A stretch of DNA of 35,173 bases from an uncultured bacterium (lineage in GTDB: Bacteria > Acidobacteriota > Thermoanaerobaculia > Thermoanaerobaculales > Thermoanaerobaculaceae), in assembly GCA_937924755.1 (NCBI GenBank), contig CALEVZ010000010.1, positions 1 through 35,173 on the forward strand, in the 5' to 3' direction. Of this stretch, positions 1-35,173 are shown piece after piece (within the stretch, counting starts at the first letter, position 1; each line of letters opens with the position of its first letter). Both the position numbers and the translations under genes were made by a program. Under the pieces are notes generated by a model. That model ran no database searches. It saw only the letters and a list, made by a program, of their open reading frames with translations, and was not told where the DNA came from.

Positions 1-270
1 CCACAACCCCTCACAACTGGCGAAGTCGGGTGTCATCGCAGAAGCCAATCGCTTCACACCCACCACGCCCCGAATCACCTCATCCTGCCGGATCCGCTGC
101 ACATGCGAAAACCGACCGCCACTTGTCAGGACCGTCGCAAACAGGCTCAAGGCGATGTCCTCGACTGGCACTTGGTTCGGTGACCGCCGCCAATCTGGCA
201 GCGCCGACGTCAGAAAGCTCCTGAGACCCAGGCGGTCCAGGAACCGAATCACCCCGACCAGCCAACCCAC
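1..270 (-). CDS. Transposase, N-terminal part (IS4/IS1380-like), cut by window edge
   Basis: An open frame runs from a possible GTG at 270 to the first base of the window (90 codons, no stop). The translation has the look of the N-terminal region of DDE transposases of the IS4/IS1380 type: a short helix FLDRLGLRSFL, then DIALSLFATVL, then GRFSHVQRIRQDEV and VVGVKRLAS. In these families that order (LGL helix, hydrophobic helix, G-R-x-x-H-V-x-x-I/L-R-x-D, then G-x-x-R/K-L/F-P/A-S) precedes the catalytic domain, which would lie outside the window. An in-frame TGA at 271-273 sits directly upstream, so the true N-terminus may be missing and the copy may be a remnant. No terminal inverted repeat could be fixed. 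Family identity is by pattern only. Confidence 0.5.
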   Translation of the reverse strand, partial: MGWLVGVIRFLDRLGLRSFLTSALPDWRRSPNQVPVEDIALSLFATVLTSGGRFSHVQRIRQDEVIRGVVGVKRLASAMTPDFASCEGLW

Positions 271-447
271 TCACCGTCCGTCCCGTGTACTCAACTCTCG
301 GCTCCCCCAACCCGCTCGTCCTGCTACAATTCGCGTACACCGTTTTGTCCCTCCTCCCGGGATCACCGAGTCCTCATAACAGGATGATAGCCAAGACCTT
401 CAGAGCGGTGCTCTGCCTTCTCTACCAGCCAACTGCGTTTTTCGGGG

Positions 448-1740
448 TTATCCCTCGATCTCTGCCAGCTGCTTGGGGACGGCGGCGGTGAGCACCTCCG
501 GCGCGTCCGCGGTGATTAAGACGTCGTCCTCGATGCGGAAGCCGCCGAAGTCGTGCAGGGTGTCCACCAGCTCCCAGTTGACTTCCTCGCGGTGCCGAGC
601 GCGCAGCTCGGGGTCGGTGAGGAGGGCGGGGATGAAGTAAATCCCCGGCTCGATGGTGGTGACGAAGCCCTCCTCCAGGGGAAAGTCGCAGCGCAGGTAG
701 CGCAGCACCGGGTGGGGCGAGCGCTCGCGGCCAGGGGCGTAGCCGGAGGCGTCGCGCACCCCCAGCCCCACCAGGTGCCCCAGGCCGTGGGGGAAGAAAA
801 GGGCGACCGCGCCGCTGTCCACCAGCGCCTCCGCCTGTCCCTCGAGCAGCCCCAGCTGCGCCAGGCCGTCGGCAATGCGGGTGGCGGTGGCCAGGTGCAG
901 CTCGCGGAACTCCTGCCCCGGCCGACACTGCGCCACCGCCGCCTCCTCCGCCGCCAGCAGGAGCTGGTAGAGGTCGCGCTGCAGGCCTTCGAAGCGACGG
1001 CCCACCGGGTAGGTGCGGGTGACGTCTCCGCAGTAGCCGTCCACCTCGGCGCCAGCGTCGATGAGCACCAACTCGCCGTCGGCCAGGCGGCGGGCGGAGG
1101 GCTCGAAGTGCAACACCGCCGAGTTGGGGCCCGAGCCCACGATGGTACCGAAGGCGGTGCGGCGGGCGCCGGCGCGGAAGAACGCCGCCTCCAGCTCGAT
1201 CTGGATCTCCCGCTCGCTGCGGCCGGCGGCAATGAGGGAGCGGGCCACCTCGTGCCCGGCGGCGGTGGCGGCGCAGGCGCGGCGGATGCGGGACAGTTCC
1301 TCCTGGTCCTTGCGCCGGCGCGCAGCCAACAGGGCCCCTCGCAGCCGCTCCCGCAGCTCGGGATCATCCTCCACCCCGGCGATGGGGCATCCCAGCACCG
1401 CCAGAGGCCGCCCACGGCGGGCCTCCAACCAGGCGGGGAAGGTGGATGCGGGCACCCCTTCCGACTCGCCGCCCCCCTCCCACACCCGCTCCGCCTGGGT
1501 GACCTCCGGCACGAAGTCCACCCACCCCTCCTGAGGGTCGAAGGCCAGGATGCTCCCCGGCCGCTCACGGTCCGCCAGCCAGAAGTACTCGGTGTGGGGG
1601 CGGAAGGGATAGGTCTGGTCCGCCCCGCCGGGGATGCCGATGGGCTCCCCGGCAGCGATGAGGACCACTTCGTGGGTCAGATCGAAGGCCTGCTCCGCCT
1701 TGCGGCGTCGTTGGGCAAGGTAGGGTTTGGTGTCGGTCAT
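448..1740 (-). CDS. Xaa-Pro dipeptidase/aminopeptidase, peptidase family M24B (PepQ-like)
   Basis: A 430-residue dinuclear-metal peptidase that should cleave the bond before or after proline in small peptides in the cytoplasm. All five M24 metal ligands are present: D228 in VLIDAG, D239 in CGDVTRTYP, H322 in HGLGHLVGLGVRD, E364 in TIEPGIYF and E404 in GFRIEDDV. The C-terminal part (YLRC, then TIEPGIYFIPALL, VNW, FGGFRIED) resembles PepQ dipeptidases more than PepP. The N-terminal 150 residues form the usual substrate-gating domain (YPFRPHTEYFWL around 44-55). The frame stays open far upstream, but the start at 1740 gives the family's normal N-terminus and leaves 23 nt to the nitroreductase gene, with which it probably forms an operon. 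Family is certain; the exact subfamily is not. Confidence 0.93.
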   Translation of the reverse strand: MTDTKPYLAQRRRKAEQAFDLTHEVVLIAAGEPIGIPGGADQTYPFRPHTEYFWLADRERPGSILAFDPQEGWVDFVPEVTQAERVWEGGGESEGVPASTFPAWLEARRGRPLAVLGCPIAGVEDDPELRERLRGALLAARRRKDQEELSRIRRACAATAAGHEVARSLIAAGRSEREIQIELEAAFFRAGARRTAFGTIVGSGPNSAVLHFEPSARRLADGELVLIDAGAEVDGYCGDVTRTYPVGRRFEGLQRDLYQLLLAAEEAAVAQCRPGQEFRELHLATATRIADGLAQLGLLEGQAEALVDSGAVALFFPHGLGHLVGLGVRDASGYAPGRERSPHPVLRYLRCDFPLEEGFVTTIEPGIYFIPALLTDPELRARHREEVNWELVDTLHDFGGFRIEDDVLITADAPEVLTAAVPKQLAEIEG

Positions 1741-1763
1741 GGGGAGAGTGTAGCAAGGTGGGT

Positions 1764-2282
1764 TTACCCCTCCACCCACACGACCACCTCGGGCAACGGC
1801 CGGCGGCGGCGACGGCGCGGCCCCTCCGCCGGGAAGCCCAGGGGGATCAGGGCCACCGGCCACCACGTCGGGGGCAACTCTAGGATTCGGCGTACCTTCC
1901 CCTCGTCGAAGGCCCCCACCCAGCAGCTGCCCAGCCCTGCGGCGGTGGCGGCCAGCAGCAGGTTCTGTGTAGCGGCGGCGGTATCCTGCAGGCAGTAGAC
2001 GTGCCGGCCGCGCTCGCCGTAGATGCGGGCGCTTTCCTCCGGCACCGCGCAGACCACAACCACCACCGGGGCTTCGGCCACGAAGGCCTGATGCAGTGCC
2101 GCCTCCGCCAGCTCCCGGCGGGGGGCGGTCCCGGTGACCACCACGAAACGCCACGGCTCCAGGCCGCCCGCCGAGGGGGCCCAGTGGGCCGCCTCCAGCA
2201 GCTGCTCCAGCAGTGGCCGGGGCACGGGGTCGGGGCGGAAGCGGCGGCAGGAGTAGCGGGCGGTGAACAGGTCATCGCGCAT
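1764..2282 (-). CDS. Nitroreductase-family flavoprotein
   Basis: A 172-residue protein of the nitroreductase/FMN reductase fold. The N-terminus carries the FMN-phosphate motif ARYSCRRFRPDPVP, followed by LLEAAHWAPSAGGLEPWRFVVV, where the Ser and the W-R-F strand form the family's flavin pocket. The C-terminal third has AAAGLGSCWVGAF and PLGFPAE, typical of the last strand and helix. Proteins like this are dimers that reduce nitro compounds, quinones or other electrophiles with NAD(P)H; the physiological substrate cannot be read from the sequence. A GGGAGG ribosome site lies just before the ATG at 2282. It lies 23 nt upstream of the M24 peptidase gene and is probably co-transcribed with it. 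Confidence 0.92.
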   Translation of the reverse strand: MRDDLFTARYSCRRFRPDPVPRPLLEQLLEAAHWAPSAGGLEPWRFVVVTGTAPRRELAEAALHQAFVAEAPVVVVVCAVPEESARIYGERGRHVYCLQDTAAATQNLLLAATAAGLGSCWVGAFDEGKVRRILELPPTWWPVALIPLGFPAEGPRRRRRRPLPEVVVWVEG

Positions 2283-2396
2283 GGCCTCCCTCCCCTGGCT
2301 GCGGCGATCCTAGCATTCTCCCCGCAACCCGCGGCGGGAATCGCTACGATTATCCCTACCTGGCACCGGGGATGCGGTCGTGTAGACTCAAACATC

Positions 2397-3164
2397 ATGG
2401 ACCAGCGGATGCGCGCGGGGTGGGCGCTGGGGTGGGCGGCCCTGCTGGCGGGCGCCCCCGGGGGGCTGGCTCAGCCATCTCCGGGGGAGCCGGGGCTCGG
2501 GGCGGTGCGCATCCTGCTGAACGTGAAGCGGGCCTACGCCTCCTGCCGCAGTTACCGCGACCGCGGGGAGGTGCGGGTGGTGGGTGCCATCGAGGGGGGC
2601 AGCTTCGGTACCACCGTCCCCTTCGCCACCGCCTTCGTGCGCGGCGGTCCCTTCCGATTCGAGCTCACCGACCGCGGTCTGGGGGAGCGCGAGTCCCGGC
2701 TGGTGCTGTGGGCCGAGGGGGACCAGGTGCGGGCCTGGTGGGAGGCCGGGGGTGGGGAGCGGCGGGTCGAGTCGCTGCGGGCGGCCCTAGAGGCGGCCGC
2801 TGGGGTGTCGGCGGGCGCTTCCACCCGGGTGCCCGGGCTGCTGCTGCCCGGCGAGGGGGGAGGAGGGCTGTTCATCGCCGCCCCTGAGCGCCTGCCTGAC
2901 GAAGAGGACCGCGGGGTACCCTGCTTTCGCGTCCGCGGCAAGGGCCGTCCCACCCCCTACCCCCTGTCCACCGGCAGCGGCACGGTGACGGTGGAGGACG
3001 AGGAGATCACGGTGTGGGTTGAGCGGGCAACGTTTCTGCTGCGCAGGGTAGAGGAGCGCCGCGTGCTGTCCACCTACCGTACGGTGACCACCACCGTGTA
3101 TGAGCCGCAGGTGGACGTGGAAATCCCCGCCGGCGAGCTGGCCTTCCCACTCACTCCGCAGTAG
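2397..3164 (+). CDS. Exported protein with LolA/outer-membrane lipoprotein-sorting-like domain
   Basis: A 255-residue protein starting with a signal peptide (basic n-region, Leu/Ala core, possible cleavage after GGLA near residue 27). The rest follows the pattern of LolA-like periplasmic domains (outer membrane lipoprotein-sorting protein, COG2834-like): VKRAYASCRSYRDRGEV in the first helix and strand, then GGPFRFEL, RLVLWAEGDQVRAWW, PCFRVRGKG, VWVERATFLLRRVEE, and a late strand TTVYEPQVDVEIPAGELAF. Such domains bind lipid or lipoprotein acyl chains in a half-barrel; the actual cargo is unknown. The frame extends upstream, but the ATG at 2397 places the signal peptide correctly. It stands alone, divergent from the nitroreductase gene (115 nt apart). 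Confidence 0.65.
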   Translation: MDQRMRAGWALGWAALLAGAPGGLAQPSPGEPGLGAVRILLNVKRAYASCRSYRDRGEVRVVGAIEGGSFGTTVPFATAFVRGGPFRFELTDRGLGERESRLVLWAEGDQVRAWWEAGGGERRVESLRAALEAAAGVSAGASTRVPGLLLPGEGGGGLFIAAPERLPDEEDRGVPCFRVRGKGRPTPYPLSTGSGTVTVEDEEITVWVERATFLLRRVEERRVLSTYRTVTTTVYEPQVDVEIPAGELAFPLTPQ

Positions 3165-3232
3165 TAAAACTGGCATTGCCGTCTGCCTGCGCATCAAAGC
3201 GGGTGTTACCCCTCGGTAGAGGGCGCCAAAAC

Positions 3233-3769
3233 TTACTCTCGCCCCAGCTCCCCCCGCCGGTTGCGGGCCCGCCAGAAGCCGCAAAACGATGACCCGTCGG
3301 GGGAGCACACCATCACCGCAGGGCCTTCACTCTGCCCCTCCCGCCCGGTCGGCTTCATCACCCGCCCGTCGATGGCGCCGCTGAGCGGGTCCTCGTTGTA
3401 TTGGTAGCAGCCGGCTGGGGCGGTGACCTGGTGGAGCACCCGGAAGGTGGAATAGCTGGTCTGGTAGGTATCGGAGATGGGTGGCATCGGCGGCGCGGCC
3501 GGTCGGGGTGCGAAGCTGCGGAAGGAGAACAGTTCGGTGAAGCTTTCGTTGCCGTGGTTGGAGGCGATGGTCAGGCGCACCCGGCTCGCCGGCTGCCGCG
3601 CCGAGGCCGGAAAGCTCCGGCGGTCCGCCCCGGGCGCCAGGGTGGCCCGCAGCACGGGAACGAACCCCCCGCTCGGCGACGAGGTGGATACCTCCATCAA
3701 CACCTCCTGATCGTGGAAGGGCTGCGGCATTGAGCAAAAAACGACAAAAACGCTATACCAGGTACCCAT
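3233..3769 (-). CDS. Protein with discoidin-like segment, probably a truncated gene
   Basis: The first half (QEVLMEVST, FVPVLRATLAPGADRR, RVRLTIASNHGNESFTELFSF) looks like the second half of an F5/8 type C (discoidin) domain, with the usual late strands 'arg-val-arg-leu ... ser-asn-x-gly'. The second half (TYQTSYSTFRVLHQV, GCYQYNEDPLSGAIDGRVM, GPAVMVCSPDGSSFCGFW) resembles the beta-rich module that follows such domains in some larger bacterial surface proteins, often before an OmpA domain. Here there is no signal peptide, no complete discoidin front half and no OmpA domain, so the gene looks cut at both ends. A strong internal ribosome site (AGGAGG, 5 nt before ATG at 3697) would give a 154-residue product. 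Domain assignments are by pattern and moderately sure. Confidence 0.45.
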   Translation of the reverse strand: MGTWYSVFVVFCSMPQPFHDQEVLMEVSTSSPSGGFVPVLRATLAPGADRRSFPASARQPASRVRLTIASNHGNESFTELFSFRSFAPRPAAPPMPPISDTYQTSYSTFRVLHQVTAPAGCYQYNEDPLSGAIDGRVMKPTGREGQSEGPAVMVCSPDGSSFCGFWRARNRRGELGRE

Positions 3770-3833
3770 GATAAGTTAGCATGGTGGCTCTGTCCCAGCG
3801 GGGCGAGCGGGCGACAGAATGCGGGAGGCGGGG

Positions 3834-5141
3834 ATGACCGAAGCGCTGTTGTGGGCGATCTTGGTGGCCTCAGTGATCGGCGCCATCGCGGCGTTGGCCG
3901 CCCTGGTCCTGGTCAGGGCGGGGCTGGGGGGAGTGGGGCGGGAGGTGCGGGAGGAGCTGCGTGCCGGCCGCGAGGAAGCGCGCTCCGGCAGTCGGGAGCT
4001 GCGCGAGGAAGTGGCGGCGACGCTGCGGGCAGGCATCGAATCGACCGCCGCTGCCCAGAGTCTGCACCTGGGGGAGATGACGAGGCGGCTACAGGACCTG
4101 ATCGAGGCCAATCAGACGGCGCTGGAGCGCATCCGTGCCACGGTGGATTTGCGCGTGAGGGAGTTGCAGGAGGGTAACGAAAAAAAACTTGAGGAGATGC
4201 GCCGCACGGTGGACGAGAAACTGCAGGACACCTTGGAAAAACGCCTGGGGGAGTCGTTCAAGCTGGTGGGAGATCGGTTGGAGGCGGTGCACAAGGGGCT
4301 GGGGGAGATGCAGACGCTGGCCACGGGCGTGGGCGACCTCAAGCGGGTGCTCACCAACGTCAAGGTGCGCGGCACCTGGGCGGAGGTGCAGCTGGGCGCC
4401 CTGCTGGAGCAGCTCCTCACCCCGGAACAGTTTGCCAGGAACGTGGCCGTCACCCCCGGCTCGGCGGAGCGGGTGGAGTTCGCCGTGCGCCTGCCCGGCC
4501 CCAGGGACGACCCCCACGCCCAGGTGTGGCTGCCCATCGACTCCAAGTTCCCCCAGGAGGACTACCTGCGGCTGCAGGCGGCGGCGGAGAAGGGGGACGC
4601 CGAGGCGGTGCAGGCGGCCCTGGACGGCCTGGCCCGGGCGGTGCGGCTGGCGGCCCGGGACATCCGCGACAAGTACGTCCACCCCCCGGCGACCACCGAC
4701 TTCGCCATCATGTTCCTGGCCACCGAGGGTCTCTACGCCGAGGTGCTGCGGCAGCCGGCGCTGGTGGAGGAGCTACAGCGGGTCTTCCGCGTGGTGGTGG
4801 CCGGCCCCACCACCCTGGCGGCGATCCTCTCCAGCCTGCGCATGGGGTTCCAGACCCTGGCCATCGAGCAGCGCGCCTCCGAGGTATGGCGCATCCTGGG
4901 CGCGGTGAAGACCGAGTTCGGCAAGTTCGGGGCGGTGCTGGAGAAGGTCAAGCGGCAGCTGCACACCGCCAGCAACACCATCGACGAGACGGGGAGGCGC
5001 TCCCGGGCCATGGAGCGGCGGCTCGAGGTGGTGGAGCAGCTGCCCGGCGCCGAGGCGGCGCAGGTGCTGGGGCTGCCGCTGGGGGAGTCGGCCGAGGGGG
5101 AAACCGCCAGCCCGGTTGGGGGTGACGACCTCGAGGTCTGA
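3834..5141 (+). CDS. rmuC: DNA recombination protein RmuC
   Basis: A 435-residue RmuC-family protein. Residues 5-28 form an N-terminal membrane anchor, about 32-150 a long charged coiled coil, and about 165-410 the conserved nuclease-like domain. Family signatures visible: GTWAEVQLGALLEQLL (180-195), VWLPIDSKFPQEDY (231-244), then HPPATTDFAIMFLATEGLY, AGPTTLAAILSSLRMGFQ and VKTEFGKFGAVLEKVKRQL. RmuC limits inversions at short inverted repeats in E. coli; its chemistry is predicted from the nuclease-like fold. The ATG at 3834 has GGAGG 5 nt upstream; an ATG 15 nt earlier lacks one. Confidence 0.95.
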   Translation: MTEALLWAILVASVIGAIAALAALVLVRAGLGGVGREVREELRAGREEARSGSRELREEVAATLRAGIESTAAAQSLHLGEMTRRLQDLIEANQTALERIRATVDLRVRELQEGNEKKLEEMRRTVDEKLQDTLEKRLGESFKLVGDRLEAVHKGLGEMQTLATGVGDLKRVLTNVKVRGTWAEVQLGALLEQLLTPEQFARNVAVTPGSAERVEFAVRLPGPRDDPHAQVWLPIDSKFPQEDYLRLQAAAEKGDAEAVQAALDGLARAVRLAARDIRDKYVHPPATTDFAIMFLATEGLYAEVLRQPALVEELQRVFRVVVAGPTTLAAILSSLRMGFQTLAIEQRASEVWRILGAVKTEFGKFGAVLEKVKRQLHTASNTIDETGRRSRAMERRLEVVEQLPGAEAAQVLGLPLGESAEGETASPVGGDDLEV

Positions 5142-5305
5142 GCTGGCGGGTCGTCTCGCCCGGCCACCGGAGCCACCGGCTGGGGCCGTTCTCCCCTCGA
5201 GTGGCGACCGCCTCCCCGGACCGCGTCCAGGGTAGACTACGCCCTCCGGGGGTATTCCCCCGTCGCAGCCGGCACGGCGGCGGCGCAGCCGAAAGGAGCT
5301 CGCCC

Positions 5306-7963
5306 ATGGTCCCCCACGAACCCCACAAGATCAAAACGGTGCGCCTGCTCTCCTTTCCCACCCTGGAGCAGCGCAAGCGCCACCTGGCCGAGGCGCGCTT
5401 CAACGTCTTCCGCCTCACCCCCAGCCAGGTCACCTTCGACATGTGCTCCCTGGGGACCTCGGCGTTTTCTCAGGAGCAGCTGGCCGGCCAGCTGGTGGGG
5501 GACGAGGCCTACGCCGGCTCCCGCAACTTCGAGGTGCTGGAGCGGGCGGTGCAGGAGGTGCTGGGCCACACCTACGTCTGCCCCACCCACAACGTGCTGG
5601 GGTGCGTGAAGCTGGTGGTGGCGACGCTGCTGCCCAGGGGCTCCGTGCTGCCCTCCAACGCCCGCACCCGCATGGACCAGTTCCAGGCCCTGGGGATCAC
5701 CTACCCCGACGTACGCGACCGCAGCCAGGAGGTCTTCACCGGCAATCTGGACCTCGCGGCGCTGCGCCGCCTGCTGGCGGAGGGTAACGTCGCCCTGGTG
5801 GGGCTGCAGGCCTTCGCCGACGGCCGCTACCCGTTCAGCCTGCACAACCTGACCTCGGTGCGGGAACTCGCCGACCGCTTCGGCGTCAAGGTGATCTGCG
5901 ACGGCTCCCGGGTGATCGAGAATGCGTTCATCATCCAGCGCCACGAGGCGGGCTTTTCCGATCGCTCCATCGCCGAGATCGTCAAGCAGATCGTCAAGAC
6001 CACCCATATCTTCCAGCTCGACGGGGCGCAGGATCCCAAGTGCAACACCGGCGGGGTGCTCACCACCGACATTCCATCGGTGCACGAGAAGTTCATGAAC
6101 GAGGTGGTGGTGTACGAAGGGCTGCACACCTACGGGGGAATGGCCGGCCGCACCATGGAGGTGCTGGCCCGGGGCATCCAGGAGATGTGCGACGAGGCGG
6201 AGGTGCACTGGGTGATGCACCAGACCGAGCGCTTCTGCGACCGCCTGGCGGCGGGGGGGGTGCCCCTGGAGCGCGGCTGCGACGGCGCCTACCTGCGCGC
6301 CGACGAGCTGCTGCCCCAGGCGGGAGAGACCGCCCAGGACACCTTCTCGGCGGCCCTCTACCTCTCCTCCGGGGTGCGCGCCTTCGCCCCCGGGCTGGTG
6401 GGGCGGGACACCCTGGTGCCGGTGCAGATCCCCCGGCTGGCCCTCACCAACGAGCAGCTGGACCGGATCGCCGATGCCATCGTTGCCCTCGCCCGGCAGC
6501 GGGAGCGCATCACCCCCCTGCAGGTGGCCGCCGCCGGCACCTGGCGGGACGAGATGGCCTACCACTGGACCTTCCCTCCGCTGGAGGTGTTCGAGTTCGA
6601 TACCTTCCCCTACCAGATCCACACCGTCGAGCGGGTGGCGACGTTGAGTCGGGAGGAGCGGCAGAAGGCCATCCGTGCCGCCGGCTACAACACCTTCCTG
6701 CTGCGCTCCGCCGACGTCACCATCGACCTGCTCACCGACTCCGGCACCTCGGCGATGAGCACCGACCAGTGGGCGGCGTACGACGCGGCGCGCGCCTGCT
6801 GCACCGAGAGCGAGGAGCACCGCCGTCTGGTGGAGCGGCTGCAGGCCCTCTTCGGCTACCGCCACATCCTGCCCACCCACCAGGGGCGGGCCGCCGAGCA
6901 CATCCTGAGCCAGTGCTGCATCCGCCCGGGGCAGCTGGTGCCCGGCAACATGTACTTCACCACCACCAAACTGCACCAGGAGCTGGCGGGAGGGGTGTTC
7001 GCCGACGTCATCGTCGACGAGGCCCACGACCCCACCAGCGACTTCCCCTGGAAGGGGAACATCGACCTCGGCAAGCTCGATGACCTGGTGCGCCGGCACG
7101 GGCTGGAGCAGATCGCCTACGTCTCCTTCGAGCATTCGGTCAACATGGCCGGCGGCCAGCCGGTCAGCATGGACAACATGCGGGAGGTGTACCAGTACTG
7201 CAGCGTCCGCGGCATCCCCATCTACTTCGACGCCACCCGGGTGGTGGAAAACGCCTGCATGATCCAGCTGCACGACCCCCGCTACCGCACCGTCAAGGTG
7301 GAGGACATCGTGCGCGAGATGATGCTCTACGGCGACGGCTGCACGGTGAGTGGCAAGAAGGATTTCCTCATCAACATCGGGGGCATCCTGGCGTTGCGCG
7401 ACAACCCCGAACTGGCCCGCCGCGCCGAGGACATGCTGCGCATCTACGAGGGCCACGTCACCGACGGGGGGCTGCCCACCGCCGATTTAGCCGCCATCGC
7501 CCGGGGGATCGAGGAAATGCTGGACGACCGCTACATCCGCTCCCGCATCGCCCAGACCGCCTACCTGGGGCGGCTGCTCACCGAGGCCGGGGTGCCCATC
7601 GTCACCCCCCCGGGCAGCCACGCCATCTTCATCGACGCCAAGCGCTTTTTGCCCCACATCGACCAGGACGAGTACCCGGCGCAGCGGTTGGCGGCGGAGA
7701 TTTACGTGGAAACCGGGGTGCGCGCCATGGAGCGGGGTAACGTCTCCAAGGGGCGCAACCCCGAGACGGGGGAAAACTACCGCCCCGCCCTGGAGCTGGT
7801 GCGCCTCACCATCCCCCGCCGGGTGTACACCAACGACCACATGCGGGCGGTGGCCGAGGGGATCATCCGCCTCTACCAGCGCCGGAACGAAATCCGCGGC
7901 TTGCGCTTCGTCTACGAGCCGGCCAAGCTGCGCTTCTTCCAGGGCCGCTTCGAGCCGCGATAG
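5306..7963 (+). CDS. Tandem tyrosine phenol-lyase/tryptophanase-like protein (two fused modules)
   Basis: An 885-residue protein, about twice the length of tyrosine phenol-lyase (TPL, 456 aa) or tryptophanase. Both halves cover the whole fold. The C-terminal module (about 430-885) keeps the PLP residues: Q526-G527-R528 (TPL 98-100), F551-T552 (123-124), N613, D642 and R645, SGKK with lysine K685 (TPL K257), R833 (R404) and the phenol-specific R810 (R381). It has lost Tyr71 (C499) and Tyr291 (D720). The N-terminal module (1-405) is the reverse: GDEAYAG with Y69 and TYGGMAGR with Y276 are kept, but the lysine is Q242, QGR is NVL and the R404 position is P372. Start chosen at 5306: AGGAG lies 7 nt upstream and TPL homology begins there. 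It likely cleaves an aromatic amino acid by beta-elimination; TPL-type specificity is inferred. Confidence 0.9.
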   Translation: MVPHEPHKIKTVRLLSFPTLEQRKRHLAEARFNVFRLTPSQVTFDMCSLGTSAFSQEQLAGQLVGDEAYAGSRNFEVLERAVQEVLGHTYVCPTHNVLGCVKLVVATLLPRGSVLPSNARTRMDQFQALGITYPDVRDRSQEVFTGNLDLAALRRLLAEGNVALVGLQAFADGRYPFSLHNLTSVRELADRFGVKVICDGSRVIENAFIIQRHEAGFSDRSIAEIVKQIVKTTHIFQLDGAQDPKCNTGGVLTTDIPSVHEKFMNEVVVYEGLHTYGGMAGRTMEVLARGIQEMCDEAEVHWVMHQTERFCDRLAAGGVPLERGCDGAYLRADELLPQAGETAQDTFSAALYLSSGVRAFAPGLVGRDTLVPVQIPRLALTNEQLDRIADAIVALARQRERITPLQVAAAGTWRDEMAYHWTFPPLEVFEFDTFPYQIHTVERVATLSREERQKAIRAAGYNTFLLRSADVTIDLLTDSGTSAMSTDQWAAYDAARACCTESEEHRRLVERLQALFGYRHILPTHQGRAAEHILSQCCIRPGQLVPGNMYFTTTKLHQELAGGVFADVIVDEAHDPTSDFPWKGNIDLGKLDDLVRRHGLEQIAYVSFEHSVNMAGGQPVSMDNMREVYQYCSVRGIPIYFDATRVVENACMIQLHDPRYRTVKVEDIVREMMLYGDGCTVSGKKDFLINIGGILALRDNPELARRAEDMLRIYEGHVTDGGLPTADLAAIARGIEEMLDDRYIRSRIAQTAYLGRLLTEAGVPIVTPPGSHAIFIDAKRFLPHIDQDEYPAQRLAAEIYVETGVRAMERGNVSKGRNPETGENYRPALELVRLTIPRRVYTNDHMRAVAEGIIRLYQRRNEIRGLRFVYEPAKLRFFQGRFEPR

Positions 7964-7971
7964 GGAAGCAG

Positions 7972-8769
7972 CTAGTTCCCCCGCAGGCGGGGCAACTCGC
8001 GCCAACTGGCCCACTTTCCAAAGGCCGCTTCGAATTCGGGGTCGAGGGGCGCTGCAGGTTTCCCTTCGTCGTCCTCGTTGGCGGTGGCGTGGCGCAGCCG
8101 TTCTATTTTGCAGCCCGTACACGGCGCGATGTCGGGCAGCTGCAACAGGCGGGCCATCTCGTCGGGGATGGCGCGTGCCATGCTCGCGTCGCCGAGGCGG
8201 GGAAACGCCTGCCGGATTTTCTGCAGCAACGCAACCAGCTCGGGCTCCGCGGTGCGCAACACCTCGCTCCCCTTGCCGGTGGGGAAGGCGTCGGAGGATT
8301 CCGGGGTGAGGCGCAGGGAGCGCGTTTCAAACCTGATCAACGGGTTGGCGCCATCCTTCTCGTCGACGGCTCTGACGGCCCCGTAGCCAGGGCCGGTAGT
8401 CCTCTGCCGGGCGGTGAGCAGGACCCAAGTGCCCTCGTTGGCGTCCACCATCAACGTCTGCACGAGGGCGAACTTTGGGTTCCGGTAGTCCCCGACGGAG
8501 TAGAAAGCCACCTTGGTGCCATCGACGAAGCGCACGAGGATGCGGTGAAAATCTTCCTTCGCCCGCTCGCGTGCGGACTCGTCGAGGACCAGGCGGGAGG
8601 AAGAACACACCTGCGCCACCTCCCGCTCGCCCTGGCGCAACTGAAAGAGCTGCTCCATGCGGACGGGCTTCGTCTTGTCGATGAGCGGCTTGGGGCGCGG
8701 CGTCGGAGTGCCTCCCAGGGCCAGCGCCGCCGCCGCCATCCAGCTCACGCCCGTTATGACCCAGGCCAT
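7972..8769 (-). CDS. Exported protein of unknown function (second gene of first Cys-rich cassette)
   Basis: A 265-residue protein not recognised as a known family. It begins with a short signal peptide (hydrophobic to about residue 19, GVSWMAAAALALGG). The mature part is mixed polar sequence: TKVAFYSVGDYRNPKF and GTWVLLTARQR look like beta strands, the region from about 165 to 215 is helical, and CTGC near residue 223 could bind metal or form a disulfide. A ribosome site AAGGAG lies 6 nt before the ATG. It follows the 84-residue Cys-rich gene by 15 nt on the same strand, so the two are almost surely one transcript. Its 3' end faces the tandem lyase gene with an 8-nt gap. Confidence 0.75.
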   Translation of the reverse strand: MAWVITGVSWMAAAALALGGTPTPRPKPLIDKTKPVRMEQLFQLRQGEREVAQVCSSSRLVLDESARERAKEDFHRILVRFVDGTKVAFYSVGDYRNPKFALVQTLMVDANEGTWVLLTARQRTTGPGYGAVRAVDEKDGANPLIRFETRSLRLTPESSDAFPTGKGSEVLRTAEPELVALLQKIRQAFPRLGDASMARAIPDEMARLLQLPDIAPCTGCKIERLRHATANEDDEGKPAAPLDPEFEAAFGKWASWRELPRLRGN

Positions 8770-8784
8770 GATTGCTCCTTTCCC

Positions 8785-9039
8785 TCAGCTGCACCAGTCA
8801 GTGAGACAATGACCACTACACGCGGAGTACTCGGTCAGGGCCACGTGGTAGTTCCTGCCCCGCAAGACCCGACAGTCGAAAATCATGGTACAGCAGCCCT
8901 GGCAGGAACCGCACGAGGATGCCTGCGAGGTGCAGGGCTCGCTGGGGTCCCAACCGCCCCAGCAATCCCAGGCCCCGGCCTCAGCGCTGCCCACGACCAC
9001 CGCCACGACCGCCAACGCAATTCCGATTCCTCGACGCAT
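8785..9039 (-). CDS. Small exported cysteine-rich protein (first cassette)
   Basis: An 84-residue protein with an N-terminal signal peptide (RR n-region, GIALAVVAVVVGSAEAG core, cleavage likely after AEA) and a mature part of about 62 residues holding ten cysteines: DCWGG, PCTSQASSC, SCQGCC, DC, ACSGHC, DWC. The even number of cysteines suggests several disulfides after export. A ribosome site AGGAG lies 6 nt before the ATG. It is not recognised as a known family. A similar arrangement (Cys-rich small protein, then a larger exported protein, same leader upstream) recurs at 9455-10905. Toxin-, adhesin- or structural-peptide roles are all open. Confidence 0.7.
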   Translation of the reverse strand: MRRGIGIALAVVAVVVGSAEAGAWDCWGGWDPSEPCTSQASSCGSCQGCCTMIFDCRVLRGRNYHVALTEYSACSGHCLTDWCS

Positions 9040-9085
9040 CGCTTCACTCCTCTCACCTTCATTTCTTCATCCGGATGCGTCGCGC

Positions 9086-9312
9086 ATTCTCTCTCTCTCT
9101 TGTCAAGCCCCCGCGTCGCCTCCCCCTCCTAAGGCGAGGATTTGGGTTGCCTCATCAAAAATCTCCCCGACCGCGGATCGTTGCCTCACGGGAGAATCCG
9201 CCTGAGAGTGTGGATAGCGGTACCTGGCGCTGAGCTTCAAGACCGGTCAGGGGCGCCGCCAAGGACACAGACGCGGGCACAGACACCGGGGCTGACACGA
9301 GCACGGTCACGG
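9086..9312 (-). repeat. Leader repeat, copy 1 (upstream of the 84-residue gene)
   Basis: This stretch is repeated at 10934-11170. From the TGTCAA at 9101 to 9312 the copies differ at five of 212 positions by direct comparison; the only indel is in the adjacent GA/CT tract (13 nt of alternating sequence here, 23 nt in copy 2). Read on the minus strand, the direction of the genes it precedes, it ends in TTGACA, then (GA)n, then GAGAAT. The far part (about 9262-9312) is a low-complexity run of GACAC/CACGG-like units. No coding potential seen. The rest of the gene gap, 9313-9454, holds nothing I recognise. Confidence 0.9.
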
Positions 9313-9454
9313 AGGTTGCGGTGGCGGCGCGCTGCCGGTGCCCCTTCACTCCCCGTCGGTGGACGTGGTGTCCATCACTGCCGCGACCGGCGCCAGCTAC
9401 GCGTCGGTGGCTGGGTTCCCCCGCTCATGACGCTGTTGGGGACGAATCGAGCGC

Positions 9455-10480
9455 CTACCTGATCGCCCTGCCCATCGCCTTGATGACCTCCTTGAGCGGC
9501 CCGTCGAGCTGTGGCGGCTCCCAGTCCTCGCGTCCGAACAGCTCGCGCGCCACGGCGGCGTCGGGGCGGGTGAAGGTGCGGGGGAGCGGCCCGGGGGTGA
9601 GCCTGGTGAGCACTTGTCCCTCCACGAGTCCCACGGGGTTGTCGCCAAGCTCCTCGGGCCAGGCGTCCTCCGTGCCGTAGAGAAAAAGGGCCCCGCCGAT
9701 CTCGCCCGGGTTGGCGCCGGTGCGGGACAAAAGCCCAAGCAGGGGACCGAAGGCGCGGCGATCCTCGGGCGCCAGCCGCGACCAGGCGTCGGCGACGGTT
9801 CCGGGCGGGCACTGCCCGGGGCAGCCGGGCAGGTAGAGGCCGTTGACGTCGGTCAGACGGATTCTCCCCTTTTCCAGGCGCTGGTGGCCCTTCTTCGTGA
9901 ACTGGGCGAGGGCATCCCGGACCGCCCTCGGCAATTCCTCTTCGCTGGTGGCCTGCTCCAGCTCACCGCGGTACGTCTCCAGGAACGCCATGGCGTCCTC
10001 CACCACCTCCTTCGGCTTCGGCGTATAGTCGACGAGGACGAAGTGGGCGCCGGTCAGCGGGTGGTAGGCCACCAGCGCGTACCCGGCCGCGTGGGGGAAG
10101 AGGACGAAGCCGCTGCGAACCACGTCGTCCCCGCAGGCGACGCGAAGCTGCTGGTAGGTCACCACGCGCCCCGCCAGCGGGGCGAACCCCTTCCTGCTGG
10201 GTGGCTGGCCGAACTGCAAGTAGCGCACGAGCAAAGGCCCCTGGACGTTCCGCACGTCGCCGCCCTCCCAGCGCTGCTCGATTTCCTTGAGCAGGCTCGT
10301 GAGTTCCTGGCGCTCGGGGTCGGCGAGGAGCCGCGGGTCGATCGCGGAGCCAGCCCACATGGCCAGCGAGCAACGCCTCCCGTCGGCGGTCTTGAATTCA
10401 CCGGTCGCCACCACGCCCGGGTAGGGCAGCACCCCCGCCGTAGCGTGGGCGGCGACGAAGAGCAGGACGAGGATTATCAT
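9455..10480 (-). CDS. Exported protein of unknown function (second gene of second Cys-rich cassette)
   Basis: A 341-residue protein not recognised as a known family. It starts with a signal peptide (MIILVLLFVAAHATA, cleavage after ATA). The mature part includes QRWEGGDVRNVQGPLLVRYL, a beta-like stretch AGYALVAYHPLTGAHFVLVDY, a charged helical segment around residues 185-230 and a cysteine pair in LPGCPGQCPPG. The longer open frame upstream is not used: the ATG at 10480 has GGAGGAG 5 nt before it and overlaps the stop of the 142-residue gene (ATGA), which suggests translational coupling. Position and export match the 265-residue protein of the first cassette, but I see no clear sequence similarity between them. 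Confidence 0.75.
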   Translation of the reverse strand: MIILVLLFVAAHATAGVLPYPGVVATGEFKTADGRRCSLAMWAGSAIDPRLLADPERQELTSLLKEIEQRWEGGDVRNVQGPLLVRYLQFGQPPSRKGFAPLAGRVVTYQQLRVACGDDVVRSGFVLFPHAAGYALVAYHPLTGAHFVLVDYTPKPKEVVEDAMAFLETYRGELEQATSEEELPRAVRDALAQFTKKGHQRLEKGRIRLTDVNGLYLPGCPGQCPPGTVADAWSRLAPEDRRAFGPLLGLLSRTGANPGEIGGALFLYGTEDAWPEELGDNPVGLVEGQVLTRLTPGPLPRTFTRPDAAVARELFGREDWEPPQLDGPLKEVIKAMGRAIR

Positions 10481-10905
10481 GGCATCTCCTCCCCTTGGAG
10501 GCCGCTGCGTTGCAGGCAGAAGCATAACCCGGACGGGTCGTCGGTCAAACAGTTGATCTCGCAGATTTCCCAGGACAGCTCGGCCGCCTGAAGACACGCG
10601 GCCACACAGGTGGGGCTGCCAAGGCGGAGAAAAATCCGATACCACCAGCTTCTGCACGTGCGCAGTGCGTCCTGAAGCTGGACGCAGCAGTCGTTGCAGC
10701 AGGAGATGCACGGGTCGTTGCCCATCACGATGCGGCAGGAAACGTCGGTGCGCCCCTCGGCAGGAAACAGGAGCGCCACGGCGAACACCGCAACCGTCAT
10801 CGCCGCTTTGACCCGGTGTTGGATCGTGGCCGACGTGCGATTTCGGGTTCGATACGGCTGCCGAGCCGATTGTCGCGTGGATCCCCGTGGTCGTGTCCAG
10901 TTCAT
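10477..10905 (-). CDS. Small exported cysteine-rich protein (second cassette)
   Basis: A 142-residue protein with a long basic N-terminus (about 34 residues), a hydrophobic signal core (MTVAVFAVALLFPAEG at about 36-51) and a mature part with thirteen cysteines: SC, PCISCCNDCC, RTC, TCVAAC, EICEINC, LCFC. GGAGGAG lies 4 nt before the ATG at 10905. A later ATG at codon 36 would give a conventional signal peptide but has no good ribosome site. It is not a recognised family. PC followed by SC/CC clusters recalls the 84-residue protein at 8785, so distant relationship is possible. The stop overlaps the next gene by 4 nt, so the pair is one unit. Confidence 0.7.
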   Translation of the reverse strand: MNWTRPRGSTRQSARQPYRTRNRTSATIQHRVKAAMTVAVFAVALLFPAEGRTDVSCRIVMGNDPCISCCNDCCVQLQDALRTCRSWWYRIFLRLGSPTCVAACLQAAELSWEICEINCLTDDPSGLCFCLQRSGLQGEEMP

Positions 10906-10933
10906 TGGTCTCCTCCGACGGATGTTTCCAGGG

Positions 10934-10964
10934 ATTCTCTCTCTCTCTCTCTCTCTCTTGTCAA
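10934..10964 (-). promoter_or_regulatory. Candidate promoter with (GA)n spacer
   Basis: On the minus strand TTGACA (10964-10959) is followed by GA dinucleotides and then GAGAAT (10939-10934), which keeps the two most important -10 bases (A2 and T6). The spacer is 19 nt here. In copy 1 (9106-9086) the same boxes are only 9 nt apart because the tract is five GA units shorter. The ATG of the 142-residue gene lies 28 nt past the -10 box. Known: dinucleotide tracts between -35 and -10 can switch promoters by slippage. Whether this is an active promoter is inferred. Confidence 0.4.
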
Positions 10965-11170
10965 GCCCCCGCGTCGCCTCCCCCTCCTAAGGCGAGGATT
11001 TGGGTTGCCTCATCAAAAATCTCCCCGACCGGGGATCGTTGCCTCACGGGAGAATCCGCCTGAGAGTGTGGATAGCGGTACCTGGCGCTAAGCTTCAAGA
11101 CCGGTCAGGGGCGCCGCCAAGGACACACACGCGGGCACAGACACCGGGACGGACACGAGCACGGTCACGG
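10934..11170 (-). repeat. Leader repeat, copy 2 (upstream of the 142-residue gene)
   Basis: The second copy of the element at 9086-9312, in the same orientation and placed the same way relative to its downstream gene pair. Differences from copy 1 are five substitutions and 10 extra nt in the GA/CT tract (alternating 10936-10958). Bases 11171-11221 continue the GACAC/CACGG low-complexity sequence and then meet the stop of the next minus-strand gene. The element is non-coding as far as I can see. Confidence 0.9.
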
Positions 11171-11221
11171 GCACCGACTCGGGCGCTGACACGGTCACGG
11201 GAAAGACCGGCGGCGGCCGCT

Positions 11222-12802
11222 CTATTGCAGGGGGTACTCGCACCCCGGCTGGGGGATGTCGACTCGGGCGAAGCCGGCCTGGCGCAGGGCGGCGGCCAGG
11301 GCCTGGAGGGCGGCGGGCTCCCCGTGGTTGAGGAGGATGCGGCTGGAGCGGTTGTGGGAGAGCAGGCGCAGCAGGTCCCGCTGGTCGGCGTGGCCGGAGA
11401 AGACGTCGTACCGGCGCCAGGTGGCCCGCACCGGGACGCTCCTGCCCCCCCAGCGCAGGGGGTTCTGGCCGGCCAGCAGCCTGCCCCCCGGGGTGGCCGG
11501 GTCCTGGTAGGAGACGATGGCGAGGAAAACGTCCTCCCGGGGCAGCAGGCGAGGCAGGAGGTCGGCGCTTGTCCCCACGTGCATCATGCCGCTGGCGGTA
11601 ACCAGCACCGCCGGGCCGCGCAGCTCCTCGGCGCGGGGCAGCTCCTCCCGGTACGGAGGGAAGAGGGCCTTGCCCGCCAGGGAGGGCAGGAAGTCCCGGC
11701 AGTGGTGCCGGCCCGCCGCCAGCTCCTCCCACAGGCGGCAGGCGGCGCGGGCGGTGGGGGAGGGGACGTACACCGGTACCCGGGGCAGACGCCCCTCCCG
11801 CATGCCTTGCTCCAGGAGGTGCAGCACCTTCTGGGTGCGGTCCAGGACCAGGGCGGGGATCCACACCAGCCGCCCCGCCGCCAGGGCCCCCGCCAGGTCG
11901 GTGTGGAACTGCTCCACCTGCGGGGCGTAGGGGCGCGGCCGCACGGCGGCCCCGTAAGTGCTTTCCACCACCACGACCTGGGCGGGGGGCAGGGGCTCGG
12001 GGGCGCGGTAGAGCAACTGGATGTCGTTACCCACGTCCCCCGAGACGAGCAACGAGACGCTCCGGGTGGCGTCCTTGAGGAGCACCGCGGCGGAGCCGGG
12101 GAGATGGTGGGTGGGGTGGAACGACGCCTCCACCCCGGGGGCCGGGCGAAAGACCTGCCCCGGAGGCACCCCCCGGACGAGGCGCAGCAGCTCGTCCCGC
12201 TCCTCCTCGGCGCAGCTTCGGCAGGGGTAGGCCTCCACCCCCCGGTGGCGCAGCCGTTCCTGGAGGGCGCACAGGGACCCCGCCTCCTCCCGCCGACGGC
12301 GGATGGCGCTGCCTGCGGGGCAGGCGCGCCAGTGCAGGGCCACCGCCCGGCGTTCCCCTTCGCCCCGCGCGCTCCAGTAGAAGCGGCGCGGGTGGGGGTC
12401 GAAGCGAACGATGTTGTAGAGGGCCAGCCGGGCCACGGCGGCGGTGGCGGGGGTGGTGTACACCGGCCCGGTGAAACCCGCGGCCACCAGGTCCGGCAGG
12501 CGCCCCAGGTGGTCGGCGTGGGCGTGGGTGAGGAAGACGGCAGCCACCCGTTCCGGCTGTGGCGGAAGCCGACGCTGGCGAGGCTGGTCACACCCGTCGC
12601 CTTCATCCCCCGCCTGACCCAGCTGGGTGCCGCAGTCCACCAGGAAGCGCTGTCCCTGCAGCTGCACCTCGATGCAGGAGCCCCCCACCTCCTGGGCGCC
12701 GCCGTAAAAGCGCAGCGCCGGCACCTCGCCGCCGGTGGCCGGGTCGGCGGGGGGGAGCGCCAGGGCCAGCAGGAGGGCGACGAGGTGGGGGCGAGGGAGC
12801 AT
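11222..12802 (-). CDS. Beta-CASP metallo-beta-lactamase-fold protein with predicted signal peptide
   Basis: A 526-residue MBL-fold hydrolase of the RNA-processing beta-CASP branch. Motif 2 is THAHADHLG (H93, H95, D97, H98), motif 3 the His of THHLPGSA (H233), motif 4 the Asp of VSGDVG (D256). Beta-CASP marks follow: A in VVVESTYG (E280), B in FSGHADQRDLL (H471), C in LNHGEP (H493). Relatives are RNA endo- or exonucleases. Two oddities: residues 1-24 (LVALLLALALPPADPA) look like an export signal, unexpected for an RNA enzyme, and residues about 158-215 are an insert with four cysteines (RACP, SLC, CRSC). The ATG at 12802 was chosen because an upstream start at 12868 would leave almost no space to the divergent acs gene. 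Confidence 0.85.
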   Translation of the reverse strand: MLPRPHLVALLLALALPPADPATGGEVPALRFYGGAQEVGGSCIEVQLQGQRFLVDCGTQLGQAGDEGDGCDQPRQRRLPPQPERVAAVFLTHAHADHLGRLPDLVAAGFTGPVYTTPATAAVARLALYNIVRFDPHPRRFYWSARGEGERRAVALHWRACPAGSAIRRRREEAGSLCALQERLRHRGVEAYPCRSCAEEERDELLRLVRGVPPGQVFRPAPGVEASFHPTHHLPGSAAVLLKDATRSVSLLVSGDVGNDIQLLYRAPEPLPPAQVVVVESTYGAAVRPRPYAPQVEQFHTDLAGALAAGRLVWIPALVLDRTQKVLHLLEQGMREGRLPRVPVYVPSPTARAACRLWEELAAGRHHCRDFLPSLAGKALFPPYREELPRAEELRGPAVLVTASGMMHVGTSADLLPRLLPREDVFLAIVSYQDPATPGGRLLAGQNPLRWGGRSVPVRATWRRYDVFSGHADQRDLLRLLSHNRSSRILLNHGEPAALQALAAALRQAGFARVDIPQPGCEYPLQ

Positions 12803-12893
12803 GCCCCCATTGTGCCCCAGCGCGGGTTTGACGGGGGCGGGAAGGGGCGCTACCTTGGGTGACACCACAGCGCAGTTGTCTCGGGGGGGACAT

Positions 12894-14795
12894 ATGGCAC
12901 AGACGGATTTGTCAGTGGAGCTGGGGCAGCGGCGTCGCCCCCGCCAGCGGGGGTGGAGCTTCGAGCGGTACCAGCGTCTGCGGGAGGAGGCGGCGGCGGA
13001 CCCGCTGCGTTTCTGGGAGCGGCAGGCAATGCAGCTGTCCTGGTACCGCCGCTGGGAGAGGGTGCTGGACGACAGCCAGGCGCCTTTTTACCGGTGGTTC
13101 GTGGGAGCTAAGACCAACATTGTAGCCAACGCCCTGGACCGCCACCTGGGCACGGCCACCCAGAACACCCTGGCCCTCATCTGGGAGGGGGAAAACGGGG
13201 AGCTGCGGACCTTTTCCTACTTTGCCCTCCATCGGGAGGTGTGTCAGTTCGCCAACGTCTTGAAGAGCATGGGAGTGCGGCGGGGGGACCGGGTGACCAT
13301 CTACCTGCCGCGCATTCCCGAGCTGCCCATCGCCATGCTGGCCTGCGCCAAGATCGGAGCGGTGCACTCGGTGGTGTACGGGGGGTTCTCGGTGGAGGCG
13401 CTGCACGGTCGCCTCGAGGACTCGGCCTCGCGCGTGCTGGTGACCGCCGACGGTGGCTACATGCGGGGCAAGGTGGTCCCTTTGAAGGAGATCGCCGATG
13501 AGGCGGTGGCCCGGGCGGGAACCGTGGAGCACCTGGTGGTGGTGCGGCGCACCCGGCAGGAGGTGCACATGGAGCCGGGACGGGACTTTTACTACGACGA
13601 TCTCATGGTCCTCCCGGTCACCCGGGGGGCCGACGGCGGCTGCGAGACCGAGGTGATGGACGCCGAGGACCCGCTGTTCCTGCTCTACACCTCGGGCACC
13701 ACCGGCAAGCCGAAGGCCATCGTCCACACCCACGGGGGCTACCAGGTGGGGGTGGCCACCACCCTGCAGCTGTGCTTCGACCTGCGGCCGGAGGACCGCT
13801 GGTGGTGCGCCGCCGACCCGGGGTGGATCACCGGGCACTCGTACATCGTGTACGCGCCGCTCATCCTGGGTGCCACCTCGGTGATGTACGAGGGGGCCCC
13901 CACCTATCCCTACCCCGACCGCTGGTGGCGCATCGCCGAGAAGTACGGGGTGACCATTCTCTACACCGCTCCCACCGCGATCCGCTCCCTGATGCGTTTC
14001 GGGGACGCCTGGGTCACCCGCCACGACCTTTCCCGTCTGCGCTTGCTGGGGTCGGTGGGGGAGCCCATCAACCCCGAGGCCTGGCGCTGGTACTACGAGG
14101 TGGTGGGGGGCGGGCGCTGCCCCATCATCGACACCTGGTGGCAGACCGAGACGGGGATGTTCATGATCGCCCCGGTGCCCTCTTCGCCGCTGAAGCCAGG
14201 TTCGGCCACCCTGCCCCTGCCCGGGGTCACCGCCCAGGTGGTGGACGAAGAGGGCCGGCCGGTGCCCCCCGGGGAGGAGGGGAAGCTGGTGCTCACCTCC
14301 CCCTGGCCCGCCATGCTGCGGGGACTGTACCGGGATCCGGAGCGCTACCGGCAGCAGTACTGGTCCCGCTACCCCGGCTGGTACCTTACCGGCGACTCGG
14401 CCCGGGTGGACGAGGACGGGTATTTCTGGATCATCGGCCGCACCGACGACGTCATCAAGGTTTCGGGGTACCGGCTGGGCACCGCGGAAATCGAATCGGC
14501 TCTGGTGTCCCACCCGGCGGTGAGCGAGGCGGCGGCCATCGGCGTGCCCCACGAGGTGAAGGGCCACGCCATCCGCTGCTACGTGCTGCTGCGGGCGGGG
14601 GTGGCCGCCTCGCCGGAGCTGGCCCACGAGCTGGCCGACCACGTGGCCCGGGAGGTGGGCCCCATCGCCCGGCCGGAGGTGGTGGAAATCGTGGCGAGCC
14701 TGCCCAAGACCCGCTCGGGCAAGATCATGCGGCGGGTGCTCAAGGCCCGGGCGCTGGGCCAGCCGGAGGGGGATACCAGCACCCTGGAGGAGTGA
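12894..14795 (+). CDS. acs: Acetyl-CoA synthetase (acetate--CoA ligase, AMP-forming)
   Basis: A 633-residue ANL-superfamily ligase that converts acetate, ATP and CoA to acetyl-CoA via acetyl-AMP in the cytoplasm. The P-loop YTSGTTGKPK is at 265-274, ADPGWITGHSY at 307-317, and DTWWQTETG at 413-421 includes the Trp that limits the pocket to acetate or propionate. The hinge and C-terminal lid are seen as TGDSARVDEDGYFWIIGRTDD and SGYRLGTAEIE, and K610 in KTRSGKIMRR is the adenylation lysine that acetylation silences in relatives. Length matches the family (about 650). The ATG at 12894 has a G-rich ribosome site and lies 91 nt from the divergent MBL gene, so both promoters should be in that gap. 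Confidence 0.95.
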   Translation: MAQTDLSVELGQRRRPRQRGWSFERYQRLREEAAADPLRFWERQAMQLSWYRRWERVLDDSQAPFYRWFVGAKTNIVANALDRHLGTATQNTLALIWEGENGELRTFSYFALHREVCQFANVLKSMGVRRGDRVTIYLPRIPELPIAMLACAKIGAVHSVVYGGFSVEALHGRLEDSASRVLVTADGGYMRGKVVPLKEIADEAVARAGTVEHLVVVRRTRQEVHMEPGRDFYYDDLMVLPVTRGADGGCETEVMDAEDPLFLLYTSGTTGKPKAIVHTHGGYQVGVATTLQLCFDLRPEDRWWCAADPGWITGHSYIVYAPLILGATSVMYEGAPTYPYPDRWWRIAEKYGVTILYTAPTAIRSLMRFGDAWVTRHDLSRLRLLGSVGEPINPEAWRWYYEVVGGGRCPIIDTWWQTETGMFMIAPVPSSPLKPGSATLPLPGVTAQVVDEEGRPVPPGEEGKLVLTSPWPAMLRGLYRDPERYRQQYWSRYPGWYLTGDSARVDEDGYFWIIGRTDDVIKVSGYRLGTAEIESALVSHPAVSEAAAIGVPHEVKGHAIRCYVLLRAGVAASPELAHELADHVAREVGPIARPEVVEIVASLPKTRSGKIMRRVLKARALGQPEGDTSTLEE

Positions 14796-14865
14796 GGGGG
14801 GCTCGTAAAGATCCCTTCGGCCGTCGCGGTTGGTCAGGGTGCGTGGGTAATGGCATCATGCCCCG

Positions 14866-15759
14866 GTGAGATTCTCGCGGAGGGTGTTGGCAGGGACGGA
14901 GGGGGTCTTCGACCGGCTGGAGCGTGTGTGGGCCAGTGCCCTCACCCAGCGCCGGGTGGGTACGGTGCTGGTGATCACTTTCCTGGGCGCCCTGGCCGCC
15001 ATCGAGGCCAACCGTCGCGGGTGGTGGCCTTGGGAGGTGGCCGCAGCCCTGCCCACCAACCACTTTTACGCCGTGGACCTGGCTTTCACCCTTCTCCTCC
15101 TTTTCGAGGTCATCGCCCTGGTGCTCACCCTGGCCCAGTCGGTGTCGCTGTCGGTGGGCAAGCAGTTCGAGATCCTGTCGCTCATCTTGGTGCGACAGAC
15201 CTTCAAGGAGTTCACCGCCTTTCCCGAGCCGGTGACCTGGGAGGCGGTGCGCCCGGCGGTGCTGGACATGGCGGCGGCGGCCGGGGGGGCGCTGGTGATC
15301 TTCGTGGGGCTGGGGCTCTTCTATCGCCAGCAGAAAGACGTCCCCCTGTCCGCCGACCCCGACGCCCGGTGGTCCTACGTGGCCTCCAAGAAGCTGGTGG
15401 CCCTGGCCCTGCTGCTGGTGTTGGGGATCATCGCCGCCGGGGACGGGTTGCGCCTGGCGCGGGGCCTGGAGCCCTACCCGTTCTTTGAGACCTTCTACAC
15501 CGTTTTGATCTTCTCCGATGTGCTGCTGGTGCTGCTGGCCCTGCGCTACTCGTCCACCTACGCGGTGGTGCTGCGCAACTCCGGCTTTGCGGTGAGCACC
15601 GTGTTCCTGCGCCTGGCCCTCACCGGCCCGCCCCTGGCCAAGGCGGGGTTAGGGGTGGGGGCGCTGGCCCTGGCCCTGGCTCTGCGGGTGGCCTACAACC
15701 GCCTGGCCCCGGCTCTGGTGGCGGTCCCCGAGGAGGGGGCACGAGCCGGGGTGAGGTGA
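14866..15759 (+). CDS. Multi-pass membrane protein of unknown function
   Basis: A 297-residue integral membrane protein, GTG start. About six hydrophobic segments can be seen: VGTVLVITFLGALAAIEA, LAFTLLLLFEVIALVLTL, ALVIFVGLGLFY, LVALALLLVLGIIAAG, FYTVLIFSDVLLVLLAL and a C-terminal GVGALALALALRV. A conserved-looking polar loop, SVGKQFEILSLILVRQTFKEF, lies between the second and third segments. I do not recognise the family; nothing marks it as a channel, transporter or enzyme. It starts 70 nt after acs on the same strand and may share its transcript, but no functional link to acetate use is visible. Confidence 0.75.
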   Translation: MRFSRRVLAGTEGVFDRLERVWASALTQRRVGTVLVITFLGALAAIEANRRGWWPWEVAAALPTNHFYAVDLAFTLLLLFEVIALVLTLAQSVSLSVGKQFEILSLILVRQTFKEFTAFPEPVTWEAVRPAVLDMAAAAGGALVIFVGLGLFYRQQKDVPLSADPDARWSYVASKKLVALALLLVLGIIAAGDGLRLARGLEPYPFFETFYTVLIFSDVLLVLLALRYSSTYAVVLRNSGFAVSTVFLRLALTGPPLAKAGLGVGALALALALRVAYNRLAPALVAVPEEGARAGVR

Positions 15760-15781
15760 GGATCTCCGGTCCGGTTGTCCC

Positions 15782-16855
15782 TCACCAAGGGTTGGCCACG
15801 TGGCAGGCGGCGCCGGTGGTGGCGATGTAGTCCTGGTGGTAGTCCTCGGCGGGCCAGAAGGTCCTGGCCGGCTCCAGCTGGGTGACGATGGGGCGGGAGT
15901 AGCGGCCGGAGGCGGACAGCTCCCGGATGTACTCCTCCGCCTGGCGGCGCTGCTCGTCGTCGACGTACCAGATCCCCGAGCGGTACTGGGTGCCCACGTC
16001 CGGCCCCTGACGGTTCAGCTGGGTGGGGTCGTGCATGGCGAAAAACGCCTCCAACAGGCGGCGGTAGCTGATGCGTGCCGGGTCGAACACCACCTTGACG
16101 GTCTCCGCGTGGCCGGTCGTGCCGGTGCACACCTGCTTGTAGGTCGGGCGCTCCACGTGCCCCTGCATGTACCCGCTCACCGCCTCCACCACGCCCGGGC
16201 CCTGCTGGAAGTAGTGCTCGATCCCCCAGAAGCACCCGCCCGCGAAGTAGGCGGTTTCGAGCCGCAGAGGGCGGCTTTCTGGTGGCAGTTCGGCGCCCTT
16301 CTCGAAAAACACCAGGGAGGCCGAGTTGAGGCAGTGGCGCTCGCGGGTGGGGCGCGGGCCGTCGTCGAAAACGTGGCCCAGGTGAGCGCCGCAGCGGGCG
16401 CAGACGATTTCGGTGCGCACCATGCCGTGGCTGGTGTCCCGGCGGCGGGCGACGTGGGCGGGGTCGAACTCGCGCGAAAAGCTGGGCCAACCGGTGCCGG
16501 AGTCGAACTTGTACTCGCTCGAGAACAGCGGCAGACCGCAGACGACGCAGGCGTAGATCCCTTCCTTTTTGTTGTCCAGCAGCGTACCGCAGAAGGGCGG
16601 TTCGGTGCCGGCCTTCTGGGTGACGCGGTAGGACTCGGCATCCAGGCGCGCCGCCAAGGCGACCACCTTCTCCCGTGGCAGCGGCGTGACGTCGTACCCT
16701 GAGGCGGACAGCTTGATCGACGACATAGCGTTCTCCTTGGCGCCGGCGGCGGGTTGCCGCTCGCCGGGGCGGGCGTCAGCGCGGCCGCCCGGCTGACAGG
16801 CGCCCGCGGCGCAGGCGAGAGCGAGCAGGGCGGCGGCCGCACGTGTCCTTGTCAC
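15782..16855 (-). CDS. Bifunctional methionine sulfoxide reductase, MsrB-MsrA order, probable lipoprotein
   Basis: Repairs both R- and S-methionine sulfoxide in oxidised proteins. The MsrB domain comes first (about 45-190): zinc cysteines CVVCG (C103, C106) and CARCG (C152, C155), substrate motif FDSGTGWPSF, catalytic C175 in RHCLNSASL. The MsrA domain follows (about 200-345): catalytic C208 in GGCFWGIEHYF, then PTYKQVCTGTTGHAE, and a late recycling Cys in TGAACHVANPW. The catalytic MsrB residue is Cys, not selenocysteine. The GTG at 16855 gives a basic n-region, an Ala/Leu core and a Cys at 15 or 20, so a lipoprotein or exported enzyme is likely; the frame extends to 16915 but begins there with TTG. 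DUF2177 lies directly upstream. Confidence 0.92.
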   Translation of the reverse strand: MTRTRAAAALLALACAAGACQPGGRADARPGERQPAAGAKENAMSSIKLSASGYDVTPLPREKVVALAARLDAESYRVTQKAGTEPPFCGTLLDNKKEGIYACVVCGLPLFSSEYKFDSGTGWPSFSREFDPAHVARRRDTSHGMVRTEIVCARCGAHLGHVFDDGPRPTRERHCLNSASLVFFEKGAELPPESRPLRLETAYFAGGCFWGIEHYFQQGPGVVEAVSGYMQGHVERPTYKQVCTGTTGHAETVKVVFDPARISYRRLLEAFFAMHDPTQLNRQGPDVGTQYRSGIWYVDDEQRRQAEEYIRELSASGRYSRPIVTQLEPARTFWPAEDYHQDYIATTGAACHVANPW

Positions 16856-16975
16856 AGCTTCGAGAGCGCGGGCGGGCCAGGGAACATTCCATTGCCGGTC
16901 CTGCAGGGGTTGCAACCCGCCAGGCGTCGAACGTCTCGCCCGGCCCGCCGTCGACGCGCCGTCCGGGTCAAGGCG

Positions 16976-17395
16976 CTACGATCGCAGCAGCCAGCGCGCC
17001 GCCAGACCCCCGCCGAGGGCGGTGGCGGCCGTCAGGACGGTGCCCCAGACCATGTCCACCACCGTCACCGCAAGCGGCCAGCGCGCCACTGTCGCCAGGT
17101 TGGTGAGGTCGTAGGCGGCGTAGGCACACAACCCGAACACGCCGCCGAGCACCACGGTGCGCAGGAGCGTCGCCTCCTGATTCGGCAGCACTACCACGGT
17201 CAGCACGCCGGCCACGTACAGCAGGTAAAACAACGCCGCCGCCCCCCAGCGCACCTCCTCGGCGAGCAGGAAAGCGAGCTCGCGCCGGTAGAAACCGCGG
17301 GCGATCGCGCCCAGCCAGAAGCCGTCGAGGACAAGAAACACGCCGAGGGTGATGCCGTACACGCCGACCAATCGCCATGCGCTCACGAAGAACAT
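16976..17395 (-). CDS. DUF2177 family membrane protein
   Basis: A 139-residue membrane protein with four hydrophobic segments that matches DUF2177 closely: GVFLVLDGFWLG and a following FYRR in the first third, WGAAALFYLLYVAGVLTVVVLP in the middle, GLCAYAAYDLTNLATVARWP and TVVDMVWGTVLTA at the end. The family's biochemical role is not established. The ATG at 17395 gives the family's usual N-terminus; the frame runs further up but that part overlaps the divergent desaturase. It lies 120 nt upstream of the msrB-msrA fusion on the same strand and could share its transcript. Confidence 0.88.
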   Translation of the reverse strand: MFFVSAWRLVGVYGITLGVFLVLDGFWLGAIARGFYRRELAFLLAEEVRWGAAALFYLLYVAGVLTVVVLPNQEATLLRTVVLGGVFGLCAYAAYDLTNLATVARWPLAVTVVDMVWGTVLTAATALGGGLAARWLLRS

Positions 17396-17492
17396 GATAG
17401 TCGATGACGACCGTGTCCCTCGCAGCGGCCCGCCTGTTGGCGCGGCGGGGGCAGGCGGGAATCCCATCGCTGCGCCGACGGTTTCAGTGATC

Positions 17493-18524
17493 ATGAGCGC
17501 GACCGCAGACGCCCCGACGGGAAACCCCACAGAAGAGCTGCGCCGCAGCTGGAAGCAGATGGTGGCGCCTTACCAGCAGCCGGAGCTGCGCGCCAGCCTG
17601 TGGCAGTTGGCCAACAGCGTGGTGCCGTATGTGGCCCTGTGGACCGCCAGCTACCACCTGCTCGCCGTGTCGTATTGGTTGACCCTCGTCACGTCGGTGC
17701 TGGCGGCCGGGTTTCTGGTGCGGATCTTCATCATCTTCCACGACTGCGGCCACGGCTCCTTCTTCGCCTCCCGCCGCGCCAACGACGCGGTGGGCTTTAT
17801 CACCGGTGTCTTGACCTTCACGCCGTACTTCGACTGGCGCCGCGAACACGCTCTCCACCACGCCACCGCCGGCGATCTCGATCGACGCGGCCTGGGTGAC
17901 GTGGAAACCATGACGGTCGAGGAGTACCGGCAGGCAACGCCGTGGCGACGGCTGACCTACCGGCTGTACCGCAACCCCGTGCTTCTGCTCGCCGTGGGGC
18001 CGTTGTGGGTGTTTCTCGTCAAGCAGCGCATCCCGCGCGCCGGCAGCGGGCCGCGGGAGAGGCTCTCCGTGCATCTGACCAACCTCGCCCTGGTGGCGGC
18101 CGGCGCCGCACTCACCCTGACCATTGGCTTCAAAGCCATGCTGCTGGTGCAGCTCCCGATCCTGGCCATCGGCGGCGCCGCCGGGATCTGGCTGTTTTAC
18201 GTCCAGCATCAGTTCGAGCGGGTGTACTGGGCGCGCGGGGGCCAGCGCGATTTCCTCGCCGCGGCGCTGCGCGGCAGCTCGCTGTACCAGCTGCCGCGGG
18301 TGCTGCAGTGGTTCACAGGGAACATCGGCTTCCACCATATCCATCATTTGAGCCCGCGCATCCCCAACTACAAGTTGGAGCGCTGCCACCGCGGGGAGCC
18401 CCAACTGCAGCAGGTCAACCGCCTGACGCTGCTCTCGAGCCTGCAGTGCCTGCGACTGCGCCTGTACGACGAGGAGGCCGGGCGCATGGTGTCGTTCCGC
18501 GACGCCCTGGCGTCACGCTCCTGA
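17493..18524 (+). CDS. Membrane fatty acid desaturase (acyl-lipid, omega-6/delta-12 type)
   Basis: A 343-residue di-iron membrane desaturase that introduces a double bond in membrane acyl chains using oxygen. All three histidine boxes are present: HDCGH (H83-H87), HALHH (H119-H123) and HHIHH (H281-H285, in GFHHIHHLSPRIPNY). Four to six hydrophobic segments surround them (about 42-60, 63-82, 96-112, 160-178, 196-238). The spacing and the VQHQFE stretch at 237-242 resemble acyl-lipid delta-12 desaturases of bacteria; position specificity cannot be fixed. The start at 17493 removes an upstream extension that overlaps the divergent DUF2177 gene. The presence of this enzyme implies access to oxygen. 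Confidence 0.9.
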   Translation: MSATADAPTGNPTEELRRSWKQMVAPYQQPELRASLWQLANSVVPYVALWTASYHLLAVSYWLTLVTSVLAAGFLVRIFIIFHDCGHGSFFASRRANDAVGFITGVLTFTPYFDWRREHALHHATAGDLDRRGLGDVETMTVEEYRQATPWRRLTYRLYRNPVLLLAVGPLWVFLVKQRIPRAGSGPRERLSVHLTNLALVAAGAALTLTIGFKAMLLVQLPILAIGGAAGIWLFYVQHQFERVYWARGGQRDFLAAALRGSSLYQLPRVLQWFTGNIGFHHIHHLSPRIPNYKLERCHRGEPQLQQVNRLTLLSSLQCLRLRLYDEEAGRMVSFRDALASRS

Positions 18525-18673
18525 TCGACGACGCGGGATTCCGTAAAAGCCAGGCCCTCCCCTTATGGCTGCGAAGCCACGTCGTCGGACGCGGCGGCCG
18601 ACTTGGCTGCCCGAACGGAGGCAGGGGCGGAGGTGAGAGACGAGCCGCAGGCGGCTCTGCCGGCGCCCCGACG

Positions 18674-18697
18674 GGGGGGCGACCGGACCCCCCGAAC
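18674..18697. repeat. 24-nt hairpin repeat, copy 1
   Basis: GGGGGG, 8-nt loop CGACCGGA, CCCCCC, then GAAC. The same 24 nt recur at 18792-18815. Around them lie other perfect or near-perfect hairpins: GAGCCG/CGGCTC near 18642-18657 and CGGGC/GCCCG near 18734-18746. The stretch 18525-18819 is otherwise non-coding. Confidence 0.7.
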
Positions 18698-18791
18698 GAG
18701 GGAGGTGGGAGGGGGTGAGGATCGAGCGCCGTCGGGCTATGCCCGCGGCGCGAGGGGGGGCGCGGGGGGTCGAGGGCGCGGGGGTGTGGGT

Positions 18792-18815
18792 GGGGGGCGA
18801 CCGGACCCCCCGAAC
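18792..18815 (-). terminator. 24-nt hairpin repeat, copy 2, just downstream of tRNA-Ala
   Basis: Identical to the 24 nt at 18674-18697. On the tRNA strand it forms a six-G/six-C stem with an 8-nt loop 4 nt after the tRNA 3' CCA. No T-run follows, so a classic intrinsic terminator is not shown; it may act as a processing or transcript-end structure. Confidence 0.35.
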
Positions 18816-18819
18816 TAAA

Positions 18820-18895
<76 letters not shown>

Positions 18896-18909
18896 ACCAA
18901 GGGAAGAGA

Positions 18910-18938
18910 AAACTAGCAGATGCCGGCGGGGGTGTCAA
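18910..18938 (-). promoter_or_regulatory. Sigma-70-type promoter of tRNA-Ala
   Basis: On the minus strand a perfect -35 TTGACA (18938-18933), a 17-nt spacer and TAGTTT (18915-18910) preceded by TG one base upstream (extended -10). The tRNA begins 14 nt further on. Shows that this genome uses the ordinary vegetative consensus. Confidence 0.75.
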
Positions 18939-18985
18939 CGGTGGGACAGGCGCTCCCTAGGGGGAACGGCTGGCGCTGGCGGCGG

Positions 18986-18994
18986 TGCTACACT
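18986..18994 (+). promoter_or_regulatory. Extended -10 promoter of selC
   Basis: TG, one base, then TACACT (18989-18994), ending 6 nt before the first base of tRNA-Sec, so transcription would begin at or very near the mature 5' end. No good -35 hexamer is present; a TGn extension commonly compensates. Confidence 0.5.
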
Positions 18995-19000
18995 CGCCCT

Positions 19001-19099
19001 GGAAGCGCTCGGGGCCTGGTGGCTCTCGCGGTCTTCAAAACCGTTGCCTCGTGCCTCGGCGGTGCGAGGGGTGGGTTCGATTCCCATGCGCTTCCGCCA
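19001..19099 (+). tRNA. selC: tRNA-Sec (anticodon TCA)
   Basis: 99 nt with encoded CCA. An 8-bp acceptor stem (GGAAGCGC with GCGCTTCC), anticodon TCA in loop CTTCAAA on stem GCGGT/ACCGT, a long variable arm built from GCCTCGTGCC and GGTGCGAGG, and T arm GGTGGGTTCGATTCCC. The long acceptor, long extra arm and TCA anticodon are diagnostic for selenocysteine tRNA, which decodes UGA at SECIS sites with SelB. No selA, selB or selD is in the window, and no coding region here shows a convincing internal UGA. Confidence 0.95.
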
Positions 19100-19152
19100 T
19101 GCGCTTTCGAGGGTGAGAGCTGGTAGCTGCCTCGCGTGATACCATTCCAGTC

Positions 19153-19941
19153 GTGAGCGCGAGCGGGAAGCACATGTACGTTGGCGATCTCGGCGAGACG
19201 CCACTGCCTGAGATCCTCGCGACCATCCACCGCTACAAGGTCCCCGGCGTGCTCGAGGTGCGTCCCGAAGACGACATCAAGCGCGTCTACATCGCCGGCG
19301 GCGACATCATTTTCGCCACTTCCACCAACCGCGCCGACTCTTTGGGGGAAATGCTGGTGGCCGCCGGGCGCATCACCATGGAGCAGCACCGCGCCTCGAC
19401 CCTCTTGCTGCTGGACAACCCGGGCAAGCGGCACGGTCAGGTGCTGGTTGAGATGGGACTCTTGACGCCGGAAGAGATGCGCGCGGCGGTGCTCGAGCAG
19501 GTGCAGCGCATCGTCTGGAGCTTGTTCGCCCTGCCGGAGGGGAAGGTGACCTTCACCCTGGGCAATTATGGCGCCGACGAGGTGTACAAGCTGCGCATCC
19601 CCACGCCCCGGGCGGTGGTGCACGGGTGCAAGACGGTGCCCGACCCGAAGCGGATGGTGGCGCGGCTGGGGTCCAAGGGGGCGGTGTTCGGACGGGTACC
19701 CGCCGAGGAGCTGCACTCGACGCTGGAGCTGGAGCCCGGGGAGGAGCAGCTCCTCGCCATGGTGGACGGTCGCCGCACCCTCTACGAGCTGTGCGAGCGC
19801 GGTCCATACTCGCCGGGGCTGAACGCCCGCATCCTCTACGCCTTCTTTTGCCTAGGCCTGGTGCGCATGGAGCGGGAGGGCACCGCTGGCATCAAGGTTC
19901 AGGTCCCCTCGACAAGTGGCTTTGGTGAGCATAAAATATGA
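19153..19941 (+). CDS. DUF4388 domain-containing protein
   Basis: A 262-residue soluble protein. Residues about 8-135 match the DUF4388 (PATAN-like) pattern: GDLGETPLPEILATIHRYK, VPGVLEVRPEDDIKRVYIAGG, IIFATSTNRADSLGEMLV, then a helical repeat with GKRHGQVLVEMGLLTPEEM and VQRIVWSLFALPEGKVTF. The C-terminal half (about 150-262) is less clear, with DGRRTLYELCERGPYSP resembling a winged-helix-like tail seen behind DUF4388. The family occurs in signalling and gliding or pilus-related systems of myxobacteria and relatives; the exact role is unknown. GTG at 19153 was kept; the ATG at 19174 is an alternative. It lies just after selC and 35 nt before the FmdB-type gene. Confidence 0.85.
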   Translation: MSASGKHMYVGDLGETPLPEILATIHRYKVPGVLEVRPEDDIKRVYIAGGDIIFATSTNRADSLGEMLVAAGRITMEQHRASTLLLLDNPGKRHGQVLVEMGLLTPEEMRAAVLEQVQRIVWSLFALPEGKVTFTLGNYGADEVYKLRIPTPRAVVHGCKTVPDPKRMVARLGSKGAVFGRVPAEELHSTLELEPGEEQLLAMVDGRRTLYELCERGPYSPGLNARILYAFFCLGLVRMEREGTAGIKVQVPSTSGFGEHKI

Positions 19942-19976
19942 GTTGGACACGCTAAGCCCGTGTCCGGAGGTTTCCC

Positions 19977-20309
19977 ATGCCCCTGTACGAGTACCGCTGC
20001 TCCGACTGCGGCGAGTGTGTGGAAGTTCTGCAGCTCGTTGGAGATCCCCCTTTGATTGAATGTCGGGTTTGCGGTGGCGCCATGGAAAAACTGCTATCTG
20101 CGCCGGCCTTGCAGTTTCGCGGCAGCGGCTGGTACATCACTGACTACGGCCGCAAAGGCAACGGCAACGGCTCGGCACGCGACGGGGAGGGCAGCGCCGA
20201 CAAAGCTCCCGCCGAGGCCGCCAAGCCGGCGGCGAGCGACGCCGCAAAGCCGGCCTCCGGTGAGGCCGCCAAGGCGACGCCGAGCACGGCAACTACCCCC
20301 ACCACCTGA
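19977..20309 (+). CDS. FmdB-family zinc-ribbon protein
   Basis: A 110-residue protein. The first 60 residues are the FmdB putative regulatory zinc ribbon: MPLYEYRCSDCG at the N-terminus, CRVCGG at about 29-34 (four zinc cysteines in two CxxC pairs), then a GSGWYITDYG motif that closes the domain. The remaining 50 residues are a low-complexity Ala/Pro/Lys/Thr tail, disordered. FmdB proteins are common, small and of unproven function; early members sit near formamidase or amidase operons. A GGAGG site lies 6 nt before the ATG. Downstream, galU ends on the opposite strand 56 nt away. Confidence 0.9.
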   Translation: MPLYEYRCSDCGECVEVLQLVGDPPLIECRVCGGAMEKLLSAPALQFRGSGWYITDYGRKGNGNGSARDGEGSADKAPAEAAKPAASDAAKPASGEAAKATPSTATTPTT

Positions 20310-20365
20310 TCCCCGCGCACGGCGAACTGGGGTCTTGCAGCAGAAGCCAGCCGCGACCTTCGGGC

Positions 20366-21229
20366 TCAGGCCAGCAGTTCTTCCAAGTGGCGGCGCAGCC
20401 CCTCCCCCAGTTCGGGGTGGCGCAGCCCGAGGGTGACGGTGGCGCGCAGGAAGTCCAGCTTGTTGCCGGCGTCGAAGCGCTCGCCCGGGAAGGTGCAGGC
20501 GTACAGGGGAGCGCGCTGGGCGGCTCGCCGCAGCCCCTCGGTGAGCTGGATCTCTCCGCCCCGGTCGAAGGGGGTGTCCTTCAGTTCCTGTACCACCTGG
20601 GGAGTGATGATATACCGCCCGATCACCGCCAGATTACTGGGTGCCTCGTCGGGATGAGGCTTTTCCACCAGATCATGGACCCGCCACACGCCTTCCTCCA
20701 CCGGCTCCCCGGCCACGCACCCATAGTGGCGGATTTCCTCCCGGGACACCTCCATGACTGCCACCACCGGCGCTCCGGTCGCCGCGTGCAGCTGGGCGAG
20801 GCGACCGATGGCGGGGGGGTGCCCGATGATGACGTCGTCGCCCAGCAGCACTGCGAAGGCCTCGTCGCCCACCGCCCGGGCCCCCTGGAGGACGGCGTGC
20901 CCCAGTCCCAATGCCTCCTTCTGCCGCACGGTGACCACCTCGACCAGGGAGCCCAGCCGCCGCATTTCTTCCAGTAGGGCAACCTTGCCGCGTGCCTCCA
21001 GGAACGCCTCCAGCCGCAGCGAGCGATCGAAGTGATCCTCCAGCGCTGACTTGCCTTCGGCGGTGACGAAGATGGCGGTGTCGATGCCGGCGGCCACCGC
21101 TTCCTCGACTACGTATTGCACCGCCGGCTTGTCCACCAGCGGGATCAGCTCCTTGGGGATGGCCTTGGAGGCGGGCAGGAAGCGGGTGCCGAAGCCGGCC
21201 ACCGGGAAGACGGCCCGTCGCAGATTCAC
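20366..21229 (-). CDS. galU: UTP--glucose-1-phosphate uridylyltransferase
   Basis: A 287-residue nucleotidyltransferase that makes UDP-glucose from UTP and glucose-1-phosphate for surface polysaccharides. Signatures: GFGTRFLPASKAIPKELIP at 11-29 (nucleotide loop plus the conserved Lys-Glu), AVQYVVEEAVAAGI, FVTAEGKSALEDHFD, QKEALGLGHAV, VLLGDDVI, VEKPHPDEAPSNLAVIGRYI and GGEIQLTEGL. Length fits the family. The GTG at 21229 was chosen because AAGGAG lies 6 nt upstream and it overlaps the stop of the DUF192 gene by 4 nt (GTGA), which suggests coupling. The open frame upstream to 21373 is not galU-like. Confidence 0.95.
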   Translation of the reverse strand: MNLRRAVFPVAGFGTRFLPASKAIPKELIPLVDKPAVQYVVEEAVAAGIDTAIFVTAEGKSALEDHFDRSLRLEAFLEARGKVALLEEMRRLGSLVEVVTVRQKEALGLGHAVLQGARAVGDEAFAVLLGDDVIIGHPPAIGRLAQLHAATGAPVVAVMEVSREEIRHYGCVAGEPVEEGVWRVHDLVEKPHPDEAPSNLAVIGRYIITPQVVQELKDTPFDRGGEIQLTEGLRRAAQRAPLYACTFPGERFDAGNKLDFLRATVTLGLRHPELGEGLRRHLEELLA

Positions 21230-21672
21230 GGCGTGCTCCTTCGCGGGAGGGGGTAGCCCTTGACGTTGGTAAAAGTGAGTTTCTGCCCCGGCACCAACCC
21301 GTGGGCGGTGGCGACGCCGCCCTTGAGCTCCAGCACGGCCCGTCCGGGCGCTTGGGGGGTGTAGCTGGGGCATGGGTCACGACGGCAGGGTTGGACGTTG
21401 GCCCGCACGTCGGTGATCACTCCGGTGTCATCCAGCCACACCAGGTCGAGGGGGATGAAGGTGTTTTTCATCCAGAACGGCCAGCGCGCCGCCGAGTCGA
21501 AGATGAACAGCATACCGGCGTTCTCCGCCAGCGAGTCGCGGAACATCAGACCCATCTCTCGTTCCTCCTCGGTGATGGCCAACTCCAGCCGGATCACCGT
21601 ACCGTCCGGGAACGTGCAGAGCGGTTGGGGCGGAGCGGTGGACGCCAGCACAACGGCAAGGGCCAGCAGCAT
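21226..21672 (-). CDS. DUF192 family exported protein
   Basis: A 148-residue protein with a short signal peptide (LLALAVVLASTAPP) and a DUF192 domain: LELAITEEEREMGLMFRDSL, AGMLFIFDSAARWPFWMKNT, PLDLVWLDDTGVITDV, AVLELKGGVATAHGL. The 'GLM-R ... M-F ... FWMKNT-PLD' order is diagnostic of the family, whose biochemical role is unknown. The gene begins one base after the pilR stop and its own stop overlaps galU, so it is wedged in one transcript with the pil regulators and galU. A link to pili is suggested only by position. Confidence 0.92.
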   Translation of the reverse strand: MLLALAVVLASTAPPQPLCTFPDGTVIRLELAITEEEREMGLMFRDSLAENAGMLFIFDSAARWPFWMKNTFIPLDLVWLDDTGVITDVRANVQPCRRDPCPSYTPQAPGRAVLELKGGVATAHGLVPGQKLTFTNVKGYPLPRRSTP

Positions 21673-23025
21673 CTATTCCTCCGTGGCGATGCGGTACTTC
21701 TCGGCGTGGTAGCGAAAGGCGCGGTAGCTCATGCGCAGCAACTCGGCGGCGCGCTTCTGCACGCCCCCGGCGCGCTGCAGAGCCTGGCGCATGAGGTCCA
21801 GTCGCACGTTGTCCAGGTACGCCTCGATGTCGAGCCCTTCCTCGGGGACGGTGTGCAGGCGACGCACCGGCTCCCGGGAATCTGAACCCAACAGGGCGGG
21901 GGGGAGAGAGGAGACGGTGAGGAGGTTGGAGGGTTCCATGGCCACCATGCGCTCGATGACGTTTTCCAGCTCCCGCACGTTACCGGGCCAGGGATAGGCC
22001 TCCATCACCCCCATGGCGTCGCGGTGGATCTGCTTGACCGGGATGCGCGCCCGGTGGCAGGCGCGCTCCACGAACAGGCGGGCGAGTTCGGGGATGTCCT
22101 CCACCCGCTCCCGCAAGGGCGGGAGATGGAGCTGGATGACGTTGATGCGGTAGTAGAGATCCTCCCGAAAGCGGTTCTCTCGCACGGCCCTGGCGAGGTC
22201 CTGATTGGTGGCGGCAATGATGCGGACGTCGATCTCGATTTCGCGGTTGCCGCCCACCGGTCGAATTGAGCGCTCTTGCAGGGCGCGCAGCAGCGCCACC
22301 TGGGTGTTGGGCGACAGCTCGCCGATCTCGTCGAGAAACAGCGTGCCGCCGTGGGCTTCCTGCATCAGCCCACGCTTGTCCCGCACCGCTCCCGTGAACG
22401 ACCCCCGCACGTGGCCGAACAGCTCGCTCTCCAAAAGCCCCTCCGGCAGGGCGCCGCAGTTGACCGGGACAAAGAGACGCGTCGCCCGCGGTGAGGCGTC
22501 ATGAATGGCACGGGCCATCAGCTCCTTGCCGGTACCGGATTCGCCCTGGATGACTACGGTGGCGTCCGAGCGTGCCACCTGGGGGAGGCGCTCGAGGATC
22601 GGCCGCATGGCGCGGGATTGCCCCACGAAACGTGCTCCGGCGCCGCCGGTGAGCGCCTCGCCCTGCCCTTTGAGGAGCTGCTTGGCGATGATGAGCTTGA
22701 GTTCCTCCACGTCGAAGGGCTTGGAGATGTACTCCACGGCCCCGTCCCGTAGAGCGGCGAGGGCGTGCGCCGGGGTGGTGTGGGCGGTGATGACGATGAA
22801 CTTGGTCTTCGGGTGGGAACCGTGACAGGTGCGAACCAAATCCAGGCCATTGCCGTCCGGCAGGAAGATGTCGCAGATCACCACGTCGAAGCGCACCGTG
22901 GCGAGCGCCTGCAAAGCGTCCTGATAGGTGGCCGCCTCGTGCACCGCGTAGCCTTCGCCCTCCAGCAGTATCCGCAAAAGCTGCCGCAGGTTGGCCTCAT
23001 CGTCGATGACGAGGATGGTGCGCAT
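21673..23025 (-). CDS. pilR: Sigma-54-dependent response regulator PilR
   Basis: A 450-residue NtrC-class activator. Receiver domain at 1-118 with acidic pair DDE (8-10), phospho-acceptor D52 in ICDIFLPDGNG and K102. AAA+ domain at about 132-370: Walker A GESGTGKE, sigma-54 contact loop GSFTGA (the common GAFTGA with Ala to Ser), Walker B GGTLFLDEIGEL, arginine-finger region and YPWPGNVRELENVIERMV. C-terminal Fis-like helix-turn-helix at about 400-450 (VQKRAAELLRMSYRAFRYHAEKY; bases of a DNA-binding helix). PilS in the overlapping upstream gene is the natural partner; in known systems the target is the sigma-54 promoter of pilA, which is not in this window. Confidence 0.93.
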   Translation of the reverse strand: MRTILVIDDEANLRQLLRILLEGEGYAVHEAATYQDALQALATVRFDVVICDIFLPDGNGLDLVRTCHGSHPKTKFIVITAHTTPAHALAALRDGAVEYISKPFDVEELKLIIAKQLLKGQGEALTGGAGARFVGQSRAMRPILERLPQVARSDATVVIQGESGTGKELMARAIHDASPRATRLFVPVNCGALPEGLLESELFGHVRGSFTGAVRDKRGLMQEAHGGTLFLDEIGELSPNTQVALLRALQERSIRPVGGNREIEIDVRIIAATNQDLARAVRENRFREDLYYRINVIQLHLPPLRERVEDIPELARLFVERACHRARIPVKQIHRDAMGVMEAYPWPGNVRELENVIERMVAMEPSNLLTVSSLPPALLGSDSREPVRRLHTVPEEGLDIEAYLDNVRLDLMRQALQRAGGVQKRAAELLRMSYRAFRYHAEKYRIATEE

Positions 23026-24701
23026 CAGGCCGCCTCCATGGGCAGGCTCAGCACGAAGGTGGTGCCCTCGCCCGGGGTGCTCTCGACCCGGATGTCACCC
23101 CGGTGCTCGGTGACGATGGAGTACACTACGGCCAGCCCCAGACCCGTACCGCCGGTGCGGAAGGCCTTGAAAGGTTGGAAAATCTCGCGTATCTGTGCAG
23201 CCTCCATGCCGACGCCCTCATCCCGCCATCGCACCACGTAGTGGTCACCCGCCGGAGCGGCCTCGACCCGCATCGTACCACCCGCCGGCATGGCCTGGAC
23301 CGCGTTGCGGGCCAGGTTGAAGAACGCCTGCCGGAGCTGGCCCTCGTCGGCGATAACCGGGCGGGGATGAGGCACGATCTGGGTCTCGACGAGATGGCGA
23401 GCGGTCACTTCCGGGGAATGGGAGAACAGGGTCAGCACCTCCTCGAGGGTGCGAGCCACGTCGCAGGGGCCCTTTTGCAGGGCGGGGGGGCGAGCGTAGC
23501 CCAGGAAAGACTCGATGATGGCCGACAGCCGCCGCGACTCCTCGACGATGATGCGCAGCAGCCGCTGCTCGCTGTCCCCCAGTGCCGGCAAACGGGCCAG
23601 CACCTGCGCCGCTCCGGAGATGGAGGCCAGCGGGTTGCGGATCTCGTGGGCGATGCTGGCGGCCACTTCCCCCACCGCCGCCATGCGCTGGCGCAGGTGC
23701 TCCTGGCGCTCCTCCTCGCGCACCTGGGTGAGGTCGCGGAAGTGCACCACCATACCCACCAGCGATCCGTCCTCCCCTGCCAGTGGGCTGATGCTCAAGC
23801 CCAAGGGGGGCCCCTGGTCGGCCAAGGAGCCTTCCACACGGCGCGGTGTTTGGGCTGAGCGCTCGACGTGGGAGATGATCTCGTTCCAGTCCACACCCTG
23901 CACGGGCAGGGCCTGGTGGATTGGCCGTCCCTCCAACCCGGCGGGGTCGGCGGTGATGCGGTGCGCGGCGGGGTTGGCGAGGATGATGGTGCCCCGAGGG
24001 TCGGTGGCAATCACTCCCGAATCCACCGAGTGCACGATGTCCGCCGAGAGGGCCAGGAGTCGTTCCTTGGCCAGTCTCTCCCGCACCAGGTTGGCCTCTG
24101 CCTGGTGCGCCGAGTGCGCCAGGTAGGAGGTGAGCAGGGCGACAACAGCAAAGCCCGCGGCGGTCACGAAGAGCTGGAAGGCCAGGCTCGAGCTGGAAGG
24201 CAGTGATCGGTACAGCTGCGGCAGGGGAGGGGACACCAGGCGGTAGAGGATGGCCACCACCAGCGACCCGTACAGGGCAAACGCCCCCCCCGCCGCCAGC
24301 AGGGCGCCTCGCAACCCGAAGATGAGGGCGGCCAGGCCCACGGTCACCAGGTAGAGGAAGGGAAACGGCGACCACACGCCGCCGGTGAAGTAGACGATGG
24401 CGGAAATCAGCAGCAGATCACCGGTGAGCTGGGCGGCGCCGCAGGTGCGCGCCGGCACCCCTAGCAGCTCCAGGGCGATCCAGATCAGCGACAGTAGATA
24501 CGTCGCGCCGGTAACGCGGGTGAGGGAGCCGATGGGGAGCAGCTCGTCGGTGGTGGTCTGCACCAACAGAGCACCGATCAGCAGGGCGGTGACGGCCAGC
24601 AGGCGAAGGCCGATCAACCAGCGAATGAGCTGCCTCTCCAAGCGGGAGGCGGCGGCCGGTGGCAGTGGCCGCCACTCCCGGTCGCGATTGTGATCCCTCA
24701 T
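23025..24701 (-). CDS. pilS: Sensor histidine kinase PilS
   Basis: A 558-residue membrane kinase. Six hydrophobic segments lie between about 28 and 195 (LLAVTALLIGALLV, YLLSLIWIALELL, LTGDLLLISAIVYF, FLYLVTVGLAALIFGL, ALLAAGGAFALYGSLVVAIL, LFVTAAGFAVVALLTSYLA), with little periplasmic loop, as in PilS. A PAS domain (about 215-325) is followed by the phospho-acceptor H352 in SIAHEIRNPLASISG and an ATPase domain with the N box FNLARNAVQAM, G1 DEGVGM and G2 GTGLGLAVV. It overlaps pilR by one base (TGATG) and pilC by four. In known systems PilS senses pilin in the membrane and controls PilR. Confidence 0.92.
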   Translation of the reverse strand: MRDHNRDREWRPLPPAAASRLERQLIRWLIGLRLLAVTALLIGALLVQTTTDELLPIGSLTRVTGATYLLSLIWIALELLGVPARTCGAAQLTGDLLLISAIVYFTGGVWSPFPFLYLVTVGLAALIFGLRGALLAAGGAFALYGSLVVAILYRLVSPPLPQLYRSLPSSSSLAFQLFVTAAGFAVVALLTSYLAHSAHQAEANLVRERLAKERLLALSADIVHSVDSGVIATDPRGTIILANPAAHRITADPAGLEGRPIHQALPVQGVDWNEIISHVERSAQTPRRVEGSLADQGPPLGLSISPLAGEDGSLVGMVVHFRDLTQVREEERQEHLRQRMAAVGEVAASIAHEIRNPLASISGAAQVLARLPALGDSEQRLLRIIVEESRRLSAIIESFLGYARPPALQKGPCDVARTLEEVLTLFSHSPEVTARHLVETQIVPHPRPVIADEGQLRQAFFNLARNAVQAMPAGGTMRVEAAPAGDHYVVRWRDEGVGMEAAQIREIFQPFKAFRTGGTGLGLAVVYSIVTEHRGDIRVESTPGEGTTFVLSLPMEAA

Positions 24702-25900
24702 CCGATCTTGGAGATCAGGTCGAACATGGGCAGGTACATGGAAATGACGATGCCGCCGATGACCACGCCGAGGACGAAGATCATCATTGGCTCGATCAGC
24801 TTCATCATGCCGGCGACGGCGATGTCGACTTCTTCCTCATAGAACTCGGCGATCTTGCCCAGCATGGTGTCCAACGCCCCGGTGCTCTCTCCCACCGAGA
24901 TCATGTGCACCACCATGGGAGGGAATTGCTGGGTCGCCCCCAGCGGCTCGGAGAGGGTTTTGCCCTCTTCGACCTGTTTGCGCACCTCCAGAATGGCCTG
25001 CTCGATCACCGCGTTACCCGAGGTGCGGGCGGTGATGTCCAGGGATTCCAGCAGCGGCACACCGGCCGACATGAGCGTTCCCAAGGTGCGGCAGAAGCGC
25101 GCCACGGCGATCTTGCGCAGGATAAGGCCGACCACCGGGGCCTTCAGCAGCAGCCGGTCAATCACCATCTTGCCCTGCTTGGTCTTGTAGTAGCGGTTCA
25201 CCGCCACGATGCTGGCGCCAATCAGAAGGAAGACGAGCCACCAGAACCGGCCGATGAAGTTGGACAGGGCGACGACGATGCGGGTGGGCAGCGGCAGATC
25301 CGCGTCCAGGGAGGCGAACAGCGTGGCGAAAACCGGAATCACCTTCCAGAGAATGATGTACACGACGACGGTGGCGATGGCGATGACCGTCACTGGGTAG
25401 ATCATCGCCGACTTGACCTGGGCCTTCAGCCTGGCCGCCTTCTCGATGTACACCGCCAGCCGCTGCAGGATGGTGTCCAGGATGCCGCCCGCCTCACCCG
25501 CCGCCACCATGTTGACATACAGGTCGTTGAACGCCGACGGGTGCTTGCCCAGCGCCGAGGCCAGCGAGGAGCCCGATTCAACGTCCTCGCGGACCTGCAT
25601 GATGATGCGCTGAAACGCCTTGTGCTCTTGCTGCTCGCCCAGGATCTGCAGGCACTGAACCAGGGGCAGGCCGGCGTCGATCATCACCGAGAACTGCCGC
25701 GTGAACACCGCCAGTGTCTTGTCATCGATGCCCTTGCGGAAGCGCGGCAGGGCGATCTCCTTGCCCTTTTCCTTGACCGTGATGGGTACCACTTGCTGCC
25801 GGCGCAGAACCGCCAGCACCGCCTCTTTGGAATCGGCAACCAGAACACCGCCTTGCGCTCGGCCGGCGCGGTCACGACCTTTCCATTCGAAGGTGGGCAT
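24698..25900 (-). CDS. pilC: Type IV pilus inner-membrane platform protein PilC
   Basis: A 400-residue member of the type II secretion F family, the membrane platform on which PilB and PilT act. Two T2SSF domains: the first (about 66-190) with VFTRQFSVMIDAGLPLVQCL and LYVNMVAAGEAGGILD, the second (about 270-392) with ARFCRTLGTLMSAGVPLLESL and VVHMISVGESTGALD. Three hydrophobic segments at about 167-190, 216-234 and 370-392. The N-terminal 60 residues (FEWKGRDRAGRAQGG) form the usual cytoplasmic front. GGGAGGG precedes the ATG, and the gene starts 3 nt after pilT ends. Confidence 0.95.
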   Translation of the reverse strand: MPTFEWKGRDRAGRAQGGVLVADSKEAVLAVLRRQQVVPITVKEKGKEIALPRFRKGIDDKTLAVFTRQFSVMIDAGLPLVQCLQILGEQQEHKAFQRIIMQVREDVESGSSLASALGKHPSAFNDLYVNMVAAGEAGGILDTILQRLAVYIEKAARLKAQVKSAMIYPVTVIAIATVVVYIILWKVIPVFATLFASLDADLPLPTRIVVALSNFIGRFWWLVFLLIGASIVAVNRYYKTKQGKMVIDRLLLKAPVVGLILRKIAVARFCRTLGTLMSAGVPLLESLDITARTSGNAVIEQAILEVRKQVEEGKTLSEPLGATQQFPPMVVHMISVGESTGALDTMLGKIAEFYEEEVDIAVAGMMKLIEPMMIFVLGVVIGGIVISMYLPMFDLISKIG

Positions 25901-25903
25901 TTC

Positions 25904-27019
25904 CTAGACCCTCCCGGTGGGACGCGACGCCGCCGCCGGCTGCACGACGCCGGTGCCGCGGTTGATCATGTCCTGCAGCTCCTCGGGGTTGGAGCTGTAG
26001 GACAGGGCTGTGTCCAGCGTGATGAGGCGGCGCTGATACAGCGTCGCCAGCGACTGGTTGAATGTTTGCATGCCGTGCTTGAGCTGGCCCGACTGCATGG
26101 TTGAGTAGATCTGATGGATCTTGTCCTCGCGGATGAGGTTGCGAATGGCGGCGTTGGGGATGAGAATTTCGCACGCCAGCACCCGGCCGTCGCGGCTGGC
26201 CCGGGGTAGCAGCGACTGGCAGACGATCCCCTCCAGCACCAGGGAAAGCTGGGCGCGTACCTGCGCCTGCTGGTGCTCGGGGAAGACGTCGATGATCCGA
26301 TTGATGGTCTGGGGCGCCGAGTTGGTGTGCAGGGTGGCGAAGGTGAGATGGCCGGTCTCGGCGATCCGCAAGGCCGATTCGATGGTCTCCAGATCGCGCA
26401 TCTCGCCAATGAGGACCACGTCGGGGTCCTCCCGCAGCGCCGAGCGCAGGGCGTTGGGGTAGGAGCGGGTGTCGGCGTGCAGCTCCCGCTGGTTGACCAT
26501 GGCTTTCTTGTGGGTGTGCAGGTACTCGATGGGGTCCTCGATGGTGACGATGTGCACCGGCAGCTCGCTGTTGATCTTGTCGATCATCGCTGCCAGACTA
26601 GTGGATTTCCCCGACCCGGTGGGGCCGGTGAATAGCACCAGCCCGCGCGGTTTGTTGCACAGCGTTTCGACCACCGGGGGCAGACCCAGCTCCTTGAAGC
26701 TTAAAATATCGAAGGGAATACGCCGGAAGGCCCCGGCCACGGCGCCGCGCTGCAGGAAGATATTGGCGCGGAAGCGGGCCAGCCCCTTGATGCCAAAGGA
26801 CAGGTCGAGTTCGAGGGTGTCCTCGAAGCGGTGCTTCTGTGCGTCGGTGAGCACCGAGTAGCAGAGGCGTTTGGTGTCGGGTGCGGTGAGGGGAGGCATG
26901 GGCAGCCGCTCCAGCTGGCCGTGGACGCGAATCACCGGCGATGTGTTGGTGGTGATATGGAGGTCAGTGGCGCCGCGCTCCACCATGGTTCGCAAGAGCT
27001 CGTGCAAGGTTACCGGCAT
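25904..27019 (-). CDS. pilT: Pilus retraction ATPase PilT
   Basis: A 371-residue secretion ATPase that disassembles pili and drives twitching. N-terminal PAS-like domain (1-100) opens with LHELLRTMVERGATDLHI. Walker A GPTGSGKST at 132-140, Asp box IEDPIEYLH at 160-168, Walker B VLIGEMRDLETI at 202-213, His box GHLTFATLHTN at 223-233. AIRNLIRE at 291-298 is the retraction signature that separates PilT from PilB. A purine-rich ribosome site precedes the ATG, 15 nt after pilB ends. The last 20 residues are a Pro/Ala-rich tail. This is a PilT rather than a PilU by length and by the AIRNLIRE motif. Confidence 0.96.
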   Translation of the reverse strand: MPVTLHELLRTMVERGATDLHITTNTSPVIRVHGQLERLPMPPLTAPDTKRLCYSVLTDAQKHRFEDTLELDLSFGIKGLARFRANIFLQRGAVAGAFRRIPFDILSFKELGLPPVVETLCNKPRGLVLFTGPTGSGKSTSLAAMIDKINSELPVHIVTIEDPIEYLHTHKKAMVNQRELHADTRSYPNALRSALREDPDVVLIGEMRDLETIESALRIAETGHLTFATLHTNSAPQTINRIIDVFPEHQQAQVRAQLSLVLEGIVCQSLLPRASRDGRVLACEILIPNAAIRNLIREDKIHQIYSTMQSGQLKHGMQTFNQSLATLYQRRLITLDTALSYSSNPEELQDMINRGTGVVQPAAASRPTGRV

Positions 27020-27034
27020 CGTCTGCCCCCTCTC

Positions 27035-28750
27035 CTACAGCACCGTTTCCCGCACCACCTCGTCGATAGTGGTGACGCCGTCGCGGATTTTTTGCAGGCC
27101 CGACTGGCGCAGCGTGATCATACCCTCCTCGATGGCCTTCCGCCGCAATTCTACCGCGGTGGCGCCGGAGAGGATCAACTCGCGGATATCTTCGGTGAGT
27201 TCCATCACTTCGAAGAGCCCTACCCGGCCCTTGTAGCCGGTGCCGTTGCAGCGCTCGCAGCCCCTGCCGTGGTAGAGGCGCAGGGTCGGCGCCTCGGCCT
27301 CCGAGAACCCCACCGACAGCAGCGCCTGTACCGGCGCCTCGGTTTCCTCCTTGCACTGGCTGCAGATGCGGCGCACCAGTCGCTGCGCTGCGATGACGTT
27401 GACCGAGGTGGCCACCAGAAAGGGCTCGATCCCCATGTTCATCAGCCGCGACACGGTGGAGGGGGCGTCGTTGGTGTGCAGGGTGGAGAGCACCAAGTGG
27501 CCGGTAAGCGCCGCCTTGACGGCAATTTCGGCGGTTTCGAAGTCGCGGATCTCGCCCACCAGCACGATGTTGGGGTCCTGGCGCAAAAACGAGCGTAAGG
27601 CGGCGGCGAAGTTCAAGCCGATGTTGTCCTTCATCTGCACCTGATTGATGCCCGGCAGCTGAAACTCCACCGGGTCCTCGGCGGTGAGGATGTTGACCGT
27701 CGGCGTGTTGATGCGCGACAGCGCCGAATAGAGGGTGTTGGTCTTGCCCGAACCGGTAGGCCCGGTCACCAGTACCATGCCGTAAGGCTTTAAGATGGCG
27801 TCCTCGAAGCGTTTGAGGCTCGACTTTTCAAACCCCAGCTTGGTGAGGTCGAGCTGCAGGTTCTCCTTGTCGAGAAGGCGCAGCACCACCTTCTCGCCGA
27901 ACAGCGTGGGCAGCGTCGAGACGCGAAAATCCAGATCGCGGGCTTTTCCCTCCACCTTGACCTTGAGTTTGATGCGCCCGTCCTGGGGCAGGCGCTTTTC
28001 GGCGATGTCCAGCTTGGAGAGAATCTTCACTCGCGAGACAATGGCGTCTTTAAGGCGCAACGGCGGCGTCATCACTTCGTTGAGGATGCCGTCGATGCGG
28101 TAGCGGACGCGGAACACCTTCTCGTAGGGTTCGATGTGGATGTCCGAGGCGCCGCGCTTGATGGCGTCGGTGAGGATGATGTTGACCAGGCGCACCACCG
28201 GCGCCTCCGAGGACTCCTCCTCGAGCCGATGGAGATCGATGTCCTCGCTCTCTTCGAGCAGCTCGAGCGCCGCCTCGTCCACCTGCGAGAGGTCTTCCAT
28301 CACCTTCTTGAGCTCGATCTCGCGGGAGGAGCCGAAGTGTCGGTCGATGGCGGCGCGGATCGCCTCCTCCGAGGCCACCACCGGCTCGACGCGGTAGCCG
28401 GTCATAAAGGTGATCTCGTCCATGGCGAAGATGTTGGTCGGGTCGGCCATGGCGACGGTCAACGTGGCGCCCGTCTTGTTGACCGGGATGACGTTGTACT
28501 TGCGCAGCAAATCCACCGGCACCAGCTTGGCCACCGCCTCGTCGATTTCGAAGTGGCGGAGGTTGATGGAGGGCACCCCAAACTGGTGAGAGAGGCACTC
28601 GATGATGTCTTCTTCGCTGACGTAGCCGAGGCGCAATAGGACCTCGCCCAGACGCCCCCCGAGACTGCGTTGCTCCTCGAGCGCCTTGTTGAGCTGATCC
28701 TGCGTAATGAGTTGTGCCTTCAAAAGCAGATCGCCGAGTCGTAATGCCAT
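27035..28750 (-). CDS. pilB: Pilus extension ATPase PilB
   Basis: A 571-residue ATPase that drives pilus assembly. The N-terminal MshEN-type domain (1-150: LGDLLLKAQLITQDQL, GGRLGEVLLRLGYVSEEDI) is the kind that can bind cyclic di-GMP. Walker A GPTGSGKTNTL at 330-340, Asp box TAEDPVEFQLPGI, Walker B NIVLVGEIRDFETAEIA, His box GHLVLSTLHTND. A zinc site is made of C463, C466, C498 and C501. AAGGGAG lies 5 nt before the ATG. The 85-nt gap to waaC contains TAAAAT (28794-28789 on the minus strand) as a possible -10 but no convincing -35 or sigma-54 site. It heads the block pilB-T-C-S-R. Confidence 0.96.
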   Translation of the reverse strand: MALRLGDLLLKAQLITQDQLNKALEEQRSLGGRLGEVLLRLGYVSEEDIIECLSHQFGVPSINLRHFEIDEAVAKLVPVDLLRKYNVIPVNKTGATLTVAMADPTNIFAMDEITFMTGYRVEPVVASEEAIRAAIDRHFGSSREIELKKVMEDLSQVDEAALELLEESEDIDLHRLEEESSEAPVVRLVNIILTDAIKRGASDIHIEPYEKVFRVRYRIDGILNEVMTPPLRLKDAIVSRVKILSKLDIAEKRLPQDGRIKLKVKVEGKARDLDFRVSTLPTLFGEKVVLRLLDKENLQLDLTKLGFEKSSLKRFEDAILKPYGMVLVTGPTGSGKTNTLYSALSRINTPTVNILTAEDPVEFQLPGINQVQMKDNIGLNFAAALRSFLRQDPNIVLVGEIRDFETAEIAVKAALTGHLVLSTLHTNDAPSTVSRLMNMGIEPFLVATSVNVIAAQRLVRRICSQCKEETEAPVQALLSVGFSEAEAPTLRLYHGRGCERCNGTGYKGRVGLFEVMELTEDIRELILSGATAVELRRKAIEEGMITLRQSGLQKIRDGVTTIDEVVRETVL

Positions 28751-28835
28751 GCAACTCCCTTCGCGCCTTTCCCGTTACAAGCGGAACGATTTTAGCATCC
28801 CATCGCCGCGCTCCGGCATCGTGCGTCTGGACATT

Positions 28836-29822
28836 CTAACTCCGGCTGGCGGTAAAGGTGGCCATGGCGGTGGCGGCCACCGCTGCCGGGGTGAGAGCCG
28901 GCGCCGCGCCGGGGCGGCCGTCCAGGAGGGCGACGCGGCTGCCCCGCGCTCCCGAGCGCCGCGGGTCGGTGTCCAGGTGAAACATCACCGTGGGCACCCC
29001 GAGCGCGGCCGCCAAGTGGGCGGGGCCGGTGTCACCACCCACCACGCCACGTGCCCGCGCCAGATAGGCCGGCAGTTCTGCCAGGGGCGTTGGCGGCGCC
29101 AGATGCACTCTGGCCGCCGCAGCGACGGCCATCGCCAGGTGGTGTTCCGCCGGGCCCCACAGCACCTCCACCTCCCACTCCGCGTCGGCCAGGCGCCTCG
29201 CCAGCTCGATCAGCGAACCCGCCCCCCAGGTTTTGCTGGCGCGCCCGGTGCCGGGTAGCAGCATTACCGGGCCCTCTTCGGCGGCGTGGGGGTGGATCGG
29301 TGCGCTGCGGGGGAGGAGGAACCGGCCGTCCGGCCACGCCCCCCAGGGCGGCTCGACGCCCAGCGCCGGCAGCATGGAGAGGGCGACATCCACCGCGTGG
29401 CGACGGGGTCGAGGCGACGGGGAGGTTTCGCTGTAGAAGAGACCGGCCACCCGCTCGCGCCGCACCTCGGCGGCCAGGCCGATGCGCCGCGGCGCTTTCG
29501 CAAGGGCGGCCCAGATGGCCGACTTCACCAGTCCCTGGGGATCGAGGGCGACCTCCGGTGGGCCCTGGCGGAGAAGGGTCACGACCCCGCGAATCTCCCC
29601 CAGGGTGTGCGCCCCTGGCCGTCGCCGCCAGCGACGGGTGGCGACAGGCACTGCGCAATCCACCGCCGGATGGGGCGCCACCAGGGGCAGGTACTGCTCC
29701 TCCACCACCCAGGTGAGATGGGGGCGGGGCGAAAGCCGCGCCAGCGCCTCCACCAGGGGCCAGGTGTGCACCACGTCCCCCAGGGACGACAGGCGGGTGA
29801 GGAGAATGCGCGTTGCTCTCAC
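28836..29822 (-). CDS. waaC: Lipopolysaccharide heptosyltransferase I
   Basis: A 328-residue GT9-family glycosyltransferase that adds the first heptose to Kdo in the inner core, from ADP-heptose, at the cytoplasmic face of the membrane. Matches WaaC: RILLTRLSSLGDVVHTWPLV at the start, HLTWVVEEQYLPLV, VAPHPAVD, VATRRWRR, ALDPQGLVKSA and GLFYSE in the acceptor half; LPGTGRASKTWG and GGDTGPAHLAAALGVPTVMF in the nucleotide half. GTG at 29822 overlaps the rfaE2 stop by 4 nt (GTGA). The longer upstream frame overlaps rfaE2 and is not used. The product uses ADP-heptose made by the genes just upstream. Confidence 0.93.
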   Translation of the reverse strand: MRATRILLTRLSSLGDVVHTWPLVEALARLSPRPHLTWVVEEQYLPLVAPHPAVDCAVPVATRRWRRRPGAHTLGEIRGVVTLLRQGPPEVALDPQGLVKSAIWAALAKAPRRIGLAAEVRRERVAGLFYSETSPSPRPRRHAVDVALSMLPALGVEPPWGAWPDGRFLLPRSAPIHPHAAEEGPVMLLPGTGRASKTWGAGSLIELARRLADAEWEVEVLWGPAEHHLAMAVAAAARVHLAPPTPLAELPAYLARARGVVGGDTGPAHLAAALGVPTVMFHLDTDPRRSGARGSRVALLDGRPGAAPALTPAAVAATAMATFTASRS

Positions 29823-30334
29823 ACCCGGGGAGGAGGCGAACACAAGTGCGCGAAGCGCCGCACGATCTCGCCCACCAGGTCGGTGGTGGCGTGGTTCTTG
29901 GGGTCGCCACAAATGGCGGTGGTCCCTCCCCACTCGGCCACCACCGCCCGCTCAGGAACGCTTTCCACCGTGTAGTCGGTGCCCTTGGCGTGGATGTGGG
30001 GGCGAATGTCACGCAGCACCTCGCTCACCGTGGATTCGTCGAACACCACCAGGTAATCGACGCAGGCCAGGTGGCTGAGCAGCTCCACCCGCTCCTCCGC
30101 AGGCACCACGGGCCGACCGGGCCCCTTCAGCCGCGCCGCCGAGGCGTCCGAGTTGACAGCCACAAACAGCTTGTCGCCCAGGGCGCGGGCGGCCGCCAGG
30201 TAGCGCACGTGCCCAACGTGCAGGAGGTCGAAGGCGCCGTTGGCCAGGACGATGACGGCGCCCTCCTGGCGCAGGGCGGCGGCGCGCCGGCGGGCGGTGG
30301 CGCGATCGAGCAGTTTGGCGGAGGGATCAATCAT
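29819..30334 (-). CDS. rfaE2: D-glycero-beta-D-manno-heptose 1-phosphate adenylyltransferase
   Basis: A 171-residue cytidylyltransferase-fold enzyme that joins heptose-1-phosphate and ATP to give ADP-heptose. The signature ANGAFDLLHVGHVRYL (HxGH at the nucleotide site) is followed by LFVAVNSDASAARLKGPGRP, VVPAEERVELLSHLACVDYLV and AKGTDYTVESVPE. Corresponds to the C-terminal half of E. coli HldE; here it is a separate gene. It overlaps rfaE1 by 8 nt and waaC by 4 nt. The last 20 residues after IVRRFAHLC are a short variable tail. Confidence 0.95.
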   Translation of the reverse strand: MIDPSAKLLDRATARRRAAALRQEGAVIVLANGAFDLLHVGHVRYLAAARALGDKLFVAVNSDASAARLKGPGRPVVPAEERVELLSHLACVDYLVVFDESTVSEVLRDIRPHIHAKGTDYTVESVPERAVVAEWGGTTAICGDPKNHATTDLVGEIVRRFAHLCSPPPRV

Positions 30335-31337
30335 GGAGAAAAGTCGCCGCTTCCACGGCGCGGTGCAATTCGGGACGGGTCAGGGTGGCGGTGCCGTGCT
30401 TCATCACCACGATGCCGCCGGCCAGATTGGCCAGCGCCGCCCCCTGCGCCGGCGACGCTCCCGCGGCTAAGGCGAGGGTCAGAGTAGCGAGCACGGTGTC
30501 GCCGGCGCCGGTGACGTCGGCCACCTGGTCGGTGCCGTACACCGGCAGGTGCAGGGGGTTCTCCTCCTCCTGCACCAGCGTCAATCCCTCGCGGCCGCGG
30601 GTCGCCACGATGAACGACGCGCCCAGGTGGCGCCGCAGCTCCTCGGCGGCGGCGGCCACCTCGGCGTCGCTGTGCAGCGCCCGGCCGGCGGCGGCCTCCA
30701 GCTCTTCGAGGTTGGGAGTGGCGCCATCGATTCCCCGTAACTCTTGGAGGCCGAAGCGGGAGTCGGCCACGATGCGGGTACCGACCGGCAGCTGGTGGCG
30801 GAGGGCGGCCACCCCTCCGGCATCCACCACCCCGTAGCCGTAATCGGAAATCGCCGCGGCGGCACAGCTCGGCGCCAGCCCAGTGAGGGTGGCGTGCAAC
30901 CGCTTTCGCACAGCGTCGTCGTCGCCCAGCCAGTCTTCGATGTCATAGCGCGCCATCTGGTGCTTGAGGGACCCGGCGCCGCCCCCCAGCAGGCGAACCT
31001 TGGTGACGGTGCGGTAGCCGGGGGCGACGATGATGCTCCCGGTGGACACCCCCACCTGTTCCAGGGCGACCAGCAGCGCGCGGCCCGCCTCGTCGTCCCC
31101 CACCGCGCTGACCGGCACCACCTCCCCCCCCAGCGCCGCCAGGTTGGCCATGGCGTTGCTGCCGCCGCCGGGGACGCAGCGCTCGCCCTCCCAGCGCAGG
31201 ATGATCACCGGCGCCTCCCGGGAGATGCGCTTGGGGGTGCCGAGGATGAAGCGATCGAGGACGGCGTCGCCGTACACCAGCACCCGGCGGTGGGGGAAGG
31301 CGTCGATGAGGGCGTGGAGGGCGGCGCGCTCCAGCAT
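30327..31337 (-). CDS. rfaE1: D-glycero-beta-D-manno-heptose-7-phosphate kinase
   Basis: A 336-residue PfkB/ribokinase-family kinase, equivalent to the N-terminal half of HldE; it phosphorylates heptose-7-phosphate at C1. VLVYGDAVLDRFILG at the front, CVPGGGSNAMANLAALGG (the PfkB first signature), LKHQMARYD, ADSRFGLQELRG, TPNLEELEAA and the anion-hole motif DVTGAGDTVLATL with the catalytic Asp. The frame remains open for 79 codons upstream, but that part belongs to the decayed ABC gene; the ATG at 31337 is where kinase homology begins. No clear ribosome site; TACAAT lies 6 nt before the ATG and could make a leaderless transcript. Confidence 0.93.
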   Translation of the reverse strand: MLERAALHALIDAFPHRRVLVYGDAVLDRFILGTPKRISREAPVIILRWEGERCVPGGGSNAMANLAALGGEVVPVSAVGDDEAGRALLVALEQVGVSTGSIIVAPGYRTVTKVRLLGGGAGSLKHQMARYDIEDWLGDDDAVRKRLHATLTGLAPSCAAAAISDYGYGVVDAGGVAALRHQLPVGTRIVADSRFGLQELRGIDGATPNLEELEAAAGRALHSDAEVAAAAEELRRHLGASFIVATRGREGLTLVQEEENPLHLPVYGTDQVADVTGAGDTVLATLTLALAAGASPAQGAALANLAGGIVVMKHGTATLTRPELHRAVEAATFLHD

Positions 31338-31772
31338 GGCGGGATTGTACAGGGGCGCCACGGCGGGCCGGGCGGCCAGATCGGAGGGCAGGCCGGCGCC
31401 GGTGGGGGCGGCCTTTACCTTGGTGGCCCGGCGGGCGCAGGGGCGGCCGGCGAGGGCGTGGTGCAGCTGGAGGAAGCGGGCCATGGCGCGCCGTGGAAAG
31501 ACGAGCCGCTGCGGGGGCTGGCCGAGGCGCCCGCCCACCGACAGGGCGCAGGAGTCCCCCACGAACACCCGCACCGTCCCGGCGGTGGAAAAGATCAGGC
31601 TGAGGACTTAGGAGAGCAGCGTGGTCTTGCCGGCGCCGTTGGGCCCCACCAGGCCCAGGACCTCGCCGGCGCCGGCGGTGAGGATCACCCCATCGAGGGC
31701 GAGGCGGCGGCGGGAACCCCGGCAGAAGGCCCGGGAGAGTTCGGGGACCTCCACCACCGGTGCGGTTGCCAT
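31338..31772 (-). pseudogene. ABC-transporter ATP-binding protein, truncated with in-frame stop
   Basis: Starts at 31772, overlapping the lpxK stop by one base (TGATG), so it was once part of this operon. The first 54 codons are a normal ABC ATPase front: VVEVPELSRAF, LALDGVILTAGAGEVLGLVGPNGAGKTTLLS with intact Walker A. A TAA (31610-31608) then interrupts, and the same frame continues with AGTVRVFVGD and a Q-loop-like LGQPPQRLVFPRR, then FLQLHHALAG. No signature LSGGQ, Walker B or H-loop follows before rfaE1 begins. A broken exporter ATPase (NatA/ABC-2-like) fits best. It is not MsbA, which would have a fused membrane domain. Confidence 0.75.
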
Positions 31773-32782
31773 CAGCGTGGCCGCGACGGGGGAGACGATA
31801 GCACGGGGGAGAGCAGATCGAGGAAGCTCCCCTCGAGGGGGACCGCCTCGATTTCCAGCCAGGCGACGGGGCGGGCCAGGTGCGGTGGGAGCTTGACCAC
31901 GTCCTTGGCGGTGAGGATGAGCAGTGCCCGGTCGCGGTCGGCCTGGTGCAGCAGGCGGGTGGCGTGGGGTTCGGTGAGCACGTGGTGGTCGGGGAGGGGG
32001 ACGCAGGTGACCAGCTCTGCCCCGAGGGCGGCGAGCTGGTTGAAAAACCGCACCGGGTTGGCAATTCCGGCCACCGCGATGACTCGCCGGCCGGCCAGCC
32101 ACTGGGGGGGGTGGCACACCCCCTGGTGGTGCACGCCGCGGGGCAGGACCGCAGTGCCGAGCACCGGGACGCCGGGGGCTGCCCGCCTGACGGCCGCTCG
32201 GGCTTCGGCCACGCCGGCGGGGTGAGAGTCGGTGAGCAGCACGGCGTGGGCGCGCCGCAGGGCTCTGGGGTGCTCTCGCCTGGGTTGCCGGCGGCAGAGG
32301 GGATCCGCCATGGGGGTCGCCACAATGTCCAGCTCCCGGGCCAGCCGCCAGTGCTGGAAACCGTCGTCTAGCAGCAGGTGGGTGGCGCCCCCCTCGGCCA
32401 CGGCGCGGGCGGCGCCGCGCACGCGGTCGGCGTCCACCACGATGGGGAGGCGGGGAAGCGCACGCGCCAGCAACGCCGGCTCGTCGCCGATCTCCTCCCA
32501 GCGCACCCCCTCCTCGCCCCGCACGAGACGCGGTTCGGCGGTCATCCGCCGGTAGCCGCGGGTGAGGATGGCGGGTCTGGTGCCGGCGGCCAGCAAGGTG
32601 CGGGCCAGCGCCGCCACCAGCGGGGTCTTGCCCGTGCCTCCGAGGGCGATGTTGCCCACCGAGATCACCGGCACCGGGGCACGATGGGTGGGGAGCAGGC
32701 CGCGCCTATAGGTGGCATGGGCCGCGGCATTGATCCACTCCAGGGGACGGGAGGCGAGCGCAAGCAGGGCGGGATTCAGCAT
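31772..32782 (-). CDS. lpxK: Tetraacyldisaccharide 4'-kinase (lipid A 4'-kinase)
   Basis: A 336-residue membrane-associated P-loop kinase that phosphorylates the 4' position of the lipid A precursor. PVPVISVGNIALGGTGKTPL (38-55) holds the Walker A; LTRGYRR and IGDEPALLARALP follow; LLLDDGFQHW (137-145) is the LpxK signature with the catalytic DD pair; VIAVAGIANPVRFF is in the C-terminal half. The N-terminal stretch LEWINAAAHATYRRGLL is the membrane-associating helix. The ATG overlaps the waaA stop by 7 nt. The longer upstream frame overlaps waaA and is ignored. Confidence 0.94.
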   Translation of the reverse strand: MLNPALLALASRPLEWINAAAHATYRRGLLPTHRAPVPVISVGNIALGGTGKTPLVAALARTLLAAGTRPAILTRGYRRMTAEPRLVRGEEGVRWEEIGDEPALLARALPRLPIVVDADRVRGAARAVAEGGATHLLLDDGFQHWRLARELDIVATPMADPLCRRQPRREHPRALRRAHAVLLTDSHPAGVAEARAAVRRAAPGVPVLGTAVLPRGVHHQGVCHPPQWLAGRRVIAVAGIANPVRFFNQLAALGAELVTCVPLPDHHVLTEPHATRLLHQADRDRALLILTAKDVVKLPPHLARPVAWLEIEAVPLEGSFLDLLSPVLSSPPSRPR

Positions 32783-34050
32783 GGCGCGGACAGCAGCGGT
32801 TCCAGAGCGTCCACCGTGCGAGCCGTGGCGCCGGCGTGCCGGGCCAGCAGTGCCCGCCCCGCCTCCCCCACCCGGCGGGCCGCGGCGGGGTCGTCGAGCC
32901 ACGCCGTGAGTGCCCGGCGCAGGGTGACCGCGTCGTGAACCACGTGCGCCCCCCCGGCCACCAGGAACTCCGCGTAGACGCTGGCAAAATTGCGCACATG
33001 GGGGCCGGTGAGCACGGGTAGCCCGAAGCGGGCCGGCTCGATGGGGTTGTGACCGCCGGTGGGGAACAGCGAACCGCCGACGAAGGCGACACACCCCAGT
33101 TCGTACAGGGCGGCCAGCTCGCCGACGGTATCCAGCACCACCACATCGACGTGGTCGGGAGCCCTCTCCAGCTCGGTGCGGCGCACCGCCGGGAGGCCGC
33201 GGGCGGCCAGCAGCGCACACACCTCCTTGCTTCGCTCCGGGTGGCGGGGGGCGAGCAGGAGAAACGGCCGGCGGCTGGCTTCGATCCCTTGCCAGGCCTC
33301 CAGTACCAACTCTTCCTCCCCTGCCATGGTGGAGCCAGCCACCAGCACCGGGCGGCCGGCGGCCAGCCGCGAGATGTCCCGGCTCACCGAGCTGGGCGAG
33401 GTGAGCGGCGTAGCGTCGAACTTGATGTTGCCGGTGACCTGGATGCGGTCGGCGGGAATGCCCAGGGCGGCGAAACGCTGCGCCTCCACCTCGCCCTGGG
33501 CCAGCACCAGCGACACCGGCGCGAGCAGCGGCGCCAGCAGCGGCCGGATGGCCTTATAGCGAGGGAAGGAACGATCGGAAATGCGGGCGTTGGCGATCGC
33601 CACCGGCACGCCGCGGCGGCCACATTCGGTCAGCAGTTCCGGCCAGAGCTCCGTCTCCACCAACACCAGCAATCGGGGCGCGATGTGGTCGGCGAAGCGG
33701 CGCACCGGCCGGGGTAAATCGATGGGGAAAGGCAAGATGGCGTCGGCCAGGTGCGGCCCGGCGGCCAGGCGCAGGCCGGTGGCGGTGGTGGACGTCAGCA
33801 CCGCCGACAGGCCCGGACGCCGTCGTCGCAGCTCCTTGAGGAGCAACTTGGCCACCGCCACCTCTCCCACCGACACCGCCTGCACCCACACGCCGCCCCG
33901 CGGCACCGGCGGCAGGCCGCGGCCCAGACGCTCCCGCACTCGCATGGGCGGCCGGCCCCGCCGCCGGTTACGCCACACCAGCCACGGCGCGGCCAGCGGG
34001 AGAGCGAGACTGAACAGGGCGCGGTAGAGCAGCAGGGGGAGAAGCGGCAC
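32776..34050 (-). CDS. waaA: 3-deoxy-D-manno-octulosonic acid (Kdo) transferase
   Basis: A 424-residue GT30 glycosyltransferase that attaches Kdo from CMP-Kdo to lipid IVA at the inner membrane. Residues 4-25 form the N-terminal membrane anchor (LLLYRALFSLALPLAAPWLV). Then WVQAVSVGEVAVAKLLL (with the conserved Glu), ETELWPELL, ANARISDRSF, TGNIKFDA, VAGSTMAGEEELVLEAW, APRHPERSKEV and FVGGSLFPTGGHNPIEPARFG, all in family order. GTG start; no strong ribosome site. It is the first gene of the minus-strand core operon. Whether it adds one or more Kdo units cannot be told. Confidence 0.95.
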   Translation of the reverse strand: MPLLPLLLYRALFSLALPLAAPWLVWRNRRRGRPPMRVRERLGRGLPPVPRGGVWVQAVSVGEVAVAKLLLKELRRRRPGLSAVLTSTTATGLRLAAGPHLADAILPFPIDLPRPVRRFADHIAPRLLVLVETELWPELLTECGRRGVPVAIANARISDRSFPRYKAIRPLLAPLLAPVSLVLAQGEVEAQRFAALGIPADRIQVTGNIKFDATPLTSPSSVSRDISRLAAGRPVLVAGSTMAGEEELVLEAWQGIEASRRPFLLLAPRHPERSKEVCALLAARGLPAVRRTELERAPDHVDVVVLDTVGELAALYELGCVAFVGGSLFPTGGHNPIEPARFGLPVLTGPHVRNFASVYAEFLVAGGAHVVHDAVTLRRALTAWLDDPAAARRVGEAGRALLARHAGATARTVDALEPLLSAPC

Positions 34051-34528
34051 CGGTGGAGTGTATCGCGGGATGGTGGGAATCCTCGAAGATGCCCCGGCAC
34101 CGGGGGCGCAGCCCTGGGTGCGCGGGTCTCCGGCCCGCTCTTCAGTCGGAACGGTTTATCCCGGCGAACCCGGTTTCCGTGGCCCAGTCCGTGTCGGTGA
34201 ACGTGCCCTGGGAGGTCGGACACTCCTGTCTGGCCACCGCCGCCCCCACCCGGACAGGCGGGAGTGCCCGTCCTCCCCGTCTTCCTGACCGTGGCCGGGC
34301 CCGTGCCTGGGTGGGGGGCTCCTGGCTTGCACTTTCCCGTGGAGCGGGCGCCGGCGCCCGCCTTTCTGCCGTGTCGTTGGTCTCTGCGAATCGCCCTGCG
34401 TTGCCGGAACACTCTGCTATTCTCCGCGCCCTTGAAGGCGGTGGGCTGTCCCAAGTGCGACTCCACAGGAATGCGACGGTCCCGTACGCGGCGCCGGCGC
34501 GAGCGAAAACTGCGTTTTTATTTTGCCC
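34051..34528. other. Gene-poor region with hairpins
   Basis: No convincing gene on either strand. It holds an imperfect inverted repeat (34218-34233 with 34250-34273: GGACACTCC and GGAGTGCCC arms), and a shorter one GCGGG/CCCGC near 34122-34138. The sequence before it (34100-34200) is compositionally ordinary. The promoter of waaA and its operon should lie in the first 100 nt, but I could not find a clear box pair. Confidence 0.5.
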
Positions 34529-34687
34529 GTGCGCCGCTACCTCCGCCACCGGTGTAATTACCGTACCGTCAGGATTTCTTCGCGGGCCGGGGGTGAGGCT
34601 CTGGTTCGCTACGCGCTGCTGGCTGCTGGGGGTGTTCTGGCCTGGCACGGGTTTCGGGCGCTGTTCGATTTTCTCTTGCGGTATTGA
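34529..34687 (+). CDS. Possible small membrane-anchored protein
   Basis: A 52-codon frame from GTG. The C-terminal half is a plausible amphipathic or membrane helix, ALVRYALLAAGGVLAWHGFR, followed by ALFDFLLRY; the N-terminal half is Arg-rich. No clear ribosome site precedes it. It ends 6 nt before the -35 box of the pqqD promoter. Could be a small gene of the following locus or chance. Confidence 0.2.
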   Translation: MRRYLRHRCNYRTVRISSRAGGEALVRYALLAAGGVLAWHGFRALFDFLLRY

Positions 34688-34692
34688 CCTGC

Positions 34693-34721
34693 TTGAGAGT
34701 CGCCGGAAAGGCCTGTAAACT
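34693..34721 (+). promoter_or_regulatory. Sigma-70-type promoter of the PqqD-family gene
   Basis: TTGAGA (34693-34698), 17-nt spacer, TAAACT (34716-34721), 15 nt before the ATG at 34737. The transcript would have a very short leader starting near the ribosome site AAGGGA. Confidence 0.5.
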
Positions 34722-34736
34722 TTCAGAGAAGGGATA

Positions 34737-35033
34737 ATGCCGATGGCCAAATTCGCCAAGAAATATGCGCGCAAAGGGCGTTTCGTTCTGCGTTCCGTTG
34801 CCGACGAGGCGGTGCTGGTGCCCGAGGAAGGCAGGGCAAGCGATGAGGACACCGTCTACGTCCTGAACGAAGTGGCCGCCGCCATCTGGCAGCTCATCGA
34901 GCCGGGCCACTCGGCCGAGGACATTGGCCGCCGCATCGCCGATGAGTTCGACGTCAACATCGAGAAGGCCAGCGAGGACGTGGCCGCCTTCCTGATCCTC
35001 CTGGCGGAAAAGGGACTCATCGAAGAACTCTGA
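34737..35033 (+). CDS. PqqD-family peptide chaperone (RiPP recognition element)
   Basis: A 98-residue protein of the PqqD family. The three-helix part is clear: VYVLNEVAAAIWQLIEPGHS, AEDIGRRIADEFDVNIEKA, EDVAAFLILLAEKGLIEEL, preceded by strands KGRFVLRSVADEAVLVPEE. PqqD-like domains bind the leader of a precursor peptide and present it to a modifying enzyme such as a radical SAM protein. No precursor or enzyme gene is in the window, so partners are expected to the right. After the stop, 35034-35173 holds only an unproven open frame (possible ATG at 35070) running off the edge. An ATG two codons later is an alternative start. Confidence 0.88.
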   Translation: MPMAKFAKKYARKGRFVLRSVADEAVLVPEEGRASDEDTVYVLNEVAAAIWQLIEPGHSAEDIGRRIADEFDVNIEKASEDVAAFLILLAEKGLIEEL

Positions 35034-35173
35034 GAAGGAAACGTAGAATCAGCAATCTCCGTGGGCGGCATGCGAGCCCATCACCCCCAACAGGCGCCGT
35101 TCGGGTCCCCGTGCATTGCCTTAAAAGAAGCCGGTCCCCGAGATCTGGGACGCCTGCGATGGGTCGAGATCGA

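Follow-up and report, generated by a model that had tools for sequence, protein, structure and literature searches.

How did two non-coding stretches of about 0.2 kb come to be almost identical while the genes next to them are not? This question was raised by a 35,173-nucleotide stretch of DNA (here called the window, meaning the whole stretch that was analysed) from an uncultured bacterium of the Thermoanaerobaculaceae.

The repeat pair and the genes behind it

A repeat search of the whole window identified a direct-repeat pair, 9088-9312 and 10946-11170, of 225 nt and 98% identity. It was the sole long direct repeat in the window; the next families measured 45 and 40 nt, with 73-75% identity. 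The two copies lie next to each other, point the same way and are offset by 1858 bp. When they were aligned, 5 substitutions were found, and length differed solely in a CT run (GA on the minus strand); the near-identity over 0.2 kb, with five substitutions and one indel, that a sequence-only reading had described was thus borne out. The same reading took the segments to be leaders before unrelated genes. The larger proteins of the two gene pairs indeed lack homology (P0002 versus P0004, best E 0.12), but the orientation is the reverse of that assumed: the genes lie on the minus rather than the plus strand, and the copies are to be read on the minus strand, 5' of the pairs. In that direction, the order is a degenerate GACACGG-type repeat, two TGAGGCAAC motifs 34 bp apart (the repeat core), GGGGC, TTGACA and a (GA)n tract. 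The features are as follows.

9088..9312, minus: repeat copy 1, upstream region of operon 1, with GACACGG-type repeat, putative insertion sequence (IS) end, -35-like TTGACA and start of the GA tract
10946..11170, minus: repeat copy 2, upstream region of operon 2, from repeat search and alignment
9243..9312 (copy 2, 11101-11170), minus: degenerate GACACGG-type intergenic repeat, far border of the unit; query positions 158-227 match contigs C28, C13, C5 and C63
9112..9188, minus: putative decayed IS end, copy 1; TGAGGCAAC motifs 9180-9188 and 9146-9154, degenerate third motif 9112-9122
10970..11046, minus: putative decayed IS end, copy 2; motifs 11038-11046, 11004-11012 and 10970-10980
9107..9111 (copy 2, 10965-10969), minus: GGGGC, at the presumed position of the 5-bp target duplication of the IS; partner duplication not preserved
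9086..9106, minus: promoter-like site of operon 1, TTGACA (9101-9106) plus GA tract ending in GAGAAT
10934..10964, minus: promoter-like site of operon 2, TTGACA (10959-10964) plus a longer GA tract ending in GAGAAT, which holds the recombination junction
8785..9039, minus: operon 1 gene 1, Cys-rich protein of 84 aa whose start resembles a signal peptide; 34% identical to its paralogue at C30:23863
7972..8769, minus: operon 1 gene 2, 265-aa protein of no known family; 24% identity to the C30 partner
10477..10905, minus: operon 2 gene 1, Cys-rich protein of 142 aa when counted from the first ATG; within the C21 homology
9455..10480, minus: operon 2 gene 2, 341-aa protein of no known family; 63% and 55% identity to the C21 partner in two stretches

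In both pairs, a small Cys-rich protein with a signal-peptide-like start is followed by a larger protein, and protein-family searches matched no known family to the window's own pairs. Paralogues of both pairs exist at other places in the genome, that of operon 1 at C30:23863 and that of operon 2 at C21:23182. Further along the window (11222-12802, minus strand), an MBL-fold/beta-CASP/RMMBL protein was also seen to have a signal-peptide-like start, which is unusual for this family of RNA-processing enzymes.

A search for the leader in the genome and its relatives, as the sequence-only reading had proposed, returned partial matches to separate modules but no further full copy of the 225-nt unit in the own genome (G000) or in 39 relatives. 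The modules also occur singly. Within the own genome, the far border resembles dispersed GACACGG-type intergenic repeats on C13, C5 and C63, the core has counterparts on C51 and C1, and the TTGACA-GA border on C26, C20, C30 and C12. In the relatives it is chiefly the core that recurs, with several copies per genome in G005 and G006. The degenerate GACACGG-type repeats are themselves a dispersed group (C13:10575, C5:141164 and C63:16046, besides the window copies), and are also present in G020.

When the extracted operon 2 segment was compared with its paralogues, positions 331-555 were 97.8% identical to operon 1, whereas from position 556 on the segment was 76-78% identical to the operon at C21:23182. 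The junction, 555/556, falls inside the GA tract (segment positions 537-567). The sequence upstream of the C21 operon differs, being of the CCCACTTTCGAGGGG-TTGACG kind. Operon 2 is, by these alignments, evidently a hybrid with an operon 1-like upstream half and a C21-type downstream half, joined in a microsatellite. Because the coding part of operon 2 is C21-type and operon 1 belongs with its C30:23863 relatives, the near-identical cassette stands before pairs of different descent. Either operon may have been the donor.

Of the origins proposed in the sequence-only reading, duplication or gene conversion gained support as exchange or conversion of a non-coding cassette between different pairs, with its junction inside the GA tract. 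Had one operon simply been duplicated in tandem not long ago, one of its coding copies then decaying, the copies would be expected side by side and in like orientation, as they are at a spacing of 1858 bp; but the larger proteins share no homology, operon 1 resembles C30:23863, and operon 2 past the GA tract is 76-78% identical to C21. This outcome, which the earlier reading had named as its own refutation, is excluded by the relation of the operon 2 coding part to C21 and not to operon 1, unless the C21 operon derived from operon 2 after the event, and we regard it as very improbable. The strong conservation of a non-coding stretch would also be expected of a structured RNA leader, another of the proposed origins. 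No Rfam family was matched, though, folding stability was not in excess on either strand (z-scores +1.1, +1.0 and -0.4), and the conserved part lies upstream of the presumed promoter; a leader RNA is, in our view, very improbable. The mobile element that had been suggested found support as one component, since the conserved core appears to be an IS end.

The motif array of the repeat core

Core copies in G005 and G006 are alike over ~100-240 bp, and the likeness stops sharply just past the outer motif. In two relatives, complete elements of ~1.4-1.5 kb were found, with inverted ends around an rve transposase gene; in the own genome, contig C16 carries a decayed transposase beside such an IS end. 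The complete relatives have inverted ends, an rve transposase and matching 5-bp duplications in 6/6 cases, as expected of insertion sequences. The window copies retain one end only, with neither partner end nor target duplication, and the motif that adjoins TTGACA is degenerate. This third motif (9112-9122 and 10970-10980) reads GAGGCGAC-GCG, with the tip GAGGCGACGCG, and is followed directly by GGGGC-TTGACA. The resulting GAGGCGACGCG-GGGGC-TTGACA arrangement has the geometry of other promoter-facing IS ends; with the third motif placed before GGGGC-TTGACA, TTGACA therefore lies at the canonical distance from the IS tip.

The transposase of the complete elements (P0005) was 45.8% identical over 97% to proteins annotated as ISBj12/ISNCY. 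Its Pfam match was rve, with no match to a Mutator-type transposase; the NCBIfam IS481 transposase model scored 44.3 bits, below the curated cut-off of 224. The D-D-E set was invariant in the transposase alignment, and the predicted structure (mean pLDDT 77) has an RNase H fold whose nearest matches are retroviral integrase, TnsB and IstA; PDB sequence matches to TAL effectors, which span only ~54 residues, were disregarded. The TGAGGCAA motifs at both ends are shared with the ISBj12-related ISNCY group. Judged from sequence comparison, the motif array is what decay has left of one end of an IS that is related to the ISBj12/ISNCY group and whose transposase is of the rve/DDE type. Because P0005 and its closer relatives are ~400-417 aa long and the elements end at the motif tip, we place the IS in a sister subgroup rather than in ISBj12 itself. 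IS21 ends had been considered for the TGAGGCAAC core and were dropped, the flanked gene being an rve transposase distantly like that of IS481. The TGAGGCAAC-type motifs presumably bind the transposase.

Promoter-like sequence beside IS ends and GA tracts

Thirty flanks of the promoter-facing end, which is the transposase-5' side wherever the gene is visible, were scored for promoter hexamers; most had come from searches with the end sequence itself. At offset 8 (the 3-nt tip plus 5 bp), the match to the -35 hexamer averaged 4.3/6 and was at least 4/6 in 20/30 flanks, whereas the other offsets from 0 to 59 gave means of 0.9-2.0 and counts of 0-5. The best -10 match at 16-18 bp averaged 3.5 vs ~2.0. 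Opposite IS ends showed the promoter signal in 0/9 cases, though they carry the same motifs. An independent set was obtained with the transposase protein across 396 genomes of the phylum and contained 8 readable flanks of the right subgroup, subgroup and readability having been sorted by eye. Six of these eight were promoter-like, with the exact offset in G385, G158, G404 and G151 and a 1-bp displacement in G357 and G348; the flanks in G235 and G259 did not fit the promoter geometry. When both sets were pooled, 27/38 ends reached at least 8/12 in -35 plus -10 at offsets 7-9, compared with 0-1 at control offsets and a mean of 0.62 (maximum 4) in 2000 shuffles.

Moreover, 5-bp duplications that match each other were found at the upstream edge of the hexamer in six complete copies, among them copies from Mycobacterium, Rhodococcus and Paenarthrobacter plasmids. 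No empty site was found in a close relative. These comparisons indicate that the transposase-5' end usually lies one 5-bp target duplication upstream of what appears to be a sigma70-like promoter. In two sister genomes, a conserved element (G404:C63, L153; G224:C9, L154) was seen with both ends facing promoter-like sequence and without matching target duplications.

The GA tracts form a family of their own. About 17 sites in the own genome have TTGAC or TTGAT and then a GA run, many with ATCCCACKTTCGAGGGA just upstream, and most precede a gene pair for two secreted proteins, one small and often Cys-rich, the other larger. The sites on C1, C16 and at C30:18242 are not clearly before such a pair, and the C1 site is interrupted after the promoter. 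CarboxypepD_reg domains, the sole domain family matched, occur in some of the larger partners. Measured from TTGACA to the tract end, the length is 15 to 39 nt and varies between paralogous sites; a sigma70 -10 at 17 bp is absent from most of them, GAGAAT lying mostly far from 17 bp past TTGACA. The TTGACA in the window may act as an active -35, and length-switched expression at the tracts is put forward as a suggestion and no more. Elsewhere among 148 genomes of the class, the pattern was found only in G005 (genus g6), whose one site also lies under an IS end and leads into a two-gene operon, and, as a single weaker match, in G031; three matches in named genomes outside the lineage look like chance and were set aside.

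Several further loci were observed in the course of this survey. At G000:C30:18242-23883 (L073, 3243-8882), four GA-tract promoters stand in tandem; their upstream sequences resemble one another (ATCCCACGTTCGAGGG-TTGACA), and the secreted-protein genes that follow them differ; this array is of the same kind as the pair in the window. At L067 (G000:C1), positions 200-1300, a GA-tract promoter adjoins an IS end, and the first gene is interrupted ~20 codons in by sequence that resembles, by eye, an IS21-type transposase gene in reverse. Near position 1264 of L118 (G006:C40), an IS end and TTGACA are followed by a run of 14-15 A before TATGCT, a homopolymer between -35 and -10.

Fixed spacing from a promoter could equally be the mark of a regulator. 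The TGAGGCAAC pairs would then be operator sites rather than transposon ends, and the operons would share a regulon; an activator site would show fixed -35 spacing in many genes, and tRNA-Met genes in two different genomes do have insertions upstream. Such sites could also be co-opted after IS insertion. The homology, however, covers 100-240 bp on the upstream side, with a sharp limit at the motif; in complete copies, a transposase gene lies between inverted ends, with 5-bp target duplications, and opposite ends carry the same motifs but no promoters, so that operator sites seem improbable. A different objection bears on the general claim: the IS might simply read TTGAC on naked DNA, without recognising promoters as such. 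The TTGACA match is the strongest signal, and in Rhodococcus (L131) the element interrupts an IS256 transposase gene, where the adjacent TTGTTC is unlikely to belong to a promoter. Against this, the -10-like hexamer is enriched too (3.5 vs ~2), even where the -35 is poor; because several poor -35 flanks keep good -10 hexamers (ACGATC/TATACT, TAGCCG/TATGCT and TGTCCA/TACCAT), plain TTGACA recognition is argued against. Naked-DNA recognition is, on balance, less likely than not. We infer that the transposase finds promoters by way of bound RNA polymerase or sigma.

For the window itself, the findings to be explained are the homologies, the junction, the target duplications seen in complete IS copies and the constant spacing from promoter-like sequence. 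In our judgement, they are quite probably due to a single promoter-upstream cassette, with a worn IS end, that is present twice, before two different minus-strand pairs, and was joined at the GA tract. An ISBj12-related (rve/DDE) IS would have landed immediately before the -35 of a (GA)n-tract promoter, as is usual for its group, giving the order IS tip, 5-bp target duplication, TTGACA. Decay would then have left one end of it, in the form of arrayed motifs that resemble transposase sites. Recombination at the GA tract would have passed the cassette (IS end, -35 element and part of the GA tract) between the neighbouring operons and made operon 2 a hybrid, operon 1-like upstream and of the C21-type paralogue downstream.

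Relation to known systems

Oriented insertion at a fixed distance upstream of sigmaA/sigma70 promoters has been described for TnGBS, ISLre2 (p-MULT 3) and some elements of the ISKra4 group (p-MULT 4), all with Mutator-like transposases; for TnGBS and its related IS, the -35 begins 15-17 bp downstream of the insertion point (Guerillot et al. 2014, PMC3942029). Like these, the element here is a DDE element that is oriented and keeps a fixed distance to the promoter (27/38 ends; opposite ends 0/9). Unlike them, it has an rve transposase, and a single 5-bp duplication separates the IS tip from the -35. The IS1202 family (ISAjo2, ISAba71) offers another parallel: its members are ~1.5 kb long, have a 5-bp target duplication and always insert in one orientation, 5 bp from the site bound by the host protein XerC; they have extra transposase sites near the ends, TGT/ACA tips and a dif-like target site (Harmer, Pong and Hall 2023, PMC10132070). 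The IS here likewise has a 5-bp duplication, one orientation and a position beside what may be a protein-bound site. Its target is promoter-like, in contrast to a dif-like site (none was noted by eye in the IS flanks), and the likeness is drawn apart from any comparison of transposases.

The ISBj12/ISNCY elements of Rhizobiales are alike in that their transposase shares ~46% identity with P0005 and that TGAGGCAAC/T motifs lie close to each end. ISBj12 differs in its ~500-aa transposase with a C-terminal extension and in its outer ends and targets. Promoter geometry was not seen in ISBj12 proper of Rhizobiales, and the property is therefore not general to the group.

In some phase-variable promoters, repeat tracts lie next to the -35. 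The sites here resemble them in that a dinucleotide run, variable in length, immediately follows a -35-like hexamer before secreted-protein genes, and differ from them in that most tracts put GAGAAT far from 17 bp after TTGACA.

In the part of the literature covered, no report of this IS group beside promoters was found. The IS here joins promoter targeting with a 5-bp duplication, and its transposase belongs to a third group. It is conceivable, and we hold it tentatively, that a subgroup of rve-type IS, separate from the Mutator-like TnGBS/ISLre2 elements, independently evolved docking on polymerase or sigma, with its transposase-5' end placed one 5-bp staggered cut upstream of the -35. Its remains would mark promoters, in this species including those of a GA-tract, possibly length-switching family that recombines at the tract and shuffles secreted-protein gene pairs.

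Sharing of a promoter region between gene pairs at a microsatellite is seen in the window, and the cassette accounts for a non-coding stretch far better conserved than the adjoining genes. The copying event is of modest interest; the promoter-adjacent habit of the IS group, which is spread over a phylum and occurs in Actinomycetota, is the more general and testable result. Promoter targeting at a different, tighter distance in an rve-type IS suggests that this harmless mode of landing evolved more than once, and the IS ends could serve as promoter markers in uncultured bacteria.
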